Positions 1 through 64,000 of a stretch of DNA of 64,000 nt are shown piece after piece. The notes beneath the pieces are model-generated. The model did not search any database, had not been told where the DNA came from, and saw only the letters and a program-made list of their open reading frames with translations. A program made the translations under genes and the position numbers. Source of the DNA: Acetobacteraceae bacterium (GTDB taxonomy: Bacteria > Pseudomonadota > Alphaproteobacteria > Acetobacterales > Acetobacteraceae); NCBI GenBank assembly GCA_027482245.1, contig JAIXWG010000034.1:1-64000 (forward strand). Direction: 5' to 3'. How positions within the stretch are numbered: the first letter of the stretch is position 1; the number at the start of each line of letters is the position of its first letter.

Positions 1-90
1 CCTGCTGGGGCGGGCGGGCCGGGGTGGCGCCCTGCTGGGGCGGTCGCGCCGGCGTCGCCCCCTGCTGGGGTGGGCGTGGCGGCTGCTGGG
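1..90. repeat. 30-bp tandem repeat (about 3 copies, continuing off the edge) encoding (P)PPQQGATPAR
   Basis: cctgctggggcgggcgggccggggtggcgc / cctgctggggcggtcgcgccggcgtcgccc / cctgctggggtgggcgtggcgg... Confidence 0.7.
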
Positions 91-283
91 CAGGCCGGGC
101 GGCCGGCGGGGTGGCGGCGGGCGCCGTCGCGGCGGGCGGGCTGGCCGCGGGCGGATTGGCCTGCACCGGCCGGGGCGGCGGCAGCGTGCCCTGGGCCGGT
201 GCGATGCTGGATTGCGGCAGCGCGGCGCCCCCGGACAGGGCGACCAGCAGCACTGACAGCATCGCGGGACGGGCAAAGCGCAT
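1..283 (-). CDS. Partial secreted Pro/Ala/Gln-rich protein with tandem PPQQGATPAR repeats; C-terminus runs off the window
   Basis: Minus-strand reading from ATG at 283: MRFARPAMLSVLLVALSGGAALPQSSIAPAQG...PPRPPQQGATPARPPQQGATPARPPQQ; signal peptide then repeats. Not in the ORF track because it is truncated. Confidence 0.6.
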   Translation of the reverse strand, partial: MRFARPAMLSVLLVALSGGAALPQSSIAPAQGTLPPPRPVQANPPAASPPAATAPAATPPAARPAQQPPRPPQQGATPARPPQQGATPARPPQQ

Positions 284-518
284 GCCCGATCCCTTCCGCA
301 TTCCACGGCGCCGGGTCAAGCGCCTGAATGCGGTTCCTGCGATGTCGTGGGAAGATCGGGGAAAAGGGGGGGCGGGCGGCGACGCGGGTGGGACCTGGTT
401 CCGCGCCGCCGCCTGCCTGGACCGCCGATGGGGGGATGCGGCGGCCGTCGTCTCAACAGGGCGGCACTGCGGAAGTTGCAGCGCCGCGCCGTCGGTCACG
501 CAGCTGTCAGCGGGTGGT

Positions 519-1673
519 CTATTTCAGCCCGTCCCAGAATTCCTTCACCTTGGCGAAGAATCCCTCGGATTCGGGGCTCGACCGGCCGGTCTTCTCGCAT
601 TCCTTCTCGAACTCGGCCAACAGCTCCTGCTGCCGCTTCGAGAGGTTCTGCGGCGTCTCCACCGCGACCTGGACATACATGTCCCCCCGCGCCGCGGAGC
701 GCAGGACGGAGAAGCCCTTGCCGCGCAGCCGGAACTGGTCGCCCGTCTGGGTGCCGGCCGGGATCGTCACGCGGGCGCGGCCCCCGTCGATCACCGGGAC
801 CTCGACACCCCCGCCCAGCGCCGCCTGGGTCATGCGCAGCGGCACTCGAACAAAGATGTTGGCGCCGTCCCGCTGGAAGATCGGGTGCGACTTCACGCCG
901 ACATCGACGTAGAGGTCGCCCGCCGGCGCGCCTCGCAGCCCGGCCTCGCCTTCCCCGGACAGGCGGATGCGCGTGCCATCTTCCACCCCCGCGGGGATGG
1001 TGACGGCCAGGGTGCGGTCCCGCTGGGTGCGGCCCTGGCCGGCGCAGACCTTGCAGGGGTTCTTGATGATGCGGCCGGAGCCGGAGCAGGTCGGGCAGGT
1101 GCGCTCGATCAGGAAGAAGCCCTGCTGCGCGCGCACCTTGCCCGCGCCCTGGCAGGTCGGGCAGGTCTGCGCCGCCTGCGCGGCCGGGCCTTCGCTGCCG
1201 GTGCCCTTGCAGGCCTCGCACACGACGGAGGAGGGGACGCGGATGGTCTTCTTCGCCCCCGCGAAGGCTTCCTCCATCGTCACCTCGACCTGCTGCCGCA
1301 GGTCGGCGCCACGGCCGACGGGCCCGCGCCCGCCGCGGCCCCGGCCGCCCAGGCCGCCGAACATCTCCTCGAAGATGTCCTCGAAGGCGCCGCCGAAGGG
1401 GTTGCCGCCGCCGCCACCGCCGAAGCCGCCAGGCCCGCCGCCGCCCTGTTCGAAGGCGGCATGGCCGTAGCGGTCATAGGCGGCGCGCTTCTCCGCGTCC
1501 TTCAGCACATCGTAGGCTTCGTTCAATTCCTTGAACTTGCCCTCGGCCGTCTTGTCCCCCTGGTTGCGGTCAGGGTGGTACTGCATGGCGAGCTTGCGGT
1601 AGGCCTTCTTCAGGTCTTCCTCGCTCGCGTCCCGGGCCGTGCCCAGGACCTCGTAGTAGTCGCGCTTGGCCAT
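519..1673 (-). CDS. dnaJ: Molecular chaperone DnaJ
   Basis: [40 protein letters not shown]-rich region; four CxxCxGxG-type zinc motifs. Confidence 0.97.
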
Positions 1674-1838
1674 GGGGCCCCAAGTCCTCACGCTGGCTGC
1701 CCCGGTCGGGCTTGGGCCCACGGGGTAGCGTGTTCAGCGACATTGTTTCAACAACGCAGCTTCAACAAGGCAACGCCCGACCCCCTTTCGGAAGCCGGGC
1801 GCGCCGGGAACGGTGGCCGATCCGGAGACCTCGCCCTG

Positions 1839-3764
<1,926 letters not shown>

Positions 3765-3854
3765 CCGATGTGGCTCCTCTTGCGGCGGCGAGGGTGCGGC
3801 CCCTGAAGGCACCGCGCCCGGCCCCTGCCGGATGGGGGTGGTGGATGGGCTGTG

Positions 3855-3883
3855 ACATATTCATCGCAGTGCCCCCGGGCAAG
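3855..3883 (-). promoter_or_regulatory. Possible sigma-32-type promoter upstream of dnaK
   Basis: Minus-strand CTTG-N17-GAATATGT, loosely resembling the alphaproteobacterial heat-shock consensus; eye match only. Confidence 0.3.
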
Positions 3884-4013
3884 GGGGGCGGCGGGGGATT
3901 GAGGCCCTGACTCAACCTTCGCGCTCCGAAGTTCCGAAGCATCCCGCGATGTGGCGCGAAAGCCGCTTCTTTCGTTCCGGCGCTGGCCTTCCTTGTGTAG
4001 ATTGCGGCCGGAG

Positions 4014-5300
4014 ATGATCCAGACCCTCCCCCTGCATCCCGACCGCGACCTGCTGGCGGGCGAGCTTCATGCCCGCCCGGCCCTGCCGCTCGCCACCCCC
4101 GTCACCATCAGCCGGCTGGCGCTGCTGCGGGATGCGGGGTCCGACCGGGGCGCGGCCATCCGCCACCTGGAGACGCTGTGCCGCCGCTACGGCGTCACGC
4201 CCCCGGCGCCCGGGGCCGATTTCGTGCTGGCCGATTTCGGGCGCTTCACGCTGCGCTACGAACGCCATACCGAATTCGATGGCTGGACCTTCCTGCGCCC
4301 CGGCCCCGATGCCGGCGCGCCCGACCCCTTCGAGGATACGGCGATCGAGGCCGTGCCGACCGACTGGCTGGCCGAACTGCCCGGCCGGGTGCTGGTCGCC
4401 GCCCATATCGCCGTGCCCCGCACGGCCGGGGAGGACGAGCCGCCGCCCCCCGGCTGCTTCGTGCCCGACAACCTGGCGGGATCCAGCCTCTCCGCCGGCG
4501 CCGCCACGGCCTGGACCGATTTCCGCCCGGGCGCGGACGGCTTCACCCGCATCCTGCTGCAGGACCACGGGATGACGGCCGCGCTGGCCGGCCGCCTGGC
4601 CCAGGCGGTGTGGGAGGTCGAGACCTACCGCCTGCTGGCGCTGCTGGCGCTGCCCCAGGCCCGCGCCTGCGGCCCCGAACTCGCCCGCGCCTCCGCGGGC
4701 CTGGCCGCGCTGACCGCCCGCCTTCCCGGCCTCGACAAGCTGGATGAGGAACGCGCGGCGCTGGAGGAGCTGACCGACCTCGCCACCACCATCGAGCGCC
4801 TGGCGGCGGAGACGGCGGACCGCTTCAGCGGCACCCGCGCCTACCACGCCCTTGTCGGCCGCCGCCTGCAATCGCTGCGGGAGGCGCGGCTGCACGGGCT
4901 GCCGACGCTGACGGAATACCTGGAACGGCGCCTCGACCCCGCCGTCGCGACCGTGGAGGCGACGGGCACGCGCATCGCCAACCTTTCCGTCCGCTGCGGC
5001 CGGGCGGTGGACCTGCTCCGCGCCCGCGTCGCCGTGGCGCAGGAAGCGCAGACCCAGCAGCTGCTGGGCGCCATGGCCGATACGGGCCGCGCGCAGCTCA
5101 GGCTGCAGGAGACGGTGGAGGGCCTCTCCGTCGCCGGCATCTCCTACTATGTGCTGTCGCTGGCGGGCTACGCGCTGAAGCCCGTGCCGCTGGGTGCCTG
5201 GAAGGCCGATACGCTGCTGGCGCTGCTGGTGCCGGTGGTGGCCGCGCTGGTCTGGGTGCGGATGCGCCGCAACCGGCGGAAGGCTATCGCAGCGCCTTGA
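4014..5300 (+). CDS. DUF3422 family membrane protein
   Basis: MIQTLPLHPDRDLLAGELHARPALPLATPVTISRLALL...; DUF3422-type N-terminus and C-terminal TM pair. Confidence 0.8.
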   Translation: MIQTLPLHPDRDLLAGELHARPALPLATPVTISRLALLRDAGSDRGAAIRHLETLCRRYGVTPPAPGADFVLADFGRFTLRYERHTEFDGWTFLRPGPDAGAPDPFEDTAIEAVPTDWLAELPGRVLVAAHIAVPRTAGEDEPPPPGCFVPDNLAGSSLSAGAATAWTDFRPGADGFTRILLQDHGMTAALAGRLAQAVWEVETYRLLALLALPQARACGPELARASAGLAALTARLPGLDKLDEERAALEELTDLATTIERLAAETADRFSGTRAYHALVGRRLQSLREARLHGLPTLTEYLERRLDPAVATVEATGTRIANLSVRCGRAVDLLRARVAVAQEAQTQQLLGAMADTGRAQLRLQETVEGLSVAGISYYVLSLAGYALKPVPLGAWKADTLLALLVPVVAALVWVRMRRNRRKAIAAP

Positions 5301-5703
5301 CCAGGTAGCGCACGCGCTTCCCGTTGCGCGGATCCGTCCCGTCCCCGGCTTCGACAAAACCAAGCTTCTGATGAAAAGCCATGCTGACGGGGTTGGGCGG
5401 GTCGAGGTTCACCTCGCAGGCCAGCAGCGGCAGCGCGGCCGCCCGTGCCGCGGCGGCGAGGTCGTCATACAGCACCCGCCCCAGCCCGCGCCCCTGCCAG
5501 GCCTCTGCCACCACGACGCGGTCCACATAGGCGAAGCGCGGATGGCGGCCGAGGAACCAGGCGTGGTTCGGCCCCTGCGGCGGTGTCTCGTGGCTCAGCG
5601 CGATGAGGAAGGCGGCCGGCGCGCCATCCGGCGCCGCGATCATCCGGGCGTGGAAGGCGGCGCCGGCCAGGGCCGCGAAATCCGCCGGCGGCAGCGCGTT
5701 CAC
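5284..5703 (-). CDS. GNAT family N-acetyltransferase (start uncertain, possibly further upstream)
   Basis: VDRVVVAEAWQGRGLGRVLYDDL acetyl-CoA binding motif A; CEVNLDPPNPVSMAFHQKLGF. Confidence 0.85.
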   Translation of the reverse strand: MNALPPADFAALAGAAFHARMIAAPDGAPAAFLIALSHETPPQGPNHAWFLGRHPRFAYVDRVVVAEAWQGRGLGRVLYDDLAAAARAAALPLLACEVNLDPPNPVSMAFHQKLGFVEAGDGTDPRNGKRVRYLVKALR

Positions 5704-5791
5704 CGCCGCCGCATGGGCATCGTTCAGCGCGTTCAGCGCCGGCAGGTCGGCCGGCGCGATGGCGCGTGGGGCAGCCCCCGTGGCAGCCAGG

Positions 5792-6358
5792 CTACTTGCC
5801 CGCCACCACCACCATGGCGGGCTTCAGCAGCCGGCCATGCAGGGTCCAGGCCGGCGTCCAGGCCTGGATGATGGTGCCGGGCTCCACGCCATCCGGCGCC
5901 GGCTGCTCGGCCATGGCCTGGTGCAGCTCCGGATCGAAGGGCTTGCCCTGCGCGTCCTGCTTCTGCACGCCGTGGCGTTCCAGCATGGCGGTGAAGGCGC
6001 GTTCCACGCCCTCGAAGCCGCCGCGCAGCTTGGCCAGCAGCTCCGGCTCGCCCTCGGCGGCCGGCGGCAGGCTGTCGAGGCCGCGGCGCAGGTTCTCCGC
6101 CGTCTCCACCACGTCGCGGGCGAATTTCTGCACGGCGTAGAGCCGCGCATCCTCCGCCTCCCGCTTCGCGCGGGCGCGGAGATTGGCGTTGTCGGCCTCG
6201 GCCCGCAGCCACTTGTCGCGCATCTGGCCGAGCTCGGCCTCCAGCGCCGCGATGCGTTCAGCCTCGGTCGGTGCCGCGGCGGCGGGCTGCACGCCCTCGG
6301 CCGCGGGGGCCTCGGCCGGGGTCTCGGCCGGGGTGGGGGTATCCTGCTTGTCGCTCAT
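5792..6358 (-). CDS. grpE: Nucleotide exchange factor GrpE
   Basis: MSDKQDTPTPAETPAEAP...DKWLRAEADNANLRARAKREAEDARLYAVQKFARDV...VEPGTIIQAWTPAWTLHGRLLKPAMVVVAGK. Confidence 0.95.
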   Translation of the reverse strand: MSDKQDTPTPAETPAEAPAAEGVQPAAAAPTEAERIAALEAELGQMRDKWLRAEADNANLRARAKREAEDARLYAVQKFARDVVETAENLRRGLDSLPPAAEGEPELLAKLRGGFEGVERAFTAMLERHGVQKQDAQGKPFDPELHQAMAEQPAPDGVEPGTIIQAWTPAWTLHGRLLKPAMVVVAGK

Positions 6359-6504
6359 GTCGGTGGTGATCGGGATCTCAGGCCCAGCTGGCCATGGGGG
6401 TGGCGGATCAGGAAGGGGAGGCGTGTGATACGCGCCGCCCCCACCTAGGCGCCCCGATGCCCCCAGGCAAGCACCCAGGGGCAAGCGCCCCGGCCGTCCT
6501 GCCG

Positions 6505-7965
6505 TCAGGCCGCCCGCAGCCCCTCGACCGTGGCGCCCAGCATCTGGCGCAGCGCCGCCGCCCCCTGGTCGAGCCGCCGCGCCGTCTCCTCCAGCGACGT
6601 CACGGCCGCGCTGGTGGTGCCGATCGCCTGCTCCGCCTGGCTCACCGCCTGGGCGGCGGCTTCGGTGCTGCTGGCCACACGGGTGGCGGTGCCGGCGATC
6701 TCCCGCGTCGCGGCGCCCTGCTGTTCGACGGCGGCGGCGATGGCGCCGGACACCGCGTCCATGTCCCCCACCACATCGGCGATGCCGCGGATGGCCTTCA
6801 CCGCCTCGGCCGTCGAGGCCTGGATGGCGGAAACCTGCTGGCCGATCTCCTCCGTGGCCTTCGCGGTCTGCGCGGCCAGCGCCTTCACTTCACCGGCAAC
6901 GACGGCGAAGCCCTTGCCGGCCTCGCCCGCCCGCGCGGCCTCGATCGTCGCATTCAGGGCGAGGAGGTTGGTCTGCCCGGCGATGTCGCTGATCAGGCGC
7001 ACCACCTGGCCGATGCGGGCCGCACCCTCCGCCAGCCCGTTCACCAGGGCATCCGTCTCCCGCGCCTGGGTGGAGGCCCGGCCCGCGACCTGCGCGGCGC
7101 CCGCCACCTGGCGCGTCACCTCCGACACCGCGGTGGCGAGTTCTTCCGCCGCGGCGGCCACGGTCTGCACGCCGGCTGCCGCGGCGGCGGTGGCGCGGGC
7201 GGCGTCCTGCGCACTGCCCATGCCTGTCCTTGCCGCGTGGCTCAGCCCCGCCGCGGCCTGGCCGATACCGGCGGCGGCGGACACCACATCCCCCGCCACA
7301 CCACCGACCTGGGTCTCCACCTGCTCGGCCAGGGCGTGGCGGCCGGCCCTGGCCTCCGCCGCCACGGCCGCATCGCGCTCCAGCCGCCGGGCGACCTCCG
7401 CCTTCTCCGCCGCCCGCGCGGCTTCCGCGTCCAGCAGCGCCGCGCCGGCGGTGGCGAAGGCGTTCTGCAACCCGCCCACCAGCGCGATCAGCGCCGCGGC
7501 TTCCGCCACCAGGATGGCGGCATGGGTGGCCACGCGCAGCAGCGTGCCCGCGTCCCCGAAGACGACCATCGGCGCCACTTCGTTCAGCACGGTGTGGTGC
7601 AGGGCCACGGTCAGGGTGGCGAAGATGATCGCGCGCCGGTCGACCAGCCCCGCCACGACCGCCAGCGCGGCGAAATACGCCATGTGCATGTCGATCCGCA
7701 GGCCCTGCGGCGCGACCCAGACCAGGACCGAGACCTGCACCATCAGCGCCACCGCGATCACGGGCCGGGCCGCCGGATGCGCCGCCCCCGCCTGCGCCGC
7801 CAGCAGCGCCGCCGCCGCCGCGGCCCCGGCGAGCACGCCACCGCCCAGTATCTCCGCCATGCCGCCCCCGGCCAGCCACGCCACCAGCACCAGCAGCGGC
7901 ACCATGAGCATGAGGCCGGAGAGGAGGATCCGCGCGGTGTCGCGGCGCAGCTGGTCGAGTGTCAT
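6505..7965 (-). CDS. Methyl-accepting chemotaxis protein
   Basis: N-terminal TM segments then MCP signalling hairpin ([47 protein letters not shown]). Confidence 0.93.
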
Positions 7966-7982
7966 GGAAGCAGTTCCCGTAT

Positions 7983-8342
7983 TCAGGTGATCCGCGCCGC
8001 GCAGGCGGCCCGGCCGATGGCGGCAAGCACGATGAAGGCGCCGCTGTTGCGGCGGAGCCGTCCCGCCTCCATGCCCGGCAGCGCGGGGGCGGCGATGGCG
8101 ATGGTCAAGGGGCCGAGGCTGCGGACCATTGCCGGGTCCCACCCCTGCACGCCGAGCAGGCCGGCCAGGGCGCGATCGGCGCCAAGACCCGGCGGGAACA
8201 CCAGCAGCACCGGAAGCCCGTCGCGCGGCATCGCCTGCAGCATCGGCAGCCCCAGGGCGACCGCGCCCAGCAGCAGCCACGCCGTGCCGGCAAGGCGCCT
8301 TGCGGCATGAGGCGGGCGCGATGGCTTGGCGGGCATGGCCAT
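7983..8342 (-). CDS. Hypothetical membrane protein
   Basis: 119-aa ORF with hydrophobic segments; no family recognised. Confidence 0.5.
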
Positions 8343-8430
8343 GGGCCAGCACTACCGCCATGACGATAACCGCCCCTGAACAGAGCCCCGCGCGGTTCCC
8401 CGCCCCCTGCTTCCGGACTACACCCCGCGC

Positions 8431-9972
8431 ATGCTCCGCAGCATCTTCACCGTCGGCGGCTGGACCATGGCGAGCCGCATCCTCGGCTTCGCGCGGGACA
8501 TGCTGATCGCCGCCCGGCTCGGCGCCGGGCCGATCGGGGACGCCTTCTTCGTCGCGCTCCGCCTGCCCAACCTGTTCCGGCAATTGTTCGGGGAGGGGGC
8601 GTTCAACGCCGCCTTCGTGCCCGCCTTCGCCGGTGCCTATGCGCTGGACGGCCCGGCCAAGGCGCGGGCCCTGGCCAATTCGCTGGCGGGGCTGATGACG
8701 CTGTCGCTCAGCGGCCTGGTCGCCATCGGCATCATCTTCATGCCGCAGCTGCTCTTCGTGCTGGCGCCGGGCTTCGTGGGGGAGGCGCTGCGCTTCCCGC
8801 TGGCGGTGGAACTGACGCGCATCACCTTCCCCTACCTGCTGTTCATCTGCCTCGCGGCGCTGGTCTCCGGCGTGCTGAACGGCATGGACCGCTTCGCGGC
8901 GGCCGCGGCGGCGCCGGTGCTGTTCAACCTGATCTCCATGGCGGCGCTGCTGGGGCTGACGCCTTTCGTCGCGACGCCCGCCCATGCGCTGGCCTGGGGC
9001 GTGGTGGCCTCGGGCCTGGTGCAGCTGCTGATGCTGATCGTGGCCGCGCGGGCGGGGGGGATGGCGATCAACCCGCTGTCCCGCCCGCGGCTGACGCCGG
9101 AGGTGCGGGGCGTGCTGCGCCGGATGGGGCCGGGGCTGATCGGCGCGGGCGTCACGCAGCTGAACCTTGCCATCGGCATCATCATCGGGTCGCTGCTGCC
9201 GGCCGGCGCGGTCAGCTTCCTTTATTATGCCGACCGCATCAGCCAGCTGCCGCTCGGCGTCATCGGCGCGGCGGTCGGCACGGCGCTGCTGCCGCTGCTG
9301 TCGCGCCAGCTCCGCACCGGCAAGGCGCTGTCGGCCCATCGCAGCCAGAACAGGGCCATCGAGCTGACCCTGGCCTTCGCGCTGCCCGCCGCCTTCGCCA
9401 TGGCCTGCGTGGCGCAGCCCATCATCGGCACGCTGTTCGAGCGCGGGGCCTTCGACGCCACGGCCACGGCGGCGACGTCGCTCGCGCTGGTCGCCTATGC
9501 GGCCGGGCTGCCCGCCTTCGTGCTGGTGAAGGCGCTGACGCCCGGTTTTTTCGCCCGCGGCGACACGGCGACGCCGGTGAAGGTCGCCTTCTTCGTCGTC
9601 GCGCTGAACCTGGCGCTGAACCTGGTGCTGACGCGCTACCTCAGCCATGTCGGCATCGCGCTCGCGACCTCGCTGGCCTCCTGGGCGAATGTGCTGGTGC
9701 TGGGCTGGCTGCTCACGCGCCGGCGCCAGCTGGTGCTGGACCGCCGGCTGCGCCGCGCCGTGCCGAGGCTGCTGGCCGCCGCGCTGGTGATGGCCGCCGT
9801 GCTGCTGGCGCTGCAGGCCGCGATCTTCCCGCTGGCGCATGGGCTGGCCCGCTTCGGAGGGCTCTCGCTGCTGATCGGCGCGGGGCTCGTCAGCTATTTC
9901 GGCGCCGCCCAGTTGCTGGGCGGGCTCGACCTGCGGGACGCGGTGCGGAGCCTCCGTCGCCGGAAAGCCTGA
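8431..9972 (+). CDS. murJ: Lipid II flippase MurJ (MviN)
   Basis: [66 protein letters not shown]. Confidence 0.96.
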
Positions 9973-10038
9973 CAGCCTGTCGAAACGGGCCCGGCCCGCG
10001 CGTCATCCCCGGGGCGCCACTGCCCCGAGGAGACAGCC

Positions 10039-10668
10039 ATGCCCCCCATCGAGATCATCGGCCTTCCGCAAAGCAACTTCGTCTGGGCCGCGCGCATCGC
10101 CGCGGCCGAGAAGGGGGTGCCGCATGTGAACCTGCCGCTGCCGCCCGGCCATCCGGACGTCGCGGCCCTGCACCCGCTCGGCCGCATCCCCGTGCTGCGG
10201 CAGGGCGACCTGGTGCTGGCGGAAAGCCGCGCCATCATGGGTTTCATCGACCAGGGCTTCGACGGCCCGGCGCTGATGCCGCGCGGCGCCCGCGCCGCCG
10301 CGCTGGCGGAGCAATGGGTGTCGGTAGTCCTGACCACCGCGGAGCCCGCGCTGATCCGCCGCTACTTCTTCGCCCATCTCTTCCCCGGCACCCCCGATGG
10401 CCGCCCCGACCGCGCGCGGGTGGAGGCCGCGCTGCCGGAGACGGAGCGCTACCTGGCACTGCTGGACGGAGCGCTGGCCGAGGGGTTCCTGGGTGGCGCG
10501 GCCTTCACCCTGGCCGATGCCTACCTGGTGCCGATCCTCCACTGGCTGCGCGGCCTGCCGGAATCGGGCGCCCGCATCGCTGCCGGGCAGCACCTGCCGG
10601 CCTATCTGGACCGCATGATGGCGCGCCCCGCCGTCGCGGCCACTGTGCCGCCGCCGCTGCCGGGGTGA
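10039..10668 (+). CDS. Glutathione S-transferase family protein
   Basis: Thioredoxin-fold N-terminus, HPLGRIPVLRQGDLVLAESRAIMGFID, alpha-helical C-terminal domain. Confidence 0.88.
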   Translation: MPPIEIIGLPQSNFVWAARIAAAEKGVPHVNLPLPPGHPDVAALHPLGRIPVLRQGDLVLAESRAIMGFIDQGFDGPALMPRGARAAALAEQWVSVVLTTAEPALIRRYFFAHLFPGTPDGRPDRARVEAALPETERYLALLDGALAEGFLGGAAFTLADAYLVPILHWLRGLPESGARIAAGQHLPAYLDRMMARPAVAATVPPPLPG

Positions 10669-10671
10669 CCG

Positions 10672-11202
10672 TCAGCCCTCGAGCACCGTGACGCCCCGCA
10701 GCCCCGCCTCCAGCACCGCGCGGAGGTCGCGGGCGGCCAGCGCCACGCAGCCCTCTGTTGGAGAAAAATCGTCCCGCGCCAGGTGCAGGAAGATCGCGCT
10801 GCCGCGGCCGCGTTCCACCGGCTCATCGTTCCAGCCGAGCACGCCGATCACGTCATAGACCGCATCGTCCCGCCACAGCCGTTCATGCGAGCCCCCGAAG
10901 GGCAGCTGGACGGGGCGGTTGTAGGCGCGGTCGGCGGGGTCGTCGCACCAGCCATCGCTGGGCGACAGCGGCTCCACCGGCACGGCGCAGCGGGGCGGTG
11001 CGCCGCGATCGGCGCGGTAGAGCACGCGACGCAGCGCCATGCTGGCCGCCGGCGTCGCGCCATCGCCCTCCCGCTTCCGGGTCGCCGGCAGCACGCCCCC
11101 CTTGCCCAGCGCGCAGCGCAGCACGAGCCCGTCCAGGATCAGCAGCCCGCGCTTGCCGTCGCCCTGCGGCTGGACGCGGGCATAGCCGGCATCCGCCGCC
11201 AT
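10672..11202 (-). CDS. L,D-transpeptidase (YkuD-like) family protein
   Basis: SAIFLHLARDDFSPTEGCVALAARDLRAVL resembles the H...S.GC catalytic motif. Confidence 0.8.
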   Translation of the reverse strand: MAADAGYARVQPQGDGKRGLLILDGLVLRCALGKGGVLPATRKREGDGATPAASMALRRVLYRADRGAPPRCAVPVEPLSPSDGWCDDPADRAYNRPVQLPFGGSHERLWRDDAVYDVIGVLGWNDEPVERGRGSAIFLHLARDDFSPTEGCVALAARDLRAVLEAGLRGVTVLEG

Positions 11203-12416
11203 CAGGCCAGCAGGTGCCCGAAGCGGCGGGCCTTGGTCTCGAGATAGGCGTCGTTCACGCCATTGGCCTCGAACTGATGGGCCTCCCGCCCCTCCACCCC
11301 GATCCCGCAGGCCGCGAGGCCCGCCAGCTTGTCGGGGTTGTTGGTCAGCAGGCGCACGCGGTCGATGCCGACCGCGCGCAGCATCTCCGCCGCCACCCAG
11401 AAGTTCCGCTCATCCGCGCCGTAGCCCAGCGCCCGGTTGGCATCGAGCGTGTCGAGCCCGGTGTCCTGCAGCGCATAGGCGCGGAGCTTGTTCACCAGCC
11501 CGATGCCCCGCCCTTCCTGCGCGAGGTAGAGCAGCACGCCGCCGGAGGGATCTTCTGCCATCCGCTTGATGGCGCCCCGCAGCTGCGGCCCGCAATCGCA
11601 GCGCAGGCTGCCCAGCAGGTCGCCCGTGAAGCATTCGGAATGGATGCGGGCCAGCGGCGCGGTGCCGGCGGCCAGCGCCGCTTCCGGCTGGCCGACCAGG
11701 ATGGCCAGGTGCTCGATCCCGCCATCGGCGGCGCGGAAGGCGACGATCCGGGCCTCCGGCGCATCCTCCAGCGGCACGCGCGCCTCCGCCACCCGCGTCA
11801 GCGTGGCCGCGGCGCCGGTGGGGTAGGAAGTGATGTCGGCGGCCTCGACCGAAAGCAGGTTGAGGCGGGTGGCCGCCCCCTCCGCCGCCGGGGCGGCGAC
11901 GAGGGCCGGCAGCAGCCGCGCCAGCTTGGCGAGGCCGATGGCGGCCAGGGCATGGGGCGGGGCCGCGCCCCGCTCGGGCTCCGCCGGCAGCAGGCGTTCC
12001 GCCGTCGGGTCGGCCAGGGTCTTCAGCGCCGCGGGGTCCAGCAGGCCGGCCGGCAGGCGCAGCGCCACCACGCCCATCTCCGGCGGCGATCCGGCATTGG
12101 CCGCCGCCAGCGCCTGCGGCACCGGGCGCTGCAGCACGGCCGCCGCGCGCACGGGCGCCAGCAGCAGCTGGGCCGGGCCGATCGCCGCCGTCGCCAGTTC
12201 GGTCAGGCCGCGGGCGGACACCGTCTCCGCCGCCGCCACCACCGTCGCGCCTTCCGGCCCCCGGATCAGCACGGGCGTGCCGCGGCGCAGTTCACTCGCC
12301 ACGCGGTGCACGGCGCGCAGCGCAGCCACGGTCGCTTCGCCACCGCCGGCTTCGGCAAGGGGGCTGGCGCCGCGGTCGCGCATCTGTGATGCGAGGGGAG
12401 CAGAGGTTTTCATCAT
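11202..12416 (-). CDS. ribA: GTP cyclohydrolase II with degenerate RibB-like N-terminal domain
   Basis: LARIHSECFTGDLLGSLRCDCGPQLRGAIKRM...GGVLLYLAQEGRGIGLVNKLRAYALQD...LLTNNPDKLAGL. Confidence 0.92.
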   Translation of the reverse strand: MMKTSAPLASQMRDRGASPLAEAGGGEATVAALRAVHRVASELRRGTPVLIRGPEGATVVAAAETVSARGLTELATAAIGPAQLLLAPVRAAAVLQRPVPQALAAANAGSPPEMGVVALRLPAGLLDPAALKTLADPTAERLLPAEPERGAAPPHALAAIGLAKLARLLPALVAAPAAEGAATRLNLLSVEAADITSYPTGAAATLTRVAEARVPLEDAPEARIVAFRAADGGIEHLAILVGQPEAALAAGTAPLARIHSECFTGDLLGSLRCDCGPQLRGAIKRMAEDPSGGVLLYLAQEGRGIGLVNKLRAYALQDTGLDTLDANRALGYGADERNFWVAAEMLRAVGIDRVRLLTNNPDKLAGLAACGIGVEGREAHQFEANGVNDAYLETKARRFGHLLA

Positions 12417-12691
12417 CTGGCGTTCCGGTACTCGCCCATTGGCGCGCCCGAATGTGGCGTGCGGAAGGCGTTTGGGAGGGGGCTGAGCCCCAAGAAAAAC
12501 GTTCTGCTCGTCAAGCGAGGGTGATCGTGACGTAATGGTCACGAGGCTTGCCCCTCACATGACGCCTCAGGCAAGATTGGGACGCGCATATCGCGCGTCG
12601 CGTCCCGAATTCGCGAGATTCGGGCACGCCTGCGTGAAACCGATGCGCATCGCGCCCGTTGTGAAGGCGCCTCACAGATACGGGAGCTACC

Positions 12692-13411
12692 ATGGCCGGT
12701 CCACGCCCCATCCTCGTCGTGGACGACGACGAAGCCCTCCGGCAGACGCTGGCGGAACAATTGGCCCATGACGGTGAATTCGTGGCCTCGGAGGCCGCGA
12801 CCGCCGCGGAAGCCGCAGCCAGGCTGGCGGCGGAGGATGCGCGCTTCGACGCCATCGTCCTCGACATCGGGCTACCGGATGGCGACGGGCGCGAACTCTG
12901 CGCGCGGCTCCGCAAGCAGGGCCTGCGCATGCCGATCCTGATGCTGACCGGCGCGGATGGCGAGCAGGACATCGTGCGGGGCCTTGATTCCGGCGCCAAC
13001 GACTACATCGCCAAGCCCTTCCGGGTGAGCGAGCTGATGGCCCGGCTGCGCGCCCAGCTCCGCGTCTTCGACAACAGCGAGGACGCGGTCTTCACCGTCG
13101 GGCCCTATACCTTCCGCCCCTCCGCCAAGCTGCTGCTGGAAGTGGCGCGGAACCGGAAGATCCGGCTGACGGAGAAGGAAGCCGCGATCCTCAAGTACCT
13201 CTACCGCGCCGGCGGGCGGCCGGTCGGCCGGCAGATCCTGCTGAACGAGGTCTGGGGCTACAACAGCGCGGTGACGACCCACACGCTGGAGACCCACATC
13301 TACCGCCTGCGCCAGAAGATCGAGCCGGATCCGTCCAACGCCCGGCTGCTGGTGACGGAAGGCGGTGGCTATCGCCTCGACCCGACCGCGGGGCGCGCCC
13401 AGGCGGCGTAG
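12692..13411 (+). CDS. OmpR/PhoB-family response regulator
   Basis: ILVVDDDEALRQTLAEQ receiver, Asp in IVLDIGLPDGDG, K in YIAKPF; winged-helix C-terminus. Confidence 0.94.
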   Translation: MAGPRPILVVDDDEALRQTLAEQLAHDGEFVASEAATAAEAAARLAAEDARFDAIVLDIGLPDGDGRELCARLRKQGLRMPILMLTGADGEQDIVRGLDSGANDYIAKPFRVSELMARLRAQLRVFDNSEDAVFTVGPYTFRPSAKLLLEVARNRKIRLTEKEAAILKYLYRAGGRPVGRQILLNEVWGYNSAVTTHTLETHIYRLRQKIEPDPSNARLLVTEGGGYRLDPTAGRAQAA

Positions 13412-13416
13412 GACGG

Positions 13417-13440
13417 AAGGGGGAGCGCTGCTCCCCCTTT
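13417..13440. terminator. Rho-independent-type terminator hairpin
   Basis: aagggggagc-gct-gctccccctt t: 10-bp perfect stem, 3-nt loop, just after the response regulator stop. Confidence 0.65.
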
Positions 13441-13502
13441 GACCCCCTCGCCTGGGTCCGAGGGGACCCTGGACCGCCGGGTTTTCGGCATCGGAAGCGA
13501 AC

Positions 13503-13571
13503 TGATGATGGTCCAGGGGGCTCTGCCCCCTGGCGGATGGGGCGTGGGGAAGGCAGCGCCTTCCCCACATC
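13503..13571 (+). repeat. Dispersed hairpin repeat copy 1 (related to 36461-36527 in opposite orientation)
   Basis: tgatgatggtccagggggctctgccccctggcggatggggcgtggggaaggcagcgccttccccacat; two perfect hairpins. Confidence 0.8.
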
Positions 13572-13574
13572 ACC

Positions 13575-14231
13575 TCACTCGAACCGGCACGCCTCGTCGA
13601 AGCTGAGCCGCGGGTTGCGCGGCGGCAGGGCGCTGGCGTCCCCATGGCCCAGCGCCACCAGGAAGTTCGACTTCCAGCGCGTGCCCGCGAAGAACAGATT
13701 GTCCAGCTGGTAGTTGTCGAAGCCGCTCATCGGCGCGGCATCCAGCCCGACGGCGCGTGCCGCCATGATGAGGTAGGCGCCCTGCAGCGTGCCGTTGCGC
13801 AGCGCCGTGGCGTCCGACAGCGCCGGGTTGTCCGCGTACCAGCCCCGCAGCTCCGCGCCCGGGAACAGGAAGCCCAGCTTGTCGTAGAAGGCCTGGTCAT
13901 GCGCCACGATGCAGACCACGGGCGCCTTCATCGTCTTCTCGACATTGCCGGGGGACAGCACCTGCTTCAGCCGCGCCTTGCCCTCGGAGGTCCGGACGAA
14001 GACGAAGCGGGCCGGGCTGCAATTGGCGGAGGTCGGGCCCATGCGGAGGAGGTTGTACATCTCCTCCAGCTTCGCCTCCGGCACCGGCCGGTCCTGCCAG
14101 GCGTAGTGGGTCCGCGCTTCCCGGAACAGGATGTCGAGCGCCTGGCCGTCCAGCACCCGCGGCGGCGCGGGCCCGGCCACGGGTTCAGCCACGGGCGGGA
14201 TCGCGTCGGCGGCGGGGGCTTGGTCGGTCAT
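13575..14231 (-). CDS. rutE: Nitroreductase family, malonic semialdehyde reductase (RutE)-like
   Basis: LDILFREARTHYAWQDRPVPEAKLEEMYNLLRMGPTSANCSPARFVFVRT...NGTLQGAYLIMAARAVGLDAAPMSGFD. Confidence 0.85.
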   Translation of the reverse strand: MTDQAPAADAIPPVAEPVAGPAPPRVLDGQALDILFREARTHYAWQDRPVPEAKLEEMYNLLRMGPTSANCSPARFVFVRTSEGKARLKQVLSPGNVEKTMKAPVVCIVAHDQAFYDKLGFLFPGAELRGWYADNPALSDATALRNGTLQGAYLIMAARAVGLDAAPMSGFDNYQLDNLFFAGTRWKSNFLVALGHGDASALPPRNPRLSFDEACRFE

Positions 14232-14315
14232 GGAAGGCGGCTCCGGCAGGTCTCTGCCGGAGGGAGATAGGCCGAGGCGGGGCGCCGGCCAATCCGCCCC
14301 CTCAACCCCGTGGCG

Positions 14316-14882
14316 TCAGGCTTCCACCTGCTCCACCCGCACCACTTCCGGCACGTAGTGGCGCAGCATCGTCTCCACCCCATGCTTCAGCGTGGCGCGG
14401 GAGGAGGGGCAGCCGCTGCAGGCGCCCTGCATGCGCAGCCGGACCACGCCTTCGCGGAAGCCGCGGAAGACGATGTCGCCGCCATCGCCGGCGACGGCCG
14501 GGCGCACGCGGGTGTCCAGCAATTCCTTGATCTGGGCGACGATCTCGCCGTCCTCGGCCTCGAAATCCTCGGCCTCGGCCTCGTCATCCTCGCCTTCCAT
14601 GGTTGGAAGGCCGGCCAGATAGTGCTCCATCACCGCGCCCAGCACGCGGGGCTTCAGCAGCTGCCAGTCCGCATCCTCGGTCTTCGTCACCGTGACGAAG
14701 TCGTTCCCCAGGAACACCCGGGCGACGTCGCCGACGGCGAAGATGCGCGCGGCGAGGGGGGAGCGGCCATCGGCTTCCGGCGCCGCCGTGAAGTCGGCCG
14801 TGCCGCGGCCGCCCATCACATCCCGGCCCGGGATGAACTTCAGGGTCGCCGGGTTCGGCGTGTTTTCCGTTTCGATGAACAT
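14316..14882 (-). CDS. NifU/Nfu-type Fe-S scaffold protein
   Basis: MFIETENTPNPATLKFIPG N-domain; VAGDGGDIVFRGFREGVVRLRMQGACSGCPSS C-domain with CxxC. Confidence 0.92.
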   Translation of the reverse strand: MFIETENTPNPATLKFIPGRDVMGGRGTADFTAAPEADGRSPLAARIFAVGDVARVFLGNDFVTVTKTEDADWQLLKPRVLGAVMEHYLAGLPTMEGEDDEAEAEDFEAEDGEIVAQIKELLDTRVRPAVAGDGGDIVFRGFREGVVRLRMQGACSGCPSSRATLKHGVETMLRHYVPEVVRVEQVEA

Positions 14883-14976
14883 CAGGACTGGCTTCCGCGC
14901 TGACTGGCGATACCGGACTTATGTGGTCCTTTTCACCGTCCCGTGCAACGGCGGGGGCATGGCCGCCGGATGGTGT

Positions 14977-15489
14977 TCAGGTCACGCGTTCCAGTTCCGC
15001 ATCGCTCAGCGCGCCGGGGACGATGGTCATCGGCACCGGCAGCTTGGCGGCGTAGCGGCCGGTCAGCGCCGCGATCAGCGGGCCGGGCCCCGATCCCCCG
15101 GTGGAACTGGCCAGCACCAGGATGGAGATGCGCGGATCTTCCTCCAGCAGCGCCAGCAGCTCGTCCCGCGGCTCCCCTTCCCGGATCAGCAGGATGGGCA
15201 GGCCGCCGGTGATGTCATGCACTTCCGCGGCCAGGGCGGAGAGCAGCTTCTCCGCCTCCTCCCGCCGTTCCTCCGCCATCAGCGCGCCGACGCCGGCCCA
15301 TTCCACCTGTCCCGCCGGTTCGATCACCCGCAGCAGCGCCACGCGGCCGCCGGATTTGCGGGTGCGCAGCGCGGCGTAGCGAAGCGCCACGCCGCGTTCG
15401 GGGCTGTCATCCACCACCACGAGGAAGACGCGGTCGCGCCGGGCCTTGGCCGCGGCGGCCGTCTCGTCCGTCACCTCATCCGGCATCAT
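14977..15489 (-). CDS. Universal stress protein (UspA-like)
   Basis: FLVVVDDSPERGVALRYAALRT...ILVLASSTGGSGPGPLIAALTGRYAAKLPVPMTIVPG. Confidence 0.82.
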   Translation of the reverse strand: MMPDEVTDETAAAAKARRDRVFLVVVDDSPERGVALRYAALRTRKSGGRVALLRVIEPAGQVEWAGVGALMAEERREEAEKLLSALAAEVHDITGGLPILLIREGEPRDELLALLEEDPRISILVLASSTGGSGPGPLIAALTGRYAAKLPVPMTIVPGALSDAELERVT

Positions 15490-16259
15490 CCCCTCCGGAA
15501 CAGCACGCTGCCGATCCACCCCGCCAGGGCGGCGAGCAGGATGCAGGCCAAGCCATACAGCACGGGCTGCCCGCGCGCGACGTCGGCGATCCAGGCCGCC
15601 GTGCCGCTGCGCACCACATCCATGCGCAATTCCTGCCGCGCCACCACGCGGCCTTCCCGCACCAGCATCACCTGGATCAGGTAGGGCCCGGTCGCCACCG
15701 TGGCGGGCAGCGGCAGCCGGGCATGGAACAGGCGCCCGCCCGAGACCTCCACCGGCTTCACCTGGTCTACCCAGAGCCCCGCATCCTGCTTCAGGCTGGC
15801 GAGCGCCGCGCGGAACTGCGGGCCTCGCGCGCCCAGCTGCACCAGCGGCAGCAGGTCGAGCCCGAGGCGGAGGTCCTGCCGTTCCACCCCGTCCAGCAGC
15901 GTCGCCACGGGGCTGGTGGAGGCCAGCGCCCAGTAGGTCGGCACCCGGTTGAAGCGGGCGGAGGGGCCGTTGATCCAGGCGCCGAGCATCTCGACCTTCT
16001 GGCGCACGACGAGGGAGGTCGAAGGCCCCGTCGCCAGCACCACCACCTCATCCCCCTGGGCGCCGATCAGGCGTTCCGTCGCGCCGAAGACCAGGATCTC
16101 GCCGCCCGTGAAGGCGGTCGTCACCTCGATGGTGGAGACGGAGAGCTGGGCTGCGAGGGAGGGGGGAACGAGGGTCGGCGGCGCGGCGGGCGGCGGGGGC
16201 GCCACCTGCGCCGCGGCCGGGAAGGCCAGCGCCAGCAGCATCATCAGCAACAGCTTCAC
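15486..16259 (-). CDS. TIGR02186 family periplasmic/membrane protein
   Basis: Signal peptide, LSVSTIEVTTAFTGGEILVFGAT, C-terminal TM; GTG start overlaps the stop of the upstream TSUP gene. Confidence 0.75.
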   Translation of the reverse strand: MKLLLMMLLALAFPAAAQVAPPPPAAPPTLVPPSLAAQLSVSTIEVTTAFTGGEILVFGATERLIGAQGDEVVVLATGPSTSLVVRQKVEMLGAWINGPSARFNRVPTYWALASTSPVATLLDGVERQDLRLGLDLLPLVQLGARGPQFRAALASLKQDAGLWVDQVKPVEVSGGRLFHARLPLPATVATGPYLIQVMLVREGRVVARQELRMDVVRSGTAAWIADVARGQPVLYGLACILLAALAGWIGSVLFRRG

Positions 16260-17164
16260 GGCGCGGGACCGATGACGAACAGCTGCTCCGGCACCCGCAG
16301 CAGGTCCCACAGCAGCGCCAGCGCGACGGAGAGCACGAGCGCGCCGAGCAGCGCGCGCGTCTCCTCCCCCCGCAGCTTCGTGCCCATGGCGGCGCCGATC
16401 TGCGCGCCCACCACGCCGCCGGCCAGCAGCAGCAGCGTCAGCACGATATCGACGCTGCCGACCTGGACGGCCTGCAGGAAGGTGACGTTGGCGGTGACGA
16501 AGACGACCTGGAACAGCGAGGTGCCGATGACCACGGCGGTCGGCATGCCGAGCAGGTAGATCATGGCCGGCACCAGCATGAAGCCGCCGCCCACGCCCAT
16601 CACGGCCGAGAGCAGGCCGATGGCGAAGCCGATCACCAGCGGCGGGATGACGGAGATGTAGAGGCGCGACTTCCGGAACCGCATCTTCAGCGGCAGGCCG
16701 TGCATCCAGAAATGCTCATGCAGCCGGCGCGGCCGGGCGCGGCGCCGGCGGAGGATCGCCGTCAGGCTCTCCCGCACCATCAGCCCGCCGACGGTGCCGA
16801 GCACGACGACGTAGAAGATGGCGACGGCGAGGTCGACCTGCCCCGCCCGCCTGAGCCAGGCGAAGAGCTGTACGCCGAGCAACGATCCGGCGAAGCCGCC
16901 CACCAGCAGCACGCTGCCCATGCGCACATCGACATTGCCGCGCCGCCACTGCGCCATGAGGCCGGAGACGGAGGCTCCGAGGGTCTGGTTCGCCCCCGAA
17001 CCGACCGCGACGGGGGCGGGGATGCCGATCAGGATCAGGATGGGGGTCAGCAGGAAGCCGCCGCCGACGCCGAAGAGGCCCGACAGCCAGCCCACGCCAA
17101 AGCCGATGCCCAGCAGTACCAGGGCATCCACCGACATCTCGGCGATCGGCAGATAGACCTGCAT
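16256..17164 (-). CDS. Sulfite exporter TauE/SafE (TSUP) family protein
   Basis: VGWLSGLFGVGGGFLLTPILILIGIPAPVAVGSGANQ...VMGVGGGFMLVPAMIYLLGMPTAVVIGTSLFQ. Confidence 0.9.
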   Translation of the reverse strand: MQVYLPIAEMSVDALVLLGIGFGVGWLSGLFGVGGGFLLTPILILIGIPAPVAVGSGANQTLGASVSGLMAQWRRGNVDVRMGSVLLVGGFAGSLLGVQLFAWLRRAGQVDLAVAIFYVVVLGTVGGLMVRESLTAILRRRRARPRRLHEHFWMHGLPLKMRFRKSRLYISVIPPLVIGFAIGLLSAVMGVGGGFMLVPAMIYLLGMPTAVVIGTSLFQVVFVTANVTFLQAVQVGSVDIVLTLLLLAGGVVGAQIGAAMGTKLRGEETRALLGALVLSVALALLWDLLRVPEQLFVIGPAP

Positions 17165-17364
17165 CGCGACCTACTCTTCCCGTGCGACATGGCGGGAATG
17201 CGGCGGTTTGGACCCGGAACGCCGGCACCGCAAGTTTCCGGCCGGAAAAAATCCGCCTCCCGCGGGCCCGCCAGGCGGAACGACCATGGCGTGGCGACGC
17301 GCGGCCCGAACCTGCCGCCCGCCTCCGCGTTGCCTGCGTGGCATTTCAGCCGAGGGGAATTTCC

Positions 17365-18279
17365 ATGCAGACCCGTGTTGCAACCGCGGACGCCATGACC
17401 GGCGGCATCGCGCCCGAAGGCGCGCCCAGCCTGCCCAGCCGCATCTCCTGGGGCGCCGTGCTCGCCGGCGGCATCGTCGCCGTGGCGGTCGGCGCCATGC
17501 TCAATATCCTGGGCCTCGCCATCGGTGCCACCACGATCGACCCGGTGGCGGTGGGCGATACGCCTTCGGCCAGCACCTTCGGCATCGCCGGCGGCATATG
17601 GCTGCTGGTCGCGAACCTCATCGGCCTGGCGGTCGGTGGCTATGTCGCCGCGCGCCTGTCCGGCACGGCGGATGATACCGATGGCGTGCTGCATGGCCTG
17701 TCCGTCTGGGCCATCGGCTTCCTGATCTCCGCCGTGCTGCTCGGCAATGCCGCGGCCGGCGCCGCGGGCGGCATCAGCCGCATGGTCGGCAGCGCCGCGC
17801 AGGGGCTGGGGCAGGGGGCGGGGGAGGCGATTTCCGCCGTGGCCCCGGCCGCGCGCAACATCGACCCGCGCGCGCTGGCGGAGCGGCTGCAGACCGGCCT
17901 GCAGACGGGCGGCGATCCGGCCGCGATGAACACGGACCAGCGCCGGGCGGAGATGGCGCAGATCATCGGCAGCCGCGTCACCAGCGGCAATGCTGACCCG
18001 GGCGCGCGTGACCGCCTGGCCCAGCTGGTCGCCGCCGAATACGGCGTGCCGGCGGACGAAGCCCGCACGCGGGTGGACCGCCTGGAAGCGGAAGCGACCC
18101 GCGTGGCGCAGGAAGCCGAGACGCGCGCCCGCGCCGCGGCCGATGCGGCGGCGAATGGCGCGGCGATCGGTGCCTATTGGATCTTCGCGGCCATGCTGCT
18201 GGGGGCGGTGGCGGCGGTGCTGGGGGCCCGGACCGGCACCCGGAACACGGTCCGCGCCATGGACCGTCGCCTCGCCTGA
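17365..18279 (+). CDS. Conserved membrane protein (PhnA-like)
   Basis: MQTRVATADAMTGG...RISWGAVLAGGIVAVAVGAMLNILGLAIGA; several TMs and Ala-rich coiled region. Confidence 0.65.
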   Translation: MQTRVATADAMTGGIAPEGAPSLPSRISWGAVLAGGIVAVAVGAMLNILGLAIGATTIDPVAVGDTPSASTFGIAGGIWLLVANLIGLAVGGYVAARLSGTADDTDGVLHGLSVWAIGFLISAVLLGNAAAGAAGGISRMVGSAAQGLGQGAGEAISAVAPAARNIDPRALAERLQTGLQTGGDPAAMNTDQRRAEMAQIIGSRVTSGNADPGARDRLAQLVAAEYGVPADEARTRVDRLEAEATRVAQEAETRARAAADAAANGAAIGAYWIFAAMLLGAVAAVLGARTGTRNTVRAMDRRLA

Positions 18280-18317
18280 TCGTGCCGGCCCCGGGTGCCG
18301 CGAGGCACCCGGGTGTT

Positions 18318-18908
18318 TCAGTCCAGATGCGCCAGGAAATGCGCCAGCGCCGCGATATGCGCGTTGGTGAGCCCGACGACGGCGCCGTTCATTTGCGTAT
18401 CGACGCCGGCCCGCTTGCCGTCGCGATATTCCGTCATCGCGTGCACCAGGTATTCCTCCCGCTGCGCGGCCACGCGGGGGATCTGGGCGCGGCCCCCATA
18501 GTCCGATACATGGCAGGTCGCGCAATGGCGCGGCCCGGCCAGCGCCTGGCCGGCGGCGAACAGCGCCTCGTCCTTCGGCGCGCGGTCATCCGGCGGCCCC
18601 GGCTGCAGGCTGGCGAAGTGGGCCGCCAGATCCTCCACGTCCCGGTCCGGCAGGTTGGCCGCGAAGGGGTTCATGGCCGGCGCCTGGCGGATGCCCTCCC
18701 GCAGCAGGATGAGCTGGACGGTGATGAAATCGGCGGGCTGGCCCGCAAGCGACGGCACGCCCGGCACCTGGCTGCGGCCATTGGCGCCGTGGCAGCTCAC
18801 GCAATTCTGCGCCGCCAGCGTGGCGCCCCGGCCGGCATCCGCCGCCAGCGCGCCACCGGAAACGGCGGCGGCCAGGAAGGCCGCCGCCAGAAGTCGGAAC
18901 AGGATCAC
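18318..18908 (-). CDS. Di-haem c-type cytochrome (c4-like)
   Basis: Signal peptide plus two CxxCH motifs (CVSCH, CATCH); GTG start overlaps preceding gene's TGA. Confidence 0.88.
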   Translation of the reverse strand: MILFRLLAAAFLAAAVSGGALAADAGRGATLAAQNCVSCHGANGRSQVPGVPSLAGQPADFITVQLILLREGIRQAPAMNPFAANLPDRDVEDLAAHFASLQPGPPDDRAPKDEALFAAGQALAGPRHCATCHVSDYGGRAQIPRVAAQREEYLVHAMTEYRDGKRAGVDTQMNGAVVGLTNAHIAALAHFLAHLD

Positions 18909-20128
18909 TGGCGATAGGTGATGCGATAGATCGCACCCATCTGCTCATCCGCCACCAGCATCGACCCGTCCCGCATCACATGGACATCGACCGGGCGGCC
19001 GAGGAAGCGCTGGTTGGCGTCATCCCGCAGGCCCGTCATGAACTCCTCCACCGCCGTCACATTGCCCTGGGCATCGAGTCGCGCGACCACGACGTCGAAG
19101 CCGCTCAGCCGCGACCGGTTCCAGGACCCGCGGCGGGCGATGAAGATCTGGTTGCGGTACTGCTCCGGGAACATCGTGCCGGTGTAGAAGCGCATGCCGA
19201 GCGCGGCGACATGCGGCCCCAGCAGCGCCGCGGGCTGCGAGAATTCGGAGCAGCGGCGCCCCTTGTTCTCCTGCGGGTCCGGCCAGGCGCCGACGCAGAA
19301 GGGATAGCCGAACTCCTCGCCCGTGCGGCGCACGCGGTACAGCGTGTCATCGGGGCTGTCGTCACCCGCCCAGTCGCGGCTGTTGTTGCTGGCCCAGAGC
19401 TCACGCGTGATCGGGTGGTGCGCCATGCCGACGCTGTTGCGCACGCCACGCGCCTCGATCCGCCGGTCGCTGCCATCGGGGTTGAAGGAGACGAGCAGCG
19501 CGAACTTCTCGCGGTCGATCTCGCAGATGTTGCAGGGCGCGCCGACATTCGTATAGATCCGGCCATCCGGGCCGAGCGTCGCGAACTTCCAGAAATGGTT
19601 GCCGCCGTGATCCGCATCGCCGGGCAGGCCGAAGGCCTCCGTCAGCTCCACCGGCGCCGGCACGTTGTCGAGGTTCGCCTCGATGTTGTCGTAGCGCAGC
19701 ACGCGGTTCAGCGCGATGACGAAGAGGCTGTTGCCCACCATCACAACGCCGTTCGGGTTGTTCAGCCCCTGCGCGATGACGCGCGTGCGCGTCGTGCCAT
19801 CGGCGTTGCGCGTGATGGCGTAGACGCGGCCGATGGCCCGCGTGCCGGCGAAGATCGTGCCGTTCGGGCCTTCCGTCATCATGCGCGCGCCAGGCATGCC
19901 ATGCGCATAGACTTCCGCCGAGAAGCCGGCGGGCAGGCGCAGCTGCGCCACCGGCAACTGGTCCGGCGGCGTCACCGTCAGGCGGGGCGCGTGCGGGGCA
20001 AGGGTGGAACCCTCCGGCCGCCCGATCGCCCAGCCGGGCACGGGGGCAGGGGCCGGGGCCTGCGCGAAGGCAGGAAAAGTGGCCAGCGCGGCGAGGAAGC
20101 CGGCCGCCAATAGCGAGGTGCGGACCAT
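18905..20128 (-). CDS. PQQ-dependent sugar (sorbosone-type) dehydrogenase
   Basis: LRLPAGFSAEVYAHGMPGARMMTEGPNGTIFAGTRAIGRVYAI...GGNHFWKFATLGPDGRIYTNVGAPCNICE; beta-propeller. Confidence 0.85.
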   Translation of the reverse strand: MVRTSLLAAGFLAALATFPAFAQAPAPAPVPGWAIGRPEGSTLAPHAPRLTVTPPDQLPVAQLRLPAGFSAEVYAHGMPGARMMTEGPNGTIFAGTRAIGRVYAITRNADGTTRTRVIAQGLNNPNGVVMVGNSLFVIALNRVLRYDNIEANLDNVPAPVELTEAFGLPGDADHGGNHFWKFATLGPDGRIYTNVGAPCNICEIDREKFALLVSFNPDGSDRRIEARGVRNSVGMAHHPITRELWASNNSRDWAGDDSPDDTLYRVRRTGEEFGYPFCVGAWPDPQENKGRRCSEFSQPAALLGPHVAALGMRFYTGTMFPEQYRNQIFIARRGSWNRSRLSGFDVVVARLDAQGNVTAVEEFMTGLRDDANQRFLGRPVDVHVMRDGSMLVADEQMGAIYRITYRQ

Positions 20129-20242
20129 GTATCTCTCCCTTCCGGTGCGCTCTTGGGATGGCCACCGGGAATGGGAAGGATGGCCCAGGAAGGCCGGGCG
20201 ATGCAATCGGTTGCCCCCGGCCTTCCCTGCCTTTTCGCGGCC

Positions 20243-20710
20243 TCAGATCGGGTCGCGCGTGGTGCCCGTGCCGCCCGTCGCGTCATCGGCGCCGCCATCG
20301 CCGCCGACCATCGGCTTGTCGCCCTGGGTCTGGCTCATGCCCCCTTGGCTCATCCCGGAGGGGTTCATCCGCTGCCCGCCGCCGCGCCCGGCTTCCGCGG
20401 CGCCGAGCATGGTGCGCTGGCCCTGGGTCGCGCCGGTCATGGAGGGGTTCATGGCGGGATTCATCGCATGGTCCAGCCCTTCGGCCTGCCACTGCCGCTT
20501 CGCCTGCGCCGCCGGCATCGACAGCCGCACCTGGCCATCGCTGACGGCGGCGACGCTCTCGCCGGAGAGGTAGTGGTGCTGGCCGCTCTGGTCGCGCGTC
20601 AGCTTGATGCGCTCGCCATCGAGGTGATCGACCGTGCCGACCTCCTCCCCGTCGCTGCCGACGACCTTCATGTGTTCCTGCACCTGGTGCAGCGGGCCGT
20701 GATGCGTCAT
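20243..20710 (-). CDS. DUF2171-like protein with Met/Gly/Gln-rich tail
   Basis: VQEHMKVVGSDGEEVGTVDHLDGERIKLTRDQSGQHHYL. Confidence 0.72.
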   Translation of the reverse strand: MTHHGPLHQVQEHMKVVGSDGEEVGTVDHLDGERIKLTRDQSGQHHYLSGESVAAVSDGQVRLSMPAAQAKRQWQAEGLDHAMNPAMNPSMTGATQGQRTMLGAAEAGRGGGQRMNPSGMSQGGMSQTQGDKPMVGGDGGADDATGGTGTTRDPI

Positions 20711-20812
20711 CGCGTGTCCTCCTGGCCGCCCTGCGCGGCGCCGGGATGAAACGGGGCGCGGGCCGCGCGGTTGCCGGTTGACGCGGCGCCCCCGCGGGCG
20801 GATGCCGGCGGG

Positions 20813-21409
20813 ATGAGTGACGATCCGCGCCGATACGCCCCCGCCACGCTGCGCAACCGCGACCCCATCCTGGCGGAGCTGCGCCGCCTGCTGCCGCCGC
20901 GCGGCCTGGTGCTGGAAGTGGCGAGCGGCACCGGGGAGCACTGCGCCCATTTCGCCGCCGCGCTGCCGGCGCTGCACTGGCAGCCCACGGACCTCGACCC
21001 CGACAACCGCGCCAGCATCGCCGCCTGGTGCGACGACCTGCCCAATGTCCGCGCGCCGGTCGCGATGGATGCCGCCGCGGCCTGGCCGGTGACCGCCGCC
21101 GATGCCGTGCTCTGCATCAACATGATCCACATCGCCCCCTGGGCGGCGACGGAGGGGCTGCTGCGCGGCGCCGCCCTTGTGCTGCCGCCGGGCGCGCCCC
21201 TGATCCTCTACGGCCCCTATCGCCAGGACGGCGTGCCGACCGCGCCGAGCAACGAGGAGTTCGACGCCAGCCTCCGCGCCCGCGACCCCGCATGGGGTCT
21301 CAGGCGGCTGGAGGATGTGGCGGCGCTGGCGGCCGCGCAGGGCTTCGGCGCGCCCGCCGTCACGCCCATGCCGGCCAACAACCTGGTCGTGGTGTTCCGG
21401 CGGCCGTGA
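20813..21409 (+). CDS. DUF938 family SAM-dependent methyltransferase-like protein
   Basis: RYAPATLRNRDPILAELRRLLPPRGLVLEVASGTGEHCAHFAAALPALHWQPTDLD. Confidence 0.88.
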   Translation: MSDDPRRYAPATLRNRDPILAELRRLLPPRGLVLEVASGTGEHCAHFAAALPALHWQPTDLDPDNRASIAAWCDDLPNVRAPVAMDAAAAWPVTAADAVLCINMIHIAPWAATEGLLRGAALVLPPGAPLILYGPYRQDGVPTAPSNEEFDASLRARDPAWGLRRLEDVAALAAAQGFGAPAVTPMPANNLVVVFRRP

Positions 21410-22155
21410 CGATCCCGGAGGGCACGCTGCTGGCCGCGCTGGTCGTGGCGTCGCTGGCCAGCGGCATCGCGCGCGGCTTCTCCGGCTTCGGCGCGGCGCT
21501 GGTCTTCATGCCGCTGGCGGCGCTCGCCATCGGGCCGCGGCTGGCGGCGCCGCTGCTGCTGCTGATCGACTTCGTGCCGATGATCCTGCTCGCCCGCGGT
21601 GCCTGGGGCCTGGCGGACAAGGCGGAGGTCGGCTGGCTCAGCCTCGGCGTGCTGGCGGGCCTGCCCTTCGGCATCGGGCTGCTGGCGATGGCCGATCCGC
21701 TGGCGCTGCGCTGGCTGGTGGCGGGGGTGATCCTGGCGCTGCTGGTGCTGGCGGCCTCGGGCCTGCGCTTCCCGGCCACGGTGCATCGCGGCGCCTCGGT
21801 CGGGGTCGGCACGGTGGCGGGCGTGCTGGCGGGCGTCGCGCTGGTGCCGGGGCCGCCGGTGATGGCCTGGCTGCTCGGCCGCCACCTGCCGCCGGCGCAG
21901 CTGCGGGCCGTGTTCAACCTGTTCCTGGCCGCCAGCGGCTTCCTGACGGCGGCGGGCTTCGCCATCGCGGGGCTGTTCACCGGGGCGCTGCTGGGCCCGC
22001 TGGTGGTGGCCGCACCGCTCTATGCCGTCGGCACCTGGATCGGCACGCGGCTCTTCACCGTCATGTCGCCGGTCGTCTTCCGCCGCGCCTGCTACGCGAT
22101 GATCGCCGCTTCCGCCCTGCTTTCCCTTCCCCTGCTCGATCCGTATCTCCGCTGA
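21406..22155 (+). CDS. Second TSUP (TauE/SafE) family permease
   Basis: GTG start overlapping the upstream TGA; GIARGFSGFGAALVFMPLAALAIGPRLAAPLLLLIDF. Confidence 0.85.
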   Translation: MTIPEGTLLAALVVASLASGIARGFSGFGAALVFMPLAALAIGPRLAAPLLLLIDFVPMILLARGAWGLADKAEVGWLSLGVLAGLPFGIGLLAMADPLALRWLVAGVILALLVLAASGLRFPATVHRGASVGVGTVAGVLAGVALVPGPPVMAWLLGRHLPPAQLRAVFNLFLAASGFLTAAGFAIAGLFTGALLGPLVVAAPLYAVGTWIGTRLFTVMSPVVFRRACYAMIAASALLSLPLLDPYLR

Positions 22156-22159
22156 AACG

Positions 22160-22193
22160 CGAAAGGGCCCGCCGTTGCCGGCGGGCCCTTCCG
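22160..22193. terminator. Bidirectional hairpin terminator between convergent genes
   Basis: aagggcccgccg-ttgc-cggcgggccctt. Confidence 0.8.
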
Positions 22194-22213
22194 TTCGTCA
22201 CGGGCGTGGTCGA

Positions 22214-22996
22214 TCAGACCTGGCGCTCGGCCAGCATCTTCTTGATCTCGCCGATCGCCTGGCCCGGGTTCAGGCCCTTCGGGCAGGTGCGGGCGCAGTT
22301 CATGATGGTGTGGCAGCGATAGAGCTTGAACGGGTCCTCCAGCGCATCCAGGCGCTCACCCGTATGCTCGTCGCGGCTGTCGGCGATCCAGCGATAGGCC
22401 TGCAGCAGCACGGCCGGGCCGAGGTAGCGGTCGCCGTTCCACCAGTAGGACGGGCAGGCGGTGGAGCAGCAGAAGCAGAGGATGCATTCCCAGAGGCCGT
22501 CGAGCTTCGCCCGTTCCTCCTTCGACTGCAGCCGCTCCCCATCCGGCGGCGGGGGGGTGTCAGCCTTCAGCCAGGGCTCCACGCTGCGGAGCTGCGCGTA
22601 GATCTGGGACAGGTCCGGCACCAGGTCCTTCACCACCGGCATGTGCGGCAGCGGGTGGATCTTCACCTCGCCCTTCACATCCTCGATCGGCTTCAGGCAG
22701 GCCAGCGTGTTCAGCCCGTCGATGTTCATCGAGCAGGACCCGCAGATGCCCTCCCGGCAGGACCGCCGGAAGGTCAGCGTGGTGTCCACCTCGTTCTTGA
22801 TCTTGATGAGGGCATCAAGAACCATCGGCCCGCAGGCATCGAGGTCGATGTCGTAGGTATCCGTGCGCGGGTTCTCCCCGCTATCGGGATCCCAGCGGTA
22901 GATCTTGAAGCTCCGCACCTTCTTCGCGCCATGCGGCGCGGGATAGTGCTTGCCCTTCGAGATCGTCGAATTCTTGGGCAGCGTGAAGGTTGCCAT
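22214..22996 (-). CDS. sdhB: Succinate dehydrogenase iron-sulfur subunit
   Basis: [49 protein letters not shown]-type motifs. Confidence 0.98.
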
Positions 22997-23010
22997 GATC
23001 CGTCGGGCTC

Positions 23011-24828
23011 CTAGTACACGCGCGCCTTGGGCGGGAAGACCTGCACTTCGTTGGTCAGCGTGCGCATCTTCACGTCGCGGTAGTCGAGCTTGACGTTCCG
23101 CTTGTCATCGACCCAGGCGAGGGTGTGCTTCATCCAGTTCTGGTCGTCGCGATCCGGGAAGTCCTCATGCGCATGCGCGCCGCGGCTTTCCTTGCGGGCA
23201 TCGGCGCCCACGATCGTCGTCAGCGCGTTGCCGAGCAGGTTGTCCAGCTCCAGCGCCTCCAGCAGGTCGCTGTTCCAGATCAGGCTGCGGTCGGCGATGC
23301 GGATATCCTCGTAGCCCGCGGCCACCTTGTTCATCTTCTGCACGCCCTCGGCCAGCAGCTCGCTGGTCCGGAAGACGGCCGCGTGTTCCTGCATCGTCCG
23401 CTGCATCTGCAGGCGGACATCGGCGACGGAGGAACCGCCCTTGGTGTGGCGCACCTTGTCGAAGCGGGCGAAGGAAGCCTCGCCCGCGCCCGGCGGCAAC
23501 GGCGCCTGGGTCGCACCCGGCTTGATCGTCTCCGCGGCACGGTGCGCCGCGGCGCGGCCGAACACCACCAGGTCGAGCAGGCTGTTGGTACCGAGGCGGT
23601 TGGCGCCGTGGACGGAGACGCAAGCAGCCTCGCCCACCGCCATCAGCCCGCGCACCACCCGGTCCTGGTCGCCCGCCGTCGGGTTCAGGACTTCCGTGTG
23701 GATGTTCGTCGGAATGCCGCCCATGTTGTAGTGGACGGTCGGGAGCATCGGGATCGGCTCCTTCGTCACGTCCACGCCCGCGAAGATCTTCGCGGTCTCA
23801 GAGATGCCGGGCAGCCGCTCATGCAGCAGGTCGGCGCCCAGGTGCTCCAGGTGCAGGTGGATGTGGTCCTTCAGCGGGCCCACGCCGCGGCCTTCCCGGA
23901 TCTCCATCGACATGGCGCGGGACACGACGTCGCGGGACGCCAGGTCCTTCGCCGTCGGCGCGTAGCGCTCCATGAAGCGCTCGCCTTCGGAGTTCGTGAG
24001 GTAGCCGCCCTCGCCGCGCGCACCCTCCGTCACCAGGCAGCCGGAACCGTAGATGCCGGTCGGGTGGAACTGGACGAACTCGTTGTCCTGCAGCGGCAGG
24101 CCGGCGCGCAGCACCATGCCGCCGCCATCGCCCGTGCAGGTATGGGCGGAGGTGCAGGAGAAATAGGCGCGGCCATAGCCGCCGGTCGCCAGCACCACGG
24201 ACTGGGCGCGGAAGCGGTGCAGCGACCCGTCCTCCAGGCACCAGGCGGTCACGCCGCGGCACACGCCCTCATCGTCCATGATCAGGTCGAGGGCGATGTA
24301 TTCGACGAAGAACTCGCAATTCGCCTTCAGCGCCTGCTGGTAGAGCGTGTGCAGGATGGCGTGGCCCGTGCGGTCCGCCGCGGCGCAGGCCCGCATCGCG
24401 GGCGTCTTGCCGTAGTTCTGCATGTGGCCGCCGAAGGGCCGCTGGTAGATCTTGCCGTCCTCGGTCCGGCTGAAGGGCACGCCGAAATGCTCGAGCTCGA
24501 TGATCGCCGGGATCGCCTCGCGGCACATGTATTCGATGGCGTCCTGGTCACCCAGCCAGTCCGACCCCTTCACGGTGTCGTACATGTGCCAGCGCCAGTC
24601 ATCCTCGCCCATGTTGCCGAGCGCCGCGCCCACGCCGCCCTGCGCCGCCACGGTGTGGGAGCGCGTCGGGAAGACCTTGGTGATGCAGGCGGTCTTGAGG
24701 CCGGAGGCCCCCATGCCGAAGGTGGCGCGCAGCCCCGCGCCGCCGGCGCCGACCACGACCACGTCATAGGTATGATCGACGATGCGATACGCACCATTGC
24801 CGATCGAGGGCTTCGAGATGGCGTTCAT
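23011..24828 (-). CDS. sdhA: Succinate dehydrogenase flavoprotein subunit
   Basis: [55 protein letters not shown]. Confidence 0.98.
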
Positions 24829-24900
24829 CAGCTGTGCCGTCCATTCATCAGGCGGGGCCCCGTAGCCCGCGCCGCCAGACATTCAACTAGGCGCGTCGTC

Positions 24901-25308
24901 TCAGACCGCAATGCGAATCACGGCGAGGGCCGCCGCCAGCGCCAGCAGCGTGCAGACGAACTTCACCGCCAGGATGGAGCCGATCTTCATCGCCTCGCTG
25001 TTCGCGTAATCCTCGATCACCACCTGCAGCCCGGCCGCGATGTGGTGGAAGGTCAGGCCGATCAGCGCCAGCAGCAGCACCGCGTTCAGCGGGTGCCCGA
25101 TCCAGGCGAGCGCCACCTGGTGCGGCATGCCGGCCGAGGTCGCGAGCGAGGCGATGAACCAGATCGTCAGCGGCAGCAGCGCGATGGAGGTGACGCGCTG
25201 GCCCCACCAATGCTGCACGCCGGACTTGGCGGAACCGGCACCGCGCACGCGGCCGAGCGGCGTGCGGAGCTGCGCCTGGCGGGGGGCTTCGCCCGTGGAA
25301 TGAGACAT
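24901..25308 (-). CDS. sdhD: Succinate dehydrogenase membrane anchor subunit
   Basis: VQHWWGQRVTSIALLPLTIWFIASL...HHIAAGLQVVIEDYANSE. Confidence 0.93.
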   Translation of the reverse strand: MSHSTGEAPRQAQLRTPLGRVRGAGSAKSGVQHWWGQRVTSIALLPLTIWFIASLATSAGMPHQVALAWIGHPLNAVLLLALIGLTFHHIAAGLQVVIEDYANSEAMKIGSILAVKFVCTLLALAAALAVIRIAV

Positions 25309-25318
25309 CGTGCCTACC

Positions 25319-25729
25319 TCACCAGGACATCAGCAGGGCAAGCCAGGTCAGCACCGTCAGCACGCCCGTGCCGACCAGCACCGCACGGCCCGTCTTGTAG
25401 ACGGTCGGGATGTCGTAGCCCCAGCCGGCATCCCACAGCAGGTGGCGGATGCCCGCCAGCGTGTGGAACCAGGCCGCGCCCGTCAGCCCCATCAGGAACA
25501 GGATGCCGAGGAAGGAGCCCAGGAACCACTGGACATTCGCGAAGGCCTCAGGCCCCGATGCCGCGGCCACCAGCCACCACACCATCACCGCCGCGCCCAC
25601 CGACCAGATCACGCCCGTGATGCGGTGGCTGATGGACAGCGCGCTGGTCATCTGCAGCATGTCATAGACCTGCAGATGCGGCGACAGCGGGCGACGCACC
25701 GGCGTGCCGTCCGACCGGCGACCCACCAT
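25319..25729 (-). CDS. sdhC: Succinate dehydrogenase cytochrome b556 subunit (start could be 25762)
   Basis: RPLSPHLQVYDMLQMTSALSISHRITGVIW...WFHTLAGIRHLLWDAGWG. Confidence 0.93.
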   Translation of the reverse strand: MVGRRSDGTPVRRPLSPHLQVYDMLQMTSALSISHRITGVIWSVGAAVMVWWLVAAASGPEAFANVQWFLGSFLGILFLMGLTGAAWFHTLAGIRHLLWDAGWGYDIPTVYKTGRAVLVGTGVLTVLTWLALLMSW

Positions 25730-25928
25730 GGTCGCCTCCCGCGAATCCTGCATTGTCGACATGCGGCGCCCGCTCCTCATGGCGCGCCCGACGTCGAGGC
25801 AGGGCGCACGCTCAACCTTGTGGATGCTTTTATGGTGCACCGCGCCATAGCGTCAACGCAGCGCAACATGGACAGGCGTCCATGCGGAGAATCGTGCATC
25901 AGGGATATAGGAATGATATCCTATAGCC

Positions 25929-26108
25929 ATGCGCAAGCCCGAGCCCCGCACGCTGCCGCGCTTCGCCCCCCGCCGCCCGGCACCGCCCTGCCCGGAGGCG
26001 CAAGCCCCGCGCCCGCCCCCGCCGCGCCTCGGCAAGGCCCTGGAAGTGCTGCATAAACTCCTCACCGGCGGCGCGGCGCTGGGTGCCATCCTCCGGCTGC
26101 TGTTCTGA
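25929..26108 (+). CDS. Putative small protein (59 aa), Pro/Arg-rich N-terminus and hydrophobic C-terminus
   Basis: MRKPEPRTLPRFAPRRPAPPCPEAQAPRPPPPRLGKALEVLHKLLTGGAALGAILRLLF; not in the supplied ORF track. Confidence 0.3.
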   Translation: MRKPEPRTLPRFAPRRPAPPCPEAQAPRPPPPRLGKALEVLHKLLTGGAALGAILRLLF

Positions 26109-26220
26109 CGGGCTGGCGCCCGCCCCGGGCCAGTCTGGAGTTTTGTCGCCGACCATTCCCGGACCCATGCGACGCGTGGCTTCCTTGCCGATCCGGGAAG
26201 GCCCGCCTACCGTCTTGTTG

Positions 26221-27471
26221 ATGGAAATGTCTCGGCGCCGCGGCAAGCGTGCAACTGGCAAGGTGGCGGTGCTCGGGGCGGGCATCACGGGCTGCTCGAC
26301 CGCGCTGTTCATGGCCCGGCAGGGCTATGACGTGACGCTGTTCGACCAAGCGCCGCAGCCCTTCCAGGGATCGAGCGGCTGGAACGACGGCAAGCTCCAC
26401 CTGGGCTACCTCTACGCGGCGGACCCGGGCCTCGGCACCGCGCGGCAATTGCTGACCGGCGGCCTGCTGTTCAAGGACATCGTGGAGGAGCTGCTCGGCG
26501 GCTCCATCGCCGGCGCCACGGCGCCGCGGGACGAGATCTTCCTGCTGCACCGCGATTCGGTCGTGCAGCAGCCCGCCGTCGATGCCTATGTCCGCCGCGT
26601 GTCGGACCTGGTGCGCAGCCACCCCGATGCCGGGCGCTACTGGGACGACGCCGCCCGCCGCGGCGCGCAGCCGCTGACGGCGGCGGAGCTGGCGGCCATC
26701 GCCCATGGCGGCGACGCCATCCTGGGCGGCTGGCGCCTGCCGGAACGCAGCGTCTCCTCCCGCTGGATCGCGCGCCGCTACATCGCGGCGCTGGCGGCGG
26801 AGCCCCGGGTCGAGCAGCGGCTGGGCCAGCGGGTCCAGGCCGTGCGGCCCGTGGATGCCACCGATGGGCTGGATGGCCCCTTCCGGGTCGAGACCGAGGC
26901 CGGCGCGGATGGCCCCTTCACCATCGTCGTCAACGCGCTGTGGGAAGGCCGCAGCGTGATCGACCTTGGCGTGGGGCTGGGCCCGGCGCCGGAGCTGACG
27001 CATCGCTACCGCTACGCGCTCTTCATCCACACCGCCCAGCCCGTGGCGCAGGACAACGCCCTGATCGGCACCGGGCCCTTCGGCGACGTGAAAGCTTATG
27101 GCGACCGGGATTTCTACCTCTCCTGGTACCCCGCGGGGTTGGTGGTGGAGGGGCAGGACCCCGCGCCCCCGCCGCTGCCCGACCTGGACGCGGCCGCGCG
27201 CCAGGCGCTGGCGGGCCGCATCCTGGACGGCCTGGCGGAACACCTGCCGGCCGTCCGCCGCGTCGCGGATGGCGCGGCGCAGGTGGAGCTTCAGGGCAGC
27301 TGGGTCGTCGCCCAGGGCCGCGGCCCGCTGCACGACCCCTCCGCCGGCCTGCACCGCCGCGACCGCTTCGGCATCCGCCGCACCGGCCGCTACGTCTCCG
27401 TGGACAGCGGCAAGTTCAGCACCGCGCCCTGGATGGCGCGGGAAGTCGCGGCGATGTTCCGGGGGGGCTGA
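26221..27471 (+). CDS. FAD-dependent oxidoreductase (DAO family)
   Basis: KVAVLGAGITGCSTALFMARQGYDVTLFDQ Rossmann motif; SSGWNDGKLHLGYLYAADPG. Confidence 0.87.
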   Translation: MEMSRRRGKRATGKVAVLGAGITGCSTALFMARQGYDVTLFDQAPQPFQGSSGWNDGKLHLGYLYAADPGLGTARQLLTGGLLFKDIVEELLGGSIAGATAPRDEIFLLHRDSVVQQPAVDAYVRRVSDLVRSHPDAGRYWDDAARRGAQPLTAAELAAIAHGGDAILGGWRLPERSVSSRWIARRYIAALAAEPRVEQRLGQRVQAVRPVDATDGLDGPFRVETEAGADGPFTIVVNALWEGRSVIDLGVGLGPAPELTHRYRYALFIHTAQPVAQDNALIGTGPFGDVKAYGDRDFYLSWYPAGLVVEGQDPAPPPLPDLDAAARQALAGRILDGLAEHLPAVRRVADGAAQVELQGSWVVAQGRGPLHDPSAGLHRRDRFGIRRTGRYVSVDSGKFSTAPWMAREVAAMFRGG

Positions 27472-27476
27472 GCGCC

Positions 27477-28499
27477 TTATTCCCCGACCAGCTTCCGCGC
27501 CACCAGTTCCTCCGCGATCTGCACCGCGTTCAGCGCCGATCCCTTGCGCAGGTTGTCCGTCACGCTCCAGAACGCCAGCCCATGCGGCACCGTCAGGTCG
27601 CGGCGCAGCCGGCTGACATAGACGGCGTCCTCGCCCGCCGTCTCGGCGGCCGTCGCGTAGCCGCCATCCTCCCGCCGGTCGAGCACGATGACACCCGGTG
27701 CCTCCCGCAGCGCGCTCCTTGCATCGGCTTCCGTCACCGGACGCTCGAAGGCCACATGCACCGCCATGGCGTTGCCGATGAAGACCGGCACGCGCACGCA
27801 GGTCGCCAGCACGGCGATATCGGGGTCGAGCAGCTTCCGCGCTTCCGCCGCCAGGGCCCATTCCTCCCGCGTCGCGCCGTCATCCATGAAGTCGCCGACA
27901 TGCGGGATGCAGTTGAAGGCGATCTGCTTCGGGAATTGTTCCGCGGGCGGCGTCTCGTTCACATAGACGCCGCGCGTCTGGGTCCAGAGCTCGTCCATCC
28001 CCTCCCGCCCCACGCCGGAGACGGATTGGTAGGTGGAAACGACCACGCGCCTCGCCTTGCCGATGTCGTGCAGCGGCTTGAGCGCGACGGCCATCTGGAT
28101 GCTGGCCGGGCTGGGGTTGCCGATGATGCGGCGCTTGCGGAAGCGCGTGATGGCGGCGGCATTCACCTCCGGCACCACCAGCGGCACGTCGGGTTCCATG
28201 CGGAAGGCGCTGGTGTCGTCGATGACGATGCAGCCCTGGCCGGCCGCGCGAGGCGCGTGCAACTGGCTGGCGGCGTTGCCGGCGGCGAAGAAGGCGATGT
28301 CGGTGTCGCCGAAGTCGTGGCCGTCCAGGCTGCGGACCTTCAGCACCGCGTCCTCGCCGTAGGAGACTTCCTGGCCCGCCCCGCGGCCGGGGGACAACGC
28401 CACCACCTCATCCGCCGGGAAGGACCGTTCCGCCAGCGTCTTCAGGATCTCCCGCCCCACCGCGCCGGTGGCGCCGACGACCGCGACCTTCATGCCCAT
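27477..28499 (-). CDS. Aspartate-semialdehyde dehydrogenase homologue lacking catalytic Cys and His
   Basis: Asd family throughout (MGMKVAVVGATGAVGREILKTL...VVSTYQSVSGVGREGMDEL...CVRVPVFIG), but NPSPASIQM replaces NPNCSTIQM and GNAMAV replaces GHxxAV. Confidence 0.9.
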   Translation of the reverse strand: MGMKVAVVGATGAVGREILKTLAERSFPADEVVALSPGRGAGQEVSYGEDAVLKVRSLDGHDFGDTDIAFFAAGNAASQLHAPRAAGQGCIVIDDTSAFRMEPDVPLVVPEVNAAAITRFRKRRIIGNPSPASIQMAVALKPLHDIGKARRVVVSTYQSVSGVGREGMDELWTQTRGVYVNETPPAEQFPKQIAFNCIPHVGDFMDDGATREEWALAAEARKLLDPDIAVLATCVRVPVFIGNAMAVHVAFERPVTEADARSALREAPGVIVLDRREDGGYATAAETAGEDAVYVSRLRRDLTVPHGLAFWSVTDNLRKGSALNAVQIAEELVARKLVGE

Positions 28500-28550
28500 G
28501 CTGCCGCTCCTGCCTGGAAGGGGAGGGGCGGCTTAGGCGGTCCGGCCCTA

Positions 28551-28571
28551 GGGGGCAAGCACAAGCCCCCC
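28551..28571. terminator. Possible terminator hairpin
   Basis: gggggc-aagcacaa-gccccc downstream of the MCP gene. Confidence 0.4.
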
Positions 28572-28584
28572 GGGGGCCACGCCG

Positions 28585-30903
28585 TCACAGGGCGCGGACG
28601 GCCCGCAGGAAGCCGTCGGTCTTGGTGCGCAGCAGCTCCGCCTGGCTGGCCAGGGCGCCGCTGTCGTCGCGCACCGCGCTGGCCGCGCTGCCGGTGGTGT
28701 TGGCCGCGCCGCGGATGCCCTCGATGCCCGAGGCCACGGTCTGCGTCGCTTCCGCCACCTGCGCCGCGCTGCGGGCGATCTCCTGCGTCGCCGCGCCCTG
28801 CTGCTCGACGGCCGCGGCGATCGCCGTCGCGATCTCGCTGGTGCGTTCCACCGTGGTGCCGATGCCGCGGATGGCGGCGACGGCCTGGCTGGTGGCCTGC
28901 TGCATCTGGCCGATCTGCTGGCCGATCTCCTCCGTCGCGCGGGCGGTCTGGCCGGCCAGGGTCTTCACCTCCGATGCCACCACCGCGAAGCCCTTGCCGG
29001 CATCGCCGGCGCGCGCGGCCTCGATCGTCGCATTCAGGGCCAGCAGGTTGGTCTGGCCGGCGATGTCGCCGATCAGCCGCACCACGTCGCCGATGCGGGA
29101 GGCCGCTTCCGCCAGGCCCTGCACGGTGGTGTCCGTGGCGCGCGTTTCCGCCACCGCCTGGCTGGCCACGCTGGCGGCTTCCGCCACCTGGCGGGAGATT
29201 TCGGTCACCGAGGCCGCCATCTCCTCCGCCGCCGCCGCCACGGCCTGGACATCGGCCTGGGCGCGGCCGCCCGCCGCGGCCACCGCCGCCGCCTGGGTGC
29301 CGGAGGTCTCGGCGGAGGCGCTGAGGCCGACCGCGGATTGCTGCAGCCGCTGCGCGCTTTCCGCCACGGCGCCGACCACGTTGCCCACCTCCGTCTCGAA
29401 GGTGTCGGCCAGGCGCACCTTCTCCGTCGCCACGTTCCAGCAGAGCATCGTCGCGCTGTAGGCGCCGGCGGCGTCGCGGATGGCGGAGATGCGCAGCTCG
29501 ATCACCTCGTCCCCCAGCTTGATGCGGGAGGTGTGCGGCAGGCGGGACGGATCCGCCAGGATCGCGCGCTGGTGGTCGGGCTGCTGGTGGAAGATGTCGA
29601 TGGACTGGCCGATCATGCCATCGGCGTCGCAGGGCATCAGGTGGCGCAGGCGCTCCACCAGCGCCTTCGTCTCCGCGTTCATGTAGGTCATGCGGAAATT
29701 GTCGTTCGGGTCGGCGGACATCACCGCCGTCGGCAGCTGCTCGATCATCTGCTGCTGGGCGAAGGCGCGGCCGGTGGTCACGCGCAGCGTCTCCAGCGCC
29801 TCCGCGATCGCGCCGATCTCGTCGCGCCGGTTGCGGTGCGGCACGGCGATGGTCGCGTCGCCATCGGCGATCCGGCGCATCACGCCGGACAGGCGACGCA
29901 GCGGCGTGCCGATGGCGCGGGACAGCACCAGGGCGGAGAGGACCAGCACCGCCGCGATGGCGATCGCCGCCCAGATCGTGCCCATGCGGGCGCCCTCGGC
30001 TTCCTGCATCACCGCGGCGCGCTGCGCGGCGGAGATGCTGGCGGCGGTGGTGCTGACCGCGGCGATCGCATCCCGCATCGCCGCGCGCGCCGGCTCCACC
30101 TGCTCGCGCCGCAGCTTCGCGATCTCCTCGCCCGCCACCAGCACCTTGTTCGCGGCCTCGCCCACCGCGATGGCGCGGTCCATCAGGCGGTTGACGTCTT
30201 CCTTCACCCGCGGCGGAGCCTCGATGGAGGCGAGGCCCCGGCCATGCACGCGGCCCTGCGCGATGCCGCGGCGGATGCGGCGCACCTGCGCCTCCTCCCC
30301 CGTCGCCAGCAGGCGCTGGATGCCGAGCCGCGTGTCGTTCACCGCCGCGTGCACCGTCATCAGGCGCTGGCGTGCATCCTCCTGCTGGTCGGCCGGGACG
30401 TCGAAGCCGATCGCGGCGGCCACCGCCTCGAACAGGCTGTCATATTCGCCGCTGCGCGGGAAAAGCTCGTTGTCACGGGCCTGGATCATCTGCAGGCGCA
30501 GCCGCGCCACCTGCTCCAGAGCCTGGCTGTAATTGCCGGCCGCGGCGTCCAGCCGCTGGATCGCCGCCGTCATCTCCGGCCGGTTCAGCCGCTGCCCGGC
30601 TTCCTGCACCACGCGCCGCCCCTGTTCGAGCGAGGCGGCAATGCGCTGCCAGGCCGGTGCCTGCTCCGCCTCCAGGTGCAGCAGCAGCAGGTCGCGCTCC
30701 AGCACCGCGACTTCCCGCAACTGGCCCTCGCCCTCATCCAGCCGGTCCATGGCTGCCTCGGTATCCGCCGAGGCTGCCTGTTGGCCGATGATGCCCGTGG
30801 TGGCGCGCCAGACGAGGCCGGTGAGGACCGTCAGCATGGCAAGGGTCAGCAGTGCCGAGGCCGCCAGTTTGCGGCCCACGGTGAAGTCCGGGATCAGTCG
30901 CAT
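28585..30903 (-). CDS. Methyl-accepting chemotaxis protein with helical-bundle sensor, HAMP and PAS-like region
   Basis: TM-flanked sensor, [70 protein letters not shown]-like, MCP tip. Confidence 0.93.
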
Positions 30904-30967
30904 TCTTTTTGAGCTTCCGGAGGATTGAATGCCGGAAAACTCTCAGGTCCACCTTGCCGGACAGTGA

Positions 30968-30988
30968 ACGATCACGGGTTGTGATCGT
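30968..30988. promoter_or_regulatory. Perfect 8-bp inverted repeat upstream of the MCP gene
   Basis: acgatcac-gggtt-gtgatcgt. Confidence 0.35.
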
Positions 30989-31030
30989 CCACCTCACGGT
31001 TGTGTGACATCCCCCGCCGGGGCGGCTGCC

Positions 31031-32023
31031 TCAGGCCTGGACCAGGTTGTCCGGCACCGCATGCCCGGCTTCGCGCAGGTAGCGGGCCGCGCCGGGGTGG
31101 AAGGGCAGGAAGGTGTTCTTGGTCCAGTTCTCCGCCAGCGTCTCCGACGCCGCGGCGATGGCCTGGCGGAAGCGGGCGTTCTGGCCCAGCACCGACTTGG
31201 TGATCTCATAGGCCAGGTCGTCGGGCAGGCTGCGATGGCCGATGGCGAAATTGTACATGCCGACGATGCTGAGCGGCTTTTCCTGCTTCCGGTAGGTGCC
31301 CATGGGCAGCGTGCCGGGCGACAGTTCCGGGTATTGCGCGGTCAGCCGCCGCACCTCCTCGGCCGTGAAGTCCAGGTAGTTCACCTCGGCCTGCACCTCG
31401 ATCTCGCTGAAGGCCGGCACCGGCACGCCGGAGGCGAAGAGGAAGCAGTCCAGCAGCCCGTCCTGGATCTGGCCGACCAGGTCGGAGGCCGATCCGTAGC
31501 GCACCGCGGAAGGCCGCACGCCCAGCGTGTTCAGGATCTGCGGGTAGTAGGTGCCGGGCGTGCCGCCGCGAGGCCCGACGCCGACGGACCGCCCACCGAG
31601 CTGCGCATGCCCCGTGATCCCGCTGCGCTTCAGCGCGATGCCGTGGAAGGGCGTGTCGTACATCGGGAACAGCGCGCGGATGTCGCGGAAGCGGTTGCCC
31701 TGGGTCCAGTCGCCCTGGCCGTTCCAGGCCTGCAGCGCCACGCCCATGGTCACCATCCCCAGCTCGATCTCGCGCCGGTTGACCAGGATGATGTTCTGGT
31801 TGGGCCCCTGCGTGGTGCGGTAGGAAATGGCGATGCCCGTCGATTCCTGCGCCATCTGCCCCCAGGCCGGGCCATACAGCGCATAGGTCCCGCCGGGTGC
31901 GGCCGTGCCCATGGTCAGGGCGCGGGGCCAGGAGGCGTTGCGTGGCTGCGCCAAGCCGGGACGGGCGGCCCAGGGCAGGGCGAGGCCCGCGGCCGAGGCG
32001 GCAAGGATATGGCGGCGACGCAT
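31031..32023 (-). CDS. TAXI-family TRAP transporter solute-binding protein
   Basis: Signal peptide; MGTAAPGGTYALYGPAWGQMAQESTGIAISYRTTQGPNQNIILVNRREIELGMV. Confidence 0.9.
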   Translation of the reverse strand: MRRRHILAASAAGLALPWAARPGLAQPRNASWPRALTMGTAAPGGTYALYGPAWGQMAQESTGIAISYRTTQGPNQNIILVNRREIELGMVTMGVALQAWNGQGDWTQGNRFRDIRALFPMYDTPFHGIALKRSGITGHAQLGGRSVGVGPRGGTPGTYYPQILNTLGVRPSAVRYGSASDLVGQIQDGLLDCFLFASGVPVPAFSEIEVQAEVNYLDFTAEEVRRLTAQYPELSPGTLPMGTYRKQEKPLSIVGMYNFAIGHRSLPDDLAYEITKSVLGQNARFRQAIAAASETLAENWTKNTFLPFHPGAARYLREAGHAVPDNLVQA

Positions 32024-32133
32024 GACGCTTCCTCCGTTTTATTGCTTGTATCCCGGTCGCATTACAGCCGGATCATCAGCGGGGGCAACCCCGTACCACG
32101 CAAGGGGCTTGCAGGGACTCGGTCGGCGGCCAC

Positions 32134-32571
32134 ATGGCCCCCTGCATGCTGCACCTGCTGAAACTCTGCGTCGGCCCGAAGGAGGTCGCGGACCTCGCCG
32201 CCAACCAGGCGCGCCGCGCCGCGATCGACCCGCCGCTGCGGCACCAGACGCGCATGGTGCCGAAGCGCGCGGCGGAACTGCTGGATGGCGGGTCGCTCTA
32301 CTGGGTCGTCTCCGGCTTCATCCGCGTGCGCCAGCGCCTGATCGACATCCGGGAGGAGCGGTGGGACGACGGCTCCGCCTGCGCCGGCCTGGTGCTGGAC
32401 CCGGAGCTGGTGCTGGTGGAACCGCGGCCGCAGAAGCCCTTCCAGGGCTGGCGCTACCTGGAACACGCCGCCGCGCCCCCGGATGCACCCCGCGGCGGCA
32501 CCCCCGCCACGGGGCTGGAGGCGCTGCCCCCGGCGCTCCGGCGCGAACTGCAGGCGCTCTGCCTGATCTGA
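32134..32571 (+). CDS. DUF1489 family protein
   Basis: MLHLLKLCVGPKEVADLAANQARRAA...TRMVPKRAAELLDGGSLYWVVSGFIRVRQRLIDI. Confidence 0.82.
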   Translation: MAPCMLHLLKLCVGPKEVADLAANQARRAAIDPPLRHQTRMVPKRAAELLDGGSLYWVVSGFIRVRQRLIDIREERWDDGSACAGLVLDPELVLVEPRPQKPFQGWRYLEHAAAPPDAPRGGTPATGLEALPPALRRELQALCLI

Positions 32572-32737
32572 CAGATGGCGGGTGAAGGACGCCCGCCAAG
32601 CGTCTTGGATTACATGGATTTCAGTTGCGCCCCATGGCCCTGTGAGGGGCCGGGGCGCACCCTGGGGCTACCTCGAAGGCGTTTCCCCCCGGGCGCCAGC
32701 GACGCTACCCATCCGCCCCGGAGTCAGGAACGCATCC

Positions 32738-33007
32738 ATGCGCATGTCCCTTCGCCTGCTGCTCGCCGCCGCCGCCATCACCGCGCCCGTCCTGCTGACG
32801 GTCCCCGCCAGCGCCAACAGCCCCGTCGCGCCGAACGGCACGCCGTATGAGGAAGTGGCCACGGCGCGCGACGGCCAGACCCAGACCCGCGCCCAGCGCC
32901 GCCAGCGGCGCGAGGCCGCGGCCCAGCGCCGCCATCGCCAGCACGGCCAGCGCGCCGCCGCCCGCCGCGCCCGTCCCGCCGCGCAGGCGCCGGCCGGCCA
33001 GGGCTGA
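32738..33007 (+). CDS. Small secreted Arg/Gln/Ala-rich protein
   Basis: Signal peptide MRMSLRLLLAAAAITAPVLLTVPASA then basic low-complexity tail. Confidence 0.5.
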   Translation: MRMSLRLLLAAAAITAPVLLTVPASANSPVAPNGTPYEEVATARDGQTQTRAQRRQRREAAAQRRHRQHGQRAAARRARPAAQAPAGQG

Positions 33008-33251
33008 TCTGACGCGCCCCCCCCCGGGGGCGCCCGGTTTCGGCGGCGGCCATTTCCCGGCAGGCCACCGCCGACGAGGCCGATCTGGTGGAGACCCCGA
33101 GGCACAGGCCTTAGGGCCCCCGCCCGGGGTCGGCCCCTTCGGGCCGGTCGCAGCGATGCGGCCGGCCCTTTCTTTTGCCCATCGCCTGACCGCCACACCT
33201 TGGCCGCCGCCCCCGTTCCGCGCGAACATCGCGGCCTTGCAGGAGGTGCGC

Positions 33252-34697
33252 GTGCCGATCACCCGACGGAAAGCCCTTGCCGCCGCCGGCGCGGCGCTGC
33301 TGCCAGCCTCGGCCGCGACAGGCCAGGGCATGCCGCCGCGCGTGGTGATGAACGATGCCAGCCGCCTGAACGCCACCCCCGTCGCCCGCCACTGGCGCCC
33401 CGCGACCGACCGCGCCGGCGCCTGGCACGAAGCCCTGCGCGCCGAACTCCGCGATGCCGCCGCCGCGCGCCGCCCCGTCGTGGTCGGCGCCGCCCGCCAT
33501 TCCATGGGCGCCCAATCCCTGGCGCGCGACGGCACCGGCATCACCCTCACGAATCCCTGGTTCGAGCTGGACCGTGCGAACGGCATCGCGCGCGTCTCGG
33601 CTGGTGCCACATGGTCAGAAATCATCGGCTGGCTGGACCCGCAGGGCCTGTCCCCCAAGGTCATGCAGTCCAACGCCGATTTCGGCGTCGCCTCCACCTT
33701 CAGCGTCAACGCCCATGGCTGGCCCGTGCCGCACGGCCCCTTCGCCAGCACCGTCCGGTCCTGCCGCGTCATGCTGGCGGATGGCACGATCCTGGAGTGT
33801 TCCCGCGACAGGAATGCCGAACTCTTCGGCCTGATGGCCGGCGGCTACGGGCTGTTCGGCGTCATCCTCGACCTGGATATCGAGGTCGTGCCGAACCTCA
33901 TGCTCCACCCCTACGCCCAGCTGCTGCCCGGGGCCGATTTCGCCGACGCCTTCATCCCCCTGGTCGCGCGCGATCCCAGCGTCTCCATGGCCTATGGCCG
34001 TCTGTCCGTGGCGCGGGAGACGCTGTTCGACGACGCGATCCTGACCGTCTACCGCGCCGTCACGCCGCAGCCCGCCCCCCTGCCGCCGGCCGCCAACCAC
34101 AGCCTGATGACCGGCATCTCCAACACCATCTACCGCCAGCAGATCGGCAGCGAGACGGCGAAGCGCCTGCGCTGGGTGGCGGAGACGCGCCTGATCCCCG
34201 CCATCGGCACCGGCCTCGCCACCCGCAACACGCTGATGGTGGAGCCCGTCTCCAACCTCGCCAACACCGCGCGGCGCCGTACAGACATCCTGCACGAATA
34301 CTTCGTGCCGCCGGAGCGCTTCCGCGATTTCCGCCAGGCCTGCCGCGACGTCATCCCGCCCGCCGCCGCGGAATTCATCAACGTGACACTCCGCTATGTC
34401 GGCGCGGATGAGACCAGCGTGCTTTGCTACGCGCCTGCCCCGCGGATCGCGGCGGTGATGTCCTTCTCCCAGGACATCTCGGCGGAGGGAGAGGCCGACA
34501 TGCTGGTGATGACGGAGGCGCTGGTGGAGCGCGTCATCGCACTCGGCGGTGCCTACTACCTGCCCTATCGCCTGCATGCGCGGCGGGACCAGTTCCAGCG
34601 CGCCTATCCCCGCGCGGCCTTCTTCGCGGAGCGCAAGCGCCACTACGATCCCGGCCTGTTGTTCCGCCATGCGCTGTGGGACGGCTATCTTGCCTGA
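33252..34697 (+). CDS. FAD-binding (VAO/lactone-oxidase type) oxidoreductase with Tat-like leader
   Basis: TRRKALAAAGAALLP leader; RRPVVVGAARHSMGAQSLARDGTGITL; GATWSEIIGWLDPQGLSPKVMQSNADFGVASTFSVNAHG. Confidence 0.83.
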   Translation: MPITRRKALAAAGAALLPASAATGQGMPPRVVMNDASRLNATPVARHWRPATDRAGAWHEALRAELRDAAAARRPVVVGAARHSMGAQSLARDGTGITLTNPWFELDRANGIARVSAGATWSEIIGWLDPQGLSPKVMQSNADFGVASTFSVNAHGWPVPHGPFASTVRSCRVMLADGTILECSRDRNAELFGLMAGGYGLFGVILDLDIEVVPNLMLHPYAQLLPGADFADAFIPLVARDPSVSMAYGRLSVARETLFDDAILTVYRAVTPQPAPLPPAANHSLMTGISNTIYRQQIGSETAKRLRWVAETRLIPAIGTGLATRNTLMVEPVSNLANTARRRTDILHEYFVPPERFRDFRQACRDVIPPAAAEFINVTLRYVGADETSVLCYAPAPRIAAVMSFSQDISAEGEADMLVMTEALVERVIALGGAYYLPYRLHARRDQFQRAYPRAAFFAERKRHYDPGLLFRHALWDGYLA

Positions 34698-34698
34698 C

Positions 34699-35103
34699 GT
34701 GTCGCCCCGAATCGCCGCCTCCCTCCTCGCCGCCGCGCTGCTCTTCGCGGCCATCACCAATTACGTGCCCGCCTTCGTCGATGCGGAGGGACGGGTCTTC
34801 GGGCTCTTCCGGCTCGACATCTACAAGGATGCGCTGCACCTGGCCTCCGCCCTCTGGGCGCTGGCCGCCGTCGCGATGGGGCGCGCGGCCTCGATCTCCT
34901 TCCTCAAGGTCTTCGGCACGCTCTACTTCGTCGATGGCGTCTGCGGTGTGCTGACCGGCGCCAGCTTCCTCGACCTCAGCCTCTTCATCCACGGCATCGC
35001 GCGGGACATGCCCTGGATGATCAGCTTCCTCTCCAGCATTCCTCATCTGGCGCTGGGTGGCTTCGGGATCGTGGCGGGATGGCTGGGCGCGCGTCGCGCA
35101 TGA
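34699..35103 (+). CDS. Small membrane protein, DUF4383-like
   Basis: GTG start; hydrophobic protein ending SSIPHLALGGFGIVAGWLGARRA; stop overlaps next start. Confidence 0.6.
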   Translation: MSPRIAASLLAAALLFAAITNYVPAFVDAEGRVFGLFRLDIYKDALHLASALWALAAVAMGRAASISFLKVFGTLYFVDGVCGVLTGASFLDLSLFIHGIARDMPWMISFLSSIPHLALGGFGIVAGWLGARRA

Positions 35104-36182
35104 AGCGCCGGCCCTGGAGGCGCTGGGCACGGCGCCTCGCGATGGTCGTCCTCCCCCTGCTGCTGCTGGCCGCGGCGCCCGTCGTGGTGGTGGAACAGCG
35201 CTGCGTGGCGGAAGCGGCCGACCGCGCGCCGCCGCCGCCGCGCTACGACCTCGGCGGCGCGGAATGGCGCCGCGCCGCCGGCGACAGCTTCCTGACCTAT
35301 CCCGAATGGTTCATCGTCCACGCCTATGAGGACATGGCCGGCGTCGCGCGCCAGGCTTCCGAATCCGCCTTCGACTACCTGGCTTCCATCGCCGGCTTCT
35401 GGCGCAGCCTGTGCAACGCGACGCGGGAGGCCGCGCGCACCGGCGCCGCCACGGCGGACCAGAAGACCACCAACTACGTCATCGGCATCAGCTTCACGGC
35501 GGAGATGGCGGTGATCGGCGCCTATGAACGCACCATCGGCGCGCTGACCGCCTGGGCCCGCGGCCCGCGCCGCACGCCGGAGGATGAGTTCGCGCTGCGC
35601 GTGGCCGAGGACTACGCAACCTTCCTCCGCCAGGTGCCCTGGTACGAATATCCCTTCGCGACCGAACTCTCCCGCCTGTGGGAGGAGACGCCCCATGCCG
35701 AGGTGAGCGTCATCCGCAGCACGGAACGCCGCGCCTGGCTCAGCGCGCTCTATGGCGGCCGGGCGATCTATGCGCAGGCGATCGGCGCCCTGGCTGGCGC
35801 CGCCCCCGCCGCGCTCCGCATCCGCAGCGTCGTGATGGGCGGCGATCCCGAGGCCGACCCCCGCATCACCATCCTCCGTCGCTTCGACGACGGCGCGGCG
35901 CTGATCGAGACGCCCCGCTACCGCGCATTCACGGAAATCCTGGCCGGCATCGCGCAACGGGGCGGGGAGGTACGGGAGATCGCGGGCAACCCCCGCATCC
36001 TCGTCACCGTCCTCGCCCGCGATGGCGTGGCGCTGCCGGGCGACCCGGTCTTCGCCCTGCCCATCCAGTCCCGGCCCGGCTGGCAGCGCCTCGGCCTCGA
36101 TGTCGCGCTGCCGGACCTCGCCCGGCTGATGCGGGACGCCGCAGCCGCCGGCGCGACCTTCGAGCACGCCTATGACTACTGA
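35100..36182 (+). CDS. Conserved hypothetical membrane-anchored protein
   Basis: N-terminal TM; FLTYPEWFIVHAYEDMAGVARQASESAFDYLASIAGFWRSLCN; overlaps upstream stop (ATGA). Confidence 0.65.
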   Translation: MKRRPWRRWARRLAMVVLPLLLLAAAPVVVVEQRCVAEAADRAPPPPRYDLGGAEWRRAAGDSFLTYPEWFIVHAYEDMAGVARQASESAFDYLASIAGFWRSLCNATREAARTGAATADQKTTNYVIGISFTAEMAVIGAYERTIGALTAWARGPRRTPEDEFALRVAEDYATFLRQVPWYEYPFATELSRLWEETPHAEVSVIRSTERRAWLSALYGGRAIYAQAIGALAGAAPAALRIRSVVMGGDPEADPRITILRRFDDGAALIETPRYRAFTEILAGIAQRGGEVREIAGNPRILVTVLARDGVALPGDPVFALPIQSRPGWQRLGLDVALPDLARLMRDAAAAGATFEHAYDY

Positions 36183-36462
36183 CGGCACGCTCCGCCTGCT
36201 GCGCGGCGCCACCCTGGCCCTGCTGGCCTGGTTCGGCGGCATGGCGGCGCTGGCACTGGTGGTGGACCCGCCAGGCGCCATCGCCTTCGGGCCCTCCGCC
36301 TCCCTCGCCCGGGCGGTGGGGGCGACGGATGCGGCGCTGATCGAGACGGGACGCGGCTTCGTGCTGCTGCGGGACGAGGCGCCGGGGCTGCCGGCGCGGC
36401 TCTATGCCAATGGGGCGTGGTTCGTGTGGCCGGCGCTGCCGAAGGGGTGTCTGCGGCTTTGA
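36172..36462 (+). CDS. Small hypothetical membrane protein
   Basis: 96-aa ORF overlapping the preceding gene end; one TM. Confidence 0.55.
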   Translation: MTTDGTLRLLRGATLALLAWFGGMAALALVVDPPGAIAFGPSASLARAVGATDAALIETGRGFVLLRDEAPGLPARLYANGAWFVWPALPKGCLRL

Positions 36463-36527
36463 TGGGGAAGGCTCTGCCTTCCCAATGCCCCATCCGCCAG
36501 GGGACAGAGCCCCCTGGACCATCGTCA
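36461..36527 (-). repeat. Dispersed hairpin repeat copy 2, inverted relative to 13503-13571
   Basis: Reverse complement tgacgatggtccagggggctctgtcccctggcggatggggcattgggaaggcagagccttccccatc closely matches copy 1. Confidence 0.8.
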
Positions 36528-36528
36528 G

Positions 36529-37110
36529 TTATGGCGCGGGCTCTGCGGCGGCTCCGGCCACCACGCGCTTCGGCTCCTCCTGCGCCCCTAGCAGCGCCAG
36601 CAGCCCCTCCAGCAGCTGCGCCGGCGCGGGCGGGCAGCCCGGGATCACCAGGTCCACGGGCAGCACAGGGGGCACGCCGCCCTCCACCGCATAACTGCCC
36701 TTGAAGACGCCGCCATCCGCCGCGCAATCGCCGACGGCCACCACCCAGCAGGGCTCCGGCGTGCAGGCGCGCGTGCGTTCCAGCGCCTCCCGCATGTTGC
36801 GCGTCACCGGCCCCGTCACCAGCAGCACATCGGCATGCCGTGGGGAGGCGACGAAGCGCAGCCCGAAACGCTCGAGGTCGTAGAGCACGCCGTTCAGCGC
36901 ATTCACCTCCAGCTCGCAGCCATTGCAGGACCCGGCATCGACCTGGCGGATGGCCAGGCTCCGGCCGAGCCGGGCCCGCGCCGTCGCCTCCACCCGCGCG
37001 GCCAGCGCCTCCACCACCTCCGGCGGCGGCGGGGTCGCGGGCTCCGTCAGGGGTTTGCCCACCAGCCCCTGGGCGAGGCGGGGCCAGAGCAGGCGGCCGA
37101 AGGTCTTCAT
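36529..37110 (-). CDS. Hydrogenase-4/complex-I-like small subunit (NuoB/HyfI family)
   Basis: VDAGSCNGCELEVNALN...VVAVGDCAADGGVFKGSYAV...VIPGCPPAPAQLLEGLLALL: cluster-ligand cysteines present. Confidence 0.93.
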   Translation of the reverse strand: MKTFGRLLWPRLAQGLVGKPLTEPATPPPPEVVEALAARVEATARARLGRSLAIRQVDAGSCNGCELEVNALNGVLYDLERFGLRFVASPRHADVLLVTGPVTRNMREALERTRACTPEPCWVVAVGDCAADGGVFKGSYAVEGGVPPVLPVDLVIPGCPPAPAQLLEGLLALLGAQEEPKRVVAGAAAEPAP

Positions 37111-37343
37111 GCCGTGCGCGCCATCCTCATCAGGTCATTGCCCTCGGGGTCGCGCAGCAGCAGCTCCGTCCCCGGCGGCACCCGCTCCACGATCCAGCCG
37201 ATCTCGTCCAGCGCATGGGCGCGGTCGGAATAGGCCCAGTGCTCCAGCACGCCGCGGCCGGGGTCGGGCCTGAACAGCGTGACGGTGAACTGGCCCGTGG
37301 CGCCCTTTGCGGCGCTGGCCTTGCTGTGGGCGCGACCACTCAT
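37107..37343 (-). CDS. Small hypothetical protein inside the Hyf-like operon
   Basis: MSGRAHSKASAAKGATGQFTVTLFRPDPGRGVLEHWAYSDRAHALDEIGWIVERVPPGTELLLRDPEGNDLMRMARTA; stop overlaps next gene start (ATGA). Confidence 0.6.
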   Translation of the reverse strand: MSGRAHSKASAAKGATGQFTVTLFRPDPGRGVLEHWAYSDRAHALDEIGWIVERVPPGTELLLRDPEGNDLMRMARTA

Positions 37344-37425
37344 CGGCCGAACACAGCCGAAACCGCTGCGCCTGTCACCCGACACCTTCGCGACGGCATA
37401 CCACCGGCGCGATTGACTGTCCGGC

Positions 37426-37519
37426 GGCCGGCGAAGCCGGCCGAGGCCGCGAACGCGGCCCGCGGCAAGTGCCGCGCAGCCAAGCGCGCGGAGCGCGCGC
37501 CCGGCGCTTGAGGGCACGA
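37426..37519. repeat. Array of four consecutive perfect hairpins followed by cttgagggcacga tail
   Basis: ggccggc-gaa-gccggcc; ggccgc-gaac-gcggcc; cgcggc-aagt-gccgcg; gcgcgcg-gag-cgcgcgc. Confidence 0.8.
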
Positions 37520-37557
37520 AAAACATGCCAACGAGTCGCTGCAAGCGGCCGTTGGCC

Positions 37558-39072
37558 TCACAGGTCCACACCGCTGTAGGAGCAGTTGAAGGATTTGTTG
37601 CACAGGGGGAAATCGGCGACGATGTTGCCCTCGATCGCCGCTTCCAGCAGGGGCCATTGCAGCCAGGACGGGTCGCGCGGGAAGACGGCGCGGATCAGCC
37701 CGCCATCATCCAGCGCCATCCAGGTCACGATCTCGCCCCGGAAGCCCTCCACCACCGCGATCCCCTCGCCGCCCTTCTGCGGCAGCGACTGGTGGATTTC
37801 CCCCAGTGGCGCCGCCGCCAGGGCTTCGCGGACGAGCGCGATGGAATCGGTCAACTCCGCGATCCGCACGCGGACGCGCGCATCGACATCGCCCTCGGTC
37901 CGCAGCGCCGCCTCTGGCACCAGCGACTCATAGGGCGCATGGGGCAGGGCGATGCGCGCATCGAAGGCCCGGCCGGAGGCCCGGCCCACATAACCCCCCG
38001 CCGCGAAAGCCGCCGCCAGGGCGGGCTTCAGGAAGCCCGTGCCGACCACGCGGTCCTGCAGGCTGGCATGGCTGTCATAGATCGAGACCAGCGCGGGGAC
38101 CTCCGCCTCCACCGCCGCCAGCGCGGCGAGGATGGCGTCCGTCCCGCCCGGCAGCATCTCCATCGCGAGCCCGCCGGGGATGACGCGGTCCATCATCAGG
38201 CGGTGGCCGAAGGCGGCTGCGTTGGCCCGCAGCACGCTTTCCCGCAACACGCCGAGCCGCGCATGGGGGAAGGCGAAGGCGGCGTCGTTGCAGACGAAGC
38301 CCCAGTCGTTCAGGTGGTTCGCGATCCGCTCCAGCTCCAGCATCACGCAACGCAGCCAGATGGCGCGGGGCGGCGGCGTGGTGCCGGTCGCGGATTCGGC
38401 GGCCAGGGCGAAGGCCAGAGCATGCGCGACCGTGGTGTCGCCGGAAATCCGCGCGGCGTAGCGGGCGGCGGCGCGGGGGGACTTGCCCACCATCAGCCCG
38501 ATCGTGCCCTTGTGCGTGTAGCCCAGCCGCTGTTCCAGCCGGACCACCATCTCCCCCTGCACGGTGAAGCGGAAATGCCCGGGCTCGATGATGCCGGCAT
38601 GGACGGGGCCGACGGGAATCTGGTGCCAGCCCTCGCCCTCGATGGGCAGGAATTCCGGCTGCTCCGCCGGCAGCGTCCGCCGCAGCGGCTTTGCCGCATG
38701 CGGGCCGATCACGGGCCAGCGCCCATGGTCCAGCCAGGGGCGGAGATCGACGCCGCCCTCGGCCCGCAGCGCCCAGAGGTCGCCCATCATCCGCTCGAAC
38801 CGCACCGCCCCGGGCCGGGCCGGGGAGAGCGCGGGGTAGTGCCCGTCCTGCACCGGCGTGGAGGCCAGCAGCAGCGTGTTCTCGACCTCATCGAGGAAGG
38901 CCGCGTGGACGAAGCCCGGCTCCGCCCAGAAGGACAGCAGCGCCAGCGTCGGCTCCGCGGCCAGCGCATCGCGCAGGTCGCCGAAGGCGGCGGGGGCCAG
39001 CAGGTAGCGTTCGAAGGGCGCGCAGCCCTGCGGCGCGCCGCGCCGGATCCAGGCGGAGGCCGCGCCGCTCAT
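37558..39072 (-). CDS. Hydrogenase-4/complex-I-like large subunit (HyfG/NuoCD family) lacking [NiFe] ligands
   Basis: GPVHAGIIEPGHFRFTVQGEMVVRLEQRLGYTHKGTIGLM...RISGDTTVAHALAFALAAE...LERIANHLNDWGFVCND; no CxxC pair at either end. Confidence 0.92.
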   Translation of the reverse strand: MSGAASAWIRRGAPQGCAPFERYLLAPAAFGDLRDALAAEPTLALLSFWAEPGFVHAAFLDEVENTLLLASTPVQDGHYPALSPARPGAVRFERMMGDLWALRAEGGVDLRPWLDHGRWPVIGPHAAKPLRRTLPAEQPEFLPIEGEGWHQIPVGPVHAGIIEPGHFRFTVQGEMVVRLEQRLGYTHKGTIGLMVGKSPRAAARYAARISGDTTVAHALAFALAAESATGTTPPPRAIWLRCVMLELERIANHLNDWGFVCNDAAFAFPHARLGVLRESVLRANAAAFGHRLMMDRVIPGGLAMEMLPGGTDAILAALAAVEAEVPALVSIYDSHASLQDRVVGTGFLKPALAAAFAAGGYVGRASGRAFDARIALPHAPYESLVPEAALRTEGDVDARVRVRIAELTDSIALVREALAAAPLGEIHQSLPQKGGEGIAVVEGFRGEIVTWMALDDGGLIRAVFPRDPSWLQWPLLEAAIEGNIVADFPLCNKSFNCSYSGVDL

Positions 39073-40526
39073 CCGATCATCCTCGCGCCATCCCGCAGCA
39101 GCGCGGCGAGCCCGGCGGGCGCGGCCAGCGCCAGCAGCGCCGCCAGCACCAGGTGCAGCCAGGTGGGGATGCTGGCCCAGAGCACGCCGCCCGGCAGGGT
39201 GAAGGCGCCCTCCGCCGGGTTGTCGGGCGTGGGCGCCCCGAGGCAGAGCCGCTGCATCACCGTCACCAGCGCGGCGGCGGCCACCAGCAGGCCGAGGCCG
39301 AGCGGCAGCAGCAGCCAGGGCTGCGACCCCGCGGTCGCCGCCACCATGGAGAATTCGGAGACGAAGAGCGTGAAGGGCGGCAGCCCCGCCAGCGCCGCGA
39401 TCCCCAAGGCCAGCGCCCAGCCGAGCCCCGGATGGCTCGCGGCCAGCCCCCCGATATCGGCGACCTTCTGGCTGCCCTTGATCTGCGCCGCCGCGCCGAC
39501 CGCGAAGAAGACGCCCGACTTCACCAGCGAATGCCCCAGCATGTGCAGCAGCCCCGCCAGGTTCGCGGCCGCGCCGCCGATGCCGAAGGCGAAGGTCGCC
39601 AGGCCCATATGCTCGATGCTGCTCCAGGCGAACAACCGCCGCGCATCCCGCCGCCGCCACAGCGCGAAGCCCGCCAGCAGCAGCGACGCCAGCCCGAACC
39701 CCACCATGAGATGCCCCGGCGGCAGCGCGCCGGGATGCGCGCCGACAATCGCCTTGGCCCGTAGCACGGCGAACAGCGCGGCGTTCAGCAGCAGGCCGGA
39801 CAGCACGGCGTTGATGGGCAGCGGACCCTCGGCTTCCGCATCCGGCAGCCAGGAATGCAGCGGCACCAGCCCCGCCTTGGTGCCATACCCCACCAGCAGG
39901 AAGACGAAGGCGAGGCTCAGCACGCCCGGATCGCAGCGCGCCGCCACCGCCTGCAGCGCGCCCCAGGACAGGCCCGGATCACCCGCGCCGATCACCGGCT
40001 GCGCCGCCAGGTACAGCAGGATCGTCCCGAACAGGGCGAGGGCGATGCCGACGCCGCAGAGGATGAAGAACTTCCACGCCGCCTCCACCGCGGATGGCGT
40101 GCCATGGACGGCAACCATCAGCACGGAGGCGAGCGTCGCGATCTCGATCGCCACCCACATGACGCCGAGATTGTCCGACAACAGCGCCAGGAACTGCGCG
40201 CCCATGAAGACCTGGAAGGCGGCGTGATAGGCTCGCGCGCGCAGGTCGTCGAAGCGCTCGGCATCGACCGTGGCGGCGGAGAAGGCGGCGGTGGTGAGGC
40301 CGACGATCGCCGACAGCAGCACGAAGGGCAGGTTCAGCGCATCGGTGCGCGTCCACCCCTGCACGCCGAAAGGCTGCGCCAGCAGGATCAGCGCCAGCAC
40401 CAGGCTTACCGCGGAGACGCCGAGGTTGATGAAGGCCGGCAGGCGGCCGCGCGGGGCCATTGCAGCCAGCGCGCCAGCGCCGATCCAGGGGAGGAAGACG
40501 ATCGCCCAGGACAGGTGAAATGTCAT
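39069..40526 (-). CDS. HyfF-like antiporter-type membrane subunit
   Basis: Proton-conducting transporter family: AGLVPLHSWLPDAEAEGPLPINAVLSGLLLNAALFAVLR...LAFAWSS-type IEHMGLATFAFG. Confidence 0.93.
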   Translation of the reverse strand: MTFHLSWAIVFLPWIGAGALAAMAPRGRLPAFINLGVSAVSLVLALILLAQPFGVQGWTRTDALNLPFVLLSAIVGLTTAAFSAATVDAERFDDLRARAYHAAFQVFMGAQFLALLSDNLGVMWVAIEIATLASVLMVAVHGTPSAVEAAWKFFILCGVGIALALFGTILLYLAAQPVIGAGDPGLSWGALQAVAARCDPGVLSLAFVFLLVGYGTKAGLVPLHSWLPDAEAEGPLPINAVLSGLLLNAALFAVLRAKAIVGAHPGALPPGHLMVGFGLASLLLAGFALWRRRDARRLFAWSSIEHMGLATFAFGIGGAAANLAGLLHMLGHSLVKSGVFFAVGAAAQIKGSQKVADIGGLAASHPGLGWALALGIAALAGLPPFTLFVSEFSMVAATAGSQPWLLLPLGLGLLVAAAALVTVMQRLCLGAPTPDNPAEGAFTLPGGVLWASIPTWLHLVLAALLALAAPAGLAALLRDGARMIG

Positions 40527-41200
40527 GCCGGCGGCTCCTCGCCGCGGGCGCGATGGAGGAAGGAGGTGTCCAGCGTCTCCAGCCGGTCGCGGATCTGGAA
40601 GACGACGACGCCGCCGACCACCGCCACCATCAGCACCAGCGCCGCCGTGGACAACTCCACCACCAGCGGCATGCCCGTGACGGCGACAGCACCCAGGATC
40701 AGCCCATTCTCCAGGCTCATCAGCCCGATCACCTGGCTGATGGCATTCCGCCGCGTGATCATCATCAGCATGCCCAGCAGCACGACGGAGAGCGCGAGCG
40801 CCAGATCCTCCCGCGTCAGGGCCTGGGCCTGGCCCGCCGTGATCGGCAGCACCACGAGCACCGACAACCCGACCAGCGCCACCGCCGCCAGCAGCGACGG
40901 CCCGACGCCAAGCGCCGGTTCCACCGCCCGCTGCAAGCCGAAGCGGCCGAGCACATGGCGCAGCGCCAGCGGGATCAGCACCGCCTTCGCCACCACGGCG
41001 ATCACCGCGGTCACATAGAGCCCCGCCGCCCCCTGGATGTAGCCCTGCCAGGCCGCGGCGGCGGCCAGCAGCGCGCCCTGCACGGCGAAGGCGTTGATCA
41101 CCGCATCGATCCGCCGCTGGTAGAGCAGCACGAAGGACAGCAGCAGCACCCCGCCCCCCAGCAGATGCGCGATGTCATAGGCGGGCGAGCCGAAGGTCAT
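40523..41200 (-). CDS. HyfE-like membrane subunit
   Basis: MTFGSPAYDIAHLLGGGVLLLSFVLLYQRRIDAVINAFAVQGALLAAAAAWQGY...SLENGLILGAVAVTGMPLVVEL. Confidence 0.88.
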   Translation of the reverse strand: MTFGSPAYDIAHLLGGGVLLLSFVLLYQRRIDAVINAFAVQGALLAAAAAWQGYIQGAAGLYVTAVIAVVAKAVLIPLALRHVLGRFGLQRAVEPALGVGPSLLAAVALVGLSVLVVLPITAGQAQALTREDLALALSVVLLGMLMMITRRNAISQVIGLMSLENGLILGAVAVTGMPLVVELSTAALVLMVAVVGGVVVFQIRDRLETLDTSFLHRARGEEPPA

Positions 41201-42159
41201 GCCAGCCTCGTCGAGACGAACAGCAGCAGCGCGCCGAGCAACCCCAGCAGCAGCGCCGCCCCCAGGAATTCCGGCACCCGGAAGACGCGCATCTTGGCGA
41301 TGGCGCTTTCGAAGACGGCCAGCGCCAGGCACAGCACGCCCATCTTGGCGATGAAGGCCAGCAGCCCGATCACCCACCCCACCGGCGCGAAGCCCACCGG
41401 CGCGGTACCGAACGGAAAGAAGATCGCCGCCAGCAGCGCGAGCCAGAGGGTCAGCCGCAGCGCCGCCGCAGCCTCCCACAGCGCCAGGTGGCGGCCGGAG
41501 GCCTCGAGGATCATCGCCTCATGCACCATGGTGAGTTCGAGGTGCGTGGCCGGGTTGTCCACGGGGATGCGCGCATTCTCCGCCACCGCCACGGCCAGCA
41601 GCGCCACCAGCGCCAGGCCGAGCGAGACGCGGAGCCCCAGCGCCCCCTCCTGGAACGTCCCCGCGATGGCGTCGAGGCCCGTGGTGCCAGCCAGGATCGC
41701 GAAGCTCATCACCGCCAGCAGCAGCGCCGGTTCCGCCAGCGCGGCGAAGCTCATCTCCCGCGCCGCGCCGAGCCCGCCGAAGGCGGTGCCCACGTCCAGG
41801 CCCGCCAGCGCCATCGCGACGCGCCCCAGCGCCAGCAGCCCCGCGATCAGCACGAGGTCCGCGAGCGGCGCGAAGGCCATGCCCCGCGCGAAGGACGGCA
41901 CCAGCGCCACCGCGGCCAGGGCGGCCCCGGCGCCGAGATAGGGCGCCGCCCGGCTGATCCAGCTGGCATTCTCCGCCAGCACCGGCCGCTTCAGCAGCAG
42001 CTTGCGGAAATCCCGCAGCGGCTGCAGCGGGCTGGCGCCGATCCGGCCCATCATGCGCGCCTTCAGCCATCGGATGACGCCGACGACCAGCGGTGCGGCC
42101 ACCAGCATCAGCGCCAGGTGGATCGCCTGGGTCAGCAGCCCCCAGAGGAACGCCATCAT
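41197..42159 (-). CDS. HyfC/NuoH-like membrane subunit
   Basis: MGRIGASPLQPLRDFRKLLLKRP...AVAENARIPVDNPATHLELTMVHEAMILE. Confidence 0.93.
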   Translation of the reverse strand: MMAFLWGLLTQAIHLALMLVAAPLVVGVIRWLKARMMGRIGASPLQPLRDFRKLLLKRPVLAENASWISRAAPYLGAGAALAAVALVPSFARGMAFAPLADLVLIAGLLALGRVAMALAGLDVGTAFGGLGAAREMSFAALAEPALLLAVMSFAILAGTTGLDAIAGTFQEGALGLRVSLGLALVALLAVAVAENARIPVDNPATHLELTMVHEAMILEASGRHLALWEAAAALRLTLWLALLAAIFFPFGTAPVGFAPVGWVIGLLAFIAKMGVLCLALAVFESAIAKMRVFRVPEFLGAALLLGLLGALLLFVSTRLA

Positions 42160-44195
42160 CGTGCCTCCAGCCAGGCGATCAGCGCCAGCAGCGCGACCAG
42201 CGTGCCGAAGGGCAGCATGAGGCATTGGGCGAGGGTCAGGTCGCGCAGCCTCTCCGTCCGCGCCACCACCGAATCCCGCAGCCGGGCGAGGGGGGCCAGC
42301 AGGAAGCGGTCGGAGGGATCGGCGAAGCCGGCCTCGATCCGTGCCGGGCCGGGATCGCCGGGCGACGGCATCGCCACGCGTTCATGCACCGCCAGCACCG
42401 GGTTCCCCAGCATCCGCCGCAGCGGCTGGCCGAGGCCCGCCGCGCTGGGCTGGGTGATCGGGTCGCCGAAGGGCAGGTGCTGCGGCGGCGCGATGAAGCC
42501 GCAATCCCAGGCCGGGCTCCGCGCGACACCTGCTGGCGCCCGGCGCTTCACGGCGAAGACGATCGCCGCGCCCAGCGCGGCCAGCAGCAGCGCGATGCCG
42601 AGCGGCATGTAGGCCCCCGCGCCATCGCCGACGCTGATGGCGCCGATCGTCGCGCGTTCCGTCACATCCTGCCGCACCAGCACCTGCAGCGCGCCTTCCG
42701 CCAGCGCCAGCATCGGCCCCGGCAGCAGGCCGAACAGCACGGTCAGCCCCGCCGGCAGCAGCAGCGCGGCACGCGCGAACCAGGGACCGTCCTGCGCGCC
42801 CGCGGCGCGGGGCGTGCGGGGCCGGCCGAGGAAGGCCATGCCGAACAGTCGCACCATCGCCGCCGCCGCCAGCGCGGCCGCCAGCGCGGCCATCGCCACA
42901 ACCCCCACCGCCAGCACCTGGAAGGCCAGGTCGCCGACCCGCCAGGCCGCCAGCAGCGCCTGCAGCAGCAGCCATTCGCCGGCGAAGCCCGACAGCGGCG
43001 GCAGGCTCGCCGCCGCGCCGACACCCACCAGCACCGCCGCCGCGGTCCAGGGCATGGCGTGGATCAGCCCGCCGAGGCGATCGAGCCGCCGGGACGCCGC
43101 GCCGTGCAGCACCTCCCCCAGCCCCAGGAACAGCAAGGATTTGAACAGCGCGTGGTTCAGCGCGTGCAGCATCGCCGCCCCCGCCGCCAGCCCCGCCAGC
43201 GCGCCGAGATCCGCCGCCCGGAAGGCGCAGGCGAGGCCGAGGCCGATGGCGATCAGCCCCACATTCTCGATGGTGGAGCAGGCCAGCAGGGTCTTGCTGT
43301 CCTCCTCCAGGTTGGCGCGCAGCGCGCCCAGCACGGCCGATGCCGCGCCCAGCACCAGCAGCGGCACGCCCCACCAGATCGGCTGCGCGGGGCCGCTGAG
43401 GTCCAGCAGCAGCCGCGCCAGGACATAGAGCGCGACCTTGGTCATGGCGCCCGACATCAGGGCGGAGACGTGACTCGGCGCCGCGGGATGGGCGAGCGGC
43501 AGCCAGGCATGGAGTGGCACCAGCCCCGCCTTGGCCCCCGCGCCCGCCACGGCCAGCGCCAGGATGGCGGCGGCGCGCCAGCCCTCCGGCGGCGCGCTCC
43601 GCATGGCGGCGAAGCCGATATCGCCGCCCACGGCCAGCAGCCCGATGGCCGGCGCCAGGCAGAGGCCGGAGAGGATGGCGAAGATCAAATAGAGCCGCGC
43701 GGCGCGCCGGTTCTCCGCACTGTCATGGTCTGCCGCCACGAGCGCCCAGCTGGCGAGCGACATGGCCTCGAACCCCAGCAGCAGCGTCAGGCCGTCGGCG
43801 GCCAGCAGGGTCAGCGCCATGGCGCCGAGGAACAGCGGATAGGCCGCCAGCACGCGGGGCGGCGCGTGGCTGTAGTGCGCCAGCGCGAACAGCGCCGAAC
43901 AGGCGCCCGCCAGGCCCAGCAGCAGCAGGAACCAGGCGGAAAGCCCATCGACCGCCAGCAGCATCGGCGCCCAGCTGCCGGGCATCAGCGGCTGCGGCGC
44001 TGGCGCGCCACCCAGCAGCGCCGCCAGCCCGCAGGCCGCGAAGACCAGGGCGGCGGCCAGCGACCCGCCATGCACGACCATGCCGATGGGCAGCCCACCC
44101 GGCAGCATCAGGGGCAGCGCCCGCCCGGCCGCCAGCACCGGCAGCACGGCCAGCACCACCAGCCCGGCCAGCGTCAGGGAGAGCGCCGTCAGCAC
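42156..44195 (-). CDS. HyfB-like antiporter-type membrane subunit (NuoL family)
   Basis: AGLVPLHAWLPLAHPAAPSHVSALMSGAMTKVALYVLARLLLDL; 679 aa. Confidence 0.94.
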   Translation of the reverse strand: MLTALSLTLAGLVVLAVLPVLAAGRALPLMLPGGLPIGMVVHGGSLAAALVFAACGLAALLGGAPAPQPLMPGSWAPMLLAVDGLSAWFLLLLGLAGACSALFALAHYSHAPPRVLAAYPLFLGAMALTLLAADGLTLLLGFEAMSLASWALVAADHDSAENRRAARLYLIFAILSGLCLAPAIGLLAVGGDIGFAAMRSAPPEGWRAAAILALAVAGAGAKAGLVPLHAWLPLAHPAAPSHVSALMSGAMTKVALYVLARLLLDLSGPAQPIWWGVPLLVLGAASAVLGALRANLEEDSKTLLACSTIENVGLIAIGLGLACAFRAADLGALAGLAAGAAMLHALNHALFKSLLFLGLGEVLHGAASRRLDRLGGLIHAMPWTAAAVLVGVGAAASLPPLSGFAGEWLLLQALLAAWRVGDLAFQVLAVGVVAMAALAAALAAAAMVRLFGMAFLGRPRTPRAAGAQDGPWFARAALLLPAGLTVLFGLLPGPMLALAEGALQVLVRQDVTERATIGAISVGDGAGAYMPLGIALLLAALGAAIVFAVKRRAPAGVARSPAWDCGFIAPPQHLPFGDPITQPSAAGLGQPLRRMLGNPVLAVHERVAMPSPGDPGPARIEAGFADPSDRFLLAPLARLRDSVVARTERLRDLTLAQCLMLPFGTLVALLALIAWLEAR

Positions 44196-44425
44196 GGCAG
44201 GGCGGGGATGCGCGTCACGCCCCGGACGATACGCAGCAAGCCGGCGGGGCAGAAGGGGGAGGCTGGATCATGGACAGGCCGCAACGACCCGGCCATGCCC
44301 GCGGTTGCATCCCAGGCCAACCGCCGATTGGCCCCTTGGCCTCCGGGATGATGCGGCGCTACATGGCGCGCCTTGGCGCCCCGGCGCCCAAACCACAGGG
44401 ACAGACTGGGAGTGCGCCCGTTTCC

Positions 44426-44977
44426 ATGGGCCCCTTGCTCGCCTTCAGTCGCGCCGTCGATGCGCTGAACACCGCCTTCGGCCGGCTGGCCGATTGGCTG
44501 GTCCTGCTCGCCTGCCTGGTCAGCGCGGGCAATGCCTTCGCGCGCTACGGCTTCTCCTCCGGCTCCAACGCCTGGCTGGAGGTGCAGTGGTACTTCTTCG
44601 CCGCCGTCGTGATGCTGGGCGCGGCCTATACGCTGTTCCGGAACGAGCATGTCCGCGTGGACCTGATCTACGGCTCCATCAGCGAAAGGGCGCGGCTCTG
44701 GGTCGATGTGGTCGGCATCGCGCTGTTCCTGCTGCCCGCCATGGTGCTGCTGGCCTGGATGACCTGGCCCTTCTTCGTGGAGAGCTGGATGCGGGCGGAG
44801 ACCTCCTCCTCCCCCGGCGGCCTCATCCGCTGGCCGGTGAAGCTGCTGCTGCCGCTGGGCTTCGCGCTGATGGCGGTGCAGGGGCTGTCGGAGCTGGTGA
44901 AGCGCGTGGCGCTGCTGCGCGGCATCAAGCTGGAGGACGGCCGCCTCCACGCCAGCTACGCCCGGCCGGACCAGTAG
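44426..44977 (+). CDS. dctQ: TRAP transporter small permease subunit (DctQ)
   Basis: LVLLACLVSAGNAFARYGFSSGSNAWLEVQWYFFAAVVMLGAAYTLFRNEHVRVDLIYG. Confidence 0.92.
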   Translation: MGPLLAFSRAVDALNTAFGRLADWLVLLACLVSAGNAFARYGFSSGSNAWLEVQWYFFAAVVMLGAAYTLFRNEHVRVDLIYGSISERARLWVDVVGIALFLLPAMVLLAWMTWPFFVESWMRAETSSSPGGLIRWPVKLLLPLGFALMAVQGLSELVKRVALLRGIKLEDGRLHASYARPDQ

Positions 44978-45007
44978 GCCTGGGATGGAGCACCAGCTTC
45001 TCTTTTC

Positions 45008-45116
45008 GGCCGCCAAGGGCGGCCCACGCACAGCGCTCGCCCCTGGCCCGGCGCCACAGCGCGTCGGCGCGCAAGGCAAGGCCGCGGATGCGGCCGCCCG
45101 CCACTTGAGGGCACGA
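45008..45116. repeat. Second GC-rich hairpin repeat with the same cttgagggcacga tail, between dctQ and dctM
   Basis: ggccgcc-aag-ggcggcc; ggccgc-ggat-gcggcc; tail cttgagggcacga ends at the dctM ATG. Confidence 0.75.
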
Positions 45117-46558
45117 TGAACATCATCGCTTACATCGCCTCGATCCCGCATGCGGACATCATGCCGCCCCTGATGTTCGCGGGGCTGATCGTCTTCCTGC
45201 TGATCGGCTTCCCCGCCGCCTTCTCGCTCGCCGCCGTCGGGCTGTTCTTCGGCTTCATCTCGGTCTGGCTGGGCTTCTTCCCGGAAGCCTGGATGTTCAA
45301 CCTGCCGCTCCGCATCTTCAACATCCTGTCGAACGACCTGCTGCTGGCGATCCCCTTCTTCACGCTGATGGGCGCCATCCTGGAACGCTGCGGCCTGGCG
45401 GAGGACCTGCTGGAAGGCACCGGGCAGCTCTTCGGCAAGGTGCCGGGCGGGCTGGCCTATGCGGTGATCATCGTCGGCGCGATCCTCGGCGCCATCACCG
45501 GCACGGTGGCCGCTTCCGTCATCGCCATGGGCATGATCAGCCTGCCCATCATGATGCGCACGGGCTACGACATGCGCATCGCGACCGGCGTCATCGCGGC
45601 GTCGGGCACCATCACCCAGGTGATCCCGCCATCGCTGGTGCTGATCGTGCTGGGTGACCAGCTCGGCCAGAGCGTCGGCGACATGTATGCGGGCGCCATC
45701 GGCCCGTCCTTCCTGCAGCTGGCGCTGTTCATCGCCTTCATCGCGCTGGTCAGCATCTTCGCCCCCCACAAGGTGCCGCCCCTGCCGGATGATTTGCTGG
45801 AGCCGCGGACCTGGCGCCTCTGGTGGCGCGTGCTGAAGGGCATGGTGCCCTCCATCGTGCTGATCTTCATGGTGCTCGGCACGATCTTCCTCGGCCTCGC
45901 CACGCCGACGGAAGCGGGCGCGATGGGCGTGGTCGGCGCGCTGGCGCTGGCCGCCATCAACCGGCGCCTGACGCGCCCGCTGGTGCGGGAAGCCATGGGC
46001 ACGACCATGCGCATCACCGCCATGGTCATCTTCATCCTGATCGGCGCGACGGTCTTCTCGCTGGTGTTCCAGGGCGTCGATGGCGGCATTTGGATCGAGC
46101 ACCTGCTGGCGCAGCTGCCGGGCGGCCAGACCGGCTTCCTGGTCTTCGTCAACGTCTTCATCTTCTTCCTGGCCTTCTTCCTCGACTTCTTCGAGATCGC
46201 CTTCATCGTCATCCCGCTGCTGGCCCCGGTCGCGAAGAACCTCGGCATCGACCTGGTGTGGTTCGGCGTCCTCATCTGCATCAACCTGCAGACCAGCTTC
46301 ATGCACCCGCCCTTCGGCTTCGCGCTGTTCTACCTGCGCGGCATCGCGCCGAAATCGGTGCTGACGCGGGACATCTACTGGGGGGCGGTGCCCTGGCTCG
46401 GCCTGCAGCTGATCCTGGTGGCGATCGTCATCCTGTGGCCGGAGAGCGTGACCTACTGGCTGGACCGCGGCCCCCGCGTCGATCCGAGCACGGTGATCAT
46501 CGACCTGCCCCCGCCGCCCGCGCAGCCGGACATGCCGGCGGTACCGGTGTTCCAGTAA
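45116..46558 (+). CDS. dctM: TRAP transporter large permease subunit (DctM)
   Basis: MGAILERCGLAEDLLEGTGQLFGKVPGGLAYAVIIVGAILGAITGTVAASVIAMGMISLPIMMRTGYDMRIATGVIAASGTITQVIPPSLVLIVLGD. Confidence 0.95.
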   Translation: MNIIAYIASIPHADIMPPLMFAGLIVFLLIGFPAAFSLAAVGLFFGFISVWLGFFPEAWMFNLPLRIFNILSNDLLLAIPFFTLMGAILERCGLAEDLLEGTGQLFGKVPGGLAYAVIIVGAILGAITGTVAASVIAMGMISLPIMMRTGYDMRIATGVIAASGTITQVIPPSLVLIVLGDQLGQSVGDMYAGAIGPSFLQLALFIAFIALVSIFAPHKVPPLPDDLLEPRTWRLWWRVLKGMVPSIVLIFMVLGTIFLGLATPTEAGAMGVVGALALAAINRRLTRPLVREAMGTTMRITAMVIFILIGATVFSLVFQGVDGGIWIEHLLAQLPGGQTGFLVFVNVFIFFLAFFLDFFEIAFIVIPLLAPVAKNLGIDLVWFGVLICINLQTSFMHPPFGFALFYLRGIAPKSVLTRDIYWGAVPWLGLQLILVAIVILWPESVTYWLDRGPRVDPSTVIIDLPPPPAQPDMPAVPVFQ

Positions 46559-46569
46559 GGGGGCTTCCA

Positions 46570-47025
46570 ATGATCCTCTCGCCCATCGCCCATGTCCGCG
46601 GCGGGCGGGCGGCGCCGATCGACGATGGCTGGGACGGGGTGGAGGCCGAGGTCGTGCTGGATCCCGCCCAGCTCGGCCCCGATGCCGCGCTCGGGCTCGA
46701 CGCCTTCAGCCATGTCACGGTGATCTTCGTCTTCGACCGCATCGACCCCGCGGCGGTGGAGCGCAACGCCCGCCACCCGCGCGGGCGCCGGGACTGGCCG
46801 CTTGTCGGCATCCTCGGCCAGCGCGGATCGCCGCGGCCGAACCGGATCGGCGTGACGACCTGCGCGCTGCTGGGCGTTCAGGGGATGGTGCTGCGGGTGA
46901 GGGGGCTGGATGCCATCGACGGCACGCCGGTGCTCGACATCAAGCCGCACATGATGGGCTTCGACCCGCGCGGGCCCGTCCGCGAACCGGACTGGGCACA
47001 GGAGATCATGCAGGGCTACTGGTAG
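46570..47025 (+). CDS. trmO: TrmO (TsaA)-type tRNA methyltransferase family protein
   Basis: SPIAHVRGG...LDAFSHVTVIFVFDRID...GILGQRGSPRPNRIGVTTCALLG...DIKPHMMGFD. Confidence 0.87.
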   Translation: MILSPIAHVRGGRAAPIDDGWDGVEAEVVLDPAQLGPDAALGLDAFSHVTVIFVFDRIDPAAVERNARHPRGRRDWPLVGILGQRGSPRPNRIGVTTCALLGVQGMVLRVRGLDAIDGTPVLDIKPHMMGFDPRGPVREPDWAQEIMQGYW

Positions 47026-47028
47026 GGC

Positions 47029-48000
47029 CTATCGCAGCGCCCAGTCGCCCCAGATCGCCTTCGCCTCCTCCGTCTTCTCCTGCCGGTCCTTCAGGTGGTT
47101 CGGCTTCCGCGAGCCCCCCACGGCGTTGGGGCCGAGGTTGATGGCCTGGCTGACCTTCAGCGAATCATCCAGGTCCGCGTGGTCGTTCAGCTTGTGCTTC
47201 GTCCAGTACCAGGCGGCCGTCTTCAGCGCGATCTCCGCCTCCTTCGACACCGTCTGCGGCTGCGCCTCCAGCGGCAGGTCGAGCTCCTTCCCCGCCAGCC
47301 GGTAGTTCTCCCGCCCCGTCAGCTGGATCAGCCCGCGCCCGCGATAGGTCCAGCCATCGCCGGAGGTGACGCTGCCATTGCCCATGCGGTAGGCATAGAC
47401 GGTGTTCGCCAGCTCCTGCGGCTTGCGCTTCTCCGCCGCGTCGCTCTCGGCGAGCGCCTTCTCCAGCGCCTTCTTCTCCTCCGGCGTCTTGGGTTCCCCC
47501 TTCTCGGCCTTGATGGCGTCGTGGCGGGTCTTCTGGTCCTGCGGGACGAAGGACTTGGCCTGCTCCTCCGTCAGGTACTTGCCGTGGATGGCGGTCAGCT
47601 TCTCGACGGTCGTGAAGACGAACCCTTCCTCCAGCTTCTGGAAGGAGGAGCTTTCGATGCAGCATTGCGCGAGGAAGTGGGACAGCCGCAGCCCGCTGCG
47701 GCTGATCTCATGGAACCACAGCGCGCCGGATTTCGACGCCTCGATCAGCGCGTCGAGGACGCGGCGCTGCGTGCCGGGCAGGGTCTTGGCCTGGCCGACC
47801 AGCTTCAGCAGGTCCGCCTCCGTGATCGGCACGTCGGCGAGCGGCTGCACCGGCGGCAGCGTCGCTTCCGGCGGGAAGCAGCTGATGGGCAGGTGGCAGC
47901 CCATGCCGGGCCGCGGCAGCACGGCCGGGCAGGAATCGCCGAGCGGGTTCAGCCGCCATCCTGGTTCCTCGAAGCCGAACAAGCCGCCTGGCAGGCCCAT
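47029..48000 (-). CDS. Glycoside hydrolase family 19 (chitinase/endolysin-type) protein
   Basis: RLSHFLAQCCIESSSFQKLEEG...YRMGNGSVTSGDGWTYRGRGLIQLTGRENYRLAGKEL...SQAINLGPNAVGG. Confidence 0.85.
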   Translation of the reverse strand: MGLPGGLFGFEEPGWRLNPLGDSCPAVLPRPGMGCHLPISCFPPEATLPPVQPLADVPITEADLLKLVGQAKTLPGTQRRVLDALIEASKSGALWFHEISRSGLRLSHFLAQCCIESSSFQKLEEGFVFTTVEKLTAIHGKYLTEEQAKSFVPQDQKTRHDAIKAEKGEPKTPEEKKALEKALAESDAAEKRKPQELANTVYAYRMGNGSVTSGDGWTYRGRGLIQLTGRENYRLAGKELDLPLEAQPQTVSKEAEIALKTAAWYWTKHKLNDHADLDDSLKVSQAINLGPNAVGGSRKPNHLKDRQEKTEEAKAIWGDWALR

Positions 48001-48042
48001 TGTCGGTTCCCCCGTTGCGGGGGCGCAGCATAGGCCCGGGCG

Positions 48043-48873
48043 CTACAGCATCGCCAGCGCGCGCTTGCGCTTCGGCGGCGGGAAGGCCGCGTCGAGTTCC
48101 GCCAGGTCCGCACCCGTCAGCCGCAGGTCGCGCGCCGCCGCGTTCTGCCGCACATGGGCGGGGTCCGCCGCCTTGGGGATGGCGATGACGCCCGGCCGCG
48201 CCAGCACGAAGGCCAGCGCCACCTGCGCTGGCGTCACGCCATGCCGGGCGCCGATCGCGCGCAGCGCGGGGTGCCGCAGCAGGGCGCCGCCCTGGCCGAC
48301 GGGCGAATAGGCCATCACCGGTATCCCCCGCCCCGCGCAGAAGGGCAGCAGGTCGAACTCCACGCCGCGCGCCTCCAGGTTCCACAGCACCTGGTCCGTC
48401 GCGCAATCCGGCAGCGCCGCGCCCAGCTCCTCCAGGTCGTCCACGTCGAGGTTGGAGACGCCCCAGCGCGCGATCTTGCCCGCCGCGATCGCCTTCTCCA
48501 TCGCCGCCACCGTCTCCGCCAGCGGCACCCCGCCCCGCCAGTGCAGCAGGTAGAGGTCGATCCGCTCCACCTTCAGCCGGCGCAGGCTCGCCTCCAGCGC
48601 CATCGGCAGCTTCCGGGCGCCGGCGTTGTGCGGATAGACCTTGGAGACGAGGAAGCACTCCTCCCGCCGCCCGGCGATGGCCTCCGCCACCACCTCCTCC
48701 GCGCCGCCCTCCGCATACATCTCCGCCGTGTCGATCAGCGTGAGGCCGAGGTCGAGGCCGAGCCGCAGCGCCGCCGCTTCCGCCCGCCGGTCGGATCCCC
48801 TCTCCCCCATGTGCCAGGTGCCCTGGCCGAGGGCGGGCACCGACGTGCCAATCGCGAATGTCACCACCGTCAT
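48043..48873 (-). CDS. Aldo/keto reductase
   Basis: LGLTLIDTAEMYAEGGAEEVVAEAIAGRREECFLVSKV...RIDLYLLHWRGGVPLAETV. Confidence 0.94.
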   Translation of the reverse strand: MTVVTFAIGTSVPALGQGTWHMGERGSDRRAEAAALRLGLDLGLTLIDTAEMYAEGGAEEVVAEAIAGRREECFLVSKVYPHNAGARKLPMALEASLRRLKVERIDLYLLHWRGGVPLAETVAAMEKAIAAGKIARWGVSNLDVDDLEELGAALPDCATDQVLWNLEARGVEFDLLPFCAGRGIPVMAYSPVGQGGALLRHPALRAIGARHGVTPAQVALAFVLARPGVIAIPKAADPAHVRQNAAARDLRLTGADLAELDAAFPPPKRKRALAML

Positions 48874-48908
48874 GGAACCCGACCCTTCATCCGCCTATCT
48901 TCGTCGTC

Positions 48909-49553
48909 ATGAACAAGCCCGCAACCCACGCCCTGTTCCTCGCCCTGCTGGCCGCCACCCCGGCGGCGGCGCAGCCGACGACGACCCCCGCCGCCGTGCC
49001 GCCGGAGGAGATCGGCAGCTGGCGTCTGTCCTGCATCACGGACCGGATGACGGACCGCGCCGACTGCCTGCTGCGGCACCGGGAACCGGTGGAGCGCGCG
49101 CAGGGCCCCGGCGGTTCATCCCTGGTGCTGGAAGTGCAGGACCGCGGCGGCCGGCTGGTGCCGGTGGTCACGGCCCGCGACCTGACGCTGGAAGCCGCCG
49201 GCCGCGGCCTGCTGGCCGTGACCGGCACGGCGCAGCTGCGCTTCCCGCCCAACCGCTTCTACGAGATGCCCTGCACGCTGGAGGGCCGGACCCTCGCCTG
49301 CGCCCCCAAGGCCGAGGATCTGGCCCGCGCCGCGGAGGAACTGCCCGCCGCCGGCGCTGCGCTCGTCCGCGTCACCGGCCTCGGCGCCGGCACGCCGCAG
49401 GCGGAGCCGGTGGAACTGCGCCTGGAACGCACCCGCGACGCCCTGGCCCGCTACCGCGCCCGGGTGCCGGAGGGCACCGCCCCCCAGCCCCAGCCGAGCG
49501 GCCTGACACTCCCGGAAATCCTCGGCCGCTTCCAGCGCCTGTTCGGCAACTGA
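48909..49553 (+). CDS. Secreted hypothetical protein
   Basis: Signal peptide; IGSWRLSCITDRMTDRADCLLRHREPV; IalB-like style but not decisive. Confidence 0.6.
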   Translation: MNKPATHALFLALLAATPAAAQPTTTPAAVPPEEIGSWRLSCITDRMTDRADCLLRHREPVERAQGPGGSSLVLEVQDRGGRLVPVVTARDLTLEAAGRGLLAVTGTAQLRFPPNRFYEMPCTLEGRTLACAPKAEDLARAAEELPAAGAALVRVTGLGAGTPQAEPVELRLERTRDALARYRARVPEGTAPQPQPSGLTLPEILGRFQRLFGN

Positions 49554-49598
49554 GGGCGGCCACCCCCACAACTACAAGTTCTCGACTACCCCCACCCA

Positions 49599-49680
49599 AG
49601 GCCTCCCCGCAAGCGCGAGGGAGGGAGGCGCTGATACTCCCTCCCCCGCGCTTGCGGGGGAGGGTCGGGGTGGGGGTCCG
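49599..49680. repeat. Palindromic repeat of the ctccccgcaagcg...cgcttgcgggggaggg type
   Basis: ctccccgcaagcgcgagggagggagg ... cctcccccgcgcttgcgggggagggtcggggtggggg in a convergent gap. Confidence 0.75.
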
Positions 49681-49702
49681 CGCCGCCGGCCAGAAGGCAG
49701 CG

Positions 49703-50632
49703 CTACACCACCTTCGCCGGATCGGTGTTGCTTCCGCACACCACCACCGCGACCCGCGCCCCCACCGGCAGCGACAGCACGCCGGAGGTCAGCGCCGCCA
49801 GCGCCGTGGCGCCCCCCGGCTCCGCCACCAGCCGCATCGCCTGCCACAGCCGCTTCTGGGCATCGAGGATCGCCTCGTCCCGCACCAGCACCGCGCGGGC
49901 CACGTGGCGCTGCGCGACCTCGAACATCAGCGCGCCGACCTGCCGGGCGCCGAGGCTGTCCGCCGCCATGCCGCCGACGGGGCAGGGGACAGGCCGGCCT
50001 TCCCGCAGCGCGGTGGCAAGGGTCGGGCAGCCCTCCGGCTCCACGCTGATGACCTCCGCGCCGCGGCCGGCATACCACGCGGCGATGCCGCCGATCAGCC
50101 CGCCGCCGCCGGTCGCCACCAGCACATGCGTCGCCTCCGGCGCGTCCTGCCACAATTCCAGCCCGACCGTGCCCTGGCCCGCCAGCACCTCGGCCTGGTC
50201 ATAGGCGTGGACGATCATGGCGCCGGTTTCCGCCGCGCGGGCCTCGCTTGCCAGCCGCGCCTCGTCATAGGCCTGGCCCACCTGGTGCAGCATCGCGCCA
50301 TAGGCGCGGATGCGGTCCGTCTTGGCGGCGGGTGTGGGCACCGGGCAGAAGACCTCCGCCTTGTGGCCGAGCGCCCGGGCGGCATAGGCCACCGCCGCGC
50401 CGTGGTTGCCGCCCGATGCGGTGGCGACGCCGGCCGCCGGCACGGGCAGGGACAGCATGCGGTTGAAGGCGCCCCGCGGCTTGAAGCTGCCGGTGGCCTG
50501 CAGCAGTTCCAGCTTCAGGATCAGGGGCATGTCGAGCCCGAGGTCGCCGCCCGCCATCCGCATCACCGGCGTGCGCCTGATGTACGGTGCGATCCGCGCC
50601 GCCGCGGCCTCGATATGCCCTGCCTCAATCAT
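49703..50632 (-). CDS. Threonine/serine dehydratase-type PLP enzyme
   Basis: TGSFKPRGAFNRML Lys motif; ATASGGNHGAAVAYAA; VLVATGGGGLIGGIA. Confidence 0.9.
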   Translation of the reverse strand: MIEAGHIEAAAARIAPYIRRTPVMRMAGGDLGLDMPLILKLELLQATGSFKPRGAFNRMLSLPVPAAGVATASGGNHGAAVAYAARALGHKAEVFCPVPTPAAKTDRIRAYGAMLHQVGQAYDEARLASEARAAETGAMIVHAYDQAEVLAGQGTVGLELWQDAPEATHVLVATGGGGLIGGIAAWYAGRGAEVISVEPEGCPTLATALREGRPVPCPVGGMAADSLGARQVGALMFEVAQRHVARAVLVRDEAILDAQKRLWQAMRLVAEPGGATALAALTSGVLSLPVGARVAVVVCGSNTDPAKVV

Positions 50633-50790
50633 CGCCACGCTGCCATTCCCCGATGCAGGCGCGCAGGCTGGCAGCCCCCCTTCGCCGAGGCAACCGCACC
50701 GGCCGCTCCCGCTGCGGTCGGCGTTCATTTGACTCCCGCCACCTTTCTGCCATGGTCCGGCGGCCATGAGTTGGGGGTCTTCGGACCGCT

Positions 50791-51237
50791 ATGCCGCTGC
50801 ACGGGTCCTGCGTGGCCCTGGATGATGATGGCGTCCTGATCCTGGGGCCCTCGGGCACCGGGAAATCCGACCTCGTCCTTCGCCTGATGGGCCTCGGCTG
50901 GAGCCTGGTCGCCGATGACCAGGTGGAGGTCTTGGCCCGGCAGGGCGCGCTGGTCGCTTCCGCCCCCCCGCCACTGCGCGGCATGCTGGAAATCCGCGGC
51001 CTCGGCCTGATGCGCGACCTGCCCGCGGTGGACAGCGCCCGCCTTCGCCTCGCCATCCAGCTGCGGGACACGCCGCCGCCGCGGCTGCCCGAACCCGCGC
51101 AATGGACCGCCCACCAGATCGCGCTGCCGCTCGTGGCGCTGCGGGGGAAGGAGCCCTCGGCGCCCGACAAGGTGGCGTTTGCGTTGAAAGCGGCGTGTGG
51201 CCGTGCCGCCATGGCCGCTGGCGCGTTTCCCGCCTGA
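50791..51237 (+). CDS. hprK: Short alphaproteobacterial HPr kinase/phosphorylase
   Basis: MPLHGSCVALDDDGVLILGPSGTGKSDLVLRLMGLGWSLVADDQV. Confidence 0.88.
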   Translation: MPLHGSCVALDDDGVLILGPSGTGKSDLVLRLMGLGWSLVADDQVEVLARQGALVASAPPPLRGMLEIRGLGLMRDLPAVDSARLRLAIQLRDTPPPRLPEPAQWTAHQIALPLVALRGKEPSAPDKVAFALKAACGRAAMAAGAFPA

Positions 51238-52190
51238 TGGACGCGCCCCTGCCCCCCGCCCGCCCGGTGGTCCTCGTCACCGGCCTCTCCGGCGCCGGCA
51301 AGGCCTCGATCCTCCGCACGCTGGAGGATCTGGGGTTCGAGACGGTGGACAACCCGCCGCTCACGATCATCGAGGAGCTGGTAGGCGACGGCGCGACGCC
51401 GCTCGCCATCGGCGTCGATGCCCGCACCCGGGGCTTCGACGCGCCGGAGGTGCTGCGCGTGGTCGCCCGCCTGCGGCTGCGGCCCGATGTCGCGGTCAGC
51501 CTGGTCTTCGCGACGGCGGAGGCGCCGGTCCTTCTCCGCCGCTATTCCGAAACCCGCCGCCGCCACCCCCTCGCCCCGGGCGGCGCGCTCGGCAGCCGGG
51601 TGGACCAGGGCATCGCGCGGGAGGCCGCGCTGCTGGCCCCCCTGCTGGATGCCGCCGATGTGGTGCTCGACACCTCCGACCTGCCGCTGCCGGATTTGCG
51701 GCGCCAGATCGAACGGCGCTTCCGCCCGGCCAATGCGGCGGGCCTCGGCATCGGGGTGATGTCCTTCGGCTTTCCCAAGGGCCTGCCCCGGGAAGCGGAC
51801 CTGGTGCTGGACATGCGCTTCCTGCGCAACCCGCATTACGACCCGGCGCTGCGCCCCATGACCGGGCGTGAATCCCCTATTGCGGCATTTGTCGAGGCCG
51901 ATCCCGCCTTCGCCCCATTCTGGGACCGCATGACGGGCCTGCTGGACCTGCTGTTGCCCCGCTACGTCGCGGAGGGGAAGAAGTACCTGACGCTCGCCTT
52001 CGGCTGCACCGGCGGGCGTCACCGCTCCGTGCTTGTGGCGGAGCGCATGGCATCCCATTTGACGGCGCTGGGCTGGCGCGTGGACCTGATCCACCGCGAA
52101 CTCACCCCCCCGACGACGCCTTCGGCCCATGGCCCGGCGCAGGGGGGATCTTCTGTTGCGGGGCGGGAGGCCCTGTCGCACTCATCATGA
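51237..52190 (+). CDS. rapZ: RNase adapter protein RapZ (YvcJ family)
   Basis: VVLVTGLSGAGKASILRTLEDLGFETVDNPP...LAFGCTGGRHRSVLVAE. Confidence 0.93.
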   Translation: MDAPLPPARPVVLVTGLSGAGKASILRTLEDLGFETVDNPPLTIIEELVGDGATPLAIGVDARTRGFDAPEVLRVVARLRLRPDVAVSLVFATAEAPVLLRRYSETRRRHPLAPGGALGSRVDQGIAREAALLAPLLDAADVVLDTSDLPLPDLRRQIERRFRPANAAGLGIGVMSFGFPKGLPREADLVLDMRFLRNPHYDPALRPMTGRESPIAAFVEADPAFAPFWDRMTGLLDLLLPRYVAEGKKYLTLAFGCTGGRHRSVLVAERMASHLTALGWRVDLIHRELTPPTTPSAHGPAQGGSSVAGREALSHSS

Positions 52191-52654
52191 TCGGATTGGT
52201 CCTCGTCACCCACGGCCGCCTCGCCGAGGAACTGCGTCTCGCCATGGAACACGTGGTGGGCCCGCAATCCTCGGTCGCGACCGTCTGCATCTATCCCGAG
52301 GACAAGCTGGAGACGCGGCGGGAGGATATCCGCAGCTCCATCGCCGGCGTGGACCAGGGGGACGGCGTCGTCGTCCTCACGGACATCCTGGGCGGCACCC
52401 CCTCCAACCTCGCCTTCCAGCTCTGCGACCACCGGACGGTGGAGGTCATCGCGGGCGTGAACCTGCCGCTGCTGGTCAAGCTGGCGAAGATCCGCGGTTC
52501 CGAACCGCTGGCGGAGGCCGTGGCCCACGCCACCGCCGCCGGGCGCAAATACATCGCCTGCGCGGCCGACATGCCGGACGGGCCGAAGCCGAACGGGATC
52601 CCCAACGGCACCCCCAACGGCACACATGCGCGCGACGCCGGAGGCACTGCATGA
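52187..52654 (+). CDS. PTS EIIA component (mannose/fructose family, ManX-like)
   Basis: MIGLVLVTHGRLAEELRLAMEHVVGPQ; VVVLTDILGGTPSNLAF. Confidence 0.92.
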   Translation: MIGLVLVTHGRLAEELRLAMEHVVGPQSSVATVCIYPEDKLETRREDIRSSIAGVDQGDGVVVLTDILGGTPSNLAFQLCDHRTVEVIAGVNLPLLVKLAKIRGSEPLAEAVAHATAAGRKYIACAADMPDGPKPNGIPNGTPNGTHARDAGGTA

Positions 52655-53037
52655 ACGAATGGCCCGATGACGCCGGGGAGGCCAAGGCCAGCGCCCCCGG
52701 CGCGACGCCGATCGGCGCCGTGCTGGCCGAAGGGGATGGGCCCTGCGGCTGCGACCCGTCGGGCGGGCTCGCCATGCGCAAGACGCTGAAGATCATCAAC
52801 AGCCGCGGCCTGCACGCCCGGGCCGCCGCCAAGCTTGTCACGGTTGCCGAACGTTTCTCCGCATGCGTGAATGTCTCCCGCCACGGCCAGACGGTGCCGG
52901 CCTGCTCCATCATGGGCCTCATGATGCTCGGCGCCGGCCAGGGCAGCGAGGTGGTGGTGGAGGCCGAGGGCTGGGACGCCAAGGAAGCGATGGATGCCAT
53001 CGCCGGCCTCATCGAGGCCGGCTTCCATGAAGAGTAG
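52651..53037 (+). CDS. HPr phosphocarrier with N-terminal extension (alternative start at 52774)
   Basis: MRKTLKIINSRGLHARAAAKLVTVAERF; GQTVPACSIMGLMMLGAGQG. Confidence 0.93.
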   Translation: MNEWPDDAGEAKASAPGATPIGAVLAEGDGPCGCDPSGGLAMRKTLKIINSRGLHARAAAKLVTVAERFSACVNVSRHGQTVPACSIMGLMMLGAGQGSEVVVEAEGWDAKEAMDAIAGLIEAGFHEE

Positions 53038-53052
53038 CGCCAAGAAGAGCGG

Positions 53053-54912
53053 ATGATGAAGGCGGAGAAGCCCGAGAAGACGGAAGCGAAGCCCGGCCCG
53101 GTGGCCGACAAGCGTGCCGCGCGCCGGGTGAAGGAAACCGTCATCCGCGGCATCGCCGTCTCCCCCGGCATCGCCATCGGCCCCGTCTTCGACACCACCG
53201 AACCGCCCGCGGAGGCGCCCCGCCGGAGCATCGCGGAAACCGCGGTGGACGCGGAGAAGCAGCGCCTGGCCGCCGCCGTCGCCGCCAGCCGCAAGCAGGT
53301 CGCGAAGCTCAAGATGCGCCTCGGCGTGCTGCCCGAGGAAGCGCAGGAGGAGCTGGAACCCCTCCTCGACGCCTATGCCATGATGCTGGGCGACAGCCGC
53401 CTGATCCGCGGCGCCCGCAAGCGCATCGAAAGCAACCTGCTGGCCGCCGAGACCGCGGTGGCGGATGAGGCCGATGCGATCGCGGATGTCATCCTCTCCG
53501 CCAAGGATGACGACAAGGCCGGGCTCCGCCGCCGCGCCGGGGAGGTGCGGGAGATCGCCCGCCGCCTGACCCGCAACCTGACGGAGAACCCCTTCCGCAG
53601 CTTCAAGGACGTGCCGGAAGGCGCGATCCTGGTGGCGGAGGAGCTGACGCCGGCCGATGCCGCGCTCCTCGACCCCTCCCGCATCGTCGGCGTGGCGACG
53701 GAGGAAGGCGGCGCCGATGGCCACACCGCCATCATGCTCCGCGCCCTCGGCATCCCCGCGGTGCTCGGCGCCCATGGGCTGACGGAAGCCGCCAGGCGCG
53801 GGGACCAGATGGTGCTGGACGGCGCCGCCGGCACCATCGCGCTGCACCCCACCCCCGCTACCCTCGCCTGGGCCAAGGAACAGGTCGGCGTCTATGCGCG
53901 GGAACGCACCAAGCTCGCCAAGCTGCGGCGCCTGCCCTCCGTCACCACGGATGGGGAGGCGGTGGAGCTCCAGGCCAACATGGAGATCCCGGCGGAACTG
54001 CCGTTGATCGCCCAGGCCGGCGCCCAGGGCATCGGCCTGCTGCGGACCGAGTTCCTGTTCATGAACCGGGAGGATCTGCCGGACGAGGATGCGCAGGTCG
54101 CCGCCTATGCCCCGATCGTGGAGGCCATGGCCGGCGACCCCATCACCATCCGCGTCCTCGACTGGGGCGGGGAGAAGGAGATGGAGGCGCTGGCCGCCGG
54201 CGTCCCCTCCCAGACCAGCGCCAACCCCGCGCTCGGGCTGCGCGGCATCCGCATGCTGCTGAAGCGGCCCGAACTGTTGGAGGCGCAGTTCGCCGCCATC
54301 CTCCGCGTCGCCAGCCGCGCGCCCGAAGGCGCGGTGCGCGTGCTGCTGCCCATGGTCACCATCCCCGCCGAGGTGAAGGCGGCGCGGGAGGTCTATGAGC
54401 GCGTGGCCCGCCGGCTCCGCCGGCGCGGCGAGAAGCTGCCGGAGAAGCTGCCCGAGCTGGGCGCGATGATCGAGACGCCGGGCGCGGCGCTGGCCGCCGA
54501 CGCCATCGCGCTGGAGGCCGATTTCTTCGCCATCGGCACCAACGACCTGGCCATGTACACGCTGGCCGTGGACCGGGGGGATGCGGAGGTCGCGCATCTG
54601 TACGACCCGCTGCACCCCGCCGTGCTGCGCCTGATGCAGTTCGCGACCGAGGCGGCGCTGCGGCTGCGCATGCCCGTTTCCGTCTGCGGGGAGATGGGCG
54701 GCAATCCGCGCCTCGTGCCGCTGCTGCTGGGGCTCGGCATCCGCTGCCTGTCCATGAATGCCAGCGCCATCCCGCGCGTGAAGCAGGCGGTGCGCTCGCT
54801 CGACATCGGCGATTGCGCCCGCTTCGCCCGCCGCGTGATGGAACAATCCGATCCCGCCCGCATCCGTGAACTGGTCGATGGCTTCGCGACCGGGGTGACG
54901 GAGCGCGGCTGA
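53053..54912 (+). CDS. ptsP: Phosphoenolpyruvate-protein phosphotransferase (PTS EI)
   Basis: GGADGHTAIMLRALGIPAVLGAHG; LLRTEFLFMNREDLPDEDAQ; PVSVCGEMGGNPRLVPLLLGLG. Confidence 0.95.
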   Translation: MMKAEKPEKTEAKPGPVADKRAARRVKETVIRGIAVSPGIAIGPVFDTTEPPAEAPRRSIAETAVDAEKQRLAAAVAASRKQVAKLKMRLGVLPEEAQEELEPLLDAYAMMLGDSRLIRGARKRIESNLLAAETAVADEADAIADVILSAKDDDKAGLRRRAGEVREIARRLTRNLTENPFRSFKDVPEGAILVAEELTPADAALLDPSRIVGVATEEGGADGHTAIMLRALGIPAVLGAHGLTEAARRGDQMVLDGAAGTIALHPTPATLAWAKEQVGVYARERTKLAKLRRLPSVTTDGEAVELQANMEIPAELPLIAQAGAQGIGLLRTEFLFMNREDLPDEDAQVAAYAPIVEAMAGDPITIRVLDWGGEKEMEALAAGVPSQTSANPALGLRGIRMLLKRPELLEAQFAAILRVASRAPEGAVRVLLPMVTIPAEVKAAREVYERVARRLRRRGEKLPEKLPELGAMIETPGAALAADAIALEADFFAIGTNDLAMYTLAVDRGDAEVAHLYDPLHPAVLRLMQFATEAALRLRMPVSVCGEMGGNPRLVPLLLGLGIRCLSMNASAIPRVKQAVRSLDIGDCARFARRVMEQSDPARIRELVDGFATGVTERG

Positions 54913-54948
54913 GCTTCATCGCCGTCCCGGGGTGCCACTGCCGCCCGC

Positions 54949-55548
54949 ATGAACGACGCCGCCGGCCGCATCGGGCCCGCCTTCTACCTCGCCGGTGATT
55001 CCTTCCCGGATGACGTGGGCGTCGAACGCGCCCTCGCCCCGCGCCTCACCCCCCATCTCGATGGCTGGATCGGCCAGGCGGCGCTGGCGGGGGCCGCCGG
55101 CGGCCGCATCGACCCCTGCATCGCGACGCGCGCGGCGCAGCTGGAAGGCGCGCTGCCGGCGGGGCCGGCCTTGCGCCGGGTGGTGCTGATCGGCCGGTCC
55201 TCGGGCGCGCGGGTGGTGACGGAGGTCGCCTGCCGCCAGCCCGTGCTGGCGGTGATCTGCCTCGGCTATCCCTTCCGCCGGCCTGGCGGGCCGGAGGAGC
55301 CGGAACGCCACGCCCATCTGGCCGGGCTCGCGGTGCCGACGCTGATCCTGCAGGGCAAGCGCGACGACTACGGATCGGCGGAGGCGGCCGGCCGCTACGC
55401 CCTGTCGCCCGCCATCCGGCTGAAGGCGCTGGAGGCGGACCACCGGCTGCGCCTGGCGGCCCCGGCCTGGGATGCGGCCTGCCGCCTGATCCGGGCCTTC
55501 TGGGGCGTGGCGGCGCATGGCCTCGCCCGCGGGCCGCTCACGGGTTGA
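54949..55548 (+). CDS. Alpha/beta-hydrolase family protein
   Basis: VVLIGRSSGARVVTEVACRQP nucleophile-elbow-like; LAVPTLILQGKRDDYGS...ADHRL. Confidence 0.72.
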   Translation: MNDAAGRIGPAFYLAGDSFPDDVGVERALAPRLTPHLDGWIGQAALAGAAGGRIDPCIATRAAQLEGALPAGPALRRVVLIGRSSGARVVTEVACRQPVLAVICLGYPFRRPGGPEEPERHAHLAGLAVPTLILQGKRDDYGSAEAAGRYALSPAIRLKALEADHRLRLAAPAWDAACRLIRAFWGVAAHGLARGPLTG

Positions 55549-55650
55549 TGATCGGCCCGGGTCTTTCGCCCCTTTCCCGCCGCGATCATGCCTCCCCGGT
55601 GCCCTGCGGCATCCGGAGGCTCCGGGCATTGCCACGGAAAGGGGATCGCC

Positions 55651-55857
55651 ATGCCGCCCATCCGCCGCGCCGCCGCCACCGGGTTGCTGGCGCTCTGGCT
55701 GTCGCCGCTGCCGCCGGAGGCGGCCGGGACGTCCGCGCCGACGGAGGCCGCGCAGCCGGCCGGGGAGCCGCGCGCGCAGGCGCTGCTGGAAGCCTGGCGC
55801 GACAGCCAGCGCCGGCGCGACCGGGGCGGGACGGGCGGGCAGGAGAAGGAAGGGTAG
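55651..55857 (+). CDS. Small hypothetical secreted protein
   Basis: MPPIRRAAATGLLALWLSPLPPEAAG...; weak support. Confidence 0.35.
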   Translation: MPPIRRAAATGLLALWLSPLPPEAAGTSAPTEAAQPAGEPRAQALLEAWRDSQRRRDRGGTGGQEKEG

Positions 55858-56015
55858 GCCGGCGAAAGGGCTGGCTCCGGGCTTGTGATCCTGTTATGTT
55901 CCCGTTCTGCCACACCATGATCACGTCCGATGCCCCGGGAAACGCCCCAGGAATCGGTGCTAAAAGTGCTAAAAAGGGTTAGTCGGGTTAGTGGACCGTG
56001 CCGATGCCGGGCCGC

Positions 56016-56732
56016 TCAGGGCACCACGGGCACCGGCAGCACGCCGATCCCCGGCCTGGCGAAGAGGTAGCCCTGCATGGCCCGCACGCCCATGGCGCGC
56101 AGCGCCTGCATCTCGCCCACCGTCTCCACCCCCTCCACCACCGGCACCAGGCCGAAGGCGTTCAGCTGGGCCAGCGTCAGGCGCACCTGTTCCAGCCGGC
56201 GGGGATCGAGGTCGAGGCCCATGATCACCTCCCGCGCGATCTTGGCGCCATCCGCCCGCCAGGCCATCAGCAGCGGCATCCGCGCATGGCCCGTGCCGAC
56301 ATCGTCGAGCGCGATGCGAAGCCCCCGGCGCTGCAGGGCGGAGAGTTCGACGGCCAGCGCCTCCGGATCGTCCACCGGCTCCATCTCGCTGATCTCGAAC
56401 ACCAGGCGGTCCAGCGGGAAGCCCAGCGCCACCGCGTCATCCGCCGTGCGGGTCACACCGAATTCCGGGTGGGCGACGCAGCCGGGATAGAGGTTCAGCG
56501 TCAGCGCCGCCGTGGTGGATGGCAGGCCGAGGCGCAGCGCCTCCTCCATCGCCGCGCGGCGGATCTCCGCATCCACCCGGTAGCGGTCCGGCAGCGGGAT
56601 CGCCGCCAGCACGCTGCCCGCGGATTGCCCGCCCCGGCCGCGCACCAGCGCTTCCTGCGCGATGGTCAGGCCGGTTTCCACGTCCACGATGGGCTGGAAG
56701 GCAATGACGAAGGGGGGCGAAGGGGGCGTCAC
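56016..56732 (-). CDS. Stand-alone EAL domain protein (c-di-GMP phosphodiesterase-like)
   Basis: FQPIVDVETGLTIAQEALVRG; LDRLVFEISEME; LRIALDDVGTGHARM; VPVVEGVET; QGYLFARP. Confidence 0.9.
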   Translation of the reverse strand: MTPPSPPFVIAFQPIVDVETGLTIAQEALVRGRGGQSAGSVLAAIPLPDRYRVDAEIRRAAMEEALRLGLPSTTAALTLNLYPGCVAHPEFGVTRTADDAVALGFPLDRLVFEISEMEPVDDPEALAVELSALQRRGLRIALDDVGTGHARMPLLMAWRADGAKIAREVIMGLDLDPRRLEQVRLTLAQLNAFGLVPVVEGVETVGEMQALRAMGVRAMQGYLFARPGIGVLPVPVVP

Positions 56733-56835
56733 AAGTATTATTCAGTCCCACAATTGGCCGGTACGCACCAGCGCGACGCACCCGCCTTCATGTCGCCGGG
56801 TTGCGCCGCGCGGCCGCCGGCCGCACATCCCCGCC

Positions 56836-58008
56836 ATGGCATCCCCCGCCGGCACCGGCCGATTACTGCTCATCCTCGGCCTGGCCTGCTTCGCGGCGAA
56901 CCTCGCCATGCGGTCGCTGGACCCGCTGGTCGGCGTGCTGGCCGGGGAATTCCTCCGGCCGCCGGAGACGGTAGCGCTGCTGTCGACGGCCTTCTCGCTC
57001 CCCTATGCGCTGGTGCAGCCGGTGCTGGGGCCGGTGGGCGACGCGGTGGGCAAGCGCCGCGTCATCCGTGCCTGCCTGGTGGTGCTGGTGCTGGCGCTGG
57101 TCGGGCACCTCTTCGTCACGGACCTGGCGACGCTGGCCGTGCTGCGGATGATCGCGGGGGGCGCCGCGGGCGGCACCTTTCCGCTCTGTATCGCCACCAT
57201 CGGCGACCGCGTCCGGATCGAGGACCGGCAGCTGGCGCTCTCCCGCCTGCTGGTCGCGGGGCTGACGGGCTCGGCGGCCGGGGCGCTGCTGGGCGCGGCG
57301 CTGGAGCCCTATCTGGGCTGGCGGGGCGTCAGCCTGGTCTGCGCCGTTGCCGCGGCGGGGGCGGTGCTGGTGCTGCGGCGGGAGGCGGGCGAGGCTCCCG
57401 TGGCCCCGCGCCGGCTGAACCTGGCGGAGGCGCTGGCCCGCTACCGCCAGCTCTGGTCGCTGCGCGCGGCGCGGGTGCTCTATGGCAGCGTCTTCCTGGA
57501 GGGGATGCTGGTCTTCGGCATCTTCCCCTTCATCGCCCCCCTGGTGATCGAGCGTGGCCTGGGTGGGCAGCGGGAGGCCGGGCTGGCCGTCGCCGCCTTC
57601 GCCGGTGGCGGCTTCCTCTTCGCCGCGCTGGCGCCGGCGATGCTGCGGATCGGCGGGCAGCGCCTGACGCTGCGCTTCGGCGGCTTCGTCGCGGCATCCG
57701 GCATGGTGGCGCAGGCGCTGGCGCCGAATGCCTGGGTCTTGGTGGCAGGCTGCCTGGTGCTCGGGCTCGGCTTCTACATGATGCACAGCGCGATCCAGAC
57801 CCGGGTGACGGAGGTGGCACCCCAGGCCCGCGGCAGCGCGGTGGCCATGCACGCCTTCTGCTTCTTCATGGGCCAGTCGCTGGGCCCGGCCGTGATGGGC
57901 CTCGGGCGGGGCGCGCTGGGGGCGGAGCCGCCGCTGTTCATCGCCGCCGCGGGGCTCGCCGGCCTCGGCCTGTTCCTGGCCCGGACGGGGCCCCGGCCGC
58001 GGGCCTGA
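56836..58008 (+). CDS. MFS transporter
   Basis: 12-TM type; ALVQPVLGPVGDAVGKRRVIRACLVVLVLALVG. Confidence 0.9.
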   Translation: MASPAGTGRLLLILGLACFAANLAMRSLDPLVGVLAGEFLRPPETVALLSTAFSLPYALVQPVLGPVGDAVGKRRVIRACLVVLVLALVGHLFVTDLATLAVLRMIAGGAAGGTFPLCIATIGDRVRIEDRQLALSRLLVAGLTGSAAGALLGAALEPYLGWRGVSLVCAVAAAGAVLVLRREAGEAPVAPRRLNLAEALARYRQLWSLRAARVLYGSVFLEGMLVFGIFPFIAPLVIERGLGGQREAGLAVAAFAGGGFLFAALAPAMLRIGGQRLTLRFGGFVAASGMVAQALAPNAWVLVAGCLVLGLGFYMMHSAIQTRVTEVAPQARGSAVAMHAFCFFMGQSLGPAVMGLGRGALGAEPPLFIAAAGLAGLGLFLARTGPRPRA

Positions 58009-58015
58009 GGTTCGC

Positions 58016-58219
58016 GATTCGCCCCGCTGATGGAACGCAGGGTGAATCGGAACAGGGCGAGGCCAGGCACCATCCCCTGGAATCAACGCCCTGGCCCGAG
58101 TCGGCGGAACGAATCGCTGACCTGGGCCGGATGTTCGCACCCCCCAACATCTGGGGGGCGCGTTCCCATTCGCGGCACAACCGCGTTCCCCGAGTCGCGC
58201 CCGAGTCGCACCCCGAGTC
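58016..58219. promoter_or_regulatory. Cluster of eight GANTC sites in a convergent intergenic region
   Basis: GANTC at 58016, 58044, 58080, 58098, 58111, 58192, 58203, 58215. Confidence 0.7.
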
Positions 58220-58349
58220 GTGGAACCCCTGGATCCGACCAAATGACCGGCCCTTTCGCGTGACCGCTTCAGGGCCCCTCAGACGCCGGGCGGAAACCTC
58301 CGGTTTCCTTGGCTTCGCCGCATAAGCGGCGGCGCCCATTCGGGCGCTC

Positions 58350-58371
58350 GGACCGGTCAAGCGACCGGTCC
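58350..58371. terminator. Hairpin preceding the DUF1674-like gene stop
   Basis: ggaccggtc-aagc-gaccggtcc, 9-bp perfect stem. Confidence 0.5.
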
Positions 58372-58378
58372 GCCGGTA

Positions 58379-58666
58379 TCAGAAGTCGGTCGCGCGGCCC
58401 TTCTGTTCCCAGTCGCCATAGCGTGTGGGCTCAGGCCCCTTCGGCCCGCCGACCTCCTTCGGAAGGGCCAGGCGCATCGGCTCCCCGCTCGGCGGATCGC
58501 CGACGGGCTTGGGCGGCGTCTCCCCGGGCAGGGGCATGTCGCCATCCGGCGGCGGCTGGATCACCGGCGGTTCCGGGGAGGGCGGCTGGCCGGGGGGCGG
58601 GCCGGGCGGATCGCTCGGCGGGATGGGAAGCTGCTGGGCCATCGGGCCGTGATTGGCGTTGCTCAT
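58379..58666 (-). CDS. DUF1674/SDHAF4-like protein with Pro-rich N-terminal extension
   Basis: C-terminus LALPKEVGGPKGPEPTRYGDWEQKGRATDF matches the DUF1674 signature; N-terminus LPIPPSDPPGPPPGQPPSPEPPVIQPPPDGD. Confidence 0.82.
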   Translation of the reverse strand: MSNANHGPMAQQLPIPPSDPPGPPPGQPPSPEPPVIQPPPDGDMPLPGETPPKPVGDPPSGEPMRLALPKEVGGPKGPEPTRYGDWEQKGRATDF

Positions 58667-58748
58667 GCCCCACATGTAGGACCTCCTCGCGCTGATGCGG
58701 ACCCCTGCAACGCGCGGCGCGGGCGAAAGACGAAAGGATCGGTGGCGC

Positions 58749-59735
58749 ATGAGCGGATACGTCAGGACAGCCGTGCTGCTGGCGGCGATGACGGCGATCT
58801 TCGTGGGTGTCGGCTTCGTCATCGGCGGCCAGCAGGGCATGGTCATCGCCTTCCTGGTGGCCTGCGGCATGAACGTCTTCGCGTGGTGGAACAGCGACCG
58901 CGTCGTGCTCGGCATGCACAACGCCCAGCCCATCGGCCCCGCGGACGCGCCGCGGCTCTTCGCCATGACGCAGGCGCTGGCCACCCGCGCCGGCCTGCCC
59001 ATGCCGGCGCTCTACGTGATCCATGAGGACCAGCCCAACGCCTTCGCCACCGGCCGCAGCCCGGACCGCGCGGCAGTCGCCGTGAACACCGGCCTACTCG
59101 ATCTGATGCCGGAGCGGGAGGTGGCGGGCGTCATCGCCCATGAACTCGCCCATATCCGCAACCGCGACACGCTGATCATGACCATCACGGCGACCATCGC
59201 GGGCGCCATCGGCATGCTGGCGCAGTTCGGCTTCCTCTTCGGTGGCCGCACCCAGGATGGGCGCCAGAACCCCTTCGGCCCGATCGGCGCCATCCTGCTG
59301 GTGGTCCTGGCCCCCATCGCCGCCGCTGTCGTGCAGATGGCGATCAGCCGGTCCCGGGAATACGAGGCCGACCGCGTCGGCGCCGAGATCGCGGGCGATG
59401 CGGAGGGCCTGGCCAATGCCCTGATGCGGCTTGAAGCCTACAAGGAAGGCCGGGTGAACGAGGCCGCGGAAGCCAACCCGGCCTCCGCCCATGTCTTCAT
59501 CATCAACCCGCTCTCGGGCCTTAGGATGGATGGGCTGTTCTCCACCCACCCCAGCACGGCGAACCGGGTGGCGGCGCTGCAGGCGCTGGCCGGGCGGATG
59601 GGCCCGCCGCCCGGTGCCATGACGCCGCCGCCGCGGCGGATGCCGCAGGCCGGCGGCCCCCGGCCAGGCGTGCAGCCCGGCCCCTGGTCCAACCCCGGCT
59701 CCCATGGGGGCGGGCGGCGGAACCCATGGGGCTGA
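58749..59735 (+). CDS. htpX: Zinc metalloprotease HtpX
   Basis: [66 protein letters not shown]. Confidence 0.96.
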
Positions 59736-60097
59736 TCCTTCGTTGGCCCCGGCATCCCCGTGAAGGATCGCCGGAGATGCCGGGCCGAGAGGGTTGGAAC
59801 CGCCTGCCGATCCTGGTGCGCTTCCTGCTGTCCCACGCCGCGATCGGCTTCGGGATCTCGGCCATTGCGACCACCGCCTTCGTGCTGGCGAACCCCGGCG
59901 GCGCCGGCGGCATCCTGCTGAACGCCGCGGGGCATTGGTGGCCGGTGGTGGTGCTGTGGTTCTTCCTCGGCCTCACCTTCGGCAGCGCCCAGATCGGCGC
60001 CGCGACCATGCTGCTGGCCGAAAGGCCGGAGCCCCCGCGCCGCCCGGGCGGCGGCAACCGTGCCCCGGCCCTGATCCCGGTCCCTGTCCGCCGCTAG
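59726..60097 (+). CDS. Hypothetical membrane protein
   Basis: Two hydrophobic segments; start overlaps htpX end; TAG stop lies in the left TIR. Confidence 0.55.
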
Positions 60098-60262
60098 GGC
60101 CTGTGGACACTTGGCCCGGGATGCAATCGGCGAGTGGATTTTCGTGGCTGGAAGGCGGGGGCGGGGCGGCGATGGGGTTCCATCGTCGCCCTGACCCCAA
60201 CGCCCCAGGCGCGGAAAGACGCCGCCGAGTGCGCCCGCAGCCAAGTGTCCACAGGCCCTAGC
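60093..60262. mobile_element. MITE-like 170-bp foldback element, 23-bp perfect TIRs, flanked by/ending in CTAG
   Basis: gctagggcctgtggacacttggc at 60093-60115, exact reverse complement at 60240-60262; interior is an imperfect palindrome centred near 60177. Confidence 0.75.
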
Positions 60263-60863
60263 CCTGCTTGCGGATCCGCGTGGACCAGATGTGCCAGAGA
60301 TAGGTGCCGACGATGCCCGCCACGACGATGTAGGAGAAGGGCTCGAGCCACCCCTCCACCTGGTCGTAGTGGTCCTCCATGAAGTAGCCCGCGCAGATCA
60401 GGAACGTCGTCCAGACTGAGCTGCCGATGCTCGTGTAGAAGTAGAAGGTCCAGCGCGGGATGCGGATCAGCCCGGCGGGGATGGAGATCACGGTCCGGAT
60501 GCCCGGTAGCAGACGGCCGAAGGAGAGGGCGAAGGGCCCGTACTTCTCCAGCGTCTCCTCGGCCTTCTTGAGGTCGGCCTCCCCCACTGCGAACCAGCGG
60601 CCATAGCGGCCGACCAGCGGGCGGATGCGGTCCGCGCCGATCATGCGCGACAGTTCATACCAGAAGGCGTTGCCGAGCAGCGTGCCGACGATGCCGGCGA
60701 TGAGCGCGAGGATGAAGGACATCTGCCCGCGCGCGGCCGCGAAGCCTGCCAGCGGCATGATGACTTCCGAGGGAATGGGCGGGAACAGGTTCTCCAGGAA
60801 CATCAGGAACAGCACGCCGGGCCAGCCGCCGGCGGCCACCGTGTTCGTCACCCACTCGATCAT
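60258..60863 (-). CDS. DedA family membrane protein
   Basis: FLMFLENLFPPIPSEVIMPLAGFAAARGQM; GRLLPGIRTVISIPAGLIRIPRWTFYFYTSIGSSVWT. Confidence 0.94.
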   Translation of the reverse strand: MIEWVTNTVAAGGWPGVLFLMFLENLFPPIPSEVIMPLAGFAAARGQMSFILALIAGIVGTLLGNAFWYELSRMIGADRIRPLVGRYGRWFAVGEADLKKAEETLEKYGPFALSFGRLLPGIRTVISIPAGLIRIPRWTFYFYTSIGSSVWTTFLICAGYFMEDHYDQVEGWLEPFSYIVVAGIVGTYLWHIWSTRIRKQG

Positions 60864-62539
60864 CCACCCACTCCATACAGCACGATCGCCACGCGGCGGC
60901 CGCGCGAATAGTTGAAGCCCGCCACCGTCCCGCGTTCCCGCGGCACGAGGCCGAGCGAGGCGGCTTCCGTCCGGAAGCGAGCCTCTTCCCGGTCCGATAC
61001 GGCGGCGAGGCGCCCGGGTTCCCCGGCAAGGAAGCGCGCCGCCTCCTCGCCGCCCCGCAGCAGGCGGATTTCACCGCCCAGGGCGAACATCAGGCTGGGT
61101 TCGTGATAGCCGGCGATGCCGAAGCGTTCATCCGGCAGGCCCGGCGCGACCTGGTTCACCAGGGCCGCCAGACGGGGCGAGATCCAGGGCGCCGTCATCC
61201 GCGGCAGCACGCCCCCCAGCACCACCGCCTGGAGGGGGATCGCCAGCAGCACCGCCAGCAGCGCGGCCCGCGCCGGCGCGCCATCCCGCAGCATCAGCCA
61301 CAGGCCCACGGAGAACAGCGCCGCCGCCGGCAGGGCCAGCAGCGCGACGAGGGAGACGCGCCCATCCGCCAGCACGGGCAGCGCGACCGCCACCGCCGCC
61401 AGCCCGAAGGCGACAGCGATCGCCACGACCAGGGAGAAGACGGACAGCCAGCGCGGGGCCGCGCGGCGCAGCGGGTCCAGCGCCCAGGCGGCGGCCAGCA
61501 GCATCAGGGCGGGATAGGCCGGCATGGCGTAGTGCGGCAGCTTGGTCGTCACCGCCTCGAACATCAGCCAGACCGGCACGGCCCAGGCGAGGAGGAAGCG
61601 CGTGGCGGGCTGCAGCCGGTCCGCCCAGGCGCCGGGAGCCGCGCGCAGCACCAGGAAGGCGGCGGGGAAGGCGGCGACGCCGAAGCTGAGAAAATAGTAG
61701 CCGGGCGGGCCCCAATGGTTCTCATCCGCGCCGCCGACCTTGGACAGCATGTCGCCGCCCAGCGCCTCGGCCAGGAAGCGGCCCTCGGTCGCGATGGTGA
61801 CGGCGATGAACCAGGGGGCGGCGGCCAGTACCATGAGGGGGATGCCCCAGCCCGGCCGCAGCGCCCTGAGCCAGGGCGCGCCGCCCTGCCAGCCGCGATC
61901 GGCGGCAAACAGCGTGACGCCCGCCAGCAGCGGCACCGCCGGGCCGATCGGCCCCTTCAGCAGTACCGCGCCGCCCAGCACCAGCCAGAAGGCGGCCGCT
62001 TGCCTCGTGGTGAACTGCCCCGGCGCCAGGTAGGCGCGGCCCATCAGCCCCATGGCGACGACGATGGTGCCGAGCAGCGCCGCATCCGTCTTGGCGATAT
62101 GCGTCTCCACCCCCAGCACGAAGCATCCCGCCAGCATGGCGGCGCCGAGGAAGGCCGCGCGGCGCCCGACCAGCGACCGCCCGAAATGCGCGGTGGCCAG
62201 CACCGCGGCGAGCGCGCCGAGGAGCGACGGGATGCGATAGGCCCAGATGTCGGCCTTCGTCCCCAGGCGAAGCCCCTCCACCACATGCACCGCCGTCGCC
62301 TGCGCCCAGTGGATGCCGGCGGGCTTCTTGTTGCGCTCCACCTCCCCGAAGCGGATGCGGACATAGTCGCCGCTCTCCACCATCTGGCGGCTGGCCTGGG
62401 CGAAACGGCTTTCGTCGCGGTCGCCGGCGGGCAGGGTGAAGAAGCCGGGCAGCCAGAGCAGCAGACACAGCAGCGCGAGCCAGGGAAGCGGGCGGCGCGT
62501 CTCCGGCAGCCTGTCGAGGAAATCGCGCAGCGCTTGCAT
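60860..62539 (-). CDS. ArnT-like GT39/GT-C glycosyltransferase
   Basis: LPAGDRDESRFAQASRQMVESGDYVRIRFGEVERNKKPAGIHWAQA; multi-TM. Confidence 0.9.
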   Translation of the reverse strand: MQALRDFLDRLPETRRPLPWLALLCLLLWLPGFFTLPAGDRDESRFAQASRQMVESGDYVRIRFGEVERNKKPAGIHWAQATAVHVVEGLRLGTKADIWAYRIPSLLGALAAVLATAHFGRSLVGRRAAFLGAAMLAGCFVLGVETHIAKTDAALLGTIVVAMGLMGRAYLAPGQFTTRQAAAFWLVLGGAVLLKGPIGPAVPLLAGVTLFAADRGWQGGAPWLRALRPGWGIPLMVLAAAPWFIAVTIATEGRFLAEALGGDMLSKVGGADENHWGPPGYYFLSFGVAAFPAAFLVLRAAPGAWADRLQPATRFLLAWAVPVWLMFEAVTTKLPHYAMPAYPALMLLAAAWALDPLRRAAPRWLSVFSLVVAIAVAFGLAAVAVALPVLADGRVSLVALLALPAAALFSVGLWLMLRDGAPARAALLAVLLAIPLQAVVLGGVLPRMTAPWISPRLAALVNQVAPGLPDERFGIAGYHEPSLMFALGGEIRLLRGGEEAARFLAGEPGRLAAVSDREEARFRTEAASLGLVPRERGTVAGFNYSRGRRVAIVLYGVGG

Positions 62540-62587
62540 GGCGCGGCCCTAGCACGCCGCGGGCCGGGGGGCCATAAAGCGCCGCTC

Positions 62588-63889
62588 ATGCCCCCCCGTC
62601 CCCCGACCGCACCCCAACGCAGCCCCCAACGCGCCAACCCCGGCCGCCAGGCGCCCGGCGTGCTGACGCGCAACGCCGCGCTGGCGCTGCTCGCCGCCGT
62701 CTTCGAACGCCGCCGGCCGATCGAGGAAGCGCTGGATGCCCTGCCCTCCACGCTGGAGGCGCGGGACCGTGGCGCGGCGCACCGCATCGCCGCCGCCGTG
62801 CTGCGGCGGGCCGGCAGCCTCGATGCCGTGCTGGAGCCCTTCCTGCGGCGGGAGCCGCCCCCCGTCGTGCGCGCCGCGCTGCGCATGGGGGCGGCGGAGC
62901 TTCTGCTGCTCGGCACCCCCGCCCATGCCGCCGTCGCCGCGACGGTGGAGGTGGTGCCGCGGCCCTTCGCCGGCCTGGTCAACGCCGTGCTGCGCAAGGT
63001 GGCGGCGGAGGGGTCGCTCGACGGCCTGGATGCGGAACGGCTGGACACGCCGCCCTGGCTCTGGTCGGCCTGGCATGCCGCCTATGGCCCGGCGGTCCGC
63101 GCCATCGCCCGCGCGCACCAGCTTCCCGCGCCGCTCGACATCTCCCTGAAGCCCGGCGCCACGCCGCCGGAGGGGGCGGTGGAGCTGCCCACCGGCAGCT
63201 GGCGCCTGCCCGCCGGCACGCGCGCCGCCGACCTGCCCGGCCTGGCGGAGGGCGCCTTCTGGGTGCAGGACGCCGCCGCCGCCCTGCCGGCGAAGCTGCT
63301 CGCCGTGAAGCCCGGGGAGCGCGTCGCCGACCTCTGCGCCGCCCCCGGCGGCAAGACCGCGCAGCTGGCCGCGGCGGGCGCCGCCGTGACGGCGGTGGAA
63401 CGCGACCCCCGCCGCGCGGCCCGGCTGCGGGAAAACCTGGCGCGGCTCGGGCTCGACGCCGTGGTGCTGGAGACGGATGCCGCGACCTGGCAGCCCGATG
63501 GTGCCGGCTTCGACGCCGTGCTGCTGGACGCTCCCTGCTCCGCCACCGGCATCATCCGCCGCCACCCCGACATCCCCCACCTGAAGCGGGTGGCGGACAT
63601 CACCTCGCTCGCGGAGACGCAGGCGCGGCTGCTGGAACAGGCGATCCGCCTGCTCCGCCCCGGGGGACGATTGGTCCTGGCCACCTGCTCCCTCCAGCCG
63701 GAGGAAGGGGAGGCGCATCTGCCGCGGGCGGAGGCGCTGGGCCTGGTGCCGGACCCCATCGCGCCGTCCGAACTGCCGGGGCTGGAGGAGGCCTTGACGC
63801 CGCGCGGCACGCTCAGGACGCGCCCCGACCTCTGGGCCGACCGTGGCGGGCTGGATGGCTTCTTCGCGGCAAGGTTCCGGCGCCTGTAG
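62588..63889 (+). CDS. rsmB: 16S rRNA (cytosine(967)-C(5))-methyltransferase RsmB
   Basis: NusB-like N-domain; VADLCAAPGGKTAQLAAAG; DAVLLDAPCSATGIIRRHPDI; LVLATCSLQPEEGE. Confidence 0.93.
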   Translation: MPPRPPTAPQRSPQRANPGRQAPGVLTRNAALALLAAVFERRRPIEEALDALPSTLEARDRGAAHRIAAAVLRRAGSLDAVLEPFLRREPPPVVRAALRMGAAELLLLGTPAHAAVAATVEVVPRPFAGLVNAVLRKVAAEGSLDGLDAERLDTPPWLWSAWHAAYGPAVRAIARAHQLPAPLDISLKPGATPPEGAVELPTGSWRLPAGTRAADLPGLAEGAFWVQDAAAALPAKLLAVKPGERVADLCAAPGGKTAQLAAAGAAVTAVERDPRRAARLRENLARLGLDAVVLETDAATWQPDGAGFDAVLLDAPCSATGIIRRHPDIPHLKRVADITSLAETQARLLEQAIRLLRPGGRLVLATCSLQPEEGEAHLPRAEALGLVPDPIAPSELPGLEEALTPRGTLRTRPDLWADRGGLDGFFAARFRRL

Positions 63890-64000
63890 CCTTCGGGGCG
63901 GAAAATCCTTCTCGCTGACCCTCCCCCTGGCGCGGCCGGAAAAAATTTGTTCTAAGTTCCGGGAGCGTTACCCGGGACACCCAAGGCATGGCCACCGCCG

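Follow-up and report, generated by a model that had tools for sequence, protein, structure and literature searches.

Within the window, a 64,000-nucleotide stretch of an Acetobacteraceae contig, the minus strand of positions 36529-44195 encodes HyfB-C-E-F-G-I-like subunits of a membrane complex in a Falsiroseomonas-type genome. The genes, and the features predicted in their products, are the following:

42156-44195, minus strand: HyfB-like antiporter subunit, 679 aa from the GTG at 44195, later starts being possible
42975-43769, minus strand: HyfB proton-channel residues E143 (TM5), K222 (TM7), K253 (TM8) and E407 (TM12), by alignment
41197-42159, minus strand: HyfC/NuoH-like subunit, 320 aa; Pfam NADHdh, 5e-33
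40523-41200, minus strand: HyfE-like subunit, 225 aa; NCBIfam hydrogenase 4 membrane subunit, 2.1e-19
39069-40526, minus strand: HyfF-like antiporter subunit, 485 aa; NCBIfam hydrogenase 4 subunit F, 3.2e-160, over the cut-off
37558-39072, minus strand: HyfG/NuoCD-like large subunit without Ni ligands, 504 aa; Pfam Complex1_49kDa, 3.6e-28
38422-38451, minus strand: RISGDTTVAH, HyfG residues 208-217, in place of the hydrogenase RxCGxC...H
37558-37599, minus strand: HyfG C-terminus, NKSFNCSYSGVDL and stop, in place of DPCxxC; the end coincides with the hydrogenase processing site
37107-37343, minus strand: small ORF between HyfG and HyfI, 78 aa, with an ATGA overlap with the HyfI start
36529-37110, minus strand: HyfI/NuoB-like small subunit, 193 aa; Pfam Oxidored_q6, 4e-33
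36634-36927, minus strand: HyfI C62, C65, C129 and C159, the four Cys predicted by alignment to hold one [4Fe-4S] cluster

The initial annotation had listed six Hyf-like subunits in the order B-C-E-F-G-I on one strand, and all six genes were indeed found in the interval it gave. Its description of ATGA overlaps holds for the B/C, C/E, E/F and F/G junctions, where four bases are shared, but HyfG and HyfI are not adjacent, being separated by the 78-aa ORF, which had been overlooked. This ORF is conserved at 56-95% identity across a dozen Falsiroseomonas/Roseomonas loci, and a Pfam search with it gave no match. Pfam, NCBIfam and PDB matches indicate that the subunits, including the antiporter-like ones, are homologous to the core of group 4 hydrogenases and complex I. 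HyfB matched Pfam Proton_antipo_M (4.8e-44) and the NCBIfam model for hydrogenase 4 subunit B (1.3e-166, under the cut-off of that model), and the nearest PDB matches of HyfB, HyfG and HyfI were HycC (7z0s_C, 3.1e-47), HycE (7z0s_E, 2.9e-42) and HycG (7z0s_G, 2.6e-38), respectively.

In the tree, HyfG grouped on a starred branch with the energy-converting-hydrogenase-related (Ehr) sequences of C. metallidurans (L138) and Rhizobium (L127), apart from the HycE/HyfG hydrogenases. Judged by alignment, tree and homology, the window complex is thus a member of Ehr, a known kind of membrane complex in the hydrogenase-4/complex I superfamily, and its original filing as an Ehr without Ni ligands was correct. 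The operon is less unusual than the initial annotation implied, since hyfBCEFGI had already been described in Cupriavidus metallidurans and C. eutrophus H16 (PMC2864759), in Acidithiobacillus ferrooxidans, where it was classed as non-hydrogenase (PMC7735108), and in Nitrospira (PMC5596200). Formate oxidation has been proposed for such an operon (PMC7735108), and Ehr has been suspected of using redox chemistry on the cytoplasmic side to move ions across the membrane (PMC6349859). The literature agrees with the initial statement that the Ehr reaction is unresolved (PMC10284858, PMC10432482), and our literature search found no phenotype for H16_A2196-2201 or Rmet_4666.

The absence of Cys from the first [NiFe] motif of the large subunit, noticed at the outset, is a property of the whole group. 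Both ligand positions are Cys in HycE, in the HyfG of hydrogenase-4 and in Ech-like sequences, while of 52 aligned Ehr HyfG, 50 have Ser and none has Cys where the first Ni ligand would be; the motif as a whole is conserved as R (52/52), S (50/52), G (51/52), D (50/52) and S/T (48/52). The C-terminus reads DFPLCNKSFNCSYSGVDL, and alignment with HycE, which runs on for 32 residues past this point, confirmed the claim that the CxxC is replaced and that the processing extension is missing: HyfG ends at the point where the large subunit of a hydrogenase is cut during maturation. This C-terminus is near-invariant, with N492, K493, G501 and L504 found in 50-51 of 51 Ehr. Alignment of the large subunit revealed no CxxC ligands elsewhere, and all four Ni ligands are gone in HyfG and in every close relative, with the loss seen in 30 relatives. 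A position that is nearly always Ser and never Cys, together with the near-invariant C-terminus, argues that the motif changes are not due to chance. The conserved set at the former active site comprises E163, S210, G211, D212, S/T213, N492, K493, Y499 and the C-terminal DL, and the pocket is invariant across alpha-, beta- and actinobacterial Ehr. As judged from these alignments, a conserved pocket, RxSGD[ST] plus NKSF...SYSGxDL, has taken the place of the former NiFe site of HyfG; this replacement is reported here for the first time. These claims rest on sequence, since the AlphaFold model of HyfG, built from 11 sequences (mean pLDDT 58), is too poor for a structural claim.

A search for hypD across the whole genome (99.6% complete) gave no match, in line with the absence of hyp genes first noted for the window, and hypD is missing from 27 of 35 Ehr-bearing alphaproteobacterial genomes. 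The operon encodes no ferredoxin subunits of the HyfA/HyfH or HycB/HycF type, no FdhF and no NADH module NuoEFG; the absence of HyfA/HyfH and of the NADH module had already been noted. It could still be argued that the complex is a hydrogenase or a formate hydrogenlyase whose ligands lie elsewhere or to which a formate dehydrogenase is attached, given that HyfF exceeds the NCBIfam hydrogenase-4 subunit F cut-off and that formate oxidation has been proposed. However, this argument is already contradicted by the loss of all four Ni ligands from 30 relatives, by the genome without hypD and by the operon without HycB, HycF or FdhF, whereas the true NiFe hydrogenases recovered by the same searches (L131, L136) retain the Cys and carry HycB/HycF/FdhF-type genes; we therefore consider it hardly tenable.

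The genome search also located a complete nuo operon (complex I) on another contig and found no second Ehr copy. FDH-like and distant HycB-like proteins are encoded elsewhere in the genome, a HycB-like gene lying beside an FDH-like gene on contig C21. Formate dehydrogenase and CO dehydrogenase were rejected as partners, as their relatives in the genome are unlinked and under curated cut-offs. Among the variable neighbours at 47 loci and on annotated plasmids, no electron-donor gene linked to Ehr was found. Only one neighbour recurs, an HTH regulator of the XRE type whose gene lies immediately before hyfB; it is present at about 10 loci, as well as in Rhizobium, Methylovirgula and Bradyrhizobium.

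The Fe-S cysteine motifs initially reported for HyfI (SCNGCE, GDCA, PGCPP) are all present; the cluster Cys occur in 46-47 of 48 Ehr, and all align with Cys of HycG, HyfI and Ech. Alignment likewise places in the antiporter-like subunits the Glu/Lys channel residues expected of an energy-converting ion pump. In HyfB, aligned with NuoM and A. lipoferum HyfB, E143, K222 and E407 are present in 47/47 Ehr and K253 in 43/47; in HyfF, E128, K217 and E391 are present in 50/51, and nearly all Ehr have Asn248 at the TM8 position. Acidic residues are also kept in HyfC (E143, E194, E208 and E214, 48/48) and HyfE (E164 and E182, 49/50).

A survey of the family, new here, detected an Ehr relative in about 213 of 250 Acetobacteraceae genomes. 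In 89 Acetobacteraceae operons, the first pocket motif was present in 32/32 pump-intact and 1/57 pump-less operons, and N-K in 30/32 and 0/57, respectively; the cluster CCCC was found in 29/29 pump-intact operons. A derived form, type B, also described here for the first time, occurs in many acetic acid bacteria; judged by sequence, it has lost pump residues and pocket together. Four membrane subunits, the cluster Cys (43/47 HyfI) and purifying selection persist in type B, even without complex I. The pocket/pump counts leave out a third subfamily (L191, L192, L197, L201, L137), in which N-K is missing and the HyfF pump residues are present in 4/4 scored, and a true NiFe hydrogenase (L208). L194, whose single Lys motif was taken as spurious, was assigned to type B, and L105 was excluded for its odd, frameshift-like HyfI C-terminus. 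Co-loss of pocket and pump amounts to four changes on the best tree, two of them on well-supported branches, a number too small to reach significance in a sign test. The pattern across about 90 relatives is suggestive of cooperation between the new pocket and the proton pump.

An operon without partner genes whose catalytic ligands have been lost might be vestigial and devoid of function. This is contradicted by purifying selection, with dN/dS well below 1 in sister pairs, and the six intact ORFs, the pocket invariant across phyla and the wide retention in Acetobacteraceae make it very improbable.

One natural variant bears on the role of electron transfer. In the Ehr of Allomeiothermus silvanus, a Meiothermus relative, NKSF and the pump residues are retained, whereas HyfI, represented by a single record, lacks all four cluster Cys; electron transfer may therefore be dispensable in some Ehr. 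Together with the resemblance of HyfB to Mrp antiporter subunits and the lack of a linked electron-donor gene, this would fit a non-redox ion transporter, in which ligand binding or pH sensing at the former active site would gate an Mrp-like antiporter made of HyfB/HyfF and the cluster would be structural. Elsewhere, however, the cluster Cys are the best-kept feature, even in pump-less type B, and we regard such a transporter as decidedly unlikely.

Our preferred reading, to which we assign a probability of about 0.5, is that the window complex pumps ions at the expense of a redox reaction and has a new active site unlike that of a hydrogenase. A soluble low-potential carrier would feed electrons in via the single HyfI cluster; they would reduce, or come from, a non-H2 substrate in the remade HyfG pocket, and the pocket reaction would drive ion pumping via HyfB/HyfF, a role played in relatives by H2 or quinone chemistry. 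This is supported by homology, gene order, the invariant pocket, the conserved cluster and channel residues, purifying selection, the lack of Ni maturation, and the co-variation of pocket and pump in the 89 operons. Against it stand the missing donor gene, the absence of HyfA/HyfH, the A. silvanus complex with its Cys-less HyfI, the few co-loss events and the third subfamily with its HyfF pump residues but no N-K. The initial annotation had offered a redox-linked or a pure ion pump; both still stand, and the redox-linked one is favoured because the HyfI cluster and the HyfG pocket are both conserved. We further propose, at even odds, that the former NiFe pocket (S210-G-D212-S/T213, E163, N492-K493) is a new active site mechanically tied to the pump, and that type B, having lost both more than once while its six subunits and cluster site stayed under selection, is a non-pumping membrane electron handler.

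The same anatomy could also serve reverse electron transport, in which the proton gradient would push electrons uphill via the cluster, with quinol as a possible donor and a ferredoxin-type protein as a possible acceptor. The hosts are aerobes with complex I, where a further forward pump adds little. We nevertheless consider this unlikely, as the residues of the complex I quinone site are not kept (the Tyr of the NuoD RxDY corresponds to Gly211, and the HPSTHG loop to HAGIIEPGH) and no ferredoxin-dependent gene is linked.

Many aerobes possess Ehr (AOA, comammox Nitrospira, rhizobia, Cupriavidus, Acetobacteraceae), whose reaction is a question for bioenergetics. Our comparison pinpoints residues to mutate and tractable hosts. 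In the complex I superfamily, the pump-less type B and the cluster-less A. silvanus complex offer a way to tell whether pocket, pumping and electron transfer can be uncoupled from one another; if our proposal is true, type B would be a complex I relative with membrane electron handling but without pumping.

Among known systems, complex I (NuoB, CD, H, K, L, M, N) shares a homologous core, and HyfG stops at the NuoD end point; by contrast, the window operon has no NADH module, and HyfI has CxxC instead of the tandem Cys of NuoB. E. coli formate hydrogenlyase (HycBCDEFG, 7z0s) and hydrogenase-4 are the nearest solved relatives of HyfG, HyfI and HyfB, but unlike them the window complex lacks Ni ligands, C-terminal extension, ferredoxin-type subunits, FDH and hyp genes. 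Mbx/Mbs of Pyrococcus is a membrane complex derived from a hydrogenase and without hydrogenase function. It matches HyfG only weakly (1.2e-11 to 6u8y_L), and Mbx has been cited as a hydrogenase-related complex (PMC6349859). Type B Ehr of acetic acid bacteria has the six-gene order of the window, common ancestry within one clade and the cluster Cys, but neither pump residues nor pocket. The hyfBCEFGI Ehr operons (Rmet_4666-4671, H16_A2196-2201, At. ferrooxidans, Nitrospira) have the same six genes in the same order as the window, without HyfA/D/H/J. The HyfG of C. metallidurans is 47% identical to that of the window, with identical pocket motifs, and the window lineage differs from these operons by its additional 78-aa ORF between G and I.

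The complex is encoded at 36529-44195 on the minus strand, and the six-gene placement of the initial annotation holds: Pfam and NCBIfam assign HyfB and HyfF as antiporter-like subunits, HyfC as NuoH-like, HyfE as HyfE-like, HyfG as the large subunit (49-kDa/HycE-like) and HyfI as the small subunit (NuoB/HycG-like). The ATGA overlaps that had been claimed for most start/stop junctions are present at B/C, C/E, E/F and F/G. HyfG and HyfI are not contiguous, being separated by 215 bp plus a 78-aa ORF, which the otherwise correct gene list had overlooked.

37107-37343, minus strand: 78-aa ORF between hyfG and hyfI, with an ATGA overlap with the hyfI start
11500-11883 of comparison locus L029: Glyoxalase_7 (PF19581) gene in the hyfG-hyfI gap; similar gaps in L023, L027, L033, L037, L039, L040, L044, L046, L048, L050 and L058

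The 78-aa ORF is kept in a dozen Falsiroseomonas/Roseomonas loci, and a Pfam search with it returned no match. The Glyoxalase_7 gene stands at the same place in other Roseomonas-like genera, and L023 carries both. Upstream of the operon, at 44395-46558, lie divergent TRAP transporter genes, which most Roseomonas-like loci keep and others lack; this neighbourhood is probably just a conserved location.

The best solved match of HyfG is E. coli HycE (7z0s, 2.9e-42), followed by Mbh and complex I. Alignment with HycE corroborated the initial reading of the [NiFe] site: RVCGIC, which holds the first two Ni ligands, aligns with RISGDT, so both ligand cysteines are replaced, and the last two ligands (DPCYSC) fall on Ser498 and Gly501, as expected from the claimed loss of the C-terminal CxxC. 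The nearby Cys497 is aligned to no ligand and is absent from betaproteobacterial and other members. Energy-converting-hydrogenase-related (Ehr) large subunits and NuoD end at the same point, 32 residues before HycE, so that the processing extension is indeed missing and C-terminal processing is not needed in Ehr. In the pocket, i.e. the residues at the former [NiFe] site, S210 (50/52), G211 (51/52), D212 (50/52) and S/T213 (48/52) are conserved among aligned Ehr HyfG, as are N492, K493, G501 and L504 (each 50-51/51). Conservation of the replaced site in 51-52 Ehr is unlike what decay would give. The predicted HyfG model was of low quality, and no structural claims were drawn from it. Database names for HyfG are misleading ("NADH-quinone oxidoreductase subunit C", "nickel-dependent hydrogenase large subunit", even "HypE").

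The small subunit does keep its Fe-S cysteines: Cys62, 65, 129 and 159 of HyfI, the predicted single [4Fe-4S] cluster site, each align with a cysteine in HycG, in the reference HyfI and in a small subunit of Ech-like type, and are present in 46-47/48 Ehr. The pump residues (HyfB E143, K222, E407; HyfF E128, K217, E391) occur in all or all but one Ehr; the TM8 position of HyfF is Asn in nearly all, and HyfC retains E143, E194, E208 and E214.

The operon's nearest loci belong to Falsiroseomonas and Roseomonas. The window genome (6.39 Mb, 71 contigs, completeness 99.6%, contamination 5.4%) contains one further NuoD-type protein, inside a complete nuo operon, the presence of which the initial annotation had proposed to check. 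It lacks hypD in a search that recovers this gene in E. coli and others, extending the reported absence of hyp maturation genes genome-wide for hypD. No formate or CO dehydrogenase linked to the operon was found in this genome; an FDH-like molybdoenzyme gene, adjacent to one for a HycB-like Fe-S protein, is unlinked to it (G000:C21:123827-127061).

HyfG matches of 1e-40 or better occur in 37/385 alphaproteobacterial genomes, or 35 once two Ech-type matches are removed, and hypD is missing from 27 of these 35. Many plasmids of Rhizobium and Azospirillum carry the operon, which also occurs in Cupriavidus, Burkholderia, Variovorax, Rhodococcus and Allomeiothermus. Flanking genes differ between loci. 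The Ehr operons of Variovorax, Burkholderia and Rhizobium plasmids (L134, L135, L139) repeatedly have genes for a "Fused MFS/spermidine synthase" and for YoaK-family proteins as neighbours. Small alphaproteobacterial genomes (L123, L124) have hypD and an Ech-type hydrogenase operon adjoining a ferredoxin gene and a pyruvate:ferredoxin-oxidoreductase-like gene.

In about 213 of 250 Acetobacteraceae genomes (counted from the match list) the best match reaches 1e-38 or better; a few of these are other types, and matches of 1e-20 to 1e-31 are NuoD. The 97 operons extracted, L120-122 among them, fall into two main classes. Type A is window-like (pocket RxSGD and NKSF; HyfB EKKE; HyfF EKE). Type B has lost HyfB K222 and E407 in all aligned sequences, HyfF K217 in those aligned, HyfC E143 and other acidic residues, and HyfG E163, D212 and N-K.

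Type B loci: L162-L189, L193-L196, L198, L199, L202-L207, L209-L214, L120-L122
Further type B loci: L233, L237, L241, L243, L247-L249, L253

In nearly all type B operons HyfG is still preceded by membrane ORFs whose size and helix number are as expected, and all four HyfI Cys are retained in 43/47. H187, G189 and R208 are the best-conserved large-subunit residues of type B; the H[KR]G segment adjoins cluster N2 in complex I. Operon genes in sister pairs are under purifying selection (dN/dS of 0.08-0.44). Type B usually lies between holC/pepA and pssA/psd (34-36/56 loci; many acetic acid bacteria), the complex I NADH subunit is missing from 11/15 tested near-complete genomes with type B, and several genomes (G464, G507, G531, G480) carry both types. 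On a HyfG tree computed without pocket columns, type B is nested within a type A clade; the best tree has 4 changes, and 2 independent pairs lie on well-supported branches. A narrow literature search found no description of type B.

Pocket and pump are lost together: an SGD-type motif occurs in 32/32 and N-K in 30/32 pump-intact Acetobacteraceae operons, and in 1/57 and 0/57, respectively, of the pump-less ones, in which the cluster Cys persist. Because the pocket goes with the pump while the cluster outlasts both, the type A pocket may house the reaction that drives the pump, and the cluster would have a role of its own. We infer that the pocket would be catalytic, that electrons would pass the cluster and that ions would be pumped. 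The co-loss rests on few independent losses, which is a weak point, as is a third subfamily that keeps the HyfF pump residues without N-K. The observation that weighs most against a redox mechanism comes from a single plasmid: the HyfI of Allomeiothermus silvanus (pMESIL01; L133 11269-12141) lacks all four cluster Cys. It reads AGNTGLDDTE, GNEAIGG and PGSPARP at the former motifs and has a half-ferredoxin stretch (CVLCGRC) fused at its N-terminus; the operon is otherwise intact, with pump residues and NKSF.

Both Ehr (PMC10284858, PMC10432482, PMC6349859) and the exact hyfBCEFGI operon (PMC2864759, PMC7735108, PMC5596200) have been published, and the window operon thus belongs to an already described kind, in agreement with its initial filing under Ehr (PMC10284858, PMC10432482). 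The reactions proposed for Ehr in the literature are formate oxidation (PMC7735108), coupling to CO dehydrogenase and quinone reduction.
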